A stretch of 64,000 bases of DNA from contig NZ_BAABRS010000003.1 in the NCBI RefSeq assembly GCF_039545095.1, forward strand, positions 186,001-250,000, written 5' to 3'. Under the pieces are notes generated by a model. That model was not told the origin of the DNA and did no database searches. It saw nothing but the letters and a program-made list of their open reading frames with translations. A program made the translations under genes and the position numbers. Source of the stretch: Fodinibius salicampi (lineage in GTDB: Bacteria > Bacteroidota > Rhodothermia > Balneolales > Balneolaceae). Position 1 is the stretch's first letter. Each line of letters starts with the position of its first letter. Below, piece after piece: positions 1 to 64,000 of this stretch.

Positions 1-457
1 CCATATAGGGCTCCCAGGCAATAATAATTTCCCGGTTAATGCCTCTAACAATACGAGAAATAATTTTTTCCTCTATAGTTGTCATGGTCCGTACTTCGGT
101 GAGATCCCCTCCGTATCCACCACTTTGTCGCTCTACCAGATGGATACAAAAACCCGGAGGCATCACCATGATTACATTTCCACTGAACTCCTCAATAGAA
201 AGCAAATAAATTACACTGGGACTTTTAATCCGGTTGATGAACTCACTAGTTGAGAGCTGATCAATCTTTTGGAGACTTACATCTACCTTATGACGCAGTG
301 CACTGCTAAAAACCCGGCTCAAGCTCCGTGCAAACATATCGTGGAGAGAGCGAAGATTTCGCATGATCTCCTTACTAAAAAGTTTCGGATGCCTGAAATC
401 GTAAGATTCTACATATTTTACTTTTCCAAGCTTCTGCTCGCGCCGCTTAGATTCCAT
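1..457 (-). CDS. fliM: Flagellar motor switch protein FliM, N-terminal part (cut by window edge)
   Basis: My reverse-strand translation opens with MESKRREQKLGKVKYVESYD and continues with the FliM signatures YDFRHPKLFSKE, LRSLHDMFARSLSRVFSSALR and the QLSTSEFINRIKSPSVIYLL stretch. FliM is the C-ring protein that receives CheY-P and switches rotation. The gene runs off position 1, so about 152 residues are visible. The only ATG in this frame before the conserved part is at 457; an in-frame TAA lies about nine codons upstream, so no longer N-terminus is possible. Notably the usual N-terminal CheY-P-binding helix (LSQxEIDALL type) is absent: only some 16 residues precede the YDFRHP motif. It follows fliL by about 30 bases and is probably in the motA-motB-fliL-fliM operon. 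Confidence 0.9.
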   Translation of the reverse strand, partial: MESKRREQKLGKVKYVESYDFRHPKLFSKEIMRNLRSLHDMFARSLSRVFSSALRHKVDVSLQKIDQLSTSEFINRIKSPSVIYLLSIEEFSGNVIMVMPPGFCIHLVERQSGGYGGDLTEVRTMTTIEEKIISRIVRGINREIIIAWEPYM

Positions 458-488
458 ATACTTCGTTCCGTTCGGTTGTTCTTAATCA

Positions 489-983
489 TCATTGCATTAC
501 ATACTTAGAGTAATACAAATTGCGTACCGAACGCCTCTCAATTGTACTATTTATTATGCTGACCAGCTCGAACCGAAGATTTTCTTTTTTTTCTATCCCC
601 TCTAACTGTGATACGGAACGAGACGACAAATACTCAATCAAATTATTTCTGATCTTGGATATATTCACCTCAATAAGCTGTTCATCCTCCTTATCAACCA
701 ATTCAAGGGATAATTCAACCAAAAGATACCGCTGACCATTTGTATCGGCAGGATTTACAATGATCTGTTCCAACTCATATTTACCCGATTCTGTGGGAAA
801 AAAGCTGGTAGTATAACTATAAATTGACTCGTAATTTCTTTCAATAATCGTATAGGCAACAAAAGACTGTATCACTAACAGTAGAACAAACAGGAAATAT
901 TTTCCTAAGTGTTGAAATTTTAACGCTTTGAATCTGCTCCTTTTTTTACTGCCGGATCCTTGTTCTATCGTACTATCAGCCAT
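489..983 (-). CDS. fliL: Flagellar basal-body-associated protein FliL
   Basis: A 164-residue single-pass membrane protein: a basic cytoplasmic start, one membrane segment at about residues 28-47, then a periplasmic domain with the FliL pattern RYLLVELSLEL, RNNLIEYLSSRS and a C-terminal RSVRNLYYSKYVMQ that matches the V.x.VYF..FV.Q end of the family. FliL surrounds the stator and supports its function under load. It sits 28 bases after motB and about 30 bases before fliM, which supports co-transcription with the stator genes. Length is normal for the family. Confidence 0.88.
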   Translation of the reverse strand: MADSTIEQGSGSKKRSRFKALKFQHLGKYFLFVLLLVIQSFVAYTIIERNYESIYSYTTSFFPTESGKYELEQIIVNPADTNGQRYLLVELSLELVDKEDEQLIEVNISKIRNNLIEYLSSRSVSQLEGIEKKENLRFELVSIINSTIERRSVRNLYYSKYVMQ

Positions 984-1011
984 AACTCAGTTTTTTAAAC
1001 TTTTAACGAAT

Positions 1012-1737
1012 TCATCCTTGTACACTTACCGTGTCAGTATTAATGCTATTTAAAGCTTCAATTATATTCATGTTATTGTCTTTATACCGTACATATATTT
1101 CGACCCGTCGGTTTTGACGGCGACCTTGCGGAGTTTCGTTTGTAGCAACCGGTTTGTACTCTCCGAAACTACTAGCCTCAAATCTTCGTGGATGTACCGT
1201 GGAATTATTCCGGATAAATAATACAACAGATACTGCACGGGCCGCACCCAAGTGCCAGTTTGACCGATAACCGGTTCTATTTGATATAGGAACATTATCA
1301 GTATGCCCCTGGACCTTGACATCCCGTACCTCATCATCAAAAACACTGGCAATTTCTTTTAAAACAACCTTTGCTCTTGGTAAAAGGGTAGCCGAACCAC
1401 TGTCAAAAGTTAAAGAATCACGCAAGGTTACTTTTACTCCGTCCTTGGTCTTTTCAATATCAACCTCAGACGATAATCCTTCTTCTTCCAGAAATTGTTT
1501 TATCTCATTCCATTCTTCTCGCAGTGTATCATTATTCGACTGCTTACTTGCCTCATCATTTTCAAAAACGACGCTGGTCGATGACTGGAAATGAGAAATA
1601 AAGTCGTTAAAGGTCGATACATCTATGCCAGGGGTCAAGACATACAGCAATACAAAAAACACCAGTAAAAGAGTAACCAGATCGCTGTAGGTTACTAACC
1701 AGTTTCCATTTCCAGACTTTCGTTCAATTTCTGCCAT
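1012..1737 (-). CDS. motB: Flagellar stator protein MotB
   Basis: A 241-residue stator subunit. The start NGNWLVTYSDLVTLLLVFF contains the conserved ion-binding aspartate at residue 19 at the base of the single membrane helix (about 19-36). Residues from about 110 form an OmpA-like peptidoglycan-binding domain with VQGHTDNVPI and a final GRRQNRRVEIYV. With MotA it forms the ion channel that drives the flagellum. The start codon lies inside the end of motA (43-base overlap); the overlap is credible because the residues just before the aspartate are family-conserved. The sequence does not tell me whether it uses protons or sodium. Confidence 0.93.
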   Translation of the reverse strand: MAEIERKSGNGNWLVTYSDLVTLLLVFFVLLYVLTPGIDVSTFNDFISHFQSSTSVVFENDEASKQSNNDTLREEWNEIKQFLEEEGLSSEVDIEKTKDGVKVTLRDSLTFDSGSATLLPRAKVVLKEIASVFDDEVRDVKVQGHTDNVPISNRTGYRSNWHLGAARAVSVVLFIRNNSTVHPRRFEASSFGEYKPVATNETPQGRRQNRRVEIYVRYKDNNMNIIEALNSINTDTVSVQG

Positions 1738-2579
1738 TCTGCATTTTGAAATTCAATCCATTGTTGGTAAATCTTCTGATCCCGGTCATTTCTTATCGGC
1801 AGCTCTTCATGGTATTTCAGATATTCTGCCCGGTGTTTCGGGTCAACATGAATGAGCATCTTCTTCTCCATAATTCTCGGATTTTCTCCTTCAATCATCG
1901 AAAGGATTCCCACGCGAAACATCTCCTTTCGGTTAAGATCCATCTTACTTAAATATTCCAACTTCCCGGCAAGAGGTCCCAATAACATGTTCGCAAGTAT
2001 GGTCCCATACAAAGTAGTAATCAACGCCACAGACAAACCTGCCCCCAAAGATTCCGGGTCTGATATATTTTGAAGCATCAGGATCATACCGATAACCGTC
2101 CCGATCATTCCGAAAGCGGGCGCATATTCCGACATGGAATCCAGTACCTTAACTGAAATAGTCAGCTGTCGTTTTTTACTCTGGATCTCATCCTTTAAAA
2201 TATTATTCAAACTTTCTTTTTGGAATCCGTCTACCGCCAGCTGGAGTCCATTCTTTAGGAAATCATCCTTTACATGCTTGATTTCCTCATCCAGTATCAA
2301 CAATCCTTCCATACGTACCCTTCGTGCAAACATACGCATCAATTCCATATCGGTGCGAAGATCCACCGATTTCGCTCCCATCATTCTACGTATGGTAATA
2401 AAGCTACCTTTAATATCCTCAAAGCTATAGTTAACCATGGTTGCGGCTATTACTCCACCTGCGACAATAACAAAAGAGGAGCCACTTGCAAATGCACCAA
2501 TACTGCCCTGAAGTACAATAGCCAGAATGATTAACGAAAAGCCTGAAAACAATCCAATATTTGTTGACCTGTCTAACAT
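1695..2579 (-). CDS. motA: Flagellar stator protein MotA
   Basis: A 294-residue protein with membrane segments near residues 9-27 and 34-51 and a second pair near 150-205, the MotA layout. The cytoplasmic loop carries the charged FliG-facing pattern ARRVRMEGLLILDEE. The third helix has the proline-containing SEYAPAFGMIGTVIG and the fourth LITTLYGTILANMLLGPLAGKL. It forms the stator ring with MotB. The MLDRSTNIGLF start fits the family, so the ATG at 2579 is preferred although a sigma-28-type promoter ends only eight bases upstream of it, implying a nearly leaderless message. First gene of motA-motB-fliL-fliM. Confidence 0.93.
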   Translation of the reverse strand: MLDRSTNIGLFSGFSLIILAIVLQGSIGAFASGSSFVIVAGGVIAATMVNYSFEDIKGSFITIRRMMGAKSVDLRTDMELMRMFARRVRMEGLLILDEEIKHVKDDFLKNGLQLAVDGFQKESLNNILKDEIQSKKRQLTISVKVLDSMSEYAPAFGMIGTVIGMILMLQNISDPESLGAGLSVALITTLYGTILANMLLGPLAGKLEYLSKMDLNRKEMFRVGILSMIEGENPRIMEKKMLIHVDPKHRAEYLKYHEELPIRNDRDQKIYQQWIEFQNAEWQKLNESLEMETG

Positions 2580-2586
2580 GTGATTC

Positions 2587-2613
2587 TTATCGACTTTGAA
2601 AGCAAAAACTTAA
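2587..2613 (-). promoter_or_regulatory. Sigma-28 (FliA)-type promoter for motA operon
   Basis: On the minus strand TTAAGTTT, 11 bases, then GTCGATAA. This agrees with the known FliA consensus TAAAGTTT-N11-GCCGATAA in 14 of 16 positions with exact spacing. The expected transcript start is at about 2580-2582, at or just before the motA ATG. Confidence 0.8.
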
Positions 2614-2780
2614 CCTGTTTAATATTTTTTACAATCCATCCTTTTCCTGGTGTTAAGTTGACTGAATTCATCCACTATTATATCGGCTACACCTTACACT
2701 AGTTATCTATTCCGTTGGTAGCTTATATGTAAAGTTTAATTATAGGCTATCTGGTATGTTCTCCCGGAGGCAAGAAATAG

Positions 2781-2838
2781 AAAACGCCTCGCACTTATAT
2801 ATGGCGACCTGCACTCATATATAAGAACGAAGCGTTTT
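2781..2838 (-). terminator. Imperfect hairpin after flgE
   Basis: Positions 2781-2801 and 2818-2838 form an inverted repeat: outer arms AAAACGC/GCGTTTT and inner arms CTTATATA/TATATAAG pair perfectly, with mismatches between. Read on the minus strand it starts 40 bases after the flgE stop and ends in GGCGTTTTCTATTTCTT. It probably ends the flgB-flgE transcript before the motA promoter. The A/T-rich interior and 16-base loop make it weaker than a classic terminator. Confidence 0.5.
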
Positions 2839-2877
2839 AGTTAGCCTTTAGCGACTTAGAAATCAGCTTGCGCTATC

Positions 2878-4512
2878 TTATCGTTTCAAATTTACTGCTT
2901 CGGTAAGCATCTCATCAGATGTACTGATGACTCTCGCACTTGACTGATATGCTCTCTGAGAAGTAATCATTTCAGTAAACTCCTGGGCAAGATCAACATT
3001 CGATCCCTCAAGAGCTCCTGAATTAATACTGCTGTCAGAAAGATTATCTGCTGAATCGATAAAAACTTCTCCGGCAGCGGAGGTTGCTCTGAAGAGTCCC
3101 CCTCCCACCATTTCTAATCCGTCTTCGTTTTGGACGTTTCCAAGCGCTAGCTGTGCCAGATCCTTATTCTGACCATTGTCATATACGCCCTGTAAACGGC
3201 CGTCTCCATCAATACTGATATCTACCAGGGAACCCTGACTGTAACCATCCTGGCTTACAACCTTAGCCGTATTTGCTCCCGAATATTGCGTGAAGGTAGT
3301 ACCCTGAGAAGAATCTCCCAGTTCTACATCAAAATTCGTTGTACCTGCTCCGTTACCGGGCTCAAATTCCATATTGAAATTTCCGCCTGAGGTTACCTGT
3401 CCCATTTCATCAAAAGTTACGGTACCGGTCGATCCACTACTGATAGTTTCGCCATCGGCAAATTCCGCTTCGTATTCCCATTCATTCTCTGCAACCTGAG
3501 TAAAGTCAATTAAAAGGGAATGCCCTTTCCCAAGGTCATCGTATACCGTAGTACTCATGGTTTGCGTATTGGTTTCGCCTTCCTGAGTAACCTGAAAACC
3601 CGGAAAGTTCACGGCATCAGCATCACCGGCATTATCTATAACATTTGTAGAATCGATATTCAGTTCGCTATCACCCAGCGAGCCAGATTTCAGCTGTAAC
3701 ATACCATCTACCAGTGCCAGATCTCCTTGCGCTCCCAAATCTGTATTTAGGGCTGCAACCATATCATCAAGGGTTGTACCATCCGTCCCATATTCAAAGT
3801 CTGCAGTAGCTCCGGCCGTACCATCATTCTGTGTATAGGTAACTTCAATAACATCACCGACTTCCAGATCTGACGTAGTTTGGCTTAAATCATTTATATC
3901 TGTTGTTCCAGCAGCTATATTACCGCTACTATCGGTAAAAGCGCTTTGTGCCTGGACAATTTGGGTGGTACTGGTATTAGCATTTAAATTCCCGGCAAGA
4001 TTAACTTCATCAGTTTGCTGGGGAGGTAAGGCATTTTCAAAATCGATACGCACATTTTCAGTGGTACCACCGCCTAATATATTTCCTGAATCATTGGCGT
4101 TATATCCCTGCACATAGTTCCCCGACTGGTCCACAAGGTTACCATTTTTATTGAAGGTAAAGTTCCCAGCCCGTGTCATTAAATTTTGGTTTCCGTTATT
4201 GACCACAAAAAAACCATCCCCCTCAATAGCCAAATCTGTGGTTTTGCCAGTATTTTCAATAGTACCTTGACTAAAGTCACGGTCTACAGAGGCAACACGG
4301 ACTCCAAGTCCAACTTGGTTGCTTAAAGAAGGAGCGGACTCGCCGCCACTATTTCCTCCGATATTTTCGTTCATTAATTCTGAAAAAGATACCCGGGAGG
4401 ATTTAAAACCAGTGGTATCTACGTTAGCTATATTATTACCGATCGTATCCATTTTGGTTTGAAAACTTTTCAAACCACTTACCCCGGAATTCAAAGATTT
4501 TATTAAAGACAT
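2878..4512 (-). CDS. flgE: Flagellar hook protein FlgE
   Basis: A 544-residue axial protein. The N-terminus LNSGVSGLKSFQTKMDTIGN followed by NIANVDTTGFKSSRVSF is the flagellar rod/hook signature, and the C-terminus LAQEFTEMITSQRAYQSSAR followed by VISTSDEMLTEAV is the matching C-terminal helix. Between lie FlgE-type beta domains (DGDGFFVV-like motif near 100, TMSTTVYDDLGKGHSL in the middle) rich in Asp, Thr and Gly. The length fits a hook protein rather than the shorter rod proteins FlgF/FlgG. Last gene of the operon, just after the hook cap gene flgD. A good AAGGAG ribosome-binding site precedes the ATG. Confidence 0.93.
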   Translation of the reverse strand: MSLIKSLNSGVSGLKSFQTKMDTIGNNIANVDTTGFKSSRVSFSELMNENIGGNSGGESAPSLSNQVGLGVRVASVDRDFSQGTIENTGKTTDLAIEGDGFFVVNNGNQNLMTRAGNFTFNKNGNLVDQSGNYVQGYNANDSGNILGGGTTENVRIDFENALPPQQTDEVNLAGNLNANTSTTQIVQAQSAFTDSSGNIAAGTTDINDLSQTTSDLEVGDVIEVTYTQNDGTAGATADFEYGTDGTTLDDMVAALNTDLGAQGDLALVDGMLQLKSGSLGDSELNIDSTNVIDNAGDADAVNFPGFQVTQEGETNTQTMSTTVYDDLGKGHSLLIDFTQVAENEWEYEAEFADGETISSGSTGTVTFDEMGQVTSGGNFNMEFEPGNGAGTTNFDVELGDSSQGTTFTQYSGANTAKVVSQDGYSQGSLVDISIDGDGRLQGVYDNGQNKDLAQLALGNVQNEDGLEMVGGGLFRATSAAGEVFIDSADNLSDSSINSGALEGSNVDLAQEFTEMITSQRAYQSSARVISTSDEMLTEAVNLKR

Positions 4513-4603
4513 AATCTACTCCTTTATTTATTGAATGAAGACAACGTAATTTTCTTGCTGTCTGATTTATTAAATTGATAATCGTACATTTTTATTTAAG
4601 TTC

Positions 4604-5281
4604 TTAAAGACTGTTGCCGACCGTTTCCACATCTCCTATAGGCACTTCTACTCCATCAATAGATAGCATAACGCCATTGCCGGTAAAACGAACTCTATTG
4701 GCTGTTCCCTCTGTAAACATCCTGTAATCCACAGCCTTCTCCCCGTTAGAAGCGTCCACTTCGACCGTATATTCTCCGTCGGGCAAAGAAACACCATCAT
4801 TATTTTTACCGTCCCAAGTCCAGCTGTTTTCTCCTTTTCCTACACCTGTAAATGATTCCCTTCTCACTTCACTTCCAGAGGCATCCTTTACTATAATATC
4901 CATCTCTTCGGCTGTATTATTCAGCTCATACTGGATGTTTACATCTCCGCCATCTTCCAGCGTAATCCTGTTACTCAAGGCTCGGACATGCTTGCCCGTC
5001 AGGGAAGCAGCCATGGAATTGCTCATTTCCGTTCGCATCATTTCCTGGCTGTCTTGCAATGAAGATAAGCCGTCATTAACCCCAATCAGCTGCTCCACTG
5101 AATTAAACTCGGCTAGCTGGGATGCAAACTCCTTACCGTCCATCGGATTAATAGGATCCTGATTCTTCATTTGAGCCACTAATAGTTGTAGAAACTTATC
5201 CTTTCCAAAACTGTTACCATCTTCAACTTTAGTACTATTTGCTTGTGCTTGTGCCTGAGCACTTATTGCTCCTATATCCAT
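4604..5281 (-). CDS. flgD: Flagellar hook cap / hook assembly protein FlgD
   Basis: A 225-residue scaffold protein that caps the growing hook and guides FlgE assembly. The core motif FGKDKFLQLLVAQMKNQDP with INPMDGKEFASQLAEFNSVEQL at residues 25-67 is the FlgD N-domain. It is followed by an FlgD Ig-like domain with WTWDGKNNDGVSLPDGEYTV. It sits between fliK and flgE, the same place as ylxG/flgD in Bacillus. The message has a clear AAGGAG site seven bases before the ATG. Confidence 0.93.
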   Translation of the reverse strand: MDIGAISAQAQAQANSTKVEDGNSFGKDKFLQLLVAQMKNQDPINPMDGKEFASQLAEFNSVEQLIGVNDGLSSLQDSQEMMRTEMSNSMAASLTGKHVRALSNRITLEDGGDVNIQYELNNTAEEMDIIVKDASGSEVRRESFTGVGKGENSWTWDGKNNDGVSLPDGEYTVEVDASNGEKAVDYRMFTEGTANRVRFTGNGVMLSIDGVEVPIGDVETVGNSL

Positions 5282-5300
5282 AATCTTTACTCCTTGTTAA

Positions 5301-7280
5301 TTATGCTGTCCATTCCATTTGATTATATCCGAAGTTTCGGACAGCTTTAAAGTTTGCTTTTCCTGTCTCCCCAGATCCGACCTCACTGCCCCCAACTCCA
5401 GCCCGACCTCCCTTCCTGTTGTGAGAGGCTGAAGGGCTATCTGAGAATTGCGAGGCGGTATCTTCCTGTCCGTTTTGTTCAAACTGGAGGTCTATCTGCG
5501 AACCGAACTCCTGCTTCAAATGCTCCCGAATCTGTTGCAGATTCTGTTGCAGAAGTTTACTCAGATCCAGATTCATTGCTCCCAGCTTTACCTGTAGCAC
5601 GCCTTTAGCTTCCCGAACGGAAAGCTGAAGTTTCTTTCCATCATCCAGCACGAAATTATGCTTTTGCCAATTTTCAGGATTCTTTTTCGCTTCCGAAGCG
5701 GCTTTCAATACATTCTGAGTTAATGCCGGTAAAATCCTTTTCTTTAGAGAACCATTGGCTATTGGAACCTGACCCAATTTAAATGCTGCTGAAGAAGCGT
5801 TTTGCTGAATCGTTTCTTTATCATCGTCACTTTCGACAGAGTCAGCTGTGTGCTCCTTCCATATTATATCTTCTCCATCCATAAGAAATGTCGCATCTTC
5901 CTGACCAACACTCCCATTTGAACTACCTGCTGTATTTGGTTGAGAAGATTCACCCGGATTTCTTATGCCTGAAAAGGGTACGCGACCCGAAAATGTATTT
6001 CCTCTGCCTTCTGCTCTTTCCGTCAGACTTAAAAAACGATTTTCCGCATTGCTATTTTCTTTCTGCCGGTCTTTATCCACCAGTGCACTTTTCATTTCCA
6101 ATCCCTTTTCGGAGGCTCCTGCGGAAGTGCTTTTCAGGGATAAATCATCTATAATTTCTCTCTGCTTCTCTGAAATTCTCATTCCTTTTGAGGTTGCTTC
6201 CCGATCTGGTACAGCTTCCCCTTCAGAGGAGGAGAAACGCTCCATTCTACTTTTACCCCTGCTCGCTATCTGTTCTGGCCGACTCTGTGAAACTCCTTCT
6301 TTATTTTCCTTTCCGGAAAAAGAATCAACACCCCTATCGGTAGAACGTATTTCCTTTTCATTATCCCTGTTATTCACCACAGGATCTTCCTTTTGCTCGG
6401 CAGGCTTATTCTCTTCAATAGTCTTTTCCTGTCCTTTAATTTCCTTTGCAGACTCATTGAAATTGGATACTTTATCTCCGCTTTTTCCGCTGATGGCAGC
6501 CTCTTCTTTTTTAGACACCCCAGCATTTGAGACGTCACTATCGGCTTCACCGGACAATGATAAACGGGACTGCCCTTCTTGGCCCAATTTATTTAGTACT
6601 CTTTTCAGCCGGGTTATCAAATCTTCATCATTCAAACTCTCATCCGATAATACCTGAGATAAATTAGCGGCTACTGTTTGAGCCCGATCTGACGATAACG
6701 CCTGTTTTAATGCAGTGATCTCTGTTTTCGATAACTGATCTACTAAACTCTCACCATTGCCATTATCGCCTGAGATATTCCCTTTTAGGGGAGACATTAG
6801 TTGGTCATTGAGAGCTTCTTTTTCAGATTCAGACTGCTGGATGTGATTACTTCCATCGCTTACTACTTCTTTACTTTCAGTTCCCACATCTTCAATGTTT
6901 TGCAACTTCGAAACAGGACCCTGTTCGCTTTGTTTCAGCTGTTGAAACAGCTGTTTCATTTCTTTTTTTAGGTTTTCATTCTCTGAATTACTGCCTGACA
7001 ATTCATTGGAAATATTGCCCATCAATACATTTGGCAAAAGCTCATTCTTTTCTTCTCCATTATCCTTATCTACAGATCCAGTACTCTCTTCAGGTATCAG
7101 GCTAGCTAATACATCCTGCTTCGTCTCGTCGTCTCCTTTTCCTTTCAAGGAATTTAACAACGATTGAAAAAGCTTTTCGGAAGAAATTTTTTCTCCTTCT
7201 CCATTATTACTATCAGAGCTATTCTTTAACAGTGCCGCCTTCTCATCCTTTCCGGCGTTAGATATAATCTTTCCTATCAT
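5301..7280 (-). CDS. fliK: Flagellar hook-length control protein FliK
   Basis: A 659-residue protein. The first ~500 residues are low-complexity and rich in Ser, Glu, Asn, Lys and Gly, as expected of the flexible molecular ruler. The C-terminal ~100 residues hold the FliK hook domain, with FVLDDGKKLQLSVREAKGVL, LQVKLGAMNLDLSKLL and LQQIREHLKQEFGSQIDLQF. FliK is exported, measures the hook and switches the export gate from hook to filament substrates. Identification rests on the C-domain and on position between the ylxF-like gene and flgD. It overlaps the preceding gene by one base, with a GGAGG site in that gene's end. Confidence 0.85.
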   Translation of the reverse strand: MIGKIISNAGKDEKAALLKNSSDSNNGEGEKISSEKLFQSLLNSLKGKGDDETKQDVLASLIPEESTGSVDKDNGEEKNELLPNVLMGNISNELSGSNSENENLKKEMKQLFQQLKQSEQGPVSKLQNIEDVGTESKEVVSDGSNHIQQSESEKEALNDQLMSPLKGNISGDNGNGESLVDQLSKTEITALKQALSSDRAQTVAANLSQVLSDESLNDEDLITRLKRVLNKLGQEGQSRLSLSGEADSDVSNAGVSKKEEAAISGKSGDKVSNFNESAKEIKGQEKTIEENKPAEQKEDPVVNNRDNEKEIRSTDRGVDSFSGKENKEGVSQSRPEQIASRGKSRMERFSSSEGEAVPDREATSKGMRISEKQREIIDDLSLKSTSAGASEKGLEMKSALVDKDRQKENSNAENRFLSLTERAEGRGNTFSGRVPFSGIRNPGESSQPNTAGSSNGSVGQEDATFLMDGEDIIWKEHTADSVESDDDKETIQQNASSAAFKLGQVPIANGSLKKRILPALTQNVLKAASEAKKNPENWQKHNFVLDDGKKLQLSVREAKGVLQVKLGAMNLDLSKLLQQNLQQIREHLKQEFGSQIDLQFEQNGQEDTASQFSDSPSASHNRKGGRAGVGGSEVGSGETGKANFKAVRNFGYNQMEWTA

Positions 7281-7861
7281 TACATTACCTCCGTCATTAA
7301 TTTAGCAGCACGCTTGGATTCAAGTGATCGCAGCAACTTCCTCCGCTGCAAAGAACTTCCGCCCCTGTACAACCGGACCAGCTGCTCATCACTCATTTCA
7401 TTAATAATTGGCGCCAGATTTTCATCATCAAGACTCAAAAAGCTTTTAATATTTTCTTTGAACTCTTCATTATTTTCATCCGAAGCATTCGCAAGGGTTT
7501 CCGCTTCCTCAGAACCTTCTCCTTCTGCTGGAGCTGCGGTCAGCTTCTCTATTTCTTCGATCTTTATTACCAGTTCATTTTCCAGAGAATCATTCACTGT
7601 ACGAAGTGAATCCAAAACTTTTTTCATCTCTTGGTTATCCTCATAAAATTTTGCTGCCTGCTTTTTAAGGGTTTCAAAATCTGCTCCAACCGGAGCTACA
7701 TCAATGTTCTCGGCAGCTATTCCGAGGTTCTGATTACTCTCAGCCACCTGTTCATATTTTTCTTCATTGATATAAGGAAACAGGAAATAGATGACGATAG
7801 CCAGAGGGATTAATGGCCCTATAATAAATCCTATTATTTTTAACAGCTTCTTTATATTCAT
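7280..7861 (-). CDS. YlxF/MotE-like membrane protein with MgtE-N-like C-terminal domain
   Basis: A 193-residue protein with one N-terminal membrane helix (about 9-30), a coiled-coil middle (about 60-110), an acidic linker and a C-terminal helical domain SLDDENLAPIINEMSDEQLV and RLYRGGSSLQRRKLLRSLES. That layout matches YlxF/MotE-type proteins, whose C-domain resembles the MgtE N-terminal domain. In Bacillus ylxF lies exactly here, between fliJ and fliK. The role is not settled in that family; MotE in rhizobia is a chaperone of a stator-associated protein. I infer a motor or export accessory role. Confidence 0.65.
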   Translation of the reverse strand: MNIKKLLKIIGFIIGPLIPLAIVIYFLFPYINEEKYEQVAESNQNLGIAAENIDVAPVGADFETLKKQAAKFYEDNQEMKKVLDSLRTVNDSLENELVIKIEEIEKLTAAPAEGEGSEEAETLANASDENNEEFKENIKSFLSLDDENLAPIINEMSDEQLVRLYRGGSSLQRRKLLRSLESKRAAKLMTEVM

Positions 7862-7867
7862 TGCTTC

Positions 7868-8296
7868 TTATCGACTAAAACTTTGGGTCGCGATTTCATC
7901 CATAACTTTCTGCTGATAACGGGATACTTTTTCTAAAAACTCTTCCCGCTCCTCTTCCTTTACCTTTTCCATTATATGCCGCTCCTTATGGACCGCAGCC
8001 AGTTTATCACGCTCCTGATCTACTGCATTCTCAACAATTTCCAGACTTCCATTAAGCTTTTCCATCTTTTGGTGTACCTGGTGTATATATTCTCTGTGCC
8101 TTTTAAGATTGTGCAGACTCTTAAATTCTTCACTGCCTTCCTCATCAAGATGGCCCTTCAGTTTTTCTTCAAGCCGTAGCCTCTGCTCACTGAGCTGTTT
8201 TTTCTCAGATATCTTTTTGGCTAGCTTCTGTTTCTGAACCTTTTCTTCGTGCTCACGTACCCTTAAAACCGATTCAAGAGAAAAATTAAATTTCAT
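7868..8296 (-). CDS. fliJ: Flagellar export protein FliJ
   Basis: A 142-residue protein, almost wholly charged alpha-helical coiled coil from LESVLRVREHEEKVQKQKLA to the end. FliJ sits in the hexameric FliI ATPase ring like the gamma subunit of F1 and links it to FlhA. Sequence alone would be weak, as the family is poorly conserved; length, coiled coil, the typical opening FNFSLESVLRVRE and position directly after fliI make the call good. Sixteen bases separate it from fliI. Confidence 0.85.
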   Translation of the reverse strand: MKFNFSLESVLRVREHEEKVQKQKLAKKISEKKQLSEQRLRLEEKLKGHLDEEGSEEFKSLHNLKRHREYIHQVHQKMEKLNGSLEIVENAVDQERDKLAAVHKERHIMEKVKEEEREEFLEKVSRYQQKVMDEIATQSFSR

Positions 8297-8312
8297 AGCA
8301 TTCTACACATCT

Positions 8313-9647
8313 TTATTTGATAATCTTTTTCAGTGACTTCCAGATATCGCCCCCGAAATCTGCCTCATGTATATCTTGTATCAAAAATGATTCCAAATCC
8401 GGTCGCTTTTCTATGGCTTTATCAATTTTAGGGTTTGAGCCTTCTACATAGGCTCCGATATTGATTAAGTTTTCGGCCTCTCTATAGGTGGCAATCAGAT
8501 CCCGTACTTCTCCCGCTAATTTACGTTGTTCGGGTGTTACCACATTCGGCATAACCCGGGATATACTTTCGGGAACATCAATAGCGGGATAGTGATTTTT
8601 ATGGGCTAATCGCCTTGAAAGAACAATATGGCCATCTAAAATGGATCGAACGGCATCAGCTATAGGCTCATTCATGTCATCATTATCAACGAGCACGGTA
8701 TAAATTCCTGTTATACTTCCCTCTTCCGTTTTGCCTACCCTTTCCAAAAATTCAGGCAGCATCGAAAATACGCTCGGCGTATAACCCTTGGTGGTAGGAG
8801 GTTCTCCTGAAGCCAGTCCCACTTCTCTTTGAGCCATCGCTACCCGCGTAACGGAATCCATCATTAAAAGGACATTTTTTCCTCTGTCACGGAAATATTC
8901 TGCAACAGCTGTAGCCGTGTAGGCGGCTTTTATCCGACTCATTGCTGACTTATCGGAGGTTTCTGCCACTACAATTGAACGCTGCATAAGCTCATCATCA
9001 AGCGTATCATCCAGAAATTCCTGTACCTCCCGGCCCCGCTCACCGATAAGGGCAATAACATTAATATCCGCATCAGAATGTCGGGCAATCATTGCCAGCA
9101 GCACACTTTTCCCAACTCCCGATCCGGCAAATAATCCAATACGCTGCCCTTTTCCAATGGTATTAAGAGCGTCAATCGCCCGAATGCCGGTGTACATTAC
9201 CTCATCAATTGACTGGCGGTCCATAGGAGAAGGAGGATCGTTATGGACAGGTTGTTGGTCGCTGCATAATATGGCCCCTTTTTTATCGATAGGATCCCCA
9301 TCAGCATCTATCACGCGTCCCAGCATTTCCTCTCCAACAGACACTGTTAATGATTGTCCAAGATATTCTACCTTACATCCCGCCTGCATTCCCTTAATAC
9401 GATCATAAGGCATTAAAAGAGCCCGCCCCTCCTTAAGTCCCACAACTTCGGCTGCGATCGTACTTCCCATAATTGTTTCGATACCATAGACTTCGCCCAC
9501 GCTGGCATGTAATCCTGTACACTGAATAATCGTACCTACAATGGAAGATACTTTTCCATATCGCTTGCTTTTTTTCTCATAGTGATCCATTTTCTGTCGT
9601 ATTTCATCGATATGGGTCGATATGCTGGGTGGAGTACTTACTTCCAT
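8313..9647 (-). CDS. fliI: Flagellar type III export ATPase FliI
   Basis: A 444-residue ATPase of the F1-beta/type III secretion family. Walker A GSGVGKS is at 175-181, GERGREVQEF at 202-211, and Walker B LLMMDSVTRVAMAQREVGL starts near 260. The N-terminal beta-barrel domain and C-terminal helices are full length. It powers unfolding and delivery of flagellar export substrates. The start overlaps the end of fliH by 10 bases, indicating translational coupling. The EGSITGIYTVLVDNDDMNEP stretch is typical of FliI rather than ATP synthase. Confidence 0.95.
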   Translation of the reverse strand: MEVSTPPSISTHIDEIRQKMDHYEKKSKRYGKVSSIVGTIIQCTGLHASVGEVYGIETIMGSTIAAEVVGLKEGRALLMPYDRIKGMQAGCKVEYLGQSLTVSVGEEMLGRVIDADGDPIDKKGAILCSDQQPVHNDPPSPMDRQSIDEVMYTGIRAIDALNTIGKGQRIGLFAGSGVGKSVLLAMIARHSDADINVIALIGERGREVQEFLDDTLDDELMQRSIVVAETSDKSAMSRIKAAYTATAVAEYFRDRGKNVLLMMDSVTRVAMAQREVGLASGEPPTTKGYTPSVFSMLPEFLERVGKTEEGSITGIYTVLVDNDDMNEPIADAVRSILDGHIVLSRRLAHKNHYPAIDVPESISRVMPNVVTPEQRKLAGEVRDLIATYREAENLINIGAYVEGSNPKIDKAIEKRPDLESFLIQDIHEADFGGDIWKSLKKIIK

Positions 9648-10342
9648 GAAGGCACCGATACATTTTCCCGGAAATCGTTGAGCATTTCCTTATAATTATA
9701 GACTACCGTTTCCTTATCGGTCTCAAAAGCAAATTCCCCGGGATTATACTCATCATGTGAACGAATCCTGACTGTCAACTCCGGCGCATATTTTTCTACC
9801 AGGCCTTCCACATACTCATAATCCTCGTTACAAATCCATATTACCGGCTTCACTTCCTTGCTCGTTTCATGAAGGAGGACGGATAACTCATCATCGAGAT
9901 TCTCCCGTATCTGAGGATTTCCGACAGGAAGACCCACAATAGTTTCAACTAGCTCAAAAACCAGATCAAGCAATCCTGGATTTATGGCTTCCTGTCTTTG
10001 CTTCCATTCCTGGTGGGCCTGGTCCATCATATCTTCCAACCCTTCTATCTTCTGGTCAATTTCTTTGCGTGCCTGCTGTAGTCCATCTTCCTTTCCTTCT
10101 TCAAATCCTTTGGCATATGCCGCTTTCCTGGCATCCTGCAAACGTTTTTTCCATTTTGTATCCCGTTCACGGAGCAGTGCCTTTATATCGACCTTCTTTT
10201 CTTTAGACGCTTTATCTTGCCTCTTCTTCTCTTGGTTACGAGTATGGCCCGGACCTTCAAAAGCTACTTGATAGTCAAGCCTGGTATCATCATCCTCATA
10301 CCATTTAACTTGTTCGTTGTTAAGTATTTTTTGGTCTTCCAT
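9638..10342 (-). CDS. fliH: Flagellar export stator / FliI regulator FliH
   Basis: A 234-residue protein. The middle has the coiled-coil AYAKGFEEGKEDGLQQARKE typical of FliH (GxxxG-like small-residue repeat), and the C-domain NPGLLDLVFELVETIVGLPV with EVKPVIWICNEDYEYVEG resembles the V-ATPase E-subunit-like FliH fold. FliH dimers bind FliI and tie it to the C-ring. Position between fliG and fliI and a 10-base overlap with fliI support this. Confidence 0.87.
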   Translation of the reverse strand: MEDQKILNNEQVKWYEDDDTRLDYQVAFEGPGHTRNQEKKRQDKASKEKKVDIKALLRERDTKWKKRLQDARKAAYAKGFEEGKEDGLQQARKEIDQKIEGLEDMMDQAHQEWKQRQEAINPGLLDLVFELVETIVGLPVGNPQIRENLDDELSVLLHETSKEVKPVIWICNEDYEYVEGLVEKYAPELTVRIRSHDEYNPGEFAFETDKETVVYNYKEMLNDFRENVSVPSWK

Positions 10343-10348
10343 AAATAC

Positions 10349-11380
10349 TTATTCTACAATCTCTTCTTCCGACATCTTACGCGTGGTAATCTGTCCATCT
10401 TCTTCGAGTTGTTTAATATTTCTTATAATACGCTGCTGAGCTTCTTTTACGTCTTTCAGCGGAACAGGCCCCAGCGCATCCATGTCTTCCTGCAACATGC
10501 CAGCCGCTCGTTCCGACATATTTTCCATAAACTTATTTTTTACCTTATCATCCACACCCTTGAGTCCCATAACAAGATCACTTTTTTCCATCTCGTTGAT
10601 AATGGTTTGAACAGTGCGATCATTGAAGTGAATAATATCCTCGAAAAGGAACATTTGCTGCTTGATCTCATCTGCCATTTGGGGATCTCGTTCTTGGATA
10701 ATGCCCAAAATATGGCGCTCAACCGATATTTCAGCTTCATTAAGGATTTGAGCCACCGCAGAAGTTCCACTTTTAAGGCGATCTCCAACTGTATACATAC
10801 CACCCATCTGCTCTTTTATGACCTCTTCTATCTCTTTAATTACTTCTGTAGATATCTTCTCCATAGACGAAAGACGGTATATAATTTCTCCCCTTAAATT
10901 TTCATCCAGGTGACTTAATATTTCGGCGGTTTTCTTCTCTTCCAGCTGTGAAAAAATAAGCGCCGCTACCTGGGGATGTTCTTTCTCCAAAAAATTGGTG
11001 ATCTGGGTCATTTTACTTTCCTGAAACTCATCAAAGGCAGTAGATTCCGAGCTAGCCCTGAGCTTTTGCCGGACTTTATCTTTATCTATATTATCTCCGA
11101 GCACATCCAACAACTCATTTGCATAATCCGCGCCTCCTTCCAATACAAATGCATCATTAGACATAATGCGGTAATAGTCATTCATTACGGCATCCACTAC
11201 ATGAGGTTTAATATTTTGCATATTGGCAATAGCCAACGTAATAGCCTCTACCTCCTTCGGCTTGAGATGCTCCATCATCTTACCCGCTGCTTTCGACCCA
11301 ATATTCATTACAAATATGGCAGCCTTCTGTTCACCAGAAAGCTGACCTGCCTTTTCAATAACTTTAGGAGTATCTTTCAT
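10349..11380 (-). CDS. fliG: Flagellar motor switch protein FliG
   Basis: A 343-residue C-ring rotor protein, full family length. Visible features: N-domain LSGEQKAAIFVMNIGSKAAG (FliF-binding), middle domain with EHPQVAALIFSQLEEKKTAE (the EHPQ motif that contacts FliM), and C-domain with VQTIINEMEKSDLVMGLKGV and KFMENMSERAAGMLQEDMDA, which carries the charged torque helix. It shares one base with the stop of fliF. Confidence 0.95.
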   Translation of the reverse strand: MKDTPKVIEKAGQLSGEQKAAIFVMNIGSKAAGKMMEHLKPKEVEAITLAIANMQNIKPHVVDAVMNDYYRIMSNDAFVLEGGADYANELLDVLGDNIDKDKVRQKLRASSESTAFDEFQESKMTQITNFLEKEHPQVAALIFSQLEEKKTAEILSHLDENLRGEIIYRLSSMEKISTEVIKEIEEVIKEQMGGMYTVGDRLKSGTSAVAQILNEAEISVERHILGIIQERDPQMADEIKQQMFLFEDIIHFNDRTVQTIINEMEKSDLVMGLKGVDDKVKNKFMENMSERAAGMLQEDMDALGPVPLKDVKEAQQRIIRNIKQLEEDGQITTRKMSEEEIVE

Positions 11381-13029
11381 TATTTATCTTCGTCTTCATC
11401 ATTCGAAACTAACATTGCCCGTACAACTCTGGCCGCCTTAGAAGGTTTTAACTCAACCAAGGTTACAATTTCTTCCAGATCGTATTTCTTCTCTTCCAGA
11501 GCCGGCTTTTCCTCATCCTGATCTTCAATAAACTGCTGGAATTCCTCTTTGCTCATACCGTCTAAATTATCCTGTCCGCCGCTGCTCATATAGACCTGTT
11601 TATTTTCACCAAAGGGAGTATCTAGCAACATTCCCTGCTCGTCCCGACCGGCCTGTTTGCGCAGGCTGTTGAGGAGTGCAATAACGGCTGCCAGCGTTGC
11701 TAAAATTAATCCCCATCTAAATATTCGACTCCATGGCCACGGTTCCTCCATTATATTTCCACGGGGACCCATATCTGTCGGATCCCAAAAGTCAACCTGT
11801 TTAATTGTAATTTGATCTCCACGGTCCGGCTGAACGCCCAGAGCCGATCCCAGAACTTCCCGGAATTCCTGAAGTTCCTCTTCCGAATAGGGTTCATTCA
11901 CCCATACTTCCTCCCCTTCCTCATTCTCTTGCAATACTTGCTTTTGATTGAGTAGCACCGAGGCGCTAATATTACTTATATTACCTTCTGCTTTTTTATA
12001 AACTTCTTTTATTTCAGTCACCTCATAATTTCGGGTACGTGAAGTCACTGCATCTTCCGTAGTAGATGTCACTGCTGTTTGGCCACGATCTCCTACTGGT
12101 GTAAATTCATCAATGGGAACCATGTCCAACCCTTCCTGTGTGTGGGTTTCTTCGCTTTGTTCCTCGGAGATCAGGGTTCTGCTTTCCGGATCAACCTCAT
12201 TAGATTCCCGTACTAAACTGTCGAAATTCTGCTCCACCGAGACCCTGACGATACTGTTTCCGGGCCCAAGCACCCGATCCAACATTGACTGCCCCTGCTC
12301 TGTCAAATATTTTTCAGTCTTCTGCTCGAGCCTTAGCTGCATGTCTCCGGATGCAAAACCTGCCTCGCCTTCATTTCCATCCGTTAATCGATTACCGGCC
12401 TGATCAATTACCGTCACATCCTCAGAGTCAAGTCCCTCCACACTCCCGGCAATTAGTGATGTAATTCCCTGCACGTGTTTTTTATCAAGTTCTTCTCCAC
12501 GTTGCAGTACCAATAATACCGAGGCCGAAGCTGATACTGAGGTTTGTTCAAAAGGAGACCGCTCTGGTAATACCAAATGAATTCTTGAAGATTCTACCTG
12601 CCTTAAGCTATTGACTGAACGCGATAATTCTCCCTCAAGGGCTCTCCTGTTATTTAGTTGCTGCATATAGTCGGTCATACCCAGAGAATTTGAATCAAAT
12701 AACTCATATCCCTTCATATCCGACTTTGGTGCTCCTATAGGCGCCAGTTGGATACGCAATTGATCCACACGATTCCCTTCGACATATACCGAACGGCCGC
12801 CATTTTCAAGACGATAATTTATCCCGCGCTCATCCAGTTCCTGAATAATTTCCTGGGCGGTTTCGTTTTCAAGAGAACCGAAAAGCAGGGTATAGCTTGG
12901 TCGCAGGGACCAATAAAAGAGTCCCCCTATTATAAGCAAAATAGCTAAAGCTAAACCCGCAAACATAGTACGCTGTGCCGTACTTAGCGGATCAATAAAA
13001 TCTTTAAACCTTTCGGTAAAACTATCCAT
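11380..13029 (-). CDS. fliF: Flagellar MS-ring protein FliF
   Basis: A 549-residue protein forming the MS ring, the first structure assembled. It has a membrane helix near residues 23-43, the ring-building YscJ/FliF domain (YTLLFGSLENETAQEIIQEL, GRSVYVEGNRVDQLRIQLA, SRIHLVLPERSPFE), a second membrane helix after PWPWSRIFRWGLI, and an acidic C-terminal tail AARVVRAML that binds FliG. All expected parts are present and it is flanked by fliE and fliG. Confidence 0.95.
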   Translation of the reverse strand: MDSFTERFKDFIDPLSTAQRTMFAGLALAILLIIGGLFYWSLRPSYTLLFGSLENETAQEIIQELDERGINYRLENGGRSVYVEGNRVDQLRIQLAPIGAPKSDMKGYELFDSNSLGMTDYMQQLNNRRALEGELSRSVNSLRQVESSRIHLVLPERSPFEQTSVSASASVLLVLQRGEELDKKHVQGITSLIAGSVEGLDSEDVTVIDQAGNRLTDGNEGEAGFASGDMQLRLEQKTEKYLTEQGQSMLDRVLGPGNSIVRVSVEQNFDSLVRESNEVDPESRTLISEEQSEETHTQEGLDMVPIDEFTPVGDRGQTAVTSTTEDAVTSRTRNYEVTEIKEVYKKAEGNISNISASVLLNQKQVLQENEEGEEVWVNEPYSEEELQEFREVLGSALGVQPDRGDQITIKQVDFWDPTDMGPRGNIMEEPWPWSRIFRWGLILATLAAVIALLNSLRKQAGRDEQGMLLDTPFGENKQVYMSSGGQDNLDGMSKEEFQQFIEDQDEEKPALEEKKYDLEEIVTLVELKPSKAARVVRAMLVSNDEDEDK

Positions 13030-13038
13030 TTATACTTC

Positions 13039-13353
13039 CTAAATTTGCATCCGGCTAATTTCCTGGTAGGTCTCTATCGCCTTGTTCCGAACTTCTACCA
13101 TTAATTCAAAACTCATCTGAGCACGTTGCATTGAAATCATCACATCATGCACGTTATCCGATTCCCCGGCAATAAACTCCTGTACTTTATGATCTGATGT
13201 TTTCATTGTTTCATCCACGTTGTTGATAGCATTCGACAAAACATCGGCAAAGGATTGAGCATCCTCGCCTGTCTCTATCTCGCGCTGCGATGGTGAAAAT
13301 TCAATATTGTCCGTCTGCTGAACAATACCTCCAGCTTCAATGGCTTCTATCAT
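13039..13353 (-). CDS. fliE: Flagellar hook-basal body protein FliE
   Basis: A 104-residue protein that joins the MS ring to the rod. The C-terminal half, with FADVLSNAINNVDETMKTSD and VMISMQRAQMSFELMVEVRN followed by KAIETYQEISRMQI, is the conserved FliE helix pair. It lies nine bases before fliF and after flgC, the usual place. Confidence 0.92.
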   Translation of the reverse strand: MIEAIEAGGIVQQTDNIEFSPSQREIETGEDAQSFADVLSNAINNVDETMKTSDHKVQEFIAGESDNVHDVMISMQRAQMSFELMVEVRNKAIETYQEISRMQI

Positions 13354-13413
13354 TTTAACCTAACTTTTCTTTATTCTTACTTTACTTTATAACGCTAATT
13401 AAAATACGTTTTG

Positions 13414-13911
13414 CTAAATCTGCATTGATCGCTTCATAATCTCTTTTTCCGCTTCAATACTGCTCAGGTTTGCCTCATATAGCTTATTTGCACTAACCAT
13501 CTCGGTCATTTCCCGAATCATATCAATATCCGGATACTTAACCATTCCGTCTTTATTTGCATCGGGATGGCTGGGATCATATTCAAAACGAAAATTATTT
13601 TCTTCGGCTACCTCAAACGAGGGCCCCATATTTGCGCTTTCCCGCTTCATTCTCGGTCTATGGCCTTCCGAAAAATGCTGGGGACGGGTACTTTTTAAAG
13701 TGGACATGCTTTCACTCAAAGCTTGTCTGAAATTAGCCGGGCGGGGGCCCGAGGATCGAACAGTCTGCGGTTTATATGTATTACCCGACCCCTCTGAGGC
13801 TGTAGTATGGGCATTCGCGATATTCCGCGAAGCTACATTAATCCGTTCTCGCTGTACTGCCAAACCTTGGGCTGCAGTTTGAAATGCTGATGATATTCTA
13901 TCCGGAATCAT
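13414..13911 (-). CDS. flgC: Flagellar basal-body rod protein FlgC
   Basis: A 165-residue proximal rod protein. The N-terminus GLAVQRERINVASRNIANAH is the rod signature, and the C-terminus MVSANKLYEANLSSIEAEKE with IMKRSMQI is diagnostic of FlgC. The family NPDANKDGMVKYPDI motif is present as HPDANKDGMVKYPDIDMI. Follows flgB by 12 bases. Confidence 0.93.
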   Translation of the reverse strand: MIPDRISSAFQTAAQGLAVQRERINVASRNIANAHTTASEGSGNTYKPQTVRSSGPRPANFRQALSESMSTLKSTRPQHFSEGHRPRMKRESANMGPSFEVAEENNFRFEYDPSHPDANKDGMVKYPDIDMIREMTEMVSANKLYEANLSSIEAEKEIMKRSMQI

Positions 13912-13923
13912 ATTTAAAATTAT

Positions 13924-14268
13924 TTATCGATTAGTACTTGTAATACCGGTTCTGAGCATATTGAAATGGTGCCGCAATGAACGCGTAACCAGTTGCACTC
14001 TCATTTGTGTATCGGCCATCTCTATCAGCTCATCTTCCAGAACCACATCCCCGCCGGTTTCTTTGATGCTGGGATTTACTTTTTCCATATCCTTTGCCCC
14101 TCCTTTATCCCGCACTTTTTGAAGTTCATTTTCAAATTGAACCTCATGTCTTTTATAACCGGGGGTATCAATATTGGCAATATTAGACGACGTAACCCGC
14201 TGCCGCAACGTATAGCTATCCATAGCCTTCGCTAATAACTGACTATGACTACTGTCTATAAGCTCCAT
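13924..14268 (-). CDS. flgB: Flagellar basal-body rod protein FlgB
   Basis: A 114-residue proximal rod protein. It shows the rod motif TSSNIANIDTPGYKRHEVQF near residues 26-45 and the C-terminal VQLVTRSLRHHFNMLRTGIT. First gene of the twelve-gene flagellar operon; a sigma-54-type promoter lies about 135 bases upstream. Confidence 0.93.
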   Translation of the reverse strand: MELIDSSHSQLLAKAMDSYTLRQRVTSSNIANIDTPGYKRHEVQFENELQKVRDKGGAKDMEKVNPSIKETGGDVVLEDELIEMADTQMRVQLVTRSLRHHFNMLRTGITSTNR

Positions 14269-14400
14269 GATTTTCCTTGTTTTGGATTACAGAAATTCCT
14301 AGTTCATTTGGCGCTCCAAAAATAAGATTCAAAAAACTTCAAATTTTTTTGGAACAATTATTCTTAATGCTGGTATAACCATCCGTTCATACATAGTACA

Positions 14401-14416
14401 GGCAATAGCTATGCCA
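14401..14416 (-). promoter_or_regulatory. Sigma-54 (RpoN)-type promoter for flgB operon
   Basis: On the minus strand TGGCATAGCTATTGCC, matching the sigma-54 consensus TGGCAYRNNNNTTGCW at every fixed position but the last, with the required GG-to-GC spacing. It lies 133 bases upstream of the flgB start codon; transcription would begin near 14390. Activation would need an enhancer-binding protein, not seen in this window. Confidence 0.75.
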
Positions 14417-14544
14417 GAAGGGGTTAGAGGTCAAAACAATTAATTAACGCCCTTCAAAATAGATGGGTAGTTGGCAGGCAAGTGCATTATTAACCGCCGG
14501 GGAGGTAATTTTTTCCTCACTCACATACTTTTACAAAAGAATTT

Positions 14545-14571
14545 TTAAGTATTCTTCATTATAACTGATAA
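14545..14571 (+). promoter_or_regulatory. Sigma-28-type promoter for the histidine kinase gene
   Basis: TTAAGTAT, 11 bases, ACTGATAA on the plus strand. The -10 half has one more deviation from the consensus than the other sites here. It lies 78 bases before the kinase ATG. Confidence 0.65.
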
Positions 14572-14649
14572 TAGCCACATAAATATCTGTCTTAGGGCCA
14601 AGTAATAACAAGGGATCTTTATGGAAGTGCTATTCAATATTTTTATACC

Positions 14650-15645
14650 ATGATTAACAGGGAAAATGCTATCGAATTATCAGAACTGATGAATAACCGT
14701 ACAACTACAGATCCTACCTTTATCATAGAAATGGATAGCAGAAAAATTTGTGACGTTAATGAAACGGTTATTAGCGGTTGTGACAACTATAACCCCATCG
14801 GAAAGGATATTGACAACATCGTCTATATTGAAAAAAATATCGGCAGTGCCCTATCCCCGGCTTTCTTTAATGGCCAGTGGTTTAATCTTCAGCAGGAAAC
14901 ATTAATATGGGAAGGGAGTCCGCACATCAAAATTAGTTTACAACAAAGAGTTGGGATTCCCGATTTTGATACGCTGCATTCTCTTAAAAAAATGATTGGA
15001 TTCTTACTGCATCGCTTGCGATCGCCTTTAACCGGAATCCAAGGCTACCTGGGCATAATAGAAGAGCGAACAGAAGACGAATCTAATACCAAACATCTGG
15101 AAAAAGTAAATAAAGGAATTGAACAACTTTTTGACCTCTTGGATGACTTGGAATCTCTCCAGGAAATCTCTTTGAAAACGGTCGAGCGGAATAATTATTC
15201 AGCAAATCCCGAAACTATTATTGATGAAATTATTTCAAGCTATCCGGATAAAGTTCAGGATCATATCACTTTTACCCTACCGGCTAATCCCCATCTTTTG
15301 CGGTGCAGCCCCGGGGACCTTAAACGCATTCTTTCCGTCTTAATTGATAATGCTATTGAACATGCTCCCGTAAATGAGGATAACCAAATAACTATCGAAT
15401 TGCCTTCTGCAAATGCGGTAAAGGTCTCACATAACGGGAATCCGATCCCAAAATCAATTGCTCAGCAACTATTCTTTCCATTTGTAACTGGAAAAGCCAC
15501 TAAATTAGGTATTGGTCTAACAATGGCGATGCTTTATGCCAAAAGATATAAGGGATCAATCTTTCTGACAGATAACAGTCCATTCCGGGGCGTATCCTTT
15601 ACGTTCTGTCTGCCGCCCTCATTGTCTTCGCCTACTTTTTTATAA
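14650..15645 (+). CDS. Sensor histidine kinase with PAS-like N-terminus
   Basis: A 331-residue kinase with no membrane segment. Residues ~20-98 look like a PAS fold, then a dimerisation domain with the phospho-acceptor histidine at about 121 in LLHRLRSPLTGIQGYL, an N-box LSVLIDNAIEHAP, and a G2 box LGIGLTMA. The G1 box is weak: VSHNGNPIPKS replaces the usual DxGxGIP, so the nucleotide site may be altered. It is divergent from the flgB operon and has a sigma-28-type promoter, which ties it to late flagellar expression. No partner regulator is adjacent on its strand; the nearest is the CheY-like protein at 15741-16133, convergent. Confidence 0.8.
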   Translation: MINRENAIELSELMNNRTTTDPTFIIEMDSRKICDVNETVISGCDNYNPIGKDIDNIVYIEKNIGSALSPAFFNGQWFNLQQETLIWEGSPHIKISLQQRVGIPDFDTLHSLKKMIGFLLHRLRSPLTGIQGYLGIIEERTEDESNTKHLEKVNKGIEQLFDLLDDLESLQEISLKTVERNNYSANPETIIDEIISSYPDKVQDHITFTLPANPHLLRCSPGDLKRILSVLIDNAIEHAPVNEDNQITIELPSANAVKVSHNGNPIPKSIAQQLFFPFVTGKATKLGIGLTMAMLYAKRYKGSIFLTDNSPFRGVSFTFCLPPSLSSPTFL

Positions 15646-15740
15646 TTTATCGATCGGTATTTTTATTTAATGAGTGGTAAAGTGAGCTCTAAAATACTCC
15701 TATCCTCTATCCGATCCAGGATGAAGCCCAGAGAAGGTCA

Positions 15741-16133
15741 TTATACATCAGCTTCTTTCTCAAGCATCTTTTTAACTTCGTCTTCCAACAGTTCATGGGT
15801 TAACGGCTTGGGAACAAATCCTAACCCCTTACGCATAATAGCATCTATACGTTCTTCATCATTTTCTGTAGATACTACTACGGCGGGTATTTCATCAAAA
15901 TCGGGATGATCATGCACGTGATCGAGCATATCCATTCCATCCATTACCGGCATATAAATATCCACGAGCATTAAATCCACTTTGTATTGCTTAAGTATCT
16001 CTATTCCCTCTTCACCATTTTCAGCTTCATATATCTTACCTATCTCGACTCCCATGCCAATAGATAGAACCGTGTTTTTTAAAACCACACGCATTGTTGG
16101 GTCATCCTCAACAATTAGTACATTAATCTTCAT
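15741..16133 (-). CDS. CheY-like single-domain response regulator (third copy)
   Basis: A 130-residue receiver. The acidic pocket EDD is at 9-11, the phospho-acceptor is Asp58 in LMLVDIYMPVMDG, Ser/Thr at 88-89 and Lys109 in VPKPLT. It has no output domain. It closes the receptor 1 operon (receptor, tail-anchored protein, regulator), so it may answer to that receptor set or accept phosphate from CheA as a sink. It resembles the CheY-like protein at 21331-21708 (shared MPVMDGM, NDEERI/SNEERI) more than the CheY upstream of cheA. Confidence 0.85.
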   Translation of the reverse strand: MKINVLIVEDDPTMRVVLKNTVLSIGMGVEIGKIYEAENGEEGIEILKQYKVDLMLVDIYMPVMDGMDMLDHVHDHPDFDEIPAVVVSTENDEERIDAIMRKGLGFVPKPLTHELLEDEVKKMLEKEADV

Positions 16134-16185
16134 TCTTATATCTTTTTGATCGTTTACAATTTATGAATCACACGTTCTTTCTTAT

Positions 16186-16602
16186 CTATATAAAGAAAGC
16201 AACCAAAAGAGCTAAGACAGAAATACCAACGGAAGTGGCTGCTAATCCTATATAGGTATCCATTTTTTTCTTTTCGGCGTATTTGTCGGCTAAAACTGAA
16301 GCTACCAAAGGAAAATTTACGCTAAGTCCTTCAAACTTTTCAGTAGTAAAAAAAGTAGTTACCTCTCCTTTTTGATCTTTATAACTGTACTTTTTATTAA
16401 AGTGGTAAAAGATACGACCAAAAATCATATCTTCTCCAACACCGCAAGCTACTGCTATCTTTTCAACCTCTATAGGAACCCGGATGCGTGCGATACGATC
16501 CGGTTCCTTCTTGGCATACTTTCGAAATTCATCGTAATACCGATCGTAAATTTCTTCGAGTATTTCTAAATCTGTTGGTATACTTTCCATCCTGTCTCCC
16601 AT
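16186..16602 (-). CDS. Small tail-anchored protein of unknown function in chemotaxis operon
   Basis: A 138-residue protein that I do not recognise. It has a soluble helical/mixed N-part (DLEILEEIYDRYYDEFRKYA, then ARIRVPIEVEKIAVACGVGE) and one hydrophobic helix at the extreme C-terminus (about 117-138), so it is probably tail-anchored with the domain in the cytoplasm. The middle could be a winged-helix-like fold, which is a guess. Met5 (ATG at 16590) has a GGAG site at a better distance than the first ATG and may be the true start. It lies six bases after the receptor 1 stop and before a CheY-like gene. Confidence 0.6.
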   Translation of the reverse strand: MGDRMESIPTDLEILEEIYDRYYDEFRKYAKKEPDRIARIRVPIEVEKIAVACGVGEDMIFGRIFYHFNKKYSYKDQKGEVTTFFTTEKFEGLSVNFPLVASVLADKYAEKKKMDTYIGLAATSVGISVLALLVAFFI

Positions 16603-16608
16603 TTATTT

Positions 16609-18306
16609 TTAAAAATCGCCGAAATCATCCTCATCCTCGTCAAAAGGAATCAACTCACGGCCATTGCCATTAGACTGACTCTCTTTATTGAATTCATTAT
16701 TAAATGATTTATTCTTCTGTCCATTGGAATGTCCATTCCTCTTACCCCCGTTAGCCATATAGCTATTTTTCTTTGATTTGGCTTTTCCCGAATTATTCTT
16801 AACTGCCTTACTACTGCTATTAATATCAAGTCCGCCTACCAAGCGGTTTAATTGACTCACAATATTATTAAGCTCCGCAGCTTGGAAAGAAAGCTCTTCA
16901 GCAGAACTGGCCGACTCTTCTGAGGCTGAGGCATTGCCCTGAACGGCCTCATCCATTTCGGACATGGCAGAATTTATCTGCTGCACTCCAGTCGCCTGCT
17001 CCTGGGAAGCGGCAGAAATTTCTACTACCAAAGTGCTTACCTCAACAACCTTATCTTCAATCTGCTTTAAATAATGTGAAACTTCCTGGGCCACTTTGGA
17101 CCCTTTTTCAGAATTTTCCTGAGAAGCCTCAATAAGCCCCGAAGTATTATTTGCCGCTTCGGCACTACGCTGGGCTAAATTCCGTACTTCCTCGGCCACA
17201 ACGGCGAAACCCTTTCCGGCTTCTCCGGCCCGGGCGGCCTCAACAGCTGCATTTAATGCTAATAAATTCGTTTGAAAGGCAATATCATCAATGGTTTTAA
17301 TAATCTTTGATGTCTCATCAGAAGATTCTTTAATATCATCCATTGCTCCCTGCATACGGTCCATTGCCTCTACTCCTTTTTCAACCAAAGGTTGCGTTTC
17401 TTTCATTACGCTCTCCGCCTCGCTCGAATTTTCTGAAGATTGTTTTATCTGGGAAGATATCTCTTCGAGTGAAGAGGTCGTTTCCTCGAGGCTTGCGGCC
17501 TGTTCACTGGCACTTTCCGCCAGCTCCTGGCTGGCACCCGAAAGCTGAGAAGAGGAAGAATGAACTTGGTCTGCGCCATTAGAAAGACGCTCTATGATAC
17601 GGGTCAATGTTTTATTGATAGAATTGCTAAAAATCCAGGCAATAAAAGAACCAGCTAATACCACAAGCAGAAGAAAGATTCCGGCATTACGCCAAATAAG
17701 AGCCTCAGACTCAGAAATAATCGCATTTACATCAGTCATTGGAATTCCAACATAATAAATCCCGATTATATCATTTTCTTCATTAATTATGGGATCATAT
17801 GCCGTTAAGTAGGGAATTCCAAGTATTTCGGCGTGGCCAACATATAATGACTGATTCATAACGGGTTCGTAGGCATCGCTCCCTGTTCCAAGCTGGGTTC
17901 CCACTGCTCTTTGACCATTTTCTTTTCGAATACTGGTTATAACTCGTGTAAAATCATTGCCGTCGCGCTGAAAAATAGTGGCAGTCACTCCATGCCTGCT
18001 CGCAAACTCGTCAATAATATCAAAACGCCCGGCAATGGGAACCTGATTTGTATCTACCAGTTCCCCATCAGACAACTGTACTCCTCCAAAATGATTATCC
18101 GCATAAACTTCCAAAGCATTAATATCACCATTCAGCTTCATGTCCAAGGTATGATCGGCGAGTTCCTCCAAACTACTATTGGCCGTAAAAATAGTAACAC
18201 CCGTTACAAGAAGACCAGTTATAACTAATAATGAAATAGTCATAACAATAAGGCGCTTCTTTATCGTCCAATTCTTTACCGATCGAATACTCTGTTTGAT
18301 ACCCAT
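16609..18306 (-). CDS. Methyl-accepting chemotaxis protein, Cache-type sensor (receptor 1)
   Basis: A 565-residue receptor: membrane helix ~19-40, periplasmic domain ~41-206, membrane helix ~207-226, HAMP-like stretch, then the signalling helices. The sensor domain ([59 protein letters not shown]) looks like the Cache_3-Cache_2 single Cache fold. The hairpin tip [20 protein letters not shown] is canonical. The C-terminus is an Asn/Ser/Lys/Gly-rich linker ending [16 protein letters not shown]; the last five residues DFGDF fit the CheR-tethering pentapeptide pattern x-[FYWH]-x-x-[FYWH]. It has its own sigma-28-type promoter. Confidence 0.93.
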
Positions 18307-18413
18307 GCTTTTCGCTTGTTATTAATATTTTTTGCTACTATTATTTTTTAGCCCTTCACTTTTAGCCGTTGGCCACCTTTATTTTTGTTTTTTTAATTCT
18401 ACAACTGTTGTTG

Positions 18414-18440
18414 TTATCGACTGAATTGCGGCAACCTTAA
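18414..18440 (-). promoter_or_regulatory. Sigma-28-type promoter for receptor 1 operon
   Basis: Minus strand TTAAGGTT, 11 bases, GTCGATAA; close to the FliA consensus with exact spacing. It lies 108 bases before the receptor 1 ATG and just after the terminator of receptor 2. Confidence 0.78.
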
Positions 18441-18478
18441 TTAATAACTTCATGCTCCTCTTGAGAATCAATTTATCT

Positions 18479-18513
18479 AAAAAGGGAACATCTTATAGTA
18501 AGATATTCCCCTT
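18479..18513 (-). terminator. Intrinsic terminator after receptor 2
   Basis: Minus strand stem AAGGGGAATATCTTA / TAAGATGTTCCCTT with a three-base loop, one mismatch and a bulge, followed by a run of T. It ends the cheW-receptor 2 transcript immediately before the receptor 1 promoter. Confidence 0.75.
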
Positions 18514-18555
18514 AATAGAGTAAACCGATAAGTTATTTTTACAGGTCAGACGTAA

Positions 18556-20568
18556 TCAAAAATCGCTGAAATCATCCTCGTCAAAAGGAATCAGCTCACG
18601 GCCATTTCCATTACTGCTACCATTACCATTAGACTGGCTCTTATTATATTTATTATTTAATAAGCTACTCTTCTGTCCATTGGAATATCCATTCCGATTT
18701 CGACTGTGCCCGTTTTGCTTCGTTGTTTCAGCTTTCCATGAATTGCTATGATACTCTTGCCTCTCTGAATCTTCTAAACCACCAACCAAACGGCTCAGCT
18801 CTTTCACTATAATGTTAAGCTCAGCTGCCTGGGAGGAAAGTTCTTCAGCAGAACTGGCTGCTTCTTCAGAAGACGAGGCATTGCCCTGTACAGCCTCATC
18901 CATTTCAGACATTGCGGCGTTAATCTGCTGTACGCCGCTTGACTGTTCCTGCGAGGCGGCAGAAATTTCCACTACCAACGTACTAACATCATTCACACTT
19001 TTTTCAATCTTCTCTAGATTCTTAGATACTTCATCAGCTACCCTGGCTCCCCGTTTGGAACTTTCCTGGGAACTCTCTATAAGCGCTGAAGTATTTTGAG
19101 CCGCTTCAGCACTTCGCTGGGCTAAGTTTCGTACTTCCTCGGCTACAACCGCAAAACCCTTTCCGGCCTCCCCGGCCCGGGCGGCCTCAACAGCTGCATT
19201 TAAAGCCAGCAGGTTTGTCTGGAAGGCTATATCATCAATGGTCTCAATAATCTTGGAGGTTTGATCAGCCGATTCCTTAATATCTTCCATGGCATTTTTC
19301 ATGCGATTCATGGCTTCAACTCCTTCTTCTACCATAGGCTTGGCCTCATTCATGGCCGTTTCGGCCTCAGCTGAATTCTCATCGGTTTGCTTCAGCTGGG
19401 AAGAAATTTCTTCAAGCGAGGAGGTCGTTTCCTCGAGGCTCGCGGCCTGTTCGCTGGCACTTTCCGCCAGTTCCTGGCTGGCTCCTGAAAGCTGACCAGC
19501 TGAAGCATCTACCTGGCTTGCTCCTCCACTAAGTCGTACAATCATATTCTTTAGAGCATCATTAATAGTTTTTCCTACATATAACCCAAACAAAAGAGCG
19601 CCAATGACTGCCACTATAACACCAATACCTATGATCCACATATATCGAGCAGAAGTAGCCGCTGTAAATGTTGCCTTCTCACGTGCACTATTTTCAGCCG
19701 CTTCAGCAACCATCATAACATCTTCTGTTAAGTTCTGATAAGACGCAGTAGTATTCGACTCTGCTGTTTTTAAGACTTTATTGGCTTGTTCCATAACCCC
19801 AACAGCTTTAATATTCTGATCAAGTGCTGTCAAAGCATTGCCGATATATTCCCTTCCGTTAGTTCCATTCTCGATTTCGTTACGGAGGGTAACCAATTGT
19901 TCACGAACATCTGTGTAGGTATTAGTAATATTCTGCCAATCAGCTTCAACATTTTCTGCCGCCGCCTGCCATATCTGACGATTGTTATCAACAATAATCA
20001 TTCTAAGAACTGCAACATCTAAAATATCTGTTGCGCCAGGCTCCTCGACATAACTGGTCAATGAAGAAATAACATTTTTTGAGGCGTTCTCTATTTCAGT
20101 CCTGTTAGTTTTCATAGTTTCGGCAGCCTCTTTATAATTTTCAATGCTGGCTTGGAAAGCTGAGACCTCTTCTTTTAAACCAGGAATTTTTTCTTCCAAT
20201 ACAGGAAGATCATTATTATCGGTAAGAACCTGTAATTCTTGAATTTCTCCATTCATCTTCTCAAAACGAGCTATAGCCTGCTCATATATTTTATTATCAT
20301 TAGTTTGGCTATATTTCAAATACTCCGTATTGGCATTTCTTACTGCTTGATCCAAAGCCTGTGAACTTCCCCATTCCGGCAAATTTACCGCATTAAGTTC
20401 TGCTGCATATTCATCAATTATATTGAAGGCATATATCGCAAGAGCACCGAGGAGAAGCGTGATCGTAACAGCTCCTGTCGTTAAACTCATAATTCTTTTT
20501 GCAATGGTCCAATCACTATTTCCTGCGGATGAACCTAGTCCGTTTGTAAGTTTTTTAAAAAAGTTCAT
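18556..20568 (-). CDS. Methyl-accepting chemotaxis protein with long helical sensor (receptor 2)
   Basis: A 670-residue receptor: membrane helix ~29-48, a ~260-residue all-helical periplasmic domain, second membrane helix near 310-332, then signalling helices. The size and helicity of the sensor suggest a double four-helix bundle of the HBM type rather than a Cache fold; this is inference from length and composition. The cytoplasmic half is very close to that of receptor 1, including the [20 protein letters not shown] tip. It also ends in an Asn/Ser/Gly-rich linker and [14 protein letters not shown], so it carries the same putative CheR-tethering tail. It follows cheW by 54 bases and probably shares its promoter. 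Confidence 0.92.
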
Positions 20569-20622
20569 ATAGTTATTCTGTCGATTTTATTATTACTGAG
20601 CCTTGTTGTTTTATTTTTTACC

Positions 20623-21129
20623 CTATTCTCCGGCGGTATTTTCCAATACCTTCTGAGGCACGTCAAAAAGTACTTTCTGTACTTCTAAAATCATTTTTAC
20701 TGAATCATTCACTTTTCCTATACCCGCCAGATATTCGCTCTGTTCAGCGACACCCACGGAAGGCACCTCTTCTATTTCAGCTGATTCTATATCTACGACT
20801 TCCGAAACCTTATCGACCAAGATCCCCATCAGATATTCTTTATTCTGAATAACGATAATACAGGTCTCATCGGTGTCTTCGACTTCTTCAAGACCAAAAC
20901 GAGTACGAAGATTCATGACGGGGACAATTTTTCCCCTCAAATTTAACACTCCCCTTATATACGGAGGCATCTTTGGTACAGGTGTAATACTCATTAAACC
21001 TATGATTTCCTGGACCTTCAGAATTTCTATTGCGTATTCTTCGTCGCCTAAAAAGAAGGTTAAAAATTTCCCTCCTTCTATATCTGGTCCTCCCTGTTGT
21101 TCTATTTGTTTCGTTGCTGTTTCACTCAT
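20623..21129 (-). CDS. cheW: Chemotaxis coupling protein CheW
   Basis: A 168-residue coupling protein linking receptors to CheA. Clear CheW motifs: FLTFFLGDEEYAIEILKVQE, PPYIRGVLNLRGKIVPVMNL and LMGILVDKVSEVVDI. It stands before receptor 2, with a sigma-28-type promoter about 130 bases upstream of its start. Confidence 0.95.
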   Translation of the reverse strand: MSETATKQIEQQGGPDIEGGKFLTFFLGDEEYAIEILKVQEIIGLMSITPVPKMPPYIRGVLNLRGKIVPVMNLRTRFGLEEVEDTDETCIIVIQNKEYLMGILVDKVSEVVDIESAEIEEVPSVGVAEQSEYLAGIGKVNDSVKMILEVQKVLFDVPQKVLENTAGE

Positions 21130-21255
21130 AGTTCTATTCTTATTTTCATCATTTAGTATTTAGACATCCAGTTTCTGGATTACACAGACCTCTCCATATC
21201 TTATTAAGTGTATTAGCTTCAGACATGAACCCTAACTTTAGTCGATGTATTGCTG

Positions 21256-21282
21256 TTATCGGAGGGAAGTGGCTTTTCTTAA
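21256..21282 (-). promoter_or_regulatory. Sigma-28-type promoter for cheW
   Basis: Minus strand TTAAGAAA, 11 bases, TCCGATAA; transcript start expected near 21249, about 120 bases before the cheW ATG. Confidence 0.78.
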
Positions 21283-21330
21283 GCTTTTTTAATATTTAAA
21301 ATCAATAACATTTGTTGTTATAGTATTGTC

Positions 21331-21708
21331 TCATCTATTCTCAATAAGGTCCAGCAACTTTCCACGGAGCTTCTCTGGCGTAAATGGCTTATGTATAAAT
21401 ACGGCTCCCTGGCGGTTAACTTCCTCAATACGTTCCTCATTGCTTTCGGCCGATACTATTAAGACAGGAAAATCCTTCACATAATCCCTTTCCCTTACCT
21501 CTCTTAACATCTTCATTCCATCCATAACCGGCATATTGATGTCAATCAGCAGCAAGTCTATCTCATTTTCACTCAATATGGAAAGTCCTTCTTCTCCATT
21601 ACTCGCCTCGAATATAGAGCCACAATCAAGACCACAAATGTGAATTGTTTTTTCAATCACTTTACGCATAACAGCACAGTCGTCAACAACAAGTATTTTA
21701 AAGGACAT
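21331..21708 (-). CDS. CheY-like single-domain response regulator (second copy)
   Basis: A 125-residue receiver with DD at 9-10, phospho-acceptor Asp56 in LLLIDINMPVMDG, Ser86 in the position usually held by Thr, and Lys107 in IHKPFT. It lies 35 bases after cheB in the cheX-cheB operon. It may be a phosphate sink or a regulator of adaptation rather than the motor-binding CheY; the sequence cannot decide. Confidence 0.87.
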   Translation of the reverse strand: MSFKILVVDDCAVMRKVIEKTIHICGLDCGSIFEASNGEEGLSILSENEIDLLLIDINMPVMDGMKMLREVRERDYVKDFPVLIVSAESNEERIEEVNRQGAVFIHKPFTPEKLRGKLLDLIENR

Positions 21709-21743
21709 AATTTTTCTTTTGAATTTGGCAGAATATCCAGACT

Positions 21744-22808
21744 TTATATGACTTTCTCTTTTGTCCTTGCAATAATAGCTTCTGCAATTTTTGATAATGG
21801 CTGTGTTTCTAATACTGCTCCGACTTCATGAGCAACCTTGGGCATTCCATATACTACACAGCTATCTTCATCTTGCCCAATCGTATGTGCTCCCTCTTTC
21901 TTCATCGCTAATAATCCCTTTGCCCCATCCGCTCCCATCCCGGTCAAAATAACACCCGTTGCATTCATTCCGGCAGCCTTGGCGACAGAATTAAACATAA
22001 CATCCACACTGGGACGGTGATGGTGTACCGGCGGCCCTTGCTTAATTTTGGTATAGTATTTGGCTCCCTTTTTCTCTACAAGCATATGGTAATTTCCGGG
22101 CGCAATCAGTACCTGTCCCGGCCGTATCCAGTCTCCATCTTCCGCCTCCTTAACACTTACTTTACATATGGTATCCAGACGATCAGCGAAACTTTTGGTA
22201 AAAACCGGAGGCATATGCTGGACAATTACTATACCAGGAAGATTATAAGGCAGAGCCGGGAGCACTACTTCCAGTGCCTTTGTTCCCCCAGTGGAGGCGC
22301 CAATAGCTACAATTTTCTTTGTGGTTTCCTTAAGACGGGCCTGGGATGAATAGCTGTCATTATTATTAATATTGACGCTCACCTGTTTGGGAGCCGGAAC
22401 GCTAACATTATGATCAAATCTTGCTACTGAAGCAGCCCGTACTGCCTGAATAATTTCCCGGGATATATTTTGTGTTGAATAAGCTGATCCGGGCTTACAA
22501 ATCACGTCCACTGCGCCCAACCGGAGAGCTTCCAACGCATTTTCGCTATTTTGGGGAGTTAATGAACTCACAACCACCACCGGCATAGGATGATGTTTCA
22601 TTAATTTGGATAAAAACGAAAGCCCGTCCATCCGCGGCATTTCCAGATCGAGCGTTAAAACATCAGGTTTAAGCTTGGCAATTTTTTCCCGTGCTATATA
22701 AGGATTCAGGGCTGTACCCACGACCTCTATATCTTTCTGTTTATTTAGCTCTTTCGTTAACAGTTTTCTTACCAGCGCCGAGTCATCAACTACCAATACC
22801 TTAATCAT
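21744..22808 (-). CDS. cheB: Chemotaxis protein-glutamate methylesterase CheB
   Basis: A 354-residue two-domain enzyme that removes receptor methyl groups and deamidates glutamines. The receiver has Asp54 in VLTLDLEMPRMDGL. After a linker the esterase domain shows KIVAIGASTGGTKALEVVLP (active serine), VIVQHMPPVFTKSFADRL (histidine) and TGMGADGAKGLLAMK (aspartate), the full triad. Its ATG overlaps the stop of the preceding cheX-like gene by four bases (ATGA). Confidence 0.95.
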   Translation of the reverse strand: MIKVLVVDDSALVRKLLTKELNKQKDIEVVGTALNPYIAREKIAKLKPDVLTLDLEMPRMDGLSFLSKLMKHHPMPVVVVSSLTPQNSENALEALRLGAVDVICKPGSAYSTQNISREIIQAVRAASVARFDHNVSVPAPKQVSVNINNNDSYSSQARLKETTKKIVAIGASTGGTKALEVVLPALPYNLPGIVIVQHMPPVFTKSFADRLDTICKVSVKEAEDGDWIRPGQVLIAPGNYHMLVEKKGAKYYTKIKQGPPVHHHRPSVDVMFNSVAKAAGMNATGVILTGMGADGAKGLLAMKKEGAHTIGQDEDSCVVYGMPKVAHEVGAVLETQPLSKIAEAIIARTKEKVI

Positions 22809-23275
22809 AGCTTCACCTCAATTGAATAATAAACTGATATTTCTACAGTCCCCTCATCTAAATAAATTTGTACTCTCTCTGTTTCTTTATCTCCTTTATC
22901 CTTTAGACCGGCCGTATTTTCTTCTATAATAATTGGCGGCTCCACATAGCAAATAGCATCATCATCGGCGAATAATGGTACAATATTGCCACATATGATA
23001 TTAGCAATTTCACAGAGAGCGCCTGATTTCTCTTCCTCATTCGGATTTTCTACTCCCAACATATTTGCAGCTACTGCCGTCAACAATTCTTCAGAAGGAT
23101 GTATAACCATTCTACCTTCCGCGGCGCCATTAAAGTCAACCGCAGCACGCTTTATATTTTCAGAAATTTTTGGCGGCTCGTCTATCTCCTGTTCCTCAAG
23201 AGAGAACATAAAACAGGTGACCTCAAAGGCATTTACTGCTATATCATATATTTTATCTTTTAACCTTGTACTCAT
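22805..23275 (-). CDS. cheX: CheX-type CheY-P phosphatase (copy 1)
   Basis: A 156-residue protein of the CheC/CheX/FliY fold. It has the FNGAAEGRMVIHPSEELLTA core and a single phosphatase motif E-x-x-N at Glu89/Asn92 in GALCEIANIICGNIVP, the CheX arrangement. The rest is poorly conserved. It heads the cheX-cheB-cheY operon, with a sigma-28-type promoter about 36 bases upstream. CheX enzymes speed dephosphorylation of CheY-P and replace CheZ in many bacteria. Confidence 0.75.
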   Translation of the reverse strand: MSTRLKDKIYDIAVNAFEVTCFMFSLEEQEIDEPPKISENIKRAAVDFNGAAEGRMVIHPSEELLTAVAANMLGVENPNEEEKSGALCEIANIICGNIVPLFADDDAICYVEPPIIIEENTAGLKDKGDKETERVQIYLDEGTVEISVYYSIEVKL

Positions 23276-23310
23276 AGTTCTAATCTTTTTGTCGCTGGAT
23301 AGCTTCTTTG

Positions 23311-23337
23311 TTATCGGTTATGCCGACCAAATATTTA
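23311..23337 (-). promoter_or_regulatory. Sigma-28-type promoter for cheX-cheB-cheY
   Basis: Minus strand TAAATATT, 11 bases, ACCGATAA. The -35 half has TAAA as in the FliA consensus. Expected transcript start near 23304, about 30 bases before the cheX ATG. Confidence 0.7.
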
Positions 23338-23376
23338 ATATCTATTTCAATTATTGATGACTTTTAACATCTGTTC

Positions 23377-23868
23377 TTATTTTGATTGGCCGTTTGATCT
23401 TATTGGTTTATTATTTATAGTAACGGCTCCGTCTGACAATCGAAGAGCCATCGTACGGGATATTGCACCTCCTACATCCTGGTTGGTAATCATAAATCCA
23501 TTTTTCCACAATATTTTTCTAAAAACTGTGAAGTTCCTCTTTCCTATCTTGAAATAATCATCTGCTGTTTTTCGCTTCATGCTTGCTCCTCCAGCTACTG
23601 AGATAACTAAATTATTCTTTTTCGCTCCCAGGTCATACACTCCATTCAACATCAAGTTTAATCCAGAATCCACATACATAGCCGGTTTTCGTCGTGCCTT
23701 TTCCGGATCGGCTTTAGAAAGAGGAAGCATAACATGGAGTAACCCTCCCACTCTTACTATGGGATCATAGACTGCGATACCCAGGCAACTTCCGAGGGCA
23801 TAGGTAATAATTACCTCGTTTATATTAGAGGAGATGCGTAAATCACTTACACCTACAACTGTTTTCAT
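23377..23868 (-). CDS. cheD: Chemoreceptor glutamine deamidase CheD
   Basis: A 163-residue cysteine deamidase acting on receptor glutamines. Active Cys28 lies in ITYALGSCLGIAVYD and the paired His45 in GGLLHVMLP, with a threonine/serine-bearing VISVAGGASM further on. In other bacteria CheD also binds CheC; here only CheX-type proteins are present. It follows cheR by 15 bases as the last gene of cheY-cheX-cheA-cheR-cheD. Confidence 0.93.
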   Translation of the reverse strand: MKTVVGVSDLRISSNINEVIITYALGSCLGIAVYDPIVRVGGLLHVMLPLSKADPEKARRKPAMYVDSGLNLMLNGVYDLGAKKNNLVISVAGGASMKRKTADDYFKIGKRNFTVFRKILWKNGFMITNQDVGGAISRTMALRLSDGAVTINNKPIRSNGQSK

Positions 23869-23883
23869 GCAAAGTCACCAATT

Positions 23884-24672
23884 TTAAATCTTCTGGTAAA
23901 CCGCGGGACGAATATTTTTAAATCCGCGATTGGCTCCGGCTACACTTTCCGAGTGACCCAGAAAAAGATACCCTCCCGGTTCCAGGATATCACAAAAACG
24001 CGATACGAGTTCTTGCTGGGTCCTGCGATTAAAATAGATCATCACGTTTCGACACATAATTACATGGAAAGGTCCTTTTAGGGGCCAGGAGGTCTTAAGA
24101 TTCAATCGGCCGTACGTAATCATCTGTCGTATTTCATCATCAACGGCATACCATCCCTCATCAACCTTCTGAAAATATTTTTTCTTAAGGGATGGCGAAA
24201 TATTTTCCATATTCTTAGCAGAATAAATTGACTTTTTAGCGACCTGCAATACTTGCCGCGAAAGATCCGTACCCAGTATCTTTACATTCCGGGAAGATAC
24301 TTTTTGTTCAAGAAGAGCTATTGCACAGCTTACCGGCTCTTCACCCGTAGAACAGCCCGCAGACCACCACTTAACGCGGCGTCCTTTCATCGCGGGGATA
24401 ACGTTATCCCTGATAAAGTCGAAATGCTGACTTTCTCTGAAGAAGCTGGTTTTATTCGTTGTAAGAACATCAACGAGCGAAAGAAATTCCCGTCCGCTTT
24501 TATCTTTCTGTAAATAATTTAGGTATTGTGGAAAGCCGCTTAACCCCAGCTTCCGGATTCGCTTCATTACTCGTGCCCGGACGAGAGCCTGTTTGCCTTC
24601 ATGCAGATTTATGCCACAATAGTCATAAATCTTCTCACGTATTTTCTCGAATTCAGACTGTTCTAATCTCAT
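23884..24672 (-). CDS. cheR: Chemotaxis protein methyltransferase CheR
   Basis: A 262-residue S-adenosylmethionine-dependent enzyme that methylates receptor glutamates. The SAM-binding part shows VKWWSAGCSTGEEPVSCAIA and ILGTDLSRQVLQVAKK, followed by FHVIMCRNVMIYFNRRTQQE and GYLFLGHSES. The N-terminal helical domain and the beta-subdomain are present. The latter binds pentapeptide tails in pentapeptide-dependent CheR enzymes, which matters because both receptors here end in such a tail. Confidence 0.95.
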   Translation of the reverse strand: MRLEQSEFEKIREKIYDYCGINLHEGKQALVRARVMKRIRKLGLSGFPQYLNYLQKDKSGREFLSLVDVLTTNKTSFFRESQHFDFIRDNVIPAMKGRRVKWWSAGCSTGEEPVSCAIALLEQKVSSRNVKILGTDLSRQVLQVAKKSIYSAKNMENISPSLKKKYFQKVDEGWYAVDDEIRQMITYGRLNLKTSWPLKGPFHVIMCRNVMIYFNRRTQQELVSRFCDILEPGGYLFLGHSESVAGANRGFKNIRPAVYQKI

Positions 24673-24827
24673 AGTAATCCTTTTATTATAGTGCCGTCCA
24701 CAAATGCGGTGCTAAATTAAAGCTAAAACCTAACTCACTCTATCCTGAGTCATTCCTGATGCAAAGGATATGCTCTCTTTTTTTAAAAAAATTACCCCAA
24801 TAAGTATTTACCTGGTAATGACTTATA

Positions 24828-27317
24828 TTAATTTCTCATTAATGCAGCAGTATCCAGGATAAGCCCCACGGTCCCATCTCCGAGGATCGCCCCACCGGAG
24901 ATATGCTTCATTTCATTTACCATATTGATCGATTTACCAACAAGCTGCTGCTGACCGATTACTTCATCCACTAAGAGCGCATATTTTTTATTGGCATTTC
25001 TGATAGCCAAAAGTGTTCCATCCGTTAGACTTTCCGTGCCCTCCGTGATACCAAAGTGATCGTGCAAGCGAATTACCGGAACGGTCTCTCCCCGGATAGA
25101 AACTTTTTCCGAATTACCCATTACGGTAAATATATCCTTCTTCTTAGCTCTAAATGCCCGGTCGATATTTAAAATTGGAACAATAAAGCGTTGTCCACCA
25201 ACTCTCACCAGCATTCCATCCGTAATAGCAAGCGTAAAAGGCAGTTCAATAATTATCTTTGTTCCGTGGCCTTCCTCTGATTCAATATCTACTTTACCCT
25301 TTAAATTCTCTATCGATCTTCGAACCACATCCATACCTACACCCCGACCTGATAAGTCCGTCACTTCATCAGTAGAAGAAAATCCGGGAAGGAAAATAAG
25401 ATTATGAATTTCTTTATCTGTCAGGTTTGCCTCAGCATCTACCAGGCCTTTATTTACCGCTTTTTCCAACACTTTCTTCTTATTGATACCCCGGCCGTCA
25501 TCTTCAATTTCTATCACAACCTTACCGCCTTCCTGCGAGGCCCGCAGCCATACCGTGGCCTGCTCGGGCTTGCCGCTTCTCTTCCGTTCTTCCGGGGTCT
25601 CTATACCATGATCAATAGCATTTCGCACCATATGAACCAACGGCTCATTGATAATATCCACCATATTCCGGTCAATCTCAGTATCCTCGCCAAAGGTTGA
25701 TAATTTAACTTCTTTTCCGGCTTTTTTGGACAGGTCCCGAACGAGCCTATTCATCTTATGGAAGGTGCCCTTTAGCGGTACCATACGCAGAGTCAAACTT
25801 GTATCCTGCAGCTCACGCAAAATCTTGCTGGTATGATTTATTTTCTTCTGCAATTTAGAATGATCCGGGATACTCTCATCCTGTGCCACAACCGAATGGG
25901 CGATTACAAGCTCGCCGATCATATCAATAAGCTGATCGAGTCGACTTATATTAACCCGTACCGATGCTTCCGTTTGTGAATCATCCGACGGATTCTTAAC
26001 CGTACCGTTGGCCTTTGCCTCTCCATTTTCAAGCACTTCTTCATTAGATTCTACCGGAGCGTTATATTGAATCCCACCCTCCTCGGCAAGTGCTTTTTCA
26101 GGGGCAATGGCCTCGCTGGCAATTCTCTCCAAGACTATAATCAGGCGATCATAATTCAAAGGTTTGGGCAGGCGGTCTCCACCTTCTGAAACCTCTATCA
26201 CATCGAGCATATTGTTGATAATATCAATGGCTTCCAGGGATATATCTGCACAAGCGGTATCAAATCCAATTTCATCATCCCGAACCATGCTCAACATCGT
26301 TTCCAACAGATGCGTAAAATCCGAAATAGGCGGTAACCCCATAAAGGCAGAGGTCCCTTTAATGGTATGGAATGCTCTAAATACCTTGTTGATAAGCTCA
26401 TCGTCGTTCGGATTTTCCTCGAGCTCAAGCAGTGCTCCTTCCGCCATATCCAGCAGCTCGGTACATTCCGTCACAAATTCCCCTACCATTACGACATCGA
26501 TCTCCTCGGGGATGAAAAAAACCACATCATTTGTCCCCTGTGATCGGGCTATTTCATCGTCCGCGATCTGAGTTTCTGTCAGTTCATTGTCGTCGGAAAT
26601 TCCTTCCGACCATTGAGCCTCAGACTCAATAGTAATCGCTTCTTCAACGATTCTTGCAATTTCAGGCAATCCCGTTTTTAGCTGTGACTGACCTCCTGAT
26701 TCAGCATTTTCTACTAGATCCAAAGCATCTTCTAATACAGAAGAAACCTTCTCATCAGATTGATCAATGCCGATCGCTAACAGCTTGCTTAGCTCCCGTA
26801 CCTCTTCATCTGAAATATCACTCTCATCCAGCGCCATAATATACGCCGCTAAATCATCCAGCGTTTTTCCTTCTAGTTCAATATTGTCATTTGTACCCGT
26901 TTCGCTTGTTTCAGGATCAGAAGTTTCAGTAGCTTCATCTTCAAGCTCAATGAGAGTATCGGCAGATTCTTTCTCCCCGGCCAGTGCATCGTAGAGATCA
27001 TCATAAGCCTTCTCAAAGTCTTTGACCTCTATATCTCCGTCATTGACGATGTATTCCCGTATTGTATTAACAGCCTGCATAGTAGCTGTTTTTACACTCA
27101 TAAAGTACTCGTCCTTCTCGAAGAGGTACTTAAAACCTTCCCAAGAAATATCAATAAGTTTTTGTAGCTGCCCGATATTTTCATCAAAGCCGGAGATAAA
27201 TTCCTCAAACTCCGCTCCTGCAACGGCTACATTTTCTCTGTCAGCCGGCCATACATCAGCCAGGGCACGAATTATGCCTTCAAGATCTTCTATTCTTTCA
27301 TTCTTTATGCTACTCAT
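24828..27317 (-). CDS. cheA: Chemotaxis histidine kinase CheA with long N-terminal extension
   Basis: An 829-residue kinase. The phospho-accepting HPt (P1) domain is internal: His317 in RAFHTIKGTSAFMGL. About 270 residues precede it, with a helical part at ~35-115 and acidic linkers, no second HPt histidine motif and nothing I recognise. No P2 CheY-docking domain is evident between P1 and the dimerisation domain (from VRVNISRLDQLIDMIGELVI). The ATPase domain has HMVRNAIDHGIE, EDDGRGIN and GRGVGMDVVRRSI; a CheW-like P5 domain ends the protein. Canonical CheA proteins start with P1. Confidence 0.94.
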   Translation of the reverse strand: MSSIKNERIEDLEGIIRALADVWPADRENVAVAGAEFEEFISGFDENIGQLQKLIDISWEGFKYLFEKDEYFMSVKTATMQAVNTIREYIVNDGDIEVKDFEKAYDDLYDALAGEKESADTLIELEDEATETSDPETSETGTNDNIELEGKTLDDLAAYIMALDESDISDEEVRELSKLLAIGIDQSDEKVSSVLEDALDLVENAESGGQSQLKTGLPEIARIVEEAITIESEAQWSEGISDDNELTETQIADDEIARSQGTNDVVFFIPEEIDVVMVGEFVTECTELLDMAEGALLELEENPNDDELINKVFRAFHTIKGTSAFMGLPPISDFTHLLETMLSMVRDDEIGFDTACADISLEAIDIINNMLDVIEVSEGGDRLPKPLNYDRLIIVLERIASEAIAPEKALAEEGGIQYNAPVESNEEVLENGEAKANGTVKNPSDDSQTEASVRVNISRLDQLIDMIGELVIAHSVVAQDESIPDHSKLQKKINHTSKILRELQDTSLTLRMVPLKGTFHKMNRLVRDLSKKAGKEVKLSTFGEDTEIDRNMVDIINEPLVHMVRNAIDHGIETPEERKRSGKPEQATVWLRASQEGGKVVIEIEDDGRGINKKKVLEKAVNKGLVDAEANLTDKEIHNLIFLPGFSSTDEVTDLSGRGVGMDVVRRSIENLKGKVDIESEEGHGTKIIIELPFTLAITDGMLVRVGGQRFIVPILNIDRAFRAKKKDIFTVMGNSEKVSIRGETVPVIRLHDHFGITEGTESLTDGTLLAIRNANKKYALLVDEVIGQQQLVGKSINMVNEMKHISGGAILGDGTVGLILDTAALMRN

Positions 27318-27332
27318 TCTAATCCCGCCATT

Positions 27333-27830
27333 TTATTTAGATTCACTTAATACCATGGTAAGCCAAAACTCTGTATTTGCACTCGTAAATTTCATCCTTT
27401 TGGTGGGAGGCTTATTTGGCATAAATAAGGTGAGATCACTCCCCCGCGTAGCCGTTGGCAGAGACGACTGGCCCCGAAATCCTACTTTTTCGACATTAGC
27501 GGCTACATCACCGGCCAAGATGTTTGAAACCTCTCCGATAAGATCCCCCATATCATCGCTCTCAAATGGTAGCTCCATACCAATGAAAGCCTCTGAAAGG
27601 TACACAGCCGTTTCCTTGGGTATTGCAAGCATTAATGAAAGGGTATGGCTGGAATTAAATACCGTCACATTCCCCACAATTCCGTTAAGGGGATCATTAC
27701 CGTTGCTACCCGGAATATAAGATGGTTCTTCACCCAGCATGGATCCAAACGTATTAACAACAGATTCCCGAACCTTTTTTACAATATCTTCAGGAATTTC
27801 ATTTAACTCATCGAAATTATCTAAATTCAT
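27333..27830 (-). CDS. cheX: CheX-type CheY-P phosphatase (copy 2)
   Basis: A 165-residue CheC/CheX-family protein. The single E-x-x-N motif is Glu100/Asn103 in MGDLIGEVSNILAGDVAANV, followed by the family-typical FRGQSSLPTATRGSDL. It lies between cheY and cheA, a direct pointer to a role in CheY-P turnover. It is only distantly similar to the copy at 22805-23275. Confidence 0.82.
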   Translation of the reverse strand: MNLDNFDELNEIPEDIVKKVRESVVNTFGSMLGEEPSYIPGSNGNDPLNGIVGNVTVFNSSHTLSLMLAIPKETAVYLSEAFIGMELPFESDDMGDLIGEVSNILAGDVAANVEKVGFRGQSSLPTATRGSDLTLFMPNKPPTKRMKFTSANTEFWLTMVLSESK

Positions 27831-27851
27831 TTATCTATTATCTATGTCGTT

Positions 27852-28301
27852 TTAAGAATTGAGAATACCTTTAAAGAAGCTTTTATCTCCATCATCTTCG
27901 TCCTCACCAACAGCTATGTTTCCATCATCGTCAAAATAATTGCTGATGGCCTTATGCATTTTATCTGCTGTGAAGGGTTTGGTAACATATTCATTAGCCC
28001 CACCTTCATTTAAGGCTTTATCAACTTTGCCCATCGACTTTTCAGCGGTGACCATAATTATTGGAATGTTTTTCCTCCCTTGGTCGCGTACTGCTCTTGC
28101 GAACTCTACGCCCGTCATATTGGGCATATTCCAATCAACGAATAAGATTTCTATATCGTCATTGAACTTACTTAGTGCATCTTCTCCATCCTTGGCCTCT
28201 ATATATTCAAAATCCGCAAGCATTAATTGGTTAAGTGCTCTCTTTACAGCACTTCTCATAATCTTGGAATCATCTACTACTAATGCCTTTATTTTAGCCA
28301 T
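27852..28301 (-). CDS. cheY: Chemotaxis response regulator CheY
   Basis: A 149-residue receiver with Asp10/Asp11, phospho-acceptor Asp56 in LFVDWNMPNMTG, Thr85 and Lys108 in VTKPFT. The FVDWNMP and EYVTKPF motifs are those of the canonical motor CheY, so this is the best candidate for it. The C-terminus carries an extra acidic stretch GEDEDDGDKSFFKGILNS of unknown purpose. It leads cheY-cheX-cheA-cheR-cheD and has a sigma-28-type promoter. Confidence 0.92.
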   Translation of the reverse strand: MAKIKALVVDDSKIMRSAVKRALNQLMLADFEYIEAKDGEDALSKFNDDIEILFVDWNMPNMTGVEFARAVRDQGRKNIPIIMVTAEKSMGKVDKALNEGGANEYVTKPFTADKMHKAISNYFDDDGNIAVGEDEDDGDKSFFKGILNS

Positions 28302-28454
28302 TACTTACTCCATTAAACTTTGAGTTTAGATATCAATGATAATTCGGAACAACATTTTGTGCTGGTTCAACCATCAACATTAACTATTGACGGCTGAATA
28401 CTTTAACTGACCCAAAAGTTGCCAACTGATATTAATTTTACCTTTCGGGTTTAT

Positions 28455-28481
28455 TTATCGGTTGAAGTGACAAATTCTTAA
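28455..28481 (-). promoter_or_regulatory. Sigma-28-type promoter for cheY-cheX-cheA operon
   Basis: Minus strand TTAAGAAT, 11 bases, ACCGATAA; transcript start expected near 28448, leaving a leader of about 150 bases before the cheY ATG. Confidence 0.75.
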
Positions 28482-28600
28482 ACTATTTTATTGGGGATTT
28501 CTTCATTCGTCGCTGAGATCTCCATTATTATTTTGATATAGCTTTTTCTAATTGAGATATTAGAAGTCAGAGCAGGAATAAATCTACCGAAAACTTTTTT

Positions 28601-28627
28601 TAAAGCTTACTCTTTGGGGGTCGATAA
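28601..28627 (+). promoter_or_regulatory. Sigma-28-type promoter for the 150-residue orphan
   Basis: Plus strand TAAAGCTT, 11 bases, GTCGATAA; 14 of 16 positions agree with the FliA consensus, with exact spacing. Divergent from the cheY promoter and 51 bases before the orphan ATG. Confidence 0.8.
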
Positions 28628-28678
28628 AAAAGGGAAGGCATTATATAACTATAATATTTAGTACAGTAATCCGGGTAC

Positions 28679-29131
28679 ATGCTATCACGTTCATCCAAAA
28701 TAAAATCCTCCTCTGCAGTACAATCGCCTGGTAAAGTTCAATACGTACAAGAATACCTCTCCGACGTACATGCACCCACAGACTTCCCATCTATTGAAGA
28801 GGAAAAGGGAAGTCATGGGAAAGATCACAGTTCTTCTTCAGAAAAAGAAGCACAGGGACAATCCCCCAGTAACGACAGCCCGGATTTAGAACTCCTCGTT
28901 CCCCGGAAAAATTTTCAAGAACTCTTTAATCGTTTTTTTGTTTTAGGACATAAGCAACTCCTGATGCTTCAAACGAAAATACGAAAACCTAAAGATCCCA
29001 ATAATCATTCTGCTCTTGTCTTAGGCGATATTGATAATCAAAAGGTTCAGGCACTTCGCCGACATTACTATCAGCTTCAAATGCTGCTTTTCAATATGTC
29101 GAAAGGAAATAATCACAGCTCAAGAATTTGA
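28679..29131 (+). CDS. Unrecognised 150-residue protein, probable late flagellar gene
   Basis: I do not recognise this protein. Residues 1-75 are Ser/Lys/Glu/His-rich and look disordered; residues ~78-145 look helical (RKNFQELFNRFFVLGHKQLL and QKVQALRRHYYQLQMLLFNM). No signal peptide or membrane helix is seen. A strong sigma-28-type promoter lies upstream, and the gene is divergent from cheY. By length, helical C-terminus and promoter class it could be an export chaperone (FlgN/FliS/FliT-like), an anti-sigma factor or a chemotaxis accessory, but no motif supports any of these. Confidence 0.6.
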   Translation: MLSRSSKIKSSSAVQSPGKVQYVQEYLSDVHAPTDFPSIEEEKGSHGKDHSSSSEKEAQGQSPSNDSPDLELLVPRKNFQELFNRFFVLGHKQLLMLQTKIRKPKDPNNHSALVLGDIDNQKVQALRRHYYQLQMLLFNMSKGNNHSSRI

Positions 29132-29238
29132 CATTCCTTGCTATCCCAAATAAATAGCCTCATACTTTGGCTGGATAAAATTTACCAACTGGTCTCCCTT
29201 GATTTTAATTTGAAAAAAACCTTCTTCTTAAAGAAGAT

Positions 29239-29664
29239 TTAACTTGCCCGACGATTCCTTTTATTCTCAATTGAAGCCGAACTGTTTTCTGGCAATTCTT
29301 TTTCGTTATCACACTCATCATAGAGGTCTTCAATAATGTCACTCAGCTCACTTATCCCTTTTTGAATTTTTGACCTATATTTTTCTACCCGTTCAGCATC
29401 AACCTCATCCTGAAGAAACATCTGCATGAGTTCCAAGTATCCTGAAATAGCACTAATGGGAGACATAGCATTATGCATATATTCTCTTACCATCTTATCC
29501 CTCAATTCAAGAGCAGGCCTCAACTTTTGGAACTCATCTGCTATGGCCATTCGCTTTATTATGGGATGTTCCCCTTCCCATCCGTTATCCTCCTCCCTTT
29601 TTTTTGAGTCTCCTTCATTTTTACTAACCAATGCAACAAATGTATCGTCTGTAACACCCATCAT
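29239..29664 (-). CDS. Histidine kinase dimerisation (HisKA-like) domain without ATPase domain
   Basis: A 141-residue protein containing a kinase H-box, VREYMHNAMSPISAISGYLE, with the would-be phospho-acceptor His64, followed by a second long helix (VEKYRSKIQKGISELSDIIE). It stops in a charged tail without any N, G1 or G2 box, so it cannot bind ATP as a kinase does. It could be a phosphotransfer protein, a decoy or a dimerisation partner for the kinases at 14650 and 30008. It lies convergent with the 150-residue orphan. No frameshift remnant of an ATPase domain is seen downstream. Confidence 0.65.
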   Translation of the reverse strand: MMGVTDDTFVALVSKNEGDSKKREEDNGWEGEHPIIKRMAIADEFQKLRPALELRDKMVREYMHNAMSPISAISGYLELMQMFLQDEVDAERVEKYRSKIQKGISELSDIIEDLYDECDNEKELPENSSASIENKRNRRAS

Positions 29665-30007
29665 ACTTTAACGGTCTAATGAACATGAACACTTATGCCA
29701 GATAAGATTAAAGCAATTGTAAATGATATTTTTAGCCAACGTTTAGGATCTTATCGGACAACCCTGTCTTAAATATATTAAATAATTCTAATATTAGAAA
29801 TAATTAATATAAATATTGATTAAGTGTGCAGCAGACCTTTAATTATATTTTATAAAATTATAGTCGCAAGTATTAAAAATGGATAGCTTACTTTTAGTTA
29901 AATTATTTCAAAAGAACTATATATCATCTTTTAATTTACCCTCTGCTGGTTTCCAATTCTCTCCCAGTGATTTGCTCAACTAGCCATAGAGGAAGGAGTT
30001 CATTTCT
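29665..30007. other. Intergenic region between divergent genes
   Basis: A/T-rich. A TCCGATAA on the minus strand at 29751-29758 resembles a sigma-28 -10 element, but the -35 position (29770-29777, TATATTTA) fits poorly, so I call no promoter. Upstream of the hybrid kinase only an AGGAAGGAG ribosome-binding site ending about ten bases before the ATG is clear. No gene seen. Confidence 0.5.
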
Positions 30008-31549
30008 ATGCAAAAAGCTATTGAATTTCTTTTCATCAATACTTCTGAGGACTATATTTCTGCAGCTCTCGAAATTCTACAGCAGGATGGGATGGAGTTT
30101 CAATACACCTCCCTTGAAAAACAAGCAGAAATACTACAGGCTATAGAAAAAGAGGGGCGATGGGATTTAATTCTCCTTTCTGCAAAACCTCCCGCCGACA
30201 ACTTTTCTATACTTGAGCTTATTAAAAAGCAGAATAGAAAGGTTCCTGTTATAACCCTAACAGAGCAAGAAAATTATAAGAGGGTCGCTATATCTGCGAT
30301 GGAGAAAGGAGCAAATGATTGTGTATCAAAAGAACATATAGAACGATTATTACCTGTTGCTAAAAGGGAATTAAAAAATAAACGGAAAACCGACTATCTC
30401 GCTAATGCCGCTCATGACATGCGTACCGGCATAAATTCAATTATTTTATCAAGTAAATTACTGATTGAACATGACCATGATGATTTAAAACTAGAGCAGC
30501 GTAAGTTTACAAATGCGATATACCACTCCGGTCATCATTTGCTCCGATATATTGAATCATTTTTAGAACCCGAAGATGATGGTGGGGTCTATGCCACAAA
30601 AGAAAACCTAAATACCATTGATCTCCATTCATTTTGCAAGAATATGTATCAAATATTCTTACCTATTGCCAAAGAAAAGGACATCCAGTTTGAATATAAG
30701 ATAGGAAAGCACTGCCCCTCCCAAATCCAAACAAATGCTATTTATTTGGAACGTATTTTAACCAATATTTTATCAAATGCGTTTAAATATACACAAAAGG
30801 GCAACGTAACTTTTAATACCTATTCACCAGATGCCAAAATTAAACAAGAATCCAACAATATTGTTGCCTTTCAAGTAAATGATACTGGAATAGGCATTCC
30901 CGAAAAACAACAAAAACAAATATTTAACCGATACAACCGGGGAAGCCAATCAGAAAACCAAGAGACTATGGGCCATGGCCTTGGATTAGATATTTGTCAA
31001 CAGTTAACAAATATATTAGAAGGAGAGCTGCATATAGAAAGTGAAGTCGGCACCGGTAGCACATTCACGCTCTACCTACCGGCCGGCTACCTATCACCTC
31101 ATCCAGAAAAACCCAAAATTTCTCGGAAAAATGAGCACTCTATACTGCCTGGGTCTGTAGAAAAATTAGATAATACGGTTCTGGTTGTAGACGACAGTAG
31201 GATGCATAACCTGGCTATCAAAGAATTTTTAAGCTATAAGATAAACCATTGCTTTACTGCCAGCTCTACTAATGAGGCTTACAGCATTCTCCAGGAACAA
31301 TCGGTAGATTGTATTGTCCTCGATTTAGTTTTAGCTGATCAAAGTGGGATAGATGTGGCAAAATATTTGAGAAAGAAGACGGGATATTCAGATATCCCTA
31401 TTATTATTTATACCGGTAAAAAGTTATCTAAGAAAGAGCGCAAACTCTCGGATAAATATGTTGATGCGGTTGTTCAAAAAGGGGCAGGAAGTTACAATAA
31501 GTTGATGAATACTATCTGTACTTCTCTTACAGCCAATTCTTTTTATTAA
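30008..31549 (+). CDS. Hybrid sensor histidine kinase, degenerate receiver at the N-terminus and intact receiver at the C-terminus
   Basis: A 513-residue soluble protein. Residues 1-115 have a receiver-like fold, but the phospho-acceptor position holds Ser58 (LILLSAKPP) and the usual acidic pair is missing, so it is a pseudo-receiver; Thr85 and Lys108 remain. Next comes the dimerisation domain with His136 (AAHDMRTGINSIIL), then an ATPase domain with LTNILSNAFKYT, VNDTGIGIPE and GHGLGLDIC. The C-terminal receiver is intact: VVDD near 394-396, Asp439 in CIVLDLVLAD, Thr469, Lys491. No partner gene follows. Proximity to the chemotaxis genes suggests, without proof, a motility or surface-related switch. 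Confidence 0.85.
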   Translation: MQKAIEFLFINTSEDYISAALEILQQDGMEFQYTSLEKQAEILQAIEKEGRWDLILLSAKPPADNFSILELIKKQNRKVPVITLTEQENYKRVAISAMEKGANDCVSKEHIERLLPVAKRELKNKRKTDYLANAAHDMRTGINSIILSSKLLIEHDHDDLKLEQRKFTNAIYHSGHHLLRYIESFLEPEDDGGVYATKENLNTIDLHSFCKNMYQIFLPIAKEKDIQFEYKIGKHCPSQIQTNAIYLERILTNILSNAFKYTQKGNVTFNTYSPDAKIKQESNNIVAFQVNDTGIGIPEKQQKQIFNRYNRGSQSENQETMGHGLGLDICQQLTNILEGELHIESEVGTGSTFTLYLPAGYLSPHPEKPKISRKNEHSILPGSVEKLDNTVLVVDDSRMHNLAIKEFLSYKINHCFTASSTNEAYSILQEQSVDCIVLDLVLADQSGIDVAKYLRKKTGYSDIPIIIYTGKKLSKKERKLSDKYVDAVVQKGAGSYNKLMNTICTSLTANSFY

Positions 31550-31714
31550 GAATCGTCTTAGGACTTAGCTGTTTTATAATATTAAACTACGGCGTTTCTA
31601 TAATCATACTCCCTGTAAGTCTAATTTTACGCCGTCAATCCCGGAACAAAGCTCCTATATTTCCATATCACTTGTAGCCATCACAAATATTCCACTCTTT
31701 AGGGTATAAAAATA

Positions 31715-33418
31715 ATGTATAAAATAAGATTATCGCGGTATACAATCCGCAGGAAACTGCACCTGCTCATCTTTTCTTTATTCTTTTGCGTAAGTTTCAT
31801 GACTGTTCGCCCATCCTCTTTATATGCCCAACAAATTCCGATAAATGACATTTACCAGGATTACCTGTGTACACTGCAAATCAGTGGTACATTTTCATCC
31901 TCAGGAGAGTACTCTGATCCTTATACCAATGCAGATTCTCTAATCACTGTTCTTAATCGTTTGGGACCTCATCCCTGGAATAATTTGCCACCGGAAACTT
32001 TAGCCCACGATAATTCATCCGGCTCCCTTGTTTTTATTCCCCATGATCCCATTATTCGCAACTATTGGCAGTCTCTCGAGCCAAGCGGCAATCAGGATGG
32101 CCCTGTTTGGCAGGGAAGAGGTTTTACAAATGATCTTTCGGCAGGCTTTTTTGCCAGCTATGGAATCTTTTCGGCATCTATCAGACCTCATGTTATTTTT
32201 ACTCAAAATAAAAGTTTTACGCTTTCTCCCTATTCCACAAACCCAAACAGATCTGAGTATTCCTATCCGCTGGGAAATATTGACTGGCCACAACGCTTTG
32301 GAAATAGCAGCTACTGGAGCTTATATCCCGGAAATTCCTATATCCGCGCTGATTACAATGGATGGATGACAGGCATATCCAATGAACTCATGCGATGGGG
32401 GCCGGCTCGGAAAAATGCACTTCTTCTGGACAGTAACGCCCCGGGATTCCGACACTTCTTTATCGGCACTTCCAAACCTAAGGATATCTATATAGGCGAA
32501 TTGCAAACCAAACTATTCTGGGGAAGACTAAAAGAGTCGGACTATTTTGATAATAATCAATTCAATAATAAGCGTTACATAACCGGCCTTACTTTATCGA
32601 TTTCTCCCAAGCCCGCTCCGGGTCTAAAGCTGGGTATTAACAGAATCTTTTATGAAACGATCCCTCCCGAAGGAATACCTGTAGGTGATCTCTTTAAGAT
32701 TTTCGAAGCTCTCACAAAAATCAACTTTGCCAACAATTCCAATGCGGGTGGCAATGACCAATCAGACCAACTCTTATCTTTATTTGGGCAATGGCGATTT
32801 CCGGAGAGCGGCTTAGAAATTTATGGAGAATGGGCACGGACCGACCACAGCTGGAATTGGCGTGATTTTTTTACGGAACCGGAGCACAGTCGTGGATATA
32901 CTCTTGGTCTTGAAAAAACAATATCCTTAAGTAATAATAGGATATTGTCTATAAACGGGGAATTAACTCAACTTGAATCAAGCAAAACAGGACATTTTAG
33001 GCCAGACCCGACTTTTTATGTCCACGGAACTGCCCGGCAAGGGTATACCAACCGGGGACAACTGCTGGGAGCTTCAATTGGACCCGGATCCAGCAGTCAA
33101 TATCTTGATGGAACGTTATACTTTGATAGGGGACGGTTAAAAGTTTTTGGGCAGCGTGTAGCCCAAAATAACGACTTCCTCTACCAGTCAGATGCTATGC
33201 TCAATGCAAACATACAAAGCCCCGATAATCCAAAATACTGGTTACATAATATTGAATTCCGATTCGGTGCTTCCTATACCTATTTTTACAAACAGATAGA
33301 AACGGAGATTGGCTTTACCTATCGGCGGGAACTTAATGATCATTATATCTATAAAAATGATAAAAACCATTTGGGAATAGCCTTTGCTCTTCGCTATCGC
33401 CTTTCTCAATTGCGGTAA
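31715..33418 (+). CDS. Wzi-family outer-membrane protein (capsule assembly type)
   Basis: A 567-residue protein with a signal peptide (hydrophobic 14-38, YAQQ cleavage region) and many amphipathic strands ending in an aromatic-rich barrel. The central SNELMRWGPARKNALLLDSN-APGFRHFFIG region matches the Wzi family (W-G-P-G followed by SNNAPGF-like). Wzi is an 18-stranded barrel that anchors capsule at the cell surface in Escherichia coli; in this lineage the ligand is unknown. No polysaccharide genes are adjacent, so capsule function is inference. Confidence 0.75.
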   Translation: MYKIRLSRYTIRRKLHLLIFSLFFCVSFMTVRPSSLYAQQIPINDIYQDYLCTLQISGTFSSSGEYSDPYTNADSLITVLNRLGPHPWNNLPPETLAHDNSSGSLVFIPHDPIIRNYWQSLEPSGNQDGPVWQGRGFTNDLSAGFFASYGIFSASIRPHVIFTQNKSFTLSPYSTNPNRSEYSYPLGNIDWPQRFGNSSYWSLYPGNSYIRADYNGWMTGISNELMRWGPARKNALLLDSNAPGFRHFFIGTSKPKDIYIGELQTKLFWGRLKESDYFDNNQFNNKRYITGLTLSISPKPAPGLKLGINRIFYETIPPEGIPVGDLFKIFEALTKINFANNSNAGGNDQSDQLLSLFGQWRFPESGLEIYGEWARTDHSWNWRDFFTEPEHSRGYTLGLEKTISLSNNRILSINGELTQLESSKTGHFRPDPTFYVHGTARQGYTNRGQLLGASIGPGSSSQYLDGTLYFDRGRLKVFGQRVAQNNDFLYQSDAMLNANIQSPDNPKYWLHNIEFRFGASYTYFYKQIETEIGFTYRRELNDHYIYKNDKNHLGIAFALRYRLSQLR

Positions 33419-33461
33419 CCCAGAAAAGATAATATTTACTTATTCGCCCCTAATAACAAAA

Positions 33462-33493
33462 AAGCCCGGCTGCAATAAGATGCAGCCGGGCTT
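33462..33493 (-). terminator. Strong intrinsic terminator after the DUF4382 gene
   Basis: Perfect 13-bp stem AAGCCCGGCTGCA / TGCAGCCGGGCTT with a six-base loop. On the minus strand it is followed by TTTT, then GTTA, so it chiefly ends the DUF4382 transcript; on the plus strand no T run follows, though the stem may still act after the Wzi gene. Confidence 0.9.
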
Positions 33494-33545
33494 GATACGT
33501 TACGTTAACGTGTGTTACTATACACAAACGAGGATTTTAAAAAAC

Positions 33546-34412
33546 TTATTCAACTTCTTCTAAGGTGATAACGCCCACTTCCGTTTGTTCACCTTCTTCG
33601 ACCATGACATCAAACAAGGTCGTGTCAGCATACTGATCATTGGTTGGTTCAATACTCAAATCATATTGACCGCTCTCTAATCCCTGCAGTAAGAATTCAC
33701 CGTCCTCATCTGCCTGAGTAGTGGCGCTAGTATCTTCACCCACAATCGCAAAAATATTGGGGGTAGACTCGGAAGGCTCTACTGCTCCGGATATTGATCC
33801 TACTTCAACTTCCTCTCCACTTTCTACAAAAGCCTTGAGTACGGGTTTAAGGATATACTTTCCACTCTTACCGGCTTTATGTACGGACCGGCCAGCATCA
33901 AAGTCAACTACTACATCGATATTTTCACCAGCTTCAAGCTCTGTCTTGAATTTAATTTTGTAACCGGATTGTTGTCCACTTGGTACTTTTAAATCCTTAA
34001 GCATACTATCTACCATAACGGTATTATCACTTCCGAGGATCAGTCGCAGCTCTTTATAATGTCCAGGATCCAATTCAGCGTCAGCCAAAAGGGTATCGAC
34101 TCCATTTGTCAGTTCTAATAAATCAACCTTCATTGGCTCTACCGGTAAATCTATCCATTCACCAGAGGGATCACTTGCGGTATCGCTGCTAAATGGAGTA
34201 TAGTGTATGCGCATGGCCTGCACATCTATATTCACTTCCTGATAATCACCGGGTGCATCAGTGAGTTTTACCTTCATATGTGCCTTTCCATTTTCCGCTC
34301 CACCAAAATTCACATCATTGCAAGAAACTGCTACTGAGACTATCAGTGCAAATGCAAATAGCCCTTTTAAAACACGGGGTACTGTAGATTTAAGATTTGA
34401 TATATTCATCAT
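33546..34412 (-). CDS. DUF4382-family lipoprotein
   Basis: A 288-residue secreted lipoprotein. The signal peptide ends in a lipobox-like AVAVSC with Cys31 (or from the second Met, Cys30). Residues ~42-190 match DUF4382 (VKLTDAPGDYQEVNIDVQAM, LLELTNGVDTLLADAELDPG and YKELRLILGSDNTV). The C-terminal ~80 residues (GSISGAVEPSES onward, ending in LQGLESGQYDLSIEP) look like a carboxypeptidase-regulatory-like beta-sandwich. Function is unknown; the family is common in Bacteroidota and related envelopes. Confidence 0.82.
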   Translation of the reverse strand: MMNISNLKSTVPRVLKGLFAFALIVSVAVSCNDVNFGGAENGKAHMKVKLTDAPGDYQEVNIDVQAMRIHYTPFSSDTASDPSGEWIDLPVEPMKVDLLELTNGVDTLLADAELDPGHYKELRLILGSDNTVMVDSMLKDLKVPSGQQSGYKIKFKTELEAGENIDVVVDFDAGRSVHKAGKSGKYILKPVLKAFVESGEEVEVGSISGAVEPSESTPNIFAIVGEDTSATTQADEDGEFLLQGLESGQYDLSIEPTNDQYADTTLFDVMVEEGEQTEVGVITLEEVE

Positions 34413-34764
34413 GATACTTTTCTCCTATTTAATAATAATTGATTTGTTATTCTATATGCCCTATAGAGTATCCTTTTAAATTGAGGTCACTCCTTTTTGT
34501 TCCCCTTTTTTTAATAATCCCTTTCATTTCCTTCTAACTTCTTTTCATTTTGCTTACAGCTGTTTACAGATCTATCCAAAATTCAATTCCAATTAGACTA
34601 ATGGATTCCCAGCTTCTCTATTTTACGTAGCCACCCCTAACTTTGTGAAAGTTCATACTTAAGAATTATCCATTCTATACGATAAGCATGGTGACAAATA
34701 GCAATACAAACCAAGGGTCAATTATTCTACCTGTAATTTTAAATACATTTAACTACGCTACATC
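34413..34764. other. Divergent intergenic region, no gene seen
   Basis: A/T-rich spacer between the DUF4382 lipoprotein and the porin-like gene. It must hold both promoters, but I cannot point to convincing elements. Pyrimidine-rich tract at about 34487-34550 on the plus strand. Confidence 0.4.
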
Positions 34765-35802
34765 ATGCATACCTTGAAATACCTTTTGAGACATCTTTTT
34801 TCAGTAGCTCTATTTACTTTTGCTCTCACAGCATTGAGCTATGCTCAGGAACATAAATCCCAAGATGGTCAGCTTAAGCAGCTGCAGGAAAACCTTAAAA
34901 ACGATTATTTTTCTTTTGGTCTGTTAGTGCAGGGCCTGGCAGACTTTCAACCGGAAAGAATGGCCGGTTATAATGGATTCAAGGCATCCAAAGGTCGATT
35001 TAAAATATCTGGCATATTTGACAACCAGTTTGGGTATAACCTCCAGGCAACTATGTTGAAGAGTCCTTCTATCCTGGATGCAAACGTTTATTACAAACCA
35101 ACGGTTAACTTCTCAATCAAAGGCGGAATTTTTAAATCGCCCTTTACGCATGAATACCTGACCGGAGCGGGATCAATTCTCTTTGCAAGCCGATCTACCG
35201 TAGTTAATCAATTGGGGACCAAGCGACAGGTAGGTTTTCAGATCGATACCTATACTTCCGAAAAAACATTCCGTTTTACGGGCGGTATTTTTAATGGCAA
35301 TAATTACAGTGGCAATAGCAATGATGACAATAAATTTCTATACGTTGGTCGAATCGAAAGCTATCTGGGCGACGACAGCAACCAAACAAAACTTGGAGTC
35401 AGCATTGCACATGAGACAAAAGACGCACCGGGAGCCGGGAACTTGTCCACGGGGTATATAGGAAAACAAACTCTTCTTACAACATACGCCAGCCTTACCC
35501 AGAATAAGCTACTGCTGGACGGTGAGTTTATTCACGGATGGCGAAATCCAGACGTTGGTCCCGATAGTAATCCCTATGGCTATTATTTCACAGCAGGATA
35601 TTTAGTCACAGACAGCAGCCGCCTGTTGATTCGATGGGATGCTTTTGAAGGAGATAATTTAACTCAGGATACAGAGCAGATTCTTGTTGGCTTCAACCAT
35701 ACCCCCAACAGCTTTACAAAGCTAAAGCTAAATTACGTATTACCAACCAACGATAGTATCGAATACTCAAACTTTTTGGCTATCCTTCAGGTAGGATTTT
35801 AA
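34765..35802 (+). CDS. Outer-membrane porin, phosphate-selective porin O/P-like
   Basis: A 345-residue protein with a signal peptide ending ALSYAQE and an amphipathic beta-barrel ending in Phe (FLAILQVGF). The opening YFSFGLLVQGLADFQPERMA, then FKASKGRFKISGIFDNQFGY and VNFSIKGGIFKSPFTHEYLT resemble OprO/OprP-like porins. The ligand cannot be told from sequence. Preceded by a long spacer, followed by a clear terminator, so probably a single-gene unit. Confidence 0.7.
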   Translation: MHTLKYLLRHLFSVALFTFALTALSYAQEHKSQDGQLKQLQENLKNDYFSFGLLVQGLADFQPERMAGYNGFKASKGRFKISGIFDNQFGYNLQATMLKSPSILDANVYYKPTVNFSIKGGIFKSPFTHEYLTGAGSILFASRSTVVNQLGTKRQVGFQIDTYTSEKTFRFTGGIFNGNNYSGNSNDDNKFLYVGRIESYLGDDSNQTKLGVSIAHETKDAPGAGNLSTGYIGKQTLLTTYASLTQNKLLLDGEFIHGWRNPDVGPDSNPYGYYFTAGYLVTDSSRLLIRWDAFEGDNLTQDTEQILVGFNHTPNSFTKLKLNYVLPTNDSIEYSNFLAILQVGF

Positions 35803-35841
35803 ACTTCATACAATTTCATCTGATAGCCGGATGATAGCCGG

Positions 35842-35889
35842 AAAAGGTCGTTGCTTCCTCCTTAATTGGAGGGTCTGCAACGGCCTTTT
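35842..35889 (+). terminator. Intrinsic terminator after the porin gene
   Basis: Stem AAAAGGTCGTTGC / GCAACGGCCTTTT (one G-U pair) with an inner CTCC/GGAG helix, followed by CATTTTT. It lies 40 bases after the porin stop. Confidence 0.8.
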
Positions 35890-36004
35890 CATTTTTAAAA
35901 CAGTATTCACTACCCCTCAAATATCGTATCCACAAAAAGTAATTGCGGGGTTAATCGTAAATATGTTTCTTTAGGCTTACTTATGGTTAATTGATTTTTC
36001 TGAC

Positions 36005-36553
36005 ATGAATAAAGCTTTTTTTCTGGATCGCGACGGAACCATTAATGTAGACTATAACTATGTACACCGTCCCGAAGAATGGACCTGGTGCGATAATGCA
36101 ATTAAAGCTTTGCAATGGATACAGAACCACAGCTATAAGATTATTGTCGTCACTAATCAGTCGGGTATTGCCCGGGGCAGGTATACCGAAGAACAGGTTC
36201 AAAGCTTGCACAAATGGGCCGATAAACAACTTGCTGAACAAAATATCTCCATTGACGGCTGGTATTATGCTCCTCACCATCCCACGCACGACCCCGACAA
36301 GGAATATGCGCCCGAAGACCGCAAACCCGGTACGGGCATGTTTGAAAAAGCCGCCCAAAAGCATAATATCGATTTTAGTAAATCATATATGGCCGGAGAT
36401 AAAATAACAGATCTCAAACCGGCTATTGAGCTGGGAATGACTCCCTTCTTTATACGCTCCCGCCACGAAGCCAATCAGGATGGGCGATGGCTCGAGAAAC
36501 ACAACCTTGTCCGACACAACACGCTCTTTGATGCTATCCAGACTCTTGACTAA
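36005..36553 (+). CDS. gmhB: D-glycero-D-manno-heptose 1,7-bisphosphate 7-phosphatase GmhB (HAD family)
   Basis: A 182-residue HAD phosphatase. Motif I is FFLDRDGT (Asp8 and Asp10), motif II VTNQSGIARGRYT, motif III lysine in EDRKPGTGMF, motif IV MAGDKITD. GmhB acts in making ADP-heptose for the lipopolysaccharide inner core. The loop that in the Escherichia coli enzyme binds zinc (C-x-H...C-x-C-RKP) reads YYAPHHPTHDPDKEYAPEDR here, so the cysteines are missing; the zinc site is probably lost, which weakens substrate assignment. A histidinol-phosphatase-like role is the alternative. Confidence 0.75.
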   Translation: MNKAFFLDRDGTINVDYNYVHRPEEWTWCDNAIKALQWIQNHSYKIIVVTNQSGIARGRYTEEQVQSLHKWADKQLAEQNISIDGWYYAPHHPTHDPDKEYAPEDRKPGTGMFEKAAQKHNIDFSKSYMAGDKITDLKPAIELGMTPFFIRSRHEANQDGRWLEKHNLVRHNTLFDAIQTLD

Positions 36554-36560
36554 GCTTCTG

Positions 36561-36597
36561 CAGAATGTCTACAAGAAATGATATTTAAGACATTCTG
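36561..36597. repeat. Inverted repeat downstream of gmhB
   Basis: Perfect 10-base arms CAGAATGTCT (36561-36570) and AGACATTCTG (36588-36597) around a 17-base loop. No T run follows on either strand, so it is at best a weak terminator or an mRNA stem. Confidence 0.45.
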
Positions 36598-36737
36598 TAT
36601 GGGAAACAGTCTTTTCTTCTGGCTTTCAAACACCAAATTTGTTTATAAAGCGGCCAAGAGTCTGTTATCCCCTATAAAAAGTGATTTAATCTCTCTTTTT
36701 TATTACTCTTAAAGTAATAAAAGTAGGGGAGGCAAAT

Positions 36738-37754
36738 ATGAAACAATCACTCGTAGTTCTCATCTTCTTGCTGTTAAGTAGTAAAGCAGCAGTGTGCCAG
36801 CCGCAAAATTCGGACACGCTCTCGTATATCCACCCATACTGGTCACCCGACGGACAACACATCGCTTTTGCAACAGCAATTGAAGACAATTTTGATATTT
36901 TTTCAATCAACTTACGCAGGAAGGAAATCCGGCAGGTGAGCTCCCATCCTGCCAATGATTACTATCCGGCCTGGTCACCCAATGGTAATTATATCGCCTA
37001 TTTCTCAGAAAGAGAGCGGGAGCAGTATTATGATATGCGCCATGCCAGCAAGAAATCGGAGCAGTTTCCCATCAGTTCGGCACGTGATGGAGACCTGCCT
37101 TCATGGTCGCCGGATAGCCAGAATCTGCTTTATCATTCCAGTGAAGACGGTGATATGGAAATCTATCTCCGCAACTACAGAGCAAAGGATATACGAAAAC
37201 TGACCTCCAATGAAGCGACCGATGTTTACCCCTTCTTTTCGCCCAGCGGTAAAGATATTTTATTCTTAACAGACCGGGATGGCAATTTCGAAATTTATAC
37301 TATGGAACCCGACGGGCGTAATCAAACACGACTCACCTACTCTCCCCATTCCTATGAAGTAGATCCGGTCTGGTCACCTGATGGTGAAAAAATCGCCTTT
37401 TCTTCTGATCGCAATGACAACTTTGACCTGTATGTCATGGATAAAGACGGTTCAAATCAAAGGCAACTTACAACCGATCCTCATTTTGATCTCGGACCGC
37501 AATGGGCGCCGGATGGACACACTCTCCTTTTTACCTCCAATCGCTTCGGAAGCTTCGATCTTTTCACTATCGATATTAGGAATAAAACCATGAAGCAGCT
37601 TACTGCTCATTCTGCAAAAGATTACTACGCTTCTTGGTCGCCCAACGGACAAGAAATTCTGTTTTGTTCCGATCGTTCCGGTCCGGATGAAATCTATATC
37701 ATGAACAAAGACGGAACAGATTTGAGAAAAATAAAAATCAACCGATACCAATAG
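36738..37754 (+). CDS. TolB-like beta-propeller protein (PD40 repeats)
   Basis: A 338-residue secreted protein with a short signal peptide (VVLIFLLLSSKAAVCQ). It then has about seven repeats of the PD40 type, seen as HPYWSPDGQHIAFATA, YPAWSPNGNYIAYFS, LPSWSPDSQNLLYHS, YPFFSPSGKDILFLTDRDGN, DPVWSPDGEKIAFSSDRNDN, GPQWAPDGHTLLFTSNRFGS and YASWSPNGQEILFCSDRSG. This is a six- or seven-bladed propeller as in TolB, but the TolB N-domain is missing, so a Tol-Pal role is not implied. It probably binds protein or sugar in the periplasm. Confidence 0.8.
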   Translation: MKQSLVVLIFLLLSSKAAVCQPQNSDTLSYIHPYWSPDGQHIAFATAIEDNFDIFSINLRRKEIRQVSSHPANDYYPAWSPNGNYIAYFSEREREQYYDMRHASKKSEQFPISSARDGDLPSWSPDSQNLLYHSSEDGDMEIYLRNYRAKDIRKLTSNEATDVYPFFSPSGKDILFLTDRDGNFEIYTMEPDGRNQTRLTYSPHSYEVDPVWSPDGEKIAFSSDRNDNFDLYVMDKDGSNQRQLTTDPHFDLGPQWAPDGHTLLFTSNRFGSFDLFTIDIRNKTMKQLTAHSAKDYYASWSPNGQEILFCSDRSGPDEIYIMNKDGTDLRKIKINRYQ

Positions 37755-37941
37755 TTCATAATTCAAGACCTTTCCGGTATAACTAAATTACTAATTATAT
37801 ATCCGGCTGAATTTCTTGCCATTCATTTGTTATATTAAGCGATCGAATTATACCGTACTATATTTATCATCGGTCGGACTTCGGATTACAGTTGACCACT
37901 TTAAAACCTTGCAGTAACATTTAACCATACAGATTGTCGTT

Positions 37942-39150
37942 ATGAAAATTCATGAGTATCAAGCGAAGGATTTACTAAAAAAATATGATGTAGCCGTGCC
38001 AGCAGGCGTTTCGGCAACCTCGGCAGATGAGGCCGTAAAAGCTGCTGAAGAAATGAAAGCGGATGGCGCTACACTATTTGTCGTAAAAGCCCAAATCCAT
38101 GCCGGTGGACGCGGCAAAGGGAAAACGAAAAACAGTGGAGTCAGCGGTGTTATTCTCTGCGATACCATTGATGAAGTCCGTGATGCCGCCGAATCGCTGC
38201 TTGGTGATGTACTGGTTACCAAACAAACCGGAGAAGAGGGTCAGAAGGTTCAGCGTATTTATGTAACTGATGGCGTCGATATTGAGCAGGAGTTCTATCT
38301 CGGTATTCTGCTCGACCGCTCAAAGAGCAAGAATGTAATTATGGTATCTACCGAAGGCGGAGTGGAAATCGAAAAAGTTGCTGAAGAAACACCCGACAAA
38401 ATTATCAAGGAATGGATAGAACCGGGTATGGACCTGCAACACAACCAGGCACGCCGTCTCGCTTTTGCCCTCGGGCTCGAAGGCGATGCCTTTAAAAAAG
38501 CCGTGAAATTTATCATGGCATTGTATAAGTGCTATGAAGAAACCGATGCAAATATGGTCGAAATCAACCCGCTGGTACTCACTCCCTCTGGCGATGTGAT
38601 GGCCCTCGATGCCAAGATGACTTTTGATGACAACGCGCTCTTCCGCCACCCGGAAATTGAGGAACTGCGTGATAAATCGGAAGAAAATCCGGTAGAGCTT
38701 GAAGCTTCCGAATACGGGCTGAATTATATTAAGCTCGACGGTAATGTTGGTTGTATGGTCAACGGTGCGGGACTTGCCATGGCGACCATGGATATCATCA
38801 AGCTTTCCGGCGGCGATCCGGCTAACTTCCTGGATGTGGGCGGAAGCGCCAATGTGGAAACCGTGAAAAACGGCTTCCGTATTATCCTTGAAGATAAAAA
38901 CGTGAAAGCGATTTTGATTAATATTTTTGGTGGAATTGTACGATGCGACCGTGTAGCAAATGGAGTCATTGAAGCGGTCAAAGATCCTGAAATCGCAGAG
39001 AAGGTTCAGGATGTACCCATTATCGTCCGCCTGCAGGGAACCAATGCCGAGGAAGCGAAGGAGATCATTGACAATTCAGACTTGAATGTCATCTCTGCCG
39101 TGCTGCTTAAAGATGCTGCGGAAGAAGTTTCCAAGGTGCTGGCGGCGTAA
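37942..39150 (+). CDS. sucC: Succinate-CoA ligase, beta subunit (SucC)
   Basis: A 402-residue ATP-grasp enzyme of the TCA cycle that couples succinyl-CoA cleavage to nucleoside triphosphate synthesis. Start MKIHEYQAKDLLKKYDVAVP, nucleotide-binding VKAQIHAGGRGKGK, NMVEINPLVLTPSGDVMALD with AKMTFDDNALFRHPE, and LINIFGGIVRCDRVANGVIE are diagnostic. The alpha subunit gene sucD, often directly downstream, is absent here; a terminator follows. Confidence 0.95.
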   Translation: MKIHEYQAKDLLKKYDVAVPAGVSATSADEAVKAAEEMKADGATLFVVKAQIHAGGRGKGKTKNSGVSGVILCDTIDEVRDAAESLLGDVLVTKQTGEEGQKVQRIYVTDGVDIEQEFYLGILLDRSKSKNVIMVSTEGGVEIEKVAEETPDKIIKEWIEPGMDLQHNQARRLAFALGLEGDAFKKAVKFIMALYKCYEETDANMVEINPLVLTPSGDVMALDAKMTFDDNALFRHPEIEELRDKSEENPVELEASEYGLNYIKLDGNVGCMVNGAGLAMATMDIIKLSGGDPANFLDVGGSANVETVKNGFRIILEDKNVKAILINIFGGIVRCDRVANGVIEAVKDPEIAEKVQDVPIIVRLQGTNAEEAKEIIDNSDLNVISAVLLKDAAEEVSKVLAA

Positions 39151-39177
39151 TCCAAACAATCCTTCTTATTTACACCC

Positions 39178-39207
39178 AAGGGACGCGATAAATCGCGTCC
39201 CTTTTTT
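39178..39207 (+). terminator. Intrinsic terminator after sucC
   Basis: Perfect 12-bp stem AAGGGACGCGAT / ATCGCGTCCCTT with a two-base loop, followed by further T residues, 28 bases after the sucC stop. Confidence 0.92.
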
Positions 39208-39279
39208 ATTTCCTTTCATTTGCAATTAGTAACTTCTTTTTTTAATTCATCTAATGCCCTAATAACAATGTAATACCCT

Positions 39280-40134
39280 TTGAAATTTTTTTCCTCCATA
39301 TATATTCGATTGGTCTACTGCCTGTTGGGGGCTCTATTATTACTCTCAGGATGCGATTCATCTTTTGAGCCTCACCAAGAGAATAGTCGCTATTACTTCT
39401 CCATGTTCGGTTATCTTGATGCCTCTGCCGATACTCAATGGGTTCGCATAATGCCCGTGCGGGATTCTCTGCTGCACCAGCCGCACGAAATAGATGCCAC
39501 CGTTACATTGGAAGAGCTAGAAACCGGGAAAACTATAACACTGAACGACTCTCTTTTTCACTTTTCCAATAATCGATATGCCCATAATTTCTGGACAACC
39601 CAGCCACTGGAGCCGTCTAGAACGTATCGCCTAAAAGCAGAACGATCCGATGGTGCAGCAAGCCATACCACCATCACTTTGCCCACAGACTATCCCACTC
39701 CCATTGCCTATATCTGGGAACCGGACGATTTCACTCCCGATAGAATAGATATTAAAGATATTGAAAAATTGGTGGATGCTCAGGTTATTCATCAAACCCA
39801 AGATCAACGCTCCACTATAAATTTCATAAAAGATACCGTTGTAGTCCCTGATAGATCCTATCAAGTACTCATTCAACCGTGGATAAATTATGAATCTATC
39901 GGGACAACCCTCGATGCAATCCCCAATGAAGATCTAAAAATATTTGTAGCTGCTGCAACCAATGAATTTCCGGATTTTGCAACCATAGATGAAATAACTA
40001 TCACCTTTCCGGGGGGAGTATCTAATGTAGAAAATGGAGTAGGTTATGTGGCTGGCATAGTCAGCAAAACAATCCCTTATCGAAGTTGCTTTAACAACAA
40101 CCTAAAACGCACTCCTTGTCCCCTGATTAAATAA
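39280..40134 (+). CDS. DUF4249-type lipoprotein
   Basis: A 284-residue lipoprotein starting at TTG: MKFFSSIYIRLVYCLLGALL with LLSGC lipobox (Cys25). The next in-frame ATG is far inside the domain, so TTG is likely. The body (YYFSMFGYLDASADTQWVRI, IDATVTLEELETGKTITLND and EPSRTYRLKAERSDGAASHT) resembles DUF4249 proteins, which are regularly found beside TonB-dependent receptors. The stop codon abuts the ATG of the receptor gene, so the two are surely one operon. Probably a surface or periplasmic partner of that receptor. Confidence 0.72.
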   Translation: MKFFSSIYIRLVYCLLGALLLLSGCDSSFEPHQENSRYYFSMFGYLDASADTQWVRIMPVRDSLLHQPHEIDATVTLEELETGKTITLNDSLFHFSNNRYAHNFWTTQPLEPSRTYRLKAERSDGAASHTTITLPTDYPTPIAYIWEPDDFTPDRIDIKDIEKLVDAQVIHQTQDQRSTINFIKDTVVVPDRSYQVLIQPWINYESIGTTLDAIPNEDLKIFVAAATNEFPDFATIDEITITFPGGVSNVENGVGYVAGIVSKTIPYRSCFNNNLKRTPCPLIK

Positions 40135-42456
40135 ATGCACATGACCAAGCTAAAGTATATACTGAGTACTGGGTATTGTAATCAACAAAGGGGAAGGACT
40201 GCTAAGTCAGGAATATTTTTTATTCTGATTATCTTCTACCTTACCCTTTGGGGTATACCAAATGTAAAGGCACAACAAGCTTCCATACAGGGTATCATAA
40301 CTGATTCTGCCAGCGGACAGCCGCTTGAAGGTGCAAATATTCTCCTGAAAAACCTTTCAGATGAAACCCTCCATGGAATAGCAACCGACGGTAATGGTTT
40401 CTATCAAATCGGTAATATTCATCCCGATACCTACCTGCTCCGCATTACTTTTGTAGGACACATGCCCTATGAAGATACTCTTTCCCTAAAAGAAAACGAT
40501 CGCCAAAATATAAACATCAGCTTGCAGCCGGATACCGAAGAGCTAGAGGAAGTGGTTGTCTCACTTGAGCAAACCACACAGGTAGAAGCAGGGCGGCAAC
40601 AACTATCCGCAAGCGATTTAGGACGAGTTCCGACTCCCGCGGGTAGTGGAGATCTGGCCAGCTACATCCAGACGCTTCCGGGCGTTGTATCCACCGGGGA
40701 CCGCGGAGGACAATTGTTTATACGGGGTGGCACTCCGACCCAAAACATGGTTCTGGTAGATGGAACGCTAATCTACAAACCTTTTCATATACTCGGTTTC
40801 TTCTCTGTCTTCCCAGAAAAATTGGTCTCGGGAGCTGACTTTTATGCCGGTGGGTTTGGGTCACAATATGCCGGACGTATCTCCTCAGTTATAGATGTTA
40901 AAATGAAAGATGGTGACCGAAATAACACCAAAGGATCGGCATCTCTGAGTCCTCTTTTGGGAGAAATAGTTGTTGAAGGACCACTCAAAAAAGGCAAGTC
41001 TTCCTGGATTGCCTCCACACGCCGCTCGCTTATCGAGCAAACGAGTCCTACACTCCTTGGCGAAGAACAACCCCTTCATTTTGAAAGCCAATACCTAAAA
41101 ATGAGCTTCTTCGGTGAAGGTAACTCCCGCTGTTCTATGATGGGTATGCATACCTACGACCGGGGCAAACTCGATCCGGTTGAAGATGACATTTTCAACT
41201 GGCGAAACATGGTGTTTGGAGGACGATGCGTGGTACTTCCTGAAGAGTCAGACCTCCTTTTTGATATGAATGCAGGAATTTCTCATATAGCAAATGGAGC
41301 CGGAAGCGCGGAGAATCCGGAACGCTTCGCCAAAGCTACCCGCTTTAATCTCGATATAAAACTCACGCAATATTCTGGTTCTATTCGATTTGATTATGGT
41401 GGATTCTTGCATGTTAATTCGCTCAACTATGATATGAGTGAGCAGTTTGGAGGGCCGCAAACCGGTTCTGAACTATTCCCGAGTTTAGGGACTTTTGTAC
41501 AATCTACCATCCCCATCGGCAATAACGTTGAAGCCAAACCCGGCCTGGTTCTGTCTTATCACAGACATAACTATCCCGTAAGCCTGGAGCCACGATTTCG
41601 GCTTTCGTGGCAGCCTTGGGGAAACGAGGAGCAATCGTTTCATGCCGCAGTTGGACGTTATTTACAACCAATTACAGGTGTTACGGGGCGGCGGGATGCC
41701 GGCTCAATATTTACAGCATGGATGCCATCCCCGGTAGGCAATGCCCAAATGGAGGCTATTCATTTCTTGGCAGGGTGGAACCAATCATGGCAAAATGGAC
41801 TCAATATTTCTGCGGAAGCTTATTATAAGAAATTAGATCGGCTACCGGTATCCGTTTGGAGTAATTTTGCCCGTTTCACCACTGATTTAGCCATGGCAGA
41901 TGGCGTTTCGTATGGCAGCGATCTTCGACTGGAATACGCCAGAAATTCCTTGCACGCTTTTATCGGATACGGGTATTCCCATACAGAGTACGAGACAAGG
42001 CAAGAACAATTTGAATACTGGTTTGGTACCTCTTCTCAAAAGTATCATCCGAGCCACGACCGGCGCCATCAGCTTACTGCCCAGCTAAATCTCGATATAA
42101 ACTCCTTTTCGGCAGCTATTAACTGGCAATTCGGTAGCGGACTTCCCTTCAGTAGTCCGATGGGATTTGACGAACTCCTTAGATTCGAAGAAAAACTACC
42201 CGATGTCAAACGAGAACACGGTACAACCCGCGTTATTATCGAAAAGCCCAACAACGCGCGCATGCCTTCCTTCCACCGCCTTGATCTTTCCCTGAAGCGT
42301 AGTTTTCACTTTCAAAACAACCAGCTCACTCTTAGAGGAGGAGCAATAAATACCTATAATCAAACCAACCTCTTCTACTATGATGTGTACAATCATCAGC
42401 AGTTTAATCAGCTCCCCTTCTTGCCATATCTTGCTGTGAATTATGAATTCCAATAG
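40135..42456 (+). CDS. TonB-dependent receptor with carboxypeptidase-like N-domain
   Basis: A 773-residue outer-membrane receptor. A signal peptide (hydrophobic ~27-45, ending NVKAQQ) is followed by a carboxypeptidase-regulatory-like domain (ASIQGIITDSASGQPLEGAN), a plug domain (GDLASYIQTLPGVVSTGDRG with GQLFIRGGTPTQNMVLVDG) and a barrel of about 500 residues ending in Phe-Gln. ATG at 40135 or the ATG two codons later could be used. The substrate is unknown; the barrel is on the short side for the family. Paired with the preceding lipoprotein. Confidence 0.88.
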   Translation: MHMTKLKYILSTGYCNQQRGRTAKSGIFFILIIFYLTLWGIPNVKAQQASIQGIITDSASGQPLEGANILLKNLSDETLHGIATDGNGFYQIGNIHPDTYLLRITFVGHMPYEDTLSLKENDRQNINISLQPDTEELEEVVVSLEQTTQVEAGRQQLSASDLGRVPTPAGSGDLASYIQTLPGVVSTGDRGGQLFIRGGTPTQNMVLVDGTLIYKPFHILGFFSVFPEKLVSGADFYAGGFGSQYAGRISSVIDVKMKDGDRNNTKGSASLSPLLGEIVVEGPLKKGKSSWIASTRRSLIEQTSPTLLGEEQPLHFESQYLKMSFFGEGNSRCSMMGMHTYDRGKLDPVEDDIFNWRNMVFGGRCVVLPEESDLLFDMNAGISHIANGAGSAENPERFAKATRFNLDIKLTQYSGSIRFDYGGFLHVNSLNYDMSEQFGGPQTGSELFPSLGTFVQSTIPIGNNVEAKPGLVLSYHRHNYPVSLEPRFRLSWQPWGNEEQSFHAAVGRYLQPITGVTGRRDAGSIFTAWMPSPVGNAQMEAIHFLAGWNQSWQNGLNISAEAYYKKLDRLPVSVWSNFARFTTDLAMADGVSYGSDLRLEYARNSLHAFIGYGYSHTEYETRQEQFEYWFGTSSQKYHPSHDRRHQLTAQLNLDINSFSAAINWQFGSGLPFSSPMGFDELLRFEEKLPDVKREHGTTRVIIEKPNNARMPSFHRLDLSLKRSFHFQNNQLTLRGGAINTYNQTNLFYYDVYNHQQFNQLPFLPYLAVNYEFQ

Positions 42457-42522
42457 GGAAGCTGCTTATGGTATGGGAATTAGAATATCACTAACCTTCA
42501 TTTATTAAACGGTTGAATTTCC

Positions 42523-43413
42523 CTACTCCTTCCGTCCCGTAAACCCGATGTAGATACCTGCCAACACAATGACTGCCCCTACATATTCCAGAGTTGTTGT
42601 AGGACGATCAAAAAAGAGAATATCCCATATAAAGGCCAAAGCTGGCTGGAGCAAGATAGCCAGTCCGGCAACAGAAGCATTTACATCAGGCAATCCTTTG
42701 GATATTAGAACCCATCCAAAAACCTGTCCTACAATTCCGAGTCCCAGCAACGCGCCCCACGTCTGTAAATCAGGAATTGCAAAGCCGGCTCCCGGTTCAA
42801 CTACCACTGTAATTCCCAGTAACAGCGCCGATAGCAAACAGATCCAGCTCATATTGGAAAATATAGAGAAAAGATTCTCATTGCCATCCGAGCGGGACTT
42901 CCGCAAAGTGAGAATATACAAGGCATAACAAAGAGCCGTCAATATTCCATAAAGGACTCCTAACTTAATCGCCCCGTCCTGCTGCCCCCAACCAGTTCGT
43001 ACAATTAGGAATAATCCAACAACGGCGGTCGGTATCGCAGCCATCAATTGCCAGCTAAGTTTTTCCTTTAGCAGCCAGACCGCAAATAAGGCCACAAAGA
43101 ACACCTGCATATTTCCCAGAATAGTCGCCAAACCCGGTCCCACGTAAATAATACTGCGGTGCCAGAAAAACAGATCCATACTGAAAAAGAGAGCACACAG
43201 AAAAGGAATGCCTAACCCTTTGAAACTGATCCAGAGACGATCTTGTCGAAAAAGAGAAATACCCAGTAGTATAATCCCACCAAAAAACATGCGGTAAAAA
43301 GCAGATACTGTAGGTCCCGTGTGAGCGAGCTCCACCAAAACGGAAGTGAAGCTTACCAGGGTTGCACCCAAAATAATATAAGCAAATGCGTGTAACGAGG
43401 TATTGTTTCCCAT
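42523..43413 (-). CDS. EamA-family (DMT superfamily) transporter
   Basis: A 296-residue membrane protein with about ten hydrophobic helices in two EamA repeats, the first ending in AVWLLKEKLSWQLMAAIPTA and the second in LFFDRPTTTLEYVGAVIVLA. Such exporters move small metabolites such as amino acids; the substrate here is unknown. It follows bshA by 30 bases on the same strand, so may be co-transcribed with it. Confidence 0.85.
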   Translation of the reverse strand: MGNNTSLHAFAYIILGATLVSFTSVLVELAHTGPTVSAFYRMFFGGIILLGISLFRQDRLWISFKGLGIPFLCALFFSMDLFFWHRSIIYVGPGLATILGNMQVFFVALFAVWLLKEKLSWQLMAAIPTAVVGLFLIVRTGWGQQDGAIKLGVLYGILTALCYALYILTLRKSRSDGNENLFSIFSNMSWICLLSALLLGITVVVEPGAGFAIPDLQTWGALLGLGIVGQVFGWVLISKGLPDVNASVAGLAILLQPALAFIWDILFFDRPTTTLEYVGAVIVLAGIYIGFTGRKE

Positions 43414-43443
43414 TTAAAAGAAGTGCGAAGAATGGATATTCAG

Positions 43444-44589
43444 CTAAGCCAATTGAGCCTGAAGTTCCTTTTTACATTTCTCGTAATATTCCTCGTAAGT
43501 TTCTATAATCGTGCTCATCTCAAATTGTTCAGCCCTTTTCCGTGCATTTTTAGCCATCCTTTTGTGCAATTTTGGATTCGATAAAATATCGACAGAATAG
43601 CGTCCCATACATTCAGTGTCATCCAAGGCGCACAGATAACCAGTTTCTCCGTGTATATTCACTTCTGGAAGCCCACCAATATTGGAACTGACTACCGGTA
43701 CCGAACAACTCATGGCTTCAAGCGCCGCCAGCCCGAAAGTCTCAGAACCGGATGGAATCAGGAAAAGGTCTGCAATAGAAAGCACTTCTTCCACCTGATC
43801 CTGTTTACCCAAAAATCGAACGTGATTACATATTCCTAACTCACGACATCGTTGCTCAGCACGCTGACGGTCGGGGCCATCACCTACCAACAGCAGCTTT
43901 GCATCTATATCATTTTTGAGAATATAATCAAATGTAGTAACCACTTCGGGGACACGCTTTACTTCCCTGAAGTTAGATACATGCACCACTACCTTTTCTC
44001 CATTGGGACAAATAGCTCTTTTAAAATGATTTTTATTGGACTTTTTAAAACGGTCGAGATCAATAAAATTCGGAATAACCTCAATTTCTTTCTTAATATC
44101 GAATCGTTCGTAGGTTTCATCCCGTAGATATTTAGATACTGCAGTAACGCCATCGCTCTGATTAATTGAGAAGTCAACTACGCTTTTATAGCTGGGATCG
44201 CTGCCCACAATAGTGATATCCGTACCGTGTAGCGTAGTAATGAGAGGTACGTGAGCCGCTTTTTCACCTAATATCTGCTTTGCCAAATAAGCACTGGTAG
44301 CATGAGGAATCGCATAGTGGACATGCAACACATCAATCTTTTCATATTCAATGAGATTGGCCATCTGATTTGCCAAGGCTAAATCGTAGGGGGGATATTC
44401 AAAAAGCGGATAGGTGTTCATATTCACTTCGTGGTAGGAAATATTGGTCTGAAAAGTATCCAGACGCGCCGGACGGTCATAGCTCAAAATATGTACGCTA
44501 TGCCCTCGCTGGGCTAATCCCTTCGCCAGTTCTGTTGCCACAACCCCACTCCCACCAAAGGTAGGATAACATACGATTCCTATATTCAT
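43444..44589 (-). CDS. bshA: N-acetyl-alpha-D-glucosaminyl L-malate synthase BshA
   Basis: A 381-residue GT4 glycosyltransferase that joins GlcNAc from UDP-GlcNAc to L-malate, the first step of bacillithiol synthesis. The start MNIGIVCYPTFGGSGVVATE and the HVHYAIPHATSAYLAKQILG and TTLHGTDITIVGSDPSYKSV motifs are those of BshA rather than of generic GT4 enzymes. The C-domain has LIPSGSETFGLAALEAMSC. Other bacillithiol genes (bshB, bshC) are not in the window. Confidence 0.92.
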   Translation of the reverse strand: MNIGIVCYPTFGGSGVVATELAKGLAQRGHSVHILSYDRPARLDTFQTNISYHEVNMNTYPLFEYPPYDLALANQMANLIEYEKIDVLHVHYAIPHATSAYLAKQILGEKAAHVPLITTLHGTDITIVGSDPSYKSVVDFSINQSDGVTAVSKYLRDETYERFDIKKEIEVIPNFIDLDRFKKSNKNHFKRAICPNGEKVVVHVSNFREVKRVPEVVTTFDYILKNDIDAKLLLVGDGPDRQRAEQRCRELGICNHVRFLGKQDQVEEVLSIADLFLIPSGSETFGLAALEAMSCSVPVVSSNIGGLPEVNIHGETGYLCALDDTECMGRYSVDILSNPKLHKRMAKNARKRAEQFEMSTIIETYEEYYEKCKKELQAQLA

Positions 44590-44814
44590 ACTAAAAAAGT
44601 CTTTCTATCTATGGTTTATTTTTAAACGCTATCCAAATAGCAATTATTACCACTTTTGATTAGCTAACAAAAAAATACCCTTCCTCATTTCCGTACTTCG
44701 ATATATTAGGTGTAAAGCCAGCTATCTGTTATATTATAGATCTTGTGGAGATCGTACGAAATACGATTTCTTTTTACTTTTGTCATACATTCACAACCAG
44801 ATATATTCAATATT

Positions 44815-45576
44815 ATGGCAGGACATTCCAAGTGGTCTAATATAAAGCATAAAAAGGCCAAAGAAGACAAAAAACGAGCAAAAATATTTAATAAGCACCT
44901 GCGTGAAATATCTGTTGCGGCCCGCGAAGGCGGCGGTGATCCGGAAATGAATCCCCGACTGGATACGGCTATCGACAACGCCAAAAGCGATAATGTCCCC
45001 AAAGATAATATTGAACGCGCTATTAAAAAAGGGACCGGTGAGCTTGACGAAGGCGATGGCCGTTATGAAGATGCTACTTATGAGGGCTATGGTCCCGGCG
45101 GTATTGCCTATTTTATTGAAGTGACAACCAACAATTATAATCGTACCGTTGGTGAAATTCGCCATATTTTTACCTCACATGGTGGAAATCTCGGTACTGA
45201 TGGTTCGGTTGGTTATCTGTTTGAACAAAAAGGAATGATCCGCGTAAAAGAAGAAGACCACGATGAAGAAGAGTTTATGCTCAATGCCATTGATGCCGGT
45301 GCTGAAGAAATTGATACAGAAGGAGAGTTTTTTAACGTAACAACCGGTCGAGAAACTATGTATGATGTCCGAGACGAGCTGGAAGAGATGGAATATGAAA
45401 TTGAATCAGCTGAACTGATTCGCATTCCTATGACCGAAGTAAAGGTTGAAGCGGACGTAGCAGAATCTAATTTCAAGCTGATGGATAAATTTGAGGATAA
45501 TGATGACGTATCCGATGTGTTTACTAACATGAAAATGGATGAAGAAACACTGGCTATTGCCGAACAAATGGATTGA
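44815..45576 (+). CDS. YebC/PmpR-family protein
   Basis: A 253-residue protein; I start it at the ATG at 44815 because MAGHSKWSNIKHKKAKEDKK is the universal family start. Later motifs TAIDNAKSDNVPKDNIERAI and GYGPGGIAYFIEVTTNNYNR, then VRHIFTSHGGNLG-like IRHIFTSHGGNLGTDGSVGY, are conserved. The family has been described as transcription regulators and more recently linked to relief of ribosome stalling at difficult sequences. It precedes the Bat genes. Confidence 0.95.
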   Translation: MAGHSKWSNIKHKKAKEDKKRAKIFNKHLREISVAAREGGGDPEMNPRLDTAIDNAKSDNVPKDNIERAIKKGTGELDEGDGRYEDATYEGYGPGGIAYFIEVTTNNYNRTVGEIRHIFTSHGGNLGTDGSVGYLFEQKGMIRVKEEDHDEEEFMLNAIDAGAEEIDTEGEFFNVTTGRETMYDVRDELEEMEYEIESAELIRIPMTEVKVEADVAESNFKLMDKFEDNDDVSDVFTNMKMDEETLAIAEQMD

Positions 45577-45633
45577 TGCGACAATTTATCGGGGGAGTGT
45601 TTCGTTATCTTCCCTCAAAAAACGGATAGTATT

Positions 45634-46356
45634 ATGAGATATATTCTTATTACCATATTGGCTTTCCTATTAATGGGAGCTTCATTGGAAGATGCCCGCA
45701 AGGCAAATGAAGCCTATAATAATGGAAACTATGAAGAGGCGATCACCCTTTATAAAAAAGCTATTGATGAGGATCCTGAAAACGCAAAACTTTACTATAA
45801 TCTAGCCAGCGCCCAAGCCAAGGCCGGCAACAGTCAGGAAGCAGTCCGGACCTTTGAACAGTTTAAAAACATGACTGACGATGAAGAACGCCGTGCTATG
45901 GCGAATTACGATATTGGGAATATCCTGGCTGAACAAAAACAGTGGGATAAAGCCGTAGAGTACTATAAAAAATCACTGCGATATCTTTCTGATGATGAAG
46001 ATGCCAAACATAATTACGAGCTGGCCCTGAAACAACAGCAGCAAAACCAGAATCAGGATCAACAGCAGAACCAACAGAATAAAAACAATCAGCAGCAGCA
46101 AGATCAGAATCAACAGCAGAAAAAGAATCAACAAAACCAAGAGAATAATTCGCAGCAGAACCAAGATAAACAAGGCCAGCAAGGTGAGCAGGAACAAAAT
46201 CAGGATCAACAGCCCCAACAGCGGCAGAGCCAGATGACTCAGGCCGAGGCTGAACAAATTTTAAAAGCCCTAGAACAGAAGGAAAAAGAATTGATGAAAG
46301 AATTTAAGAAACAGAAAGTAGAGTCCACCGATAACAAAAATGAAAAAGATTGGTAA
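45634..46356 (+). CDS. batC: BatC-like TPR protein with glutamine/asparagine-rich tail
   Basis: A 240-residue protein: N-terminal hydrophobic segment (signal peptide or anchor, residues 1-17), tetratricopeptide repeats ~18-125 (ANEAYNNGNYEEAITLYKKA, AKLYYNLASAQAKAGNSQEA and AMANYDIGNILAEQKQWDKA), then a Gln/Asn-rich low-complexity tract ~130-205 and a short charged helix. BatC proteins of Bacteroidota and Leptospira have this TPR-plus-low-complexity layout and lie before batD. The end overlaps batD by 17 bases. Confidence 0.78.
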   Translation: MRYILITILAFLLMGASLEDARKANEAYNNGNYEEAITLYKKAIDEDPENAKLYYNLASAQAKAGNSQEAVRTFEQFKNMTDDEERRAMANYDIGNILAEQKQWDKAVEYYKKSLRYLSDDEDAKHNYELALKQQQQNQNQDQQQNQQNKNNQQQQDQNQQQKKNQQNQENNSQQNQDKQGQQGEQEQNQDQQPQQRQSQMTQAEAEQILKALEQKEKELMKEFKKQKVESTDNKNEKDW

Positions 46357-48118
46357 TTTTTGCCGGATACTGGGTTCTGCGGCTGTACTGCTGACCTTCC
46401 TTTCGTTACAGGTGGTGGCACAATCGGATGTTACGGTTGTGGCTACGGTTTCTGAAAATACCAGCTATACCGGCGAACGCATACAGCTTTCAATCCAAAT
46501 CAGTGGTGATTTTAGCGATATATCCCGGCCTGAACTTCCGGAATTTGAAGGCATGCGGTTGCTGAGTAATACTCCGTCTACCTCCAGAAGCTATCAATAT
46601 ATTAATGGCCAGAGCAGTACCTCATATACCTATAGTTATCAATTAATAGCCCAGCAGGAAGGAACCTTTGAGATCCCCTCTATTCCTATTACCATCGACG
46701 GCAAACAGCATTCGACCAATCCCATTAGCGTTGAGATCATAAATCGTAATGAATCAGCCCGCTCTTCCGGCGATGACCGGCCCGAAATTTTTCTCCGGCT
46801 AGAGGTTTCTGACCAGCAACCCATACAGGGCCAGCAAGTGGTGGCCGATGTAGTGCTATATTTTAGGGATGGATTGGAAGTAAACTCCTATCAGCCTATT
46901 CCTGGCTGGAAAGCAGAAGGCTTTTGGAAAGAGGAACTGGAAAACAGCGAACGCCCACAGGCGACTTCGACCATTTTAAATGGGGTGCGTTATCGGAAAG
47001 CGCGATTGTTACAATTTGCGGTATTCCCTACCAAAAGTGGCGAGCTCGAGATAAGTCCCTATGAAATTGTCGTATCGGTACGATCCAGCCGTTCACGGGA
47101 AGATTCCTTTAGTAGTTTTTTTGGAGGATTCGGTAGTAATCAACGACAGGTTGAGCTGGAAACGGATCCCGTTGCCCTCAATGTACAACCGCTACCTGAC
47201 ATTGGAGAGGAAATATATTTTGGAGCAGTAGGCAATTTTGATATATCACGAAGCATCAGCACCCGCAACGCGATTGAAGGAGAATCTATTGAAATCACGA
47301 CTCGCATAAGCGGGACCGGGAATATACCTCTCATTTCGAAACCTGAGTATACGCTGCCAGATGGTATTGAGGTCTACGAGCCCCAGGAAAATGAAAATAT
47401 TAACAGACGTAATGGACGTATCAGTGGTACCAAAACATTTACCGATGTAATTATTGCCCGTTCAGCCGGAAATTATACAATTCCGGAAAAGGAGATCGCC
47501 TACTACAATCCCTCGCAAAATTCTTACGCTACCCAAACGCTTCCCGCTCTTAATATCGCTATTGAACGAAATCCTGATCGAGTTGCCGTGGATAACAATA
47601 ACCAGTCATTGCCGGTAGCTCCCGTCACCGGACTTGCCAGCTGGTCTGTACCTACTAGTCAATCGCTGCTTTCTTATTGGTGGTTTTGGGCGGGAATCAT
47701 TATCCCGATCATTCTATTAGCAGTTGCTTACCGGCAGAAATCATATATCGACAAAATGCAGACGGATCGCGCTTTTGCCCGGTCTAAGAAAGCTTCTGAC
47801 AAGGCAGACCAGCGGCTTGAAGATGCAATCACTCTTTCCGAGGAAGGAAATATTAAGGATGCCTATAATATGCTCCAAAAAGCGATAATAGGGTTTATCA
47901 GTGACCGGTTAAATCTTCCGGAAGCCGGCCTTTCCAACAGTGATATTATAGAAGCACTTCAAAAGGAGAATATCGATAAAGAGCTTGTCAAAAACATTCG
48001 TATGCTCCTCGACAAATGTGCTTCCATCAGTTATGCTCCCTCTACTTCCCACGAATATCTTAAATCTCACGTAGGGTTGGCACAAAGCACCCTGGATAAA
48101 TTGAAAAAAGTATTATAG
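46340..48118 (+). CDS. batD: BatD-like protein (oxygen-tolerance family)
   Basis: A 592-residue envelope protein. A signal peptide (ending in VVAQSD) is followed by three or four Ig-like beta domains with the family motifs SENTSYTGERIQLSIQISGD and FEGMRLLSNTPSTSRSYQYI, SYTYSYQLIAQQEGTFEIPS, then a membrane helix near 446-466 and a cytoplasmic helical C-terminus. BatD belongs to the Bat (Bacteroides aerotolerance) group thought to work with membrane VWA proteins and a MoxR ATPase. Sits between batC and batE homologues. Confidence 0.88.
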   Translation: MKKIGNFCRILGSAAVLLTFLSLQVVAQSDVTVVATVSENTSYTGERIQLSIQISGDFSDISRPELPEFEGMRLLSNTPSTSRSYQYINGQSSTSYTYSYQLIAQQEGTFEIPSIPITIDGKQHSTNPISVEIINRNESARSSGDDRPEIFLRLEVSDQQPIQGQQVVADVVLYFRDGLEVNSYQPIPGWKAEGFWKEELENSERPQATSTILNGVRYRKARLLQFAVFPTKSGELEISPYEIVVSVRSSRSREDSFSSFFGGFGSNQRQVELETDPVALNVQPLPDIGEEIYFGAVGNFDISRSISTRNAIEGESIEITTRISGTGNIPLISKPEYTLPDGIEVYEPQENENINRRNGRISGTKTFTDVIIARSAGNYTIPEKEIAYYNPSQNSYATQTLPALNIAIERNPDRVAVDNNNQSLPVAPVTGLASWSVPTSQSLLSYWWFWAGIIIPIILLAVAYRQKSYIDKMQTDRAFARSKKASDKADQRLEDAITLSEEGNIKDAYNMLQKAIIGFISDRLNLPEAGLSNSDIIEALQKENIDKELVKNIRMLLDKCASISYAPSTSHEYLKSHVGLAQSTLDKLKKVL

Positions 48119-48121
48119 CCT

Positions 48122-48916
48122 GTGAATATATCTGTTGATCGAAATATTATTGGTATGATAGCTGCCGCCATCCTGGTATTGATTTTGACACCAGTTATGT
48201 GCAGCGCCGTTCAAAGTCCGCAATCGGTCTTTGATCAGGCTAATGAACATTTATCATCCGGTGAATTGCAGGAAGCCCTGTCACTCTATCAGCAACTCGA
48301 ATACGATCAACAATGGTCGGGAGCGCTTTTCCTGAATATGGGAGTCACTTATCAGCGTATGGATTCGCTTGGCAAGGCAAAATATTACTATTTAAAATCT
48401 ACCGAATTTGAAGAAACCCATGACAAAGCTAACCAGGCACTGGAATATGTAAATAGACAATTCAGCCGACAATCCGCAACGCTTCCAAAACTTCCCTGGG
48501 ACAGAGCTACCGAATGGCTGCAAGAAAAGATCGGGGCCGTAACCCTAGTTGGAGTCGGGATTTTACTATTAAATATTGGCGTTCTATTTTTTATTGGACA
48601 TTGGTTTATGGGTCGGCTGTCACAATACCTTCGCCAAAGCAGCCTTATTATTATTGGTCTTTCGATATTTATTATGACCGTGGGATTCTATACCTATTAT
48701 GTAGATCAGCGGTATAGTACAGCTGTTATGGTTACACAACAAACCGCTGTTGTCGAAAATCCAAATTCGGAGGCCTCTTTGGTTAGCCAAGCCTATGAAG
48801 GCTATACTTTTACGGTTGACCATCGAAAAAGCGAGCAACAATCCAACTGGAGCTATGTTCGAATGAGCAATGGCCTTTACGGATGGATTCCTACCGAAGA
48901 AATTCGTGTGCTTTGA
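48122..48916 (+). CDS. batE: BatE-like protein: TPR, two membrane helices, SH3-like domain
   Basis: A 264-residue protein, GTG start three bases after the batD stop. Layout: N-terminal hydrophobic segment (12-30), short TPR part (FDQANEHLSSGELQEALSLY, ALFLNMGVTYQRMDSLGKAK), two membrane helices (~138-158, ~172-192), and a C-terminal bacterial SH3 domain (AVVENPNSEASLVSQAYEGY with ENWSYVRM-like SNWSYVRMSNGLYGWIPTEE). This matches BatE of Bacteroidota. Confidence 0.82.
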   Translation: MNISVDRNIIGMIAAAILVLILTPVMCSAVQSPQSVFDQANEHLSSGELQEALSLYQQLEYDQQWSGALFLNMGVTYQRMDSLGKAKYYYLKSTEFEETHDKANQALEYVNRQFSRQSATLPKLPWDRATEWLQEKIGAVTLVGVGILLLNIGVLFFIGHWFMGRLSQYLRQSSLIIIGLSIFIMTVGFYTYYVDQRYSTAVMVTQQTAVVENPNSEASLVSQAYEGYTFTVDHRKSEQQSNWSYVRMSNGLYGWIPTEEIRVL

Positions 48917-49005
48917 ACTGCTATTGCAAATTTCCGCATCTATTTATATTGATATATTCAAATAGAATTACGAATCATTATTCTAAAAATTAACTTCTCT
49001 ATTTT

Positions 49006-50376
49006 ATGTCTGATGTATCTGATTACATTACTGACCATAAGGAACAGTTTAAGGACGAGCTTTTCGAATTCTTACGGATTCCTAGTATCAGTACCAGCTC
49101 TGAACATAAAGAAGATGTTCGAAACGCTGCTAATTTTTTGATCAAAAACCTCAAGTCACTCAACCTCGATCGGGTAGAACTTTTTGAAACAGACGGTAAT
49201 CCTATTGTCTACGGTGAACTGGAAACTGATCATTCAAAGCCAACAGTTCTGGTTTACGGGCATTACGATGTCCAGCCCCCCGACCCATTAGACTTATGGA
49301 AGACCCAGCCTTTTGAACCTACGGTCCGGGAAGGAGATATTTATGCACGGGGTGCCAGTGACGATAAGGGTCAGTCATTTACTCATGTAAAAGCGCTTGA
49401 AGCGTATCAGAAATCAGGCAAAGAATTTCCCGTAAATATTAAGTTTATTTTTGAGGGAGAGGAAGAGGTCGGCTCTCCAAATTTAGTACCCTTTATTGAA
49501 TCGCACCAAGAGTTGCTCTCCTGCGATATGGTCTTAATATCTGATACCGCAATGTTTGCTGAAGATACTCCTTCTATTACCTATGGATTACGGGGACTGG
49601 CGTATATGGAAGTTGAAGTTACAGGGCCCAACCGCGATTTACACTCCGGTGTTTATGGGGGCGCTGTTAAAAATCCAGCCAATGCACTTGCAGAAATTAT
49701 AGCCAAACTGAAAGATGATAACGGTGTCATCCAGATTCCGAATTTCTATGATAAAGTGAAAGTACTTTCGGAAGAGGAACGTGAAGCCTATAGCAAACTT
49801 CCCTTTGACGAAGAAAAGTATAAAAACGACCTCGGACTTAAAAAATTACACGGTGAAAAGGGCTACAGTACCCTGGAACGGGCCTCTGCACGTCCTACTC
49901 TTGACGTTAACGGACTTTGGAGCGGCTACCAGGGCGAAGGGGCCAAAACAGTACTTCCATCCAAAGCCGGGGCTAAGATAAGCATGCGTTTAGTTCCCGA
50001 TCAGGATCCCAAAAATATTGCCCAACTTTTTAAAGAGCATGTAGAATCCATTGCACCAGAAACGGTCTCGGTTACCGTTACGAAACACCACGGCGGACAT
50101 CCGGCCATGACCGACCTCTCTTTCTATGGATTAAAAGCGGCAGCCGAAGCTTTCGAGGAAGTATATAATAAAGAACCACTGTTTAGCCGTGAAGGTGGAT
50201 CCATCCCCATCGTCGCTGACTTCCAAAAAATTTTGGGAGCACAGTCTATTTTAATGGGATTTGGCTTAAACAGCGATGCTATTCACTCTCCCAATGAAAA
50301 GTTTGCACTTAAAGACTTCTATCGCGGCATACAAACTTCGGCCAAGTTCTTTGAGGTACTGCCTGACTATGGTTAA
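49006..50376 (+). CDS. M20-family metallopeptidase (dipeptidase)
   Basis: A 456-residue cytosolic peptidase. Metal ligands are visible: VLVYGHYDVQPPDPLDLWKT (His, and Asp downstream), ARGASDDKGQSF (bridging Asp), IFEGEEEVGS (catalytic and metal Glu), LISDTAMF (Asp) and the late AIHSPNEKF (His). The sequence is of the CNDP/DapE-like dipeptidase type (GLRGLAYMEVEVTGPNRDLH with SGVYGG as lid domain). It hydrolyses dipeptides or related amides. Confidence 0.92.
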   Translation: MSDVSDYITDHKEQFKDELFEFLRIPSISTSSEHKEDVRNAANFLIKNLKSLNLDRVELFETDGNPIVYGELETDHSKPTVLVYGHYDVQPPDPLDLWKTQPFEPTVREGDIYARGASDDKGQSFTHVKALEAYQKSGKEFPVNIKFIFEGEEEVGSPNLVPFIESHQELLSCDMVLISDTAMFAEDTPSITYGLRGLAYMEVEVTGPNRDLHSGVYGGAVKNPANALAEIIAKLKDDNGVIQIPNFYDKVKVLSEEEREAYSKLPFDEEKYKNDLGLKKLHGEKGYSTLERASARPTLDVNGLWSGYQGEGAKTVLPSKAGAKISMRLVPDQDPKNIAQLFKEHVESIAPETVSVTVTKHHGGHPAMTDLSFYGLKAAAEAFEEVYNKEPLFSREGGSIPIVADFQKILGAQSILMGFGLNSDAIHSPNEKFALKDFYRGIQTSAKFFEVLPDYG

Positions 50377-50407
50377 ATCGAACTCCTTATCAAAATCAAA
50401 ATCCATT

Positions 50408-51388
50408 ATGAAAAAGAGCATTCTCCTCTTCATTTTTCTCCTGTATTCAGGATCATTATTTGCTCAAGAACAAGATATCGAACGAGCCGGCAATCCCGTA
50501 TTCGATGGATGGTATGCCGATCCCGAAGGCACTGTTTTTGGAGATCAGTATTGGATTTTTCCCACTTTTTCGGCTCCCTATGCCCAACAGGTACATATGG
50601 ATGCTTTCTCTTCCCCGGATTTAGTCAATTGGACCAAACACGAGCAGATTATCGATACAGCTGCCGTGGCCTGGGCCGACAGCGCTATGTGGGCTCCGTC
50701 TATCATCCAAAAAGACGACAAATACTTTCTCTTTTTTGCAGCCAACGACATCCAAAATAACGAGCAAATGGGTGGTATTGGCGTTGGCGTTTCTGATAAA
50801 CCGGGCGGTCCCTATAAAGATTATTTAGGAGAGCCGCTGCTGGATAAATTCCATAATGGCGCACAACCAATCGACCAGTTCGTATTTCAGGATAAAGATG
50901 GTCAATACTATATGATTTACGGTGGATGGGGACACTGCAACATCGTGAAACTAAAGGACGATTTTACTGGCTTTGAACCCTACGATGATGGCACGGTATT
51001 CAAGGAGATTACTCCGGAAGGATATGTTGAAGGTTCGTTTATGTTTATCCGAGATGGCAAATATTATTTTATGTGGTCGGAAGGCGGATGGGGCGGCCCC
51101 AATTACCAAGTAGCCTATGCTATTGCTGATTCTCCATTCGGACCTTTTGAGCGGATTGGAGTAGTGCTTAAACAGGATCCTTCGGTAGCCACCGGCGCCG
51201 GACACCATTCGCTGATTAAAGTGCCGGAAGAAGACGAATGGTATATTGTTTATCATCGGCGACCGCTGGACGAGACTGATCCTAATCATCGGGTAACTTC
51301 CATCGACAAGCTAGAATTTAATGAAAATGGACGCATCAAACCGGTAACCATCACCTTCGAAGGCGTTAAAAAGCGGAGCTTGCAATAA
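50408..51388 (+). CDS. Glycoside hydrolase family 43 enzyme, secreted
   Basis: A 326-residue five-bladed beta-propeller hydrolase. I start it at ATG 50408, which gives a proper signal peptide (KKSILLFIFLLYSGSLFAQ). Likely catalytic residues: general base Asp38 in GWYADPEGT, an Asp in QPIDQFVF, and the general acid Glu in YVEGSFMFIRDGK. Family 43 enzymes cut arabinose- or xylose-containing glycans; the exact substrate is unknown. It starts 32 bases after the peptidase. Confidence 0.88.
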   Translation: MKKSILLFIFLLYSGSLFAQEQDIERAGNPVFDGWYADPEGTVFGDQYWIFPTFSAPYAQQVHMDAFSSPDLVNWTKHEQIIDTAAVAWADSAMWAPSIIQKDDKYFLFFAANDIQNNEQMGGIGVGVSDKPGGPYKDYLGEPLLDKFHNGAQPIDQFVFQDKDGQYYMIYGGWGHCNIVKLKDDFTGFEPYDDGTVFKEITPEGYVEGSFMFIRDGKYYFMWSEGGWGGPNYQVAYAIADSPFGPFERIGVVLKQDPSVATGAGHHSLIKVPEEDEWYIVYHRRPLDETDPNHRVTSIDKLEFNENGRIKPVTITFEGVKKRSLQ

Positions 51389-51434
51389 ACAGTCCAGTCC
51401 TTTTTTAGCCGTTTGAGATATTACCCATAAATAG

Positions 51435-51469
51435 AAATCCTGAAAGGATTTTAAATCCTTTCAGGATTG
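51435..51469. repeat. Palindromic REP-like hairpin AATCCTGAAAGGATT
   Basis: Perfect 15-bp arms AATCCTGAAAGGATT (51436-51450) and AATCCTTTCAGGATT (51454-51468) around a three-base loop, in the space between two convergent genes. From memory, similar AATCCTGAAAGGATT palindromes recur between genes in Bacteroidota and relatives. It may serve as a bidirectional terminator or be a REP-like element. Only one copy is noticed in this window. Confidence 0.75.
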
Positions 51470-51504
51470 AGAATTTTATTAATTTTTAACAGGCAAAATT
51501 ATGC

Positions 51505-52899
51505 TTATCCAATAACCTCTCTCCAGCCCGGACGGAAATCATTGCGATCATCCAGCCATTCATTTGCTTCTTCCAGATTCTTCACACGCATATTTTCCGC
51601 ATCCCACTGAAGCTTAATATTGGCATCCTTGAAGCGGATCGCCATGTTACCAATCAGCATTGTTTCAGTAAGGGCTGCAGCGTATTCAAAGTTTGACGAA
51701 GTGGTTCCATTACCCTTGGCTGCCGCCACCCATTCTTCATGGATGCCCGGTGAACGCTCCATCGTCTTTTCCGGCTCGCCAATTTCTTCGATATCCGATT
51801 CGGGAATAAATCGGGGATTCTGCCCATAAACATCAGCCATAAGTTTGCCCTCAGAACCATGAAAAATCATCCCGCCACCACTAGCTCCCATCTGTTTACC
51901 ATCCTCCAGTTCTTCCGGACGTGGTGGCAATAACCCTCCATCATACCAGTTGAGTTCTACTTCAGCACGATCTCCTTTAGCTGGAAATGTATAGTGTACG
52001 GATGAGCCGAGCGGAAATGCTTCATTATTGAAAGGAGTGGAACTGGCATGTACTTGTTCAGGCATTCCCAATTCAAGGGCCCAATACGGCTGGTCCATGA
52101 TATGAGCTCCCATGTCTCCCAATGCACCTGCGCCGAAATCCCAGCGGCCGCGCCAGGCAAATGGTGCGATATCCGGGTCATAGGGCCGATATGGCGAGGG
52201 ACCAACCCATAAATCCCAATGCATTGTATAGGGTACAACCGGCATTTCATCCGACTCCTGAACGTCAGCACCTTGCGGCCAGTATCCCATGGGACGGTTG
52301 GTCCAGCAATCAACTTTGGTAACTTCTCCGATTGCTCCCTGACGGATGTACTCTACAATCTTATAGGTACTTTCATAAGCATGGCCCTGATTTCCCATCT
52401 GTGTGGCCACCCCCGTTTCCTCTGCTACCTCTGCCATCCGGCGGGATTCATAAATAGTCCGTGTCAGTGGTTTCTGTACAAAAGCGTGCTTCCCCCTTTC
52501 CATCGCGTAAATAGCAATGGCTGCGTGTGTGTTATCAGGCGTAGCTACCATTACCGCATCTATCTCATCTTCCTTATCCAACATTTCCCGGAAATCGATA
52601 TAGCGCTTGGCTTTGGGATAACTGTATAGTGTTTCGGCTGCATATTCTTCATCCACATCACAGAGCGCATAGATATTTTCGCCTAACTCAGATAGCGACT
52701 CCGTATTTGAAGCTCCCATTCCACCTACACCAATACAGGCAATATTCAGTCGGTCGCTCGGCGCTTTGTATCCCGGTCCGCCTAACACGTGCCGGGGCAC
52801 TACAAAAAATCCAGCCGCTGCGGCGGCTGAAGTGCTTAAGAAATCCTTACGCGACATGTCATTAGCCTTCCCTTTGCCATCCTTCTGATCTTTACTCAT
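51505..52899 (-). CDS. Gfo/Idh/MocA-family oxidoreductase, exported
   Basis: A 464-residue NAD(P)-dependent oxidoreductase. The N-terminus MSRKDFLSTSAAAAAGFFVV is a Tat-like signal (R-K instead of R-R), followed by the Rossmann domain (RLNIACIGVGGMGASNTESL, ICALCDVDEEY-like NIYALCDVDEEYAAETLYSY), the MVATPDNTHAAIAIYAMERG and KPLTRTIYESRRMAEVAEET motifs, and a C-terminal beta domain. Such proteins act on sugars, often beside glycosidases; the convergent GH43 gene fits. Substrate unknown. Confidence 0.88.
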   Translation of the reverse strand: MSKDQKDGKGKANDMSRKDFLSTSAAAAAGFFVVPRHVLGGPGYKAPSDRLNIACIGVGGMGASNTESLSELGENIYALCDVDEEYAAETLYSYPKAKRYIDFREMLDKEDEIDAVMVATPDNTHAAIAIYAMERGKHAFVQKPLTRTIYESRRMAEVAEETGVATQMGNQGHAYESTYKIVEYIRQGAIGEVTKVDCWTNRPMGYWPQGADVQESDEMPVVPYTMHWDLWVGPSPYRPYDPDIAPFAWRGRWDFGAGALGDMGAHIMDQPYWALELGMPEQVHASSTPFNNEAFPLGSSVHYTFPAKGDRAEVELNWYDGGLLPPRPEELEDGKQMGASGGGMIFHGSEGKLMADVYGQNPRFIPESDIEEIGEPEKTMERSPGIHEEWVAAAKGNGTTSSNFEYAAALTETMLIGNMAIRFKDANIKLQWDAENMRVKNLEEANEWLDDRNDFRPGWREVIG

Positions 52900-53085
52900 A
52901 AAGCCACACCTTTTTTGTCAATTAAGTTTTATAACCTTTGCAATTTATAGAATTGCAAATAAATTGCAAGCAAACAAGACGTTTTTTTCAAAAGAACGAA
53001 ATGAAAAGAAAAATATAATCAGAAGAATAATTATTTCTTGCTATATCACGTCAGCAAAATATATTTCAGACCATCCAGCATATAA

Positions 53086-54579
53086 TTACTCATAATCATA
53101 CGCTATGGGTTCATCATCCTCAAAATTATACAGGGTCAAGCCGCGCAGTTCAAACCAGCCGGTCCAAAATGTGCGAAGCTCCCGTATATATGCCTGCCGG
53201 GCGGAATCCTTTTCGTCTTGGGCAATATATAAATTGGTAATATCAATTTTACCGATCAGATAGCGATTTTGCGCTACCTGATAGCGTCGCTGGGCAATTG
53301 TATCGGCCTGAGCTGCCAGTAATACCTGTCCCCTTAATTGTAAAAACTGGCTGACGGTATAGTCAATTTGCTGTATAAACTGCCGCCGCTGAAAATCAAT
53401 ACTATTTGCTACTTGCTGCTGCTGGTTTCTCGCGGCATTGATCTGGGCACGCTGCTTTCCCCAATTAAAGATAGGGACTTCAAAACCCAGGGTAACAAAC
53501 TGACGATTTTCCGGATCTCTGTACAGGTCAGAAAAATCCTTTGAAGTTTGATTCAATCCATAGTTGGCATTAAGTGTTAGTCCCAGACTGGCTTCACTTT
53601 TGGCTTGTGCCAAATTCCGATCAGCCTGTATTTCACTCAATCTATAATTAAGGGCCTCACTGTTATTTTCCAGTGCCAGCTGACGTGCTTTCACTATATC
53701 CACATCAATTTCGGGTAGTTCCTGCGGAGGCTCTAAATCAAGTTCAACATCTGTGGGATAACCCAGTAGAATTTTGAACTCATTAAGAACCCGCTCGTAT
53801 TCTATTTTTGCACTTGTCAGGGATGATTCTGCGTTACGCAAAGCCAATTCGCTTTGTAACAGGTCATTCTCAGCAATACTGCCTACGTTATATCGACCCT
53901 GTGAAATCTGATAAATAGAATCATTTCGGGCTACGTTAAACTCAGCGTTTTCCAGATTTATTTTTGCTAAATAGACATCAAAGAAGCGCTGTGTTACCGT
54001 CATAGCAATATCTTCCATCTCCTCTACATACTCTTTCTGTGCAATTTCATATTGCAGAGGTTCCATCCGGCTTCTCCACTTTAAATTATTAAACTGGAAC
54101 AACGGTTGACTAATCCCCACAACCATTGGTGTGCTTTGCCACAGGTAGGTATTTTCATTACTAAATATTCCCAGCCTGGTGATACCCGTGGAAAGAGATA
54201 GATTACCACCGGTTGGCAGAATATTCTGATTAATACTTAGAGAAGCAGAAGCTTCTGACTGTGTTCTGGAGGAGAAAGTAATCTGCCCGTTGTCCAGTAC
54301 ATTTGAAAAAATAGATTTATTATAATTGGGGGCATCACCCGACAAAGAAAGGCTGGGGAGTAAGTCTGCCCTATAGGAGCGGTACTGCCATTTACTGGAG
54401 ATAAGGGCGTATCGTGCCGCATTGGCCACGGCACTCTGATCCTGTGCAATTGTAATACACTGTTCAAGGGTCAAACTACCCAAGTCCTCTTCACTGGATT
54501 GCTGGGCATTCAAATCTCCCAAAAAAAATGAAAGAGAAAGAGTAAGATAAACGAAGAATGTTGTTAGATATCTATTCAT
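53086..54579 (-). CDS. TolC-family outer-membrane efflux protein
   Basis: A 497-residue protein; the ATG at 54579 is chosen because MNRYLTTFFVYLTLSLSFFL forms a signal peptide ending LNAQQ. Its start overlaps the stop of the permease gene by eight bases (ATGAATAG). Two homologous OEP repeats are visible (LENAEFNVARNDSIYQISQG with RYNVGSIAENDLLQSELALR; and RRYQVAQNRYLIGKIDITNL with YIAQDEKDSARQAYIRELRT). It makes the outer-membrane duct of the efflux system encoded with it. Confidence 0.9.
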   Translation of the reverse strand: MNRYLTTFFVYLTLSLSFFLGDLNAQQSSEEDLGSLTLEQCITIAQDQSAVANAARYALISSKWQYRSYRADLLPSLSLSGDAPNYNKSIFSNVLDNGQITFSSRTQSEASASLSINQNILPTGGNLSLSTGITRLGIFSNENTYLWQSTPMVVGISQPLFQFNNLKWRSRMEPLQYEIAQKEYVEEMEDIAMTVTQRFFDVYLAKINLENAEFNVARNDSIYQISQGRYNVGSIAENDLLQSELALRNAESSLTSAKIEYERVLNEFKILLGYPTDVELDLEPPQELPEIDVDIVKARQLALENNSEALNYRLSEIQADRNLAQAKSEASLGLTLNANYGLNQTSKDFSDLYRDPENRQFVTLGFEVPIFNWGKQRAQINAARNQQQQVANSIDFQRRQFIQQIDYTVSQFLQLRGQVLLAAQADTIAQRRYQVAQNRYLIGKIDITNLYIAQDEKDSARQAYIRELRTFWTGWFELRGLTLYNFEDDEPIAYDYE

Positions 54580-55921
54580 GACGTAATGCGTGTACGGGAT
54601 CCTGTTCGGCAGCTCTTTGCGCAGGGAAATAGCCAAAAATAACCCCTATGGCCATCGCTACACCGAAAGAAATAAATATTGAAGTTAAAGTTACCATCGT
54701 TACAATTCCGGCAGATATCTCAATCAGGTAGCTGAATGCAATACCCAATATTATGCCTATAATTCCACCGGAGATACTAATCGCCAGTGCCTCTGTTAAA
54801 AACTGTAGCTGAATATCACGTTTTTGTGCTCCCACGGCACGACGGACACCGATTTCGCGATATCGTTCCACTACAGAAGCCAGCATAATATTCATAATGC
54901 CAATACCTCCTACAATAAGAGAAATGGAAGCAATAGAAGAGAGCACGATATTAAAAATTTCCTGAGTACGACGCTCTTGCTGTAGCAACAGTTCCGGAAC
55001 AATCACCTCAAAATCAACCACGGCATTGTGACGGCGCTGTAACATACGGCGGATGACGTCGGCTACCGGGACACTATACTCCGTATCGCTGACCTGCACA
55101 ATAAGCCGATCCACCTGATGGTAATTATTGTTAGAGGTGGTGGAACTGCTCTCATCTGAATTATTATTATTTTGTTCAGCAACCGCTTGCTGGATTTCCT
55201 GCTCGGTGACCAGTGCCCGGTTTTTATACCGCAGGAGAGCGGAGGTCACCGGCACAAAGATATCCAAATTATAATTTCTGATGCCCAGGTTCTGAATGTT
55301 TTCTGTAGTCAGTTCTTTTTGCTCAAGTACACCAACAACGGTCAGCCATATATTCCCAGCCTTGATCTGCTTCCCTATGGGGTCTTCGCCAGCAAAAAAT
55401 TTAGCTTTAACATCTGATCCGATAATACAAATACGCTCGGCATTTTTAATATGTATCGGGTTAAAACCGCTACCCTGGGCAAGCGTAAAGTTATTAATAT
55501 TAAAGTAGTGCTGATTAACCCCAACCAACTTTCCACTTCGCAAACGGCCATCACGTATAAAATTAGTTTCATAAATTACTTCCGGCGTGGCATACTGGAC
55601 CTGTGGAATCTTTTCCTTTATACTCTCCAGATCACTAAGCATAAGACCCGGACTATATTTATTGCGCTCACGAGAAGGTGCTTGACTATTTGAGACCTCT
55701 TCGTCAATTTGCCTGATGACTGGCTCAACAATAACATTATTGGTACCAAGTAGCTTCATCTGGCTTAACACTTCTTCCTGTGCTCCGCGACCTATAGCCA
55801 GCATGGCTATTACAGAAGCTACACCGAAAATGATTCCCAGTGAAGTTAGAAGCGAGCGCATTTTATTGCGGCGAATAGCCTCAAGGGCAATATCGAGATT
55901 ATATAATATGATTTGTACCAA
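54572..55921 (-). CDS. MacB-type ABC transporter permease (no fused ATPase)
   Basis: A 449-residue permease with an N-terminal membrane helix after NKMRSLLTSLGIIFGVASVI, a MacB_PCD periplasmic domain, and an FtsX-type C-terminal part with three helices (GGIGIMNIMLASVVERYREI, then GVRRAVGAQKRDIQLQFLTE). MacB itself has an N-terminal ATPase domain; here it is missing, and no separate ATPase gene lies in this operon. It is flanked by its adaptor upstream and TolC-like protein downstream. Confidence 0.9.
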   Translation of the reverse strand: MVQIILYNLDIALEAIRRNKMRSLLTSLGIIFGVASVIAMLAIGRGAQEEVLSQMKLLGTNNVIVEPVIRQIDEEVSNSQAPSRERNKYSPGLMLSDLESIKEKIPQVQYATPEVIYETNFIRDGRLRSGKLVGVNQHYFNINNFTLAQGSGFNPIHIKNAERICIIGSDVKAKFFAGEDPIGKQIKAGNIWLTVVGVLEQKELTTENIQNLGIRNYNLDIFVPVTSALLRYKNRALVTEQEIQQAVAEQNNNNSDESSSTTSNNNYHQVDRLIVQVSDTEYSVPVADVIRRMLQRRHNAVVDFEVIVPELLLQQERRTQEIFNIVLSSIASISLIVGGIGIMNIMLASVVERYREIGVRRAVGAQKRDIQLQFLTEALAISISGGIIGIILGIAFSYLIEISAGIVTMVTLTSIFISFGVAMAIGVIFGYFPAQRAAEQDPVHALRHE

Positions 55922-55981
55922 TAGATCGGGGTCCTAAAAGTTTAAAAACGTAAATACTTGCTCTGATGAATAACAATAATA

Positions 55982-57376
55982 CTATTCCTCAATTTGCCGG
56001 GAGTTATTTTCCAACTGTTGTTCTCTTTGAGGGGGCTCAACATTATCCTCAACATCCTCAACCGGAGCAGCATTGGGATCTACGACTTTTACCTCTTCCT
56101 CCTCATACTGATTAAGCACTTCATCAGGAAGCAGTTGTTTTTCGATACCAGAAGTATCTGGTGGCAGCGACAGATAGAGTTGATCATTGATGTCAATACC
56201 CTCCTTAATGATTACATCATCATCGTTCATCAAACCCAGGACCACCTGCTGCATTACAGGCTTTATTCCATCCCGTTTAGCCACAAAGTTCAACGAATCA
56301 ATGGTATGTATAGCTTCAAGAGGTACATAAAGTGCATCATTTACAGATTCTATGTGGATAGTATTGCTCGTTGTCATAGCCGGGCGTAGCGTCGTATCAG
56401 ATTCATTGACCTCAATAACTACCTGAAATACCTTCGAATCCGAATTAGGCCTTTGTTCTCCAATATTGGCTACATCGGTAATAACACCCGACAGATTTTT
56501 CTCGGGCATCGCATCCAAACCGATGTCGGCTGTCTGTCCTTTGCGGATATTTTGGATGTCTACTTCATTAACATAGGTTACCGAATTCATAACGCTAAAA
56601 TCCGGAAGCTCCGCCACTACCGGATCCCAAGCGCTAATAGAACTCCCCTCCGTAACCTTAGATCCATCCCGGTTTCGCTTATAAATTACCATGCCATTTT
56701 CAGGCGCGTAAATGGTAAACCGCTTCATCACTTCCTGTATTCGCTGAACCTCCCGTTGCTCTTGGGTCAGATCTGTTTCAATCTCACGAAGCGTCACTTC
56801 TGCTTTTCGTACTTCAGTCTTATAATTTTTCCGTCCTTGCTCCAGTGCTCGCTTGGCGCGTTCCAAGTCAATCTTCACCTGTCGCTGAACAGCCGGCGAC
56901 TCATACTGGGATTGTTCAACAGCTATCTCTGCTTCTTCAAGGGCATACTCGAGATTGATTAAATTTTCACGTACCTCAGACAAGTTTAGCGTACTATCCA
57001 GCTGTGCACTTTCATATTGAGATTCTGCTTCTTCCAATTCCAGCTGTGCATCCTGTAAACTAGTGGAGATCTCTGATCGATCAAGTTCTGCTACAAAGTC
57101 TCCCTTTTCGACTACCGTTCCTTCCGGGATCAGACGCTGAATGGGAACATTAAATATTCGGAACTCACGAATACCCTCCGGACCGCGTATGCTGGTCGAA
57201 TTTTTAGCACGCAATTCGCCCGTGGTAGTTACTTCTACATTAAACGTCCCTCTTTCCGGCGATGTGTAAATTACTGCGCTCTCTTTGGAATCACCGCCAA
57301 ACGTAAACCAAAAAATAAAGACAAGCGTTATTGCTCCCGTCCAAAGTAGATTTTTTCTTTTCTTGAAGAAATTCAT
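55982..57376 (-). CDS. MacA/HlyD-type periplasmic adaptor protein
   Basis: A 464-residue adaptor with an N-terminal membrane helix (LLWTGAITLVFIFWFTFGG), a lipoyl/biotinyl-like half near 45-110 (GTFNVEVTTTGELRAKNSTS and IPEGTVVEKGDFVAELDRSE), a long coiled-coil hairpin ~110-220, the second lipoyl half (FTIYAPENGMVIYKRNRDGS), a beta-barrel domain and an unusual acidic C-terminal tail. First gene of adaptor-permease-TolC. Confidence 0.9.
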   Translation of the reverse strand: MNFFKKRKNLLWTGAITLVFIFWFTFGGDSKESAVIYTSPERGTFNVEVTTTGELRAKNSTSIRGPEGIREFRIFNVPIQRLIPEGTVVEKGDFVAELDRSEISTSLQDAQLELEEAESQYESAQLDSTLNLSEVRENLINLEYALEEAEIAVEQSQYESPAVQRQVKIDLERAKRALEQGRKNYKTEVRKAEVTLREIETDLTQEQREVQRIQEVMKRFTIYAPENGMVIYKRNRDGSKVTEGSSISAWDPVVAELPDFSVMNSVTYVNEVDIQNIRKGQTADIGLDAMPEKNLSGVITDVANIGEQRPNSDSKVFQVVIEVNESDTTLRPAMTTSNTIHIESVNDALYVPLEAIHTIDSLNFVAKRDGIKPVMQQVVLGLMNDDDVIIKEGIDINDQLYLSLPPDTSGIEKQLLPDEVLNQYEEEEVKVVDPNAAPVEDVEDNVEPPQREQQLENNSRQIEE

Positions 57377-57763
57377 TTCATTTTTTTATAAAGTTATCCA
57401 GATTATATTTTATTTCAGTCCTCAAATAGTAATATCTATACAAAAACTGTAGCAATTTTGAATTTTCCGCAGCCAATCTCCTATAAATATAATCTATTAT
57501 TAAAGTAGTATTATTGCAACTGCTACTAACAATAACGAAAAATGGAAGTGTTAGTTACAGTAGAATCTCAATTTGATATCTTTTTACAACTTGGAAGGAT
57601 TATCAAAAGGAACGTCAAGTAGCCGTCCTTACTATTTCTTCTAACTCTTCTTGATAGAGCTATACAAAAGCTTCGCTGTGGATCACACAGTATTAATTCA
57701 AATTTATTTTACAGATCATTCTATCTGGAGAATAAAGGTAGCAACAGAAAAAACACTCTCATA
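57377..57763. other. Intergenic region upstream of the efflux operon
   Basis: A/T-rich region between the panD stop and the adaptor start. It should hold the efflux operon promoter, but I see no convincing element, RNA gene, hairpin with T run or coding stretch beyond a 26-codon frame at 57542 that I do not trust. Confidence 0.4.
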
Positions 57764-58186
57764 TTAGTCTACTACAGTATTATCTACTATGCCTTTTTTA
57801 AGGTCATACTTTGTACCATATTCCGTTTCGTCCACAATGGTTTTGGGATCATTATTTTCATCCACAATAACCACTTTGGGTTTAAACTCCTCCGCTTCTT
57901 TTGGGGTCATTTCGGCGTAGGAAATAATAATAACCCGATCACCAACCTGTGTTTTACGGGCTGCTGCTCCATTTAAACAACAGGTTCTCGAACCAGCCTC
58001 TCCAGGAATAGTATAGGTTTCTAAACGCGCACCGTTGGTAATATTAACGACCTGAACCTTTTCATAGGGAAGAATACCTGCCTCGTCAAGCAGCTCCTTA
58101 TCTATAGTTATACTTCCCTCGTAATGAAGATTGGCTTCGGTAACCTTCATCTGATGCAATTTCGATTTGAACATCGTCACTTTCAT
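57764..58186 (-). CDS. panD: Aspartate 1-decarboxylase PanD
   Basis: A 140-residue pyruvoyl-dependent enzyme making beta-alanine from aspartate. The proenzyme self-cleaves at Gly24-Ser25, seen in [10 protein letters not shown]; also conserved are [30 protein letters not shown], and [20 protein letters not shown] with IISYAEM. Follows panC by eight bases. The start at [11 protein letters not shown] aligns with the family. Confidence 0.95.
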
Positions 58187-58194
58187 AGCTGCTA

Positions 58195-59043
58195 CTATCT
58201 TTCAACAATCACATTATCAATTAAACGGGTTTCCCCAAGATAAACGGCCCCGGCCAATATATATTTGCCGCCAGATTCTACTTTCTCAACCGGTTTCATT
58301 CTATCAAAGGAATAAAGATTAAGATAATCAATTTTAAACCCTTTTGCTTGCAGTTCGCTTTTCTGATGATCCAGCAGAAGTTTAATGTTTTGGGCACCTT
58401 CGGATATCTGACGTTCAATATAGCTCAGACAACGATAAAGCCCGGGTGCCAGCTTACGGTGTTCATCACTCAAATAGGCATTACGGCTGCTCAGCGCCAA
58501 ACCGTCATTGGCCCGTTTAATAGGTCCCATTACCAGTTCTACATCATGATTAAACTCATGGACCATCTCCTGCAGAATCCGAAACTGCTGGATATCCTTC
58601 TGTCCAAAAACCGCTATATCCGGTCTTATAATATTGAACAACTTATTTACCACCAGCAGGATTCCCTCAAAAAAACCAGGACGCGATCCCCCATCCATGT
58701 ATGTATTAAGCTCATCCACTTCGATGCGCAAGAATTGCTCCCCCGGATACATCATCTCATCAGTAGGAGCAAAAACAGCGGCAACTCCCTCCTTTTCGCA
58801 ACGGGCCACATCCTCTTCCAGCTGGCGGGGATACTCTTCAAAATCCTCATCAGGAGCAAACTGTTCGGGATTTACATAAATAGAAACAATCACCCTATCG
58901 GCATGCTGTTGGGCTAATCGAAAAAGAGAAAAATGTCCCTCGTGCAAGGCTCCCATAGTCGGTACAAATCCAATTGTATGCCCTTCTTTTTTCAGGGAGC
59001 GCACTTTTTCACGTATCTCGGCAACGGTTCGTTGTGCTTCCAT
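58195..59043 (-). CDS. panC: Pantothenate synthetase PanC
   Basis: A 282-residue ATP-dependent ligase joining pantoate and beta-alanine. Class I synthetase-like motifs: [20 protein letters not shown] (HIGH-type) and [11 protein letters not shown] (KMSKS-type). Also [20 protein letters not shown] and [20 protein letters not shown]. With panD it provides the last step of pantothenate supply. A hairpin lies 12 bases upstream of its ATG. Confidence 0.96.
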
Positions 59044-59055
59044 ATAATCATCAAT

Positions 59056-59089
59056 AAAGAAGGGGTTTATTGCAATAAACCCCTTCTTT
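59056..59089 (-). terminator. Hairpin between the E2 gene and panC
   Basis: Perfect 16-bp stem AAAGAAGGGGTTTATT / AATAAACCCCTTCTTT with a two-base loop. On the minus strand it lies after the E2 stop and ends 12 bases before the panC ATG. The flanking A/T gives partial T runs, so it may end the E2 transcript, or, if read through, mask the panC ribosome-binding region. Confidence 0.75.
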
Positions 59090-59112
59090 AATATTATTAT
59101 AATTTCGGTTTA

Positions 59113-60924
59113 CTACACAGCCCGATCCGTATCAAAATCCTCAAGCAACTGTTTTACCCGGTTGAGGAAAGCCCCTCCGTGTGCTCCGTCAACAATACGA
59201 TGGTCGTAACTCATAGACAGATACATCATATGACGGATGGCTATTACATCGCCTTCATCTGTTTCGCGGACCACGGGTCGTTTTTCAATGACTCCTGTTC
59301 CAATAATAGCTACCTGCGGTTGGTTAATAATAGGCGTGCCCATCAGGTTGCCTACACTTCCATAATTCGTAAGCGTAATAGTACCGCCTACCAGATCATC
59401 GGGACTCAAATTCTTATTACGCGCTTTCACAGCAAGATCGTTTACGGCTTTCGAGAGACCAACCAGGTTTTTCTCCTGGGCCTGTTTAATAACCGGCACA
59501 ATCAGTCCGCCTTTACCGCCTTCGCCCAGCGCAACAGCCAGACCAAAGTTAATATCCTTCTTCAGCAGAATCTGATCGTTTTCAGTATCCACCGAGCTAT
59601 TGATGAGCGGGAATTCCCGTATTGCCTGAATCATTTTCTCAATAAACAGAGGCGTAAAGGTAAGTTTCACGCCCGCTCGTTCCTTAAATTCTTCCTTATG
59701 TTCGTTTCTCCAGCGGACTAGGTTCGTGACATCCACTTCGGCAAAGGTAGTTACATGAGCAGATGTTTGCTTGGAGCGAACCATATGCTCCGCAATCATC
59801 TTGCGCATGCGGTCCATCTTAATGGTTTCTACATTATCGGAAGGTCGCTGTATATCCAGTTCGCCTGCCGAAATTGACCGCTGCTTACCTTCAACCGGAG
59901 CTTGTTTCTCTGCGGGAGCGGCTTTTTGGGGTTCCCCTTGTTCCTTTTCTTTAGCTGGCTCCTCCGTTTTACCAGCTTTGCGATCTTCGAGGTATTGCAT
60001 AATATCCTCTTTGGAAACACGTCCGCCCTGACCCGATCCTTTAATGCTTTCGAGTTCTTCCTGGGAAATACCCTCTTCTTTAGCAATAGACCGAACCAAT
60101 GGAGAATAAAACCGTCCGTCACTTCCGATACGCTGAGGTTCCGTCCCTTCTCCTTCAGATGAGGATGTACCGTTTGTGCTTTTTCCGGAATCAGCTACGG
60201 AAGCGGGCTCTTGAACTTCGCTTTCCTCCTCTGTGGTTTCTGACTTTGTTTCGGTATCTGTCGCAGAAGCCACTTTACCGGTAGCAATCACAGCAATCGT
60301 TTGTCCCACTTCAATAGTTTCTCCCTCTTCAGCCAAAATCTCAACCAGCGTTCCGGCCTGTGGAGAAGGAACCTCCGTATCTACTTTGTCCGTAGAAATT
60401 TCGAGCAGTGTTTCATCCTCTTCTACTTGATCACCAATATTTTTACTCCATTCGATGACCGTTCCCTCCATAACAGATTCACCCATTTTAGGCATCTGTA
60501 CTTCCACCCGTTCTCCTTCTTCGGTATCGGCATCTTCATCATCATTACTATCAACAGCCGTCGCCTCTTCAGTTTCAGCCTCTTCTTCTGCTTGTCCTTC
60601 ATCATCTTCAGCTTCTTTTGATTGAGGCTGCTCATCTGTATCTGTTTGTTCCTCACCAGCCCCCGAGGTATCTGCTGCATCCGGATCGGTTTCAATAACC
60701 GCAATCACCTGTCCGACTTCAATAGTTTCCTCTTCCTCGGCCAAAATCTCCACGAGAATTCCAGATGTGGGAGAGGGGACCTCTGTATCTACTTTATCGG
60801 TGGCAATTTCAAGGAGGGTTTCATCTTCTTTTACTTCATCACCGATGCTTTTGGACCACTCGATGACGGTTCCTTCCATCACGGATTCGCCCATCTGGGG
60901 CATTTCTACTTCAACTCGGGCCAT
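59113..60924 (-). CDS. 2-oxo acid dehydrogenase complex E2 (dihydrolipoyl acyltransferase) with two lipoyl domains
   Basis: A 603-residue enzyme. Two lipoyl domains of nearly the same sequence carry lipoyl lysines Lys44 and Lys180 (TDKVDTEVPSP), each followed by an acidic linker. Then an E3/E1-binding domain (RFYSPLVRSIAKEEGISQEE with GSGQGGRVSKEDI) near 272-310 and the acyltransferase core with His575 and Asp579 in SYDHRIVDGAHGGAF. The core could serve pyruvate, 2-oxoglutarate or branched-chain substrates; the MRKMIAEHMVRSKQTSAHVT type resembles branched-chain/2-oxoglutarate E2. E1 and E3 genes are not adjacent. Confidence 0.9.
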   Translation of the reverse strand: MARVEVEMPQMGESVMEGTVIEWSKSIGDEVKEDETLLEIATDKVDTEVPSPTSGILVEILAEEEETIEVGQVIAVIETDPDAADTSGAGEEQTDTDEQPQSKEAEDDEGQAEEEAETEEATAVDSNDDEDADTEEGERVEVQMPKMGESVMEGTVIEWSKNIGDQVEEDETLLEISTDKVDTEVPSPQAGTLVEILAEEGETIEVGQTIAVIATGKVASATDTETKSETTEEESEVQEPASVADSGKSTNGTSSSEGEGTEPQRIGSDGRFYSPLVRSIAKEEGISQEELESIKGSGQGGRVSKEDIMQYLEDRKAGKTEEPAKEKEQGEPQKAAPAEKQAPVEGKQRSISAGELDIQRPSDNVETIKMDRMRKMIAEHMVRSKQTSAHVTTFAEVDVTNLVRWRNEHKEEFKERAGVKLTFTPLFIEKMIQAIREFPLINSSVDTENDQILLKKDINFGLAVALGEGGKGGLIVPVIKQAQEKNLVGLSKAVNDLAVKARNKNLSPDDLVGGTITLTNYGSVGNLMGTPIINQPQVAIIGTGVIEKRPVVRETDEGDVIAIRHMMYLSMSYDHRIVDGAHGGAFLNRVKQLLEDFDTDRAV

Positions 60925-61083
60925 CGTTACTCAGATTAGATCGTTATTATTAAGTAAATTTTTAAACAAAAAGGCTGATTTATATATGCTGATTAAGCAG
61001 CCCTCAAAGATCATAATAAATGCACTCACATCAAAATACAGACTCTGCTTCTACGAAAGATCGTATTCGATTTTAAATTTTAT

Positions 61084-61671
61084 TTATTCTGCCAACAACT
61101 CTTCAATTCGCGGTTTTAATTCTTTGAGTGTTACGGCGCCAACTGCAAAGTACCGCAAATTCCTTTCCTTGCCAATTATATAGGTAGTCGGGATACCCAT
61201 GGTCGGGCCATATTTATCCATAATTCTTCCATCATCAATAACCATGGGATAGTTCACCTCATACTTTTCCATAAAGGGATCAACCACTGATCGGCCCTGC
61301 TCATCGATTGAAACACCTAATACTACCAAACCCTGATCACGATATTCCGAATACAAATCTACCAGCTCCGGCGTTTCTTCACGGCAAGGTGCACACCAGG
61401 TCGCCCAAATATTCATAAGTACCACTTTTCCCTTTTGATCAGAAAGCTGAAAGGATTCCCCATTGACGAGCTCTACTGAAAAGTCTTGTGCCCGGGCTTC
61501 GTTTTGAGCGGCATAAAGTGGAGCCGAAGCCGAATCTAACCGTTTGGCCTGTTCGGTTTTTCCGATATTTGCTCCTTCACTGCCAGAATTATCAGATGAA
61601 CAACCCCATACAGTAAACAGAGTCAATAAAAAGATAATGAGTGGGATATGCTGTCGAAGATACATATTCAA
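61084..61671 (-). CDS. TlpA-like thiol-disulfide reductase, lipoprotein
   Basis: A 195-residue protein with a lipobox (FTVWGC, Cys24) and a thioredoxin fold. The active pair Cys93/Cys96 is in WATWCAPCREETPEL; SDQKGKVVLMNIWATWC and GIPTTYIIGKERNLRYFAVG (cis-Pro) are typical of the TlpA/ResA group that reduce periplasmic disulfides, e.g. in cytochrome maturation. It follows the DUF411 gene by 24 bases. Confidence 0.9.
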   Translation of the reverse strand: MNMYLRQHIPLIIFLLTLFTVWGCSSDNSGSEGANIGKTEQAKRLDSASAPLYAAQNEARAQDFSVELVNGESFQLSDQKGKVVLMNIWATWCAPCREETPELVDLYSEYRDQGLVVLGVSIDEQGRSVVDPFMEKYEVNYPMVIDDGRIMDKYGPTMGIPTTYIIGKERNLRYFAVGAVTLKELKPRIEELLAE

Positions 61672-61695
61672 TCTATAATCTAATCTATGGTTTCA

Positions 61696-62181
61696 TCAAT
61701 AACTTGCGTAGGTCCCGCTGCTGTCCTCACTAAAGATGATAACATCATATGACTCAACCCGATTCCCCTGCTCCATACCCGGAGAGCCGATAGGCATACC
61801 CGGCACGGCAAGTCCAATAGCATCCGGACGTTCATCCAGCATTTTTTTTACCTCTTTGGCCGGCACATGCCCCTCAACCACATAGCCGCCAACTACGGCA
61901 GTATGACAGGATCCCATATTGTAAGGCACTCCCAAATCCGCTTTTATTCCCAGCAATTCACTCGTTGGTTTTTCGGTAACATTCAAGCCGGCCGCCTCCA
62001 TATGATCTCCCCAGGCCGTACAGCATTGACAACCGGGATTTTTATACATCACTACCTGGTTATCTGATTGGCCCTGCATTGCGGACTGCTGTTCGTAATA
62101 ATTGGCGATGATATACCAAATAGCTCCACCGGCTATGATGATAATAGCTGCAGCGTAGGTTATAAATCGGGAAGGCTTCAT
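61696..62181 (-). CDS. DUF411 protein (metal-binding, CopG-like)
   Basis: A 161-residue protein with an N-terminal membrane helix (~8-26) and a DUF411 domain: MYKNPGCQCCTAWGDHMEAA (Cys51, Cys53, Cys54), VPYNMGSCHTAVVGGYVVEG with HVPAKEV, and LAVPGMPIGSPGME. DUF411 members often sit in copper and silver resistance loci and are thought to bind metal in the periplasm. With the TlpA-like gene it forms a small operon, perhaps for metal and thiol handling. Confidence 0.88.
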   Translation of the reverse strand: MKPSRFITYAAAIIIIAGGAIWYIIANYYEQQSAMQGQSDNQVVMYKNPGCQCCTAWGDHMEAAGLNVTEKPTSELLGIKADLGVPYNMGSCHTAVVGGYVVEGHVPAKEVKKMLDERPDAIGLAVPGMPIGSPGMEQGNRVESYDVIIFSEDSSGTYASY

Positions 62182-62374
62182 AAAATTAAGTTACTAATAT
62201 TTAATGGATAACATTATCAAAGATAAGAATTCTTCGGGTCGATTAGAACTCCAAAATAGACTCTTTATTCTGCAAGAAATGAGTCCTCATTTTATTTATC
62301 TGATTTACTTTGAGCCATCTTTGCCCAAAAATAACGTATACAATATTAGAAACCTTTTAATTAGTGACTATATC

Positions 62375-63553
62375 ATGAAGACATCTATAGATAATGCAAT
62401 CAAGCGTCAAGGAAAGGAATATACGTTATTTTTCTTACTCCTATCATTAGCCATATTCCCTATCACGACTGCATGCTCAAATTCAACGGGTTCGGAGCCT
62501 GATACTGAACAGCTTACAGAAGAGCGGGCAATTGAAACGCTCATTCAGGTTATACACGATGCCGGCCTGTATTTCCCATCCAAAAACAAGCAATCGTCCA
62601 AAAATAAAGGTTTAGATACCAAGGACTTATCTGACATTAACTTGTTTGCCACGGATTATATTGATACGGACATAAATGATGCCGGGAATTTAAAAGTTCG
62701 GTTGTGGCTTGGACCGGATGGAAATATTATTCCAAAACCTGACTGGCAGGCAGCCAATCCAAATATATGCTCTAAAAATGGTCAATATATGGAGCCGGCC
62801 CGAACACTTTTAGAATTTACAATCTTTGCCGATTCCAAATCGGTGCAATTTAATTATATAGATATAGCAACCGGAAAAATAGAAAAGTCTGTGATGGCAG
62901 AACCTGAACTTCCGGATCCAAATTGGCTGGTGAATGCTATGAGCGAAGCCTGGAATAAAATGCAACAACAGTCGGACATCAAAGATGCGACCACTCCTTG
63001 TGGAGACATAATGGACCTACAGGTACATTTAAAAACCAAAATAACAACAACTATAACTACCGAAACTGAGGAAGACGAAGTTAATATTGACGTTCATGTT
63101 GACAGTCTCCAGGCAAATTTTGAACTCTCTTTTGATGAGGATGATAATTATTATGATGGTTACGGACCTATTGAGCGTCATTACTCCTATCCAGGCCCTA
63201 CCGGAAATGGATCCTGCACGACCCCGAATAGAGCAATAGATGTAGAAGAACTGACAAAGCCCTGGTCACAAGACGGATCTCCCGAAGCGGTTATTCGCTT
63301 GTTTGGAGATGGCTCCTTAACAAAAGAATGTGGTATAGCTCAAGAACAGCAATATGTTTTCCCATTAGCCTGGCAAAAGCTCAACAACGTGCAGTGGTAT
63401 TATGGATCGTTCACTATATCGAATTGGGAAATGATGTCAACCACATCGGAAATCCTTATGCAAAAAGTTCTGGATCGCACAGTAACAGAAGATACAGGAA
63501 TCGGCTTAGTTCAAATTACTGAAAAAGGTATCATCGAAATTCGGAAAAAGTAA
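62375..63553 (+). CDS. Unrecognised lipoprotein
   Basis: I start this at ATG 62375, which yields a signal peptide with lipobox ITTAC (Cys34) and a 392-residue protein; an upstream frame extension to 62204 has no signal character and runs out through A/T-rich sequence. The mature part has no family I recognise: an acidic, mixed alpha/beta sequence with four later cysteines (NPNICSKNG, ATTPCGD, GNGSCTTP, TKECGIA), which may form disulfides. Divergent from the DUF411 gene. Confidence 0.7.
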   Translation: MKTSIDNAIKRQGKEYTLFFLLLSLAIFPITTACSNSTGSEPDTEQLTEERAIETLIQVIHDAGLYFPSKNKQSSKNKGLDTKDLSDINLFATDYIDTDINDAGNLKVRLWLGPDGNIIPKPDWQAANPNICSKNGQYMEPARTLLEFTIFADSKSVQFNYIDIATGKIEKSVMAEPELPDPNWLVNAMSEAWNKMQQQSDIKDATTPCGDIMDLQVHLKTKITTTITTETEEDEVNIDVHVDSLQANFELSFDEDDNYYDGYGPIERHYSYPGPTGNGSCTTPNRAIDVEELTKPWSQDGSPEAVIRLFGDGSLTKECGIAQEQQYVFPLAWQKLNNVQWYYGSFTISNWEMMSTTSEILMQKVLDRTVTEDTGIGLVQITEKGIIEIRKK

Positions 63554-63600
63554 TGGTATGAGTTTTCCCTGATACCTGATTTACCAAATAGCATTTAGCA

Positions 63601-64000
63601 TTAGCCCAGCGCGTATTCCAGGTCCTCCAGGAGATCATCAGGATGTTCCAGTCCAACGCTAATGCGAATCAGGTTTTCGGGCGTCTGTGAATCGGGCCCC
63701 TCGCTACTGCGCCGGTGCTCCCAGGTGCTTTCGACGCCGCCCAGACTCGTAGCACGACTTATAAGCTTAGCTTTGCCAATAATATCTACGGCCTGATCCC
63801 GATTACCACCAATTAGAAAAGAAATCATTCCACCAAAACCACTCATCTGTCGTTGAGCAACTTCATATCCTTCATGAGAGGATAGTCCAGGATAATATAC
63901 CTTTTCTACCTTTGGATGGTCTTGTAAGTACCTGGCTAGTGTCATGGCATTTTCGTTGTGTCCCCGCATCCGATAAGGCAACGTTCGCGTACTTCGGGCG
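63601..64000 (-). CDS. Cys/Met metabolism PLP-dependent enzyme, C-terminal part (cut by window edge)
   Basis: The C-terminal ~132 residues of a cystathionine gamma-synthase/lyase-type enzyme. The reading frame stays open to position 64000 (ARSTRTLPYRMRGHNENAMT), so the start lies outside. Family motifs: VEKVYYPGLSSHEGYEVAQR, GFGGMISFLIGG, KLISRATSLGGVESTWEHRR and ENLIRISVGLEHPDDLLEDL. The active-site lysine region is beyond the window, so lyase and synthase cannot be told apart. Confidence 0.9.
   Translation of the reverse strand, partial: ARSTRTLPYRMRGHNENAMTLARYLQDHPKVEKVYYPGLSSHEGYEVAQRQMSGFGGMISFLIGGNRDQAVDIIGKAKLISRATSLGGVESTWEHRRSSEGPDSQTPENLIRISVGLEHPDDLLEDLEYALG

Follow-up and report, generated by a model that had tools for sequence, protein, structure and literature searches.

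What is encoded by the short gene that borders the chemotaxis block on its far side in this part of the Fodinibius salicampi genome, and does it belong to the flagellar system beside it? The window, by which we mean the whole stretch of 64,000 nucleotides analysed, comes from a genome of 3.94 Mb in 11 contigs. Flagellar and chemotaxis genes, most of them named by eye, fill approximately its first 28 kb; they also take up parts of the preceding 44 kb, as far back as two flagellins (C3:142125-144649). The first-pass annotation had placed at this edge a protein of 150 residues, whose boundaries proved right (28679..29131, plus strand, with the ATG at 28679 and the stop codon ending at 29131; ORF 28679 hereafter), and had read it as a late flagellar or chemotaxis part. 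The gene diverges, as that annotation said, from a gene for a CheY-like response regulator (27852..28301, minus strand), followed by cheX and cheA and then, as judged by eye, by cheR- and cheD-like genes, in an order that is kept in relatives. The place beside cheY is correct for the window and is not general: elsewhere, the homologues described below lie beside flagellins, flgB, pyrR or enolase. In the same block, two chemoreceptors (16609-18306 and 18556-20568, both on the minus strand) appear by eye to have a common C-terminal tail after a long flexible linker, which is possibly a tether for CheR or CheB. In what follows, G codes denote genomes and L codes loci, and the order set comprises 128 genomes.

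ORF 28679 is under purifying selection. Its dN/dS is 0.14-0.18 in four pairs, values that are rough, since dS is high (0.9-2.4) and synonymous sites are near saturation; cheY gives 0.023-0.028 in three of those four pairs, and the histidine-kinase gene that lies tail-to-tail with ORF 28679 gives 0.11-0.17 in three pairs. The alignment of seven close relatives has 21 invariant columns, namely M1, L2, R4, S5, S6, Y26, F36, P37, F79, F86 and F87, followed by H91, L94, L97, R127, Y131, L133, Q134, F138, K142 and G143. The protein opens with a conserved segment, which reads ML.RSS in close relatives; a linker of variable sequence follows at about residues 41-68, and the helical C-terminal half carries the signature R127...Y131...F138...K142-G143. 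The 28 homologues measure 148-167 aa and have conserved ends; R127 is kept in 26 of the 28 members, Y131 in 27 and G143 in 24, and residues 51-60 form the least conserved block. The AlphaFold2 models, both of low confidence and built from six sequences per run, agree with the earlier description of one disordered and one helical half. For the full protein (mean pLDDT of only 54.6), residues 1-75 are predicted to have no structure and helices are predicted at 76-102 and 120-142, while residues 65-150 modelled alone (pLDDT 60.5) give longer helices, at 76-101 and 112-142.

The protein belongs to an undescribed family. No Pfam family matches it, and profile searches with 13 homologues against Pfam, NCBIfam, PHROGs and PDB returned isolated weak matches (best E of 0.015, 0.083, 0.016 and 0.9, respectively) and no family match, as the first-pass annotation had anticipated. 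The PDB match at E 0.9 is a lipoprotein and was disregarded, and a phage origin was rejected, no PHROGs family being matched by more than one of the 13 members. Among the titles and abstract openings returned by the literature search, none describes this protein, and the accessible part of PMC12199754 has no match for 'balneol' or 'rhodotherm'.

The family was assembled in three rounds. A search with the single sequence gave eight clear homologues among 11 genus-group genomes, the named relatives being Fodinibius roseus, Aliifodinibius salipaludis, F. salsisoli and two uncultured Aliifodinibius, together with weak matches in G012 (E 6e-4), G030 (0.005), G039 (0.009) and G054 (0.14). These four were accepted into the profile because a convergent kinase gene adjoins each of them, as in the genus; G054 and G039 share the next genes as well. 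The resulting 13-row profile yielded 14 further matches with E of at most 0.0012 in the 128 genomes of the order, and a 27-row profile added G024 (E 4.8e-4), whose homologue lies 1.7 kb from flagellins and, like that of G001, adjoins a kinase and a pyrR-like gene. Left out were G050, G052 and a further match in G009 (E 0.067, located within a frame of 861 codons) from the single-sequence search; G020, G027, G028, G037, G052 and G075 from the 13-row profile (E above 0.005, most of them short or with stops); and G027, G052, G062, G138, G139, G175 and a second G011 match from the 27-row profile (E above 0.005). L120 in G095 (E 0.4) has the look of a homologue, but its promoter score is 9.5 and its best pairwise E is 0.025, and it was not counted; the remaining matches of the search that gave it were dropped as well. 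Since profiles match their own rows, we repeated the searches leaving out each of 16 groups in turn, and the resulting profiles recovered all 28 homologues at E 3e-49 to 1e-5, including G030 (2e-44), G039 (3e-49) and G054 (4e-41). This test was run filter-free, and in it L123, a long and unrelated ORF, had E values of up to 5e-8, and of 1.8e-8 when G024 was the group left out; it thereby surpassed G024 itself (1e-5) and came near G051 (1.5e-9), so the membership of G024 and G051 rests partly on position.

Within the order, homologues were found only in genomes with flagellar genes. Of the order's 128 genomes, many of them incomplete, 53 have rod genes (PF00460); a homologue occurs in 28 of these 53 and in none of the 75 genomes lacking rod genes (Fisher p 7e-14, uncorrected for kinship). 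All 28 thus coincide with flagellar rod genes, and presence in non-flagellated relatives, which the first-pass annotation had named as the finding that would speak against its reading, was not observed. Four genomes lacking rod genes gave weak matches only (E 0.013-0.094), which have internal stops and are not credible. Within the genus group, counting the genome of the window, every one of the 10 genomes that carry rod genes has the homologue, and neither of the two that lack them does. G054 is among the genomes with rod genes, although no flagellin turned up there. Over the 244 genomes of the class, no credible homologue was found outside the order. Of the 53 flagellated genomes of the order, 25 have no profile match to the family. 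As a separate observation, G001 (L084/L151), from the same genus group, carries a very diverged copy next to a full kinase in a pyrR setting and not in the cheY slot; this setting resembles that of G024, which belongs to another genus, and the copy is perhaps the result of gene transfer or an old duplicate.

The upstream region carries a sigma-28 (FliA) promoter-like site at 28601..28627 on the plus strand, composed of TAAA at 28601-28604, 15 nucleotides, and GTCGATAA at 28620-28627, with the -10 element ending 51 nt before the ATG. It scores 11 of 12 against the general consensus TAAA-N15-GCCGATAA, which has six matches of at least 11 of 12 in the whole window, corresponding to four distinct sites as two were counted in two registers, against 1.5 expected from 15 Markov simulations. 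One of the window sites at this level lies inside motA and another inside the 36005-36553 ORF. Against the organism's own form of the site (TTAA/TAAA-N15..17-YCGATAA, top score 11.5), ORF 28679 scores 11.5, equal to motA, MCP1, cheW, cheY, cheX 22805, one flagellin and fliS. Lower values were obtained for the other genes of the flagellar and chemotaxis systems, such as MCP2 (9.0), cheA (7.5) and flgB (8.5). The earlier statement that this is one of the best sigma-28 sites in the window is right, because the site ties at 11.5 with seven others. The cheY site lies on the other strand (28455..28481), so the gap between cheY and ORF 28679 holds two predicted sigma-28 sites back to back.

The best upstream score is at least 10.5 of 11.5 in 27 of the 28 homologues, the sole exception being L074 with 9.5, and at least 11 in 22 of 28 (21 of 27 without L117). 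Mononucleotide shuffles of 27 upstream regions reached 11 in 0 of 810 cases and 10.5 in 10 of 810. Among upstream regions of control genes, the corresponding numbers were 0 and 2 of 20 in the window at 34001-64000, and 16 and 32 of 220 in the loci of the relatives, where true flagellar genes are among those counted. The best site lies at an odd distance from the start in L037 (140 nt), L072 (113), L081 (204) and L083 (10). These counts show a predicted sigma-28 site to be conserved upstream of the family, and FliA itself is encoded in the genome (L042:15113-15877; TIGR02479, 213.6 bits against a cut-off of 189.6). With 28 homologues that occur only with rod genes and a site in 27 of them, the late flagellar reading is well supported, and we are highly confident that ORF 28679 is a FliA-class late flagellar accessory gene.

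The palindrome TTCTAAT...ATTAGAA, at 28546-28565 and 29786-29799 of the window, flanks ORF 28679 and its partner, with two occurrences seen against 0.0 expected in 30 simulations; this putative operator was not found in the genus relatives' loci beside the homologues. One TTCTAACATTAGAA is present upstream of the partner kinase in G012 (L037:11394).

The first-pass annotation, supported in its flagellar reading, missed a conserved histidine-kinase partner in tail-to-tail orientation. In the window this partner (29239..29664, minus strand, 141 aa) consists only of a DHp (HisKA) hairpin, with His64 in HNAMSP and no ATPase domain; its HisKA match has E 3.3e-6 and 27.5 bits, against a cut-off of 26.9. 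It lacks the ATPase domain with G1 and G2 boxes that a functional kinase has. Next to it lies a hybrid histidine kinase (30008..31549, plus strand; HisKA, HATPase and receiver domains by Pfam), a homologue of which has the same place in seven of nine other genus-group loci (not in L029 or G001). A gene with a histidine-kinase domain lies tail-to-tail with the homologue in 23 of the 28 loci (this window, L030-L040, L072-L078, L081, L084, L085 and L117), and there is no adjacent kinase in L029 (F. roseus, of the same genus group), L079, L080, L082 and L083, whose neighbours are by eye HAD-like (L079, L080, L083) or enolase-like (L079, L080, L082). The pair is kept in surroundings as varied as cheY-cheX-cheA, flagellins, flgB-flgC-fliE and pyrR. 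The stop ends of the two genes are a median of 10 nt apart in 29 pairs, that is, these 23 and six from the positional counterparts described below, and 107 nt apart in the window.

We examined 30 partners, namely the 23, the six of the counterparts, and that of G040 (L142-L148 being among the loci). The phosphoacceptor His of the H-box is kept in all 30, the genome of the window included, with D following it in 14 and either N or K in the other 16. Both ATP boxes, G1 and G2, are intact in 11 of the 30, and their distribution follows the neighbourhood: in none of the 18 partners beside cheY 27852 (eight genus loci, L037, L038, L072, the six counterparts and G040) are both intact, versus 11 of the 12 located elsewhere (the exception being L076), a contrast that is partly confounded by kinship. 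Full kinases away from cheY are nevertheless found in G001, of the same genus group, and in G024, of the same family. HATPase Pfam scores of the partners include 94.7 bits in L039, 33.5 in L038 and 23.1, under the cut-off, in L037, and in the window and seven genus relatives the partner ends after the DHp hairpin (130-142 aa). The regions upstream of the partner reach a sigma-28 score of 10.5 in 3 of 18 cases and 11 in none; because the partner has no conserved sigma-28 site, FliA does not appear to control both genes.

The same arrangement can be followed into genomes in which the profiles find no family member. Fourteen of the 25 unmatched genomes with rod genes carry an orthologue of cheX 27333, and in nine of those 14 (G020, G028, G032, G066, G067, G068, G069, G072 and G073) the corresponding slot is filled by a very diverged ORF of 119-157 codons, with cheY on one side and a convergent partner kinase on the other, which is whole in six and cut by the end of the locus in three. 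The nine all end in a family-like signature, in which Y precedes [PA][KA]G and a D comes four residues later. A comparison of a profile of eight of the nine with that of the family gave a probability of 29.6% and E 5.7e-4 over 33 C-terminal columns (17.6% and 0.0014 with a smaller profile), which is suggestive only. The CCGATAA box is kept in G020 and G073; the other seven score 8.5, and genus group g4 (six genomes) and G028 have no detectable sigma-28 site. These nine ORFs are probable counterparts of ORF 28679 and were not counted among the 28 homologues. The g4 counterparts (L133, L134, L135, L136) have in common, by eye, an upstream GATTCTAA motif and no sigma-28 site, and the motif is perhaps another promoter or operator. 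No counterpart was found in the other 16 of the 25 genomes, 11 of which also lack the cheX landmark; of the remaining five, G040 keeps the kinase beside cheY and has no counterpart, and none was found in the loci of G044, G119, G121 and G095, in the last of which the contig ends at that point.

How a FliA-class gene and a kinase-derived one may work together can be outlined as follows. We consider it fairly probable that ORF 28679 encodes a lineage-specific FliA-class accessory protein that acts with its kinase-derived neighbour, by a mechanism that we infer from their arrangement. The protein would stay cytoplasmic and would be made once hook-basal bodies are complete, and its C-terminal helices and end peptide would dock on the DHp bundle of the partner, by analogy with small proteins that dock on kinases, such as Sda on KinA. 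The pair would tune the flow of phosphoryl groups to a receiver domain, most likely that of CheY in genomes that place the pair next to cheY. To a partner that is still a full kinase, the protein would signal that the flagellum is being finished; in the genome of the window, the His-bearing DHp hairpin would serve as a phosphotransfer or CheY-binding adaptor, which could pass or accept phosphate or merely hold the receiver. This kinase-pair mechanism is tentative, and we place it below an even chance, the five of 28 loci with no adjacent kinase and the lack of a conserved FliA site in front of the partner counting against it. A more specific version, a reporter of flagellum completion in which the FliA-made, half-disordered protein uses its helical end and C-terminal peptide to clamp the DHp bundle of a dedicated histidine kinase and passes the state of assembly to two-component or chemotaxis signalling, and in which the kinase beside cheY has lost catalysis while most Fodinibius relatives keep the bare hairpin and the pair, is speculative and, in our judgement, rather unlikely.

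Other explanations have to be weighed against this one. The protein could be a substrate of flagellar type III export, with the disordered N-terminal half as its signal, acting as a FlgM-like anti-sigma factor or checkpoint or as a secreted non-flagellar protein like those of Campylobacter. The disordered half, the sigma-28 site and the conserved extreme N-terminus (ML.RSS) fit a FlgM-like logic, and because none of the 58 genomes searched in this order has a PF04316 match above the cut-off, the profiles may miss the anti-sigma factor of the order. However, neither FlgM nor an export-substrate family matches the protein: PF04316 gave no match at E 1 in it or in 12 homologues, and TIGR03824 gave none. 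A separate FlgM-like ORF lies in the same genome behind fliS, fliD and a FliT-sized gene (L043:18809-19156). The FlgM profiles do not match this ORF directly, and its link is through L050:7156-7605 of G035 (29% identity, E 3e-4 with composition correction off), which matches FlgM weakly, at 17-18 bits; G035 carries both this second ORF and a homologue of ORF 28679. The two FlgM-like ORFs are very diverged, and each closes a fliS-fliD run. We therefore rejected FlgM as the identity of ORF 28679, the ORF at L043 being a better, though weak and tentative, candidate. As export would also leave the kinase linkage unexplained, we regard this alternative as rather unlikely. A small protein with a helical C-terminal half and a sigma-28 site might also be a chaperone of the FliS, FliT or FlgN kind, serving the export of a late flagellar substrate, but FliS is present (45.6 bits) and a weak FlgN match (25.1 bits, under the cut-off) and a FliT-sized gene with no FliT match stand in their usual places. 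The Pfam and NCBIfam profiles of these chaperones have no match in protein 28679, whose long disordered N-terminal half is, to our knowledge, unlike them, and we judge this role very improbable.

The linkage to the kinase might, on the other hand, be positional only, reflecting a shared terminator or antisense overlap, with the protein acting elsewhere, on flagellin, the motor or the export gate. Given stop ends a median of 10 nt apart, convergent transcripts could indeed overlap, and both the persistence of the homologue in five of 28 loci with no adjacent kinase and the partner's lack of a conserved FliA site point the same way; against this, the pair stays together while its surroundings change among cheY, flagellin, flgB and pyrR, and we take a purely positional linkage to be quite improbable. 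Finally, an ORF that had arisen by chance or become vestigial, next to a genuine promoter, would account for the fast evolution of the protein, which is 29-48% identical to eight genus-group relatives, and for a genus described as non-motile in the accessible part of PMC9909488. This explanation is already contradicted by the selection test and by 28 homologues with conserved ends, and the conserved promoter and synteny oppose it as well, so we give it almost no weight.

The same source, in the part accessible, states that the described Fodinibius and Aliifodinibius species are non-motile and that their flagellar pathway is incomplete. Our results bear on this statement, because a late gene, ORF 28679, is still under selection; taken together, the purifying selection and the conservation of the site are an indirect argument that late flagellar genes remain in use. 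By eye, the flagellar and chemotaxis set in positions 1-28301 of the window and in L042, L043 and L053 looks well stocked. With ORF 28679, the late flagellar genes of an order that has received little study gain an undescribed and testable family. Beside this one conserved protein stands a natural series of partners, a full kinase, a kinase that has lost its ATP boxes, and a DHp hairpin alone, and the series divides according to whether the pair adjoins cheY. It is a good case for asking which part of a histidine kinase stays worthwhile once catalysis is lost, and for studying the link between flagellar assembly and chemotaxis signalling.

Compared with known systems, ORF 28679 is of an ordinary kind, being a late flagellar gene specific to its lineage; what is unusual is its companion, the kinase partner. 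It resembles FlgM (PF04316, TIGR03824) in being small, in its sigma-28 site, in its disordered N-terminal and helical C-terminal halves and in its flagellar region, and differs from it in having no sequence match and in the better FlgM candidates held by its own genome and by G035; we know of no kinase partner of FlgM. With FliS, FliT and FlgN (PF02561, PF05130) it has in common a small size, helical structure and the late-gene class, but a separate FliS gene and FlgN- and FliT-like genes are in place, and it matches none of these families. Campylobacter makes secreted, sigma-28-driven proteins (Feds) that are lineage-specific, non-structural and produced together with the flagellum; by description, ORF 28679 is like them, its own export being putative. 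The likeness to HisKA proteins (PF00512) and pseudo-histidine-kinases, in turn, concerns the partner and not ORF 28679 itself: the partner has the HisKA match and the phosphoacceptor His, and it differs from them in standing alone as a hairpin, its ATPase domain lost, in the window and in seven genus relatives.
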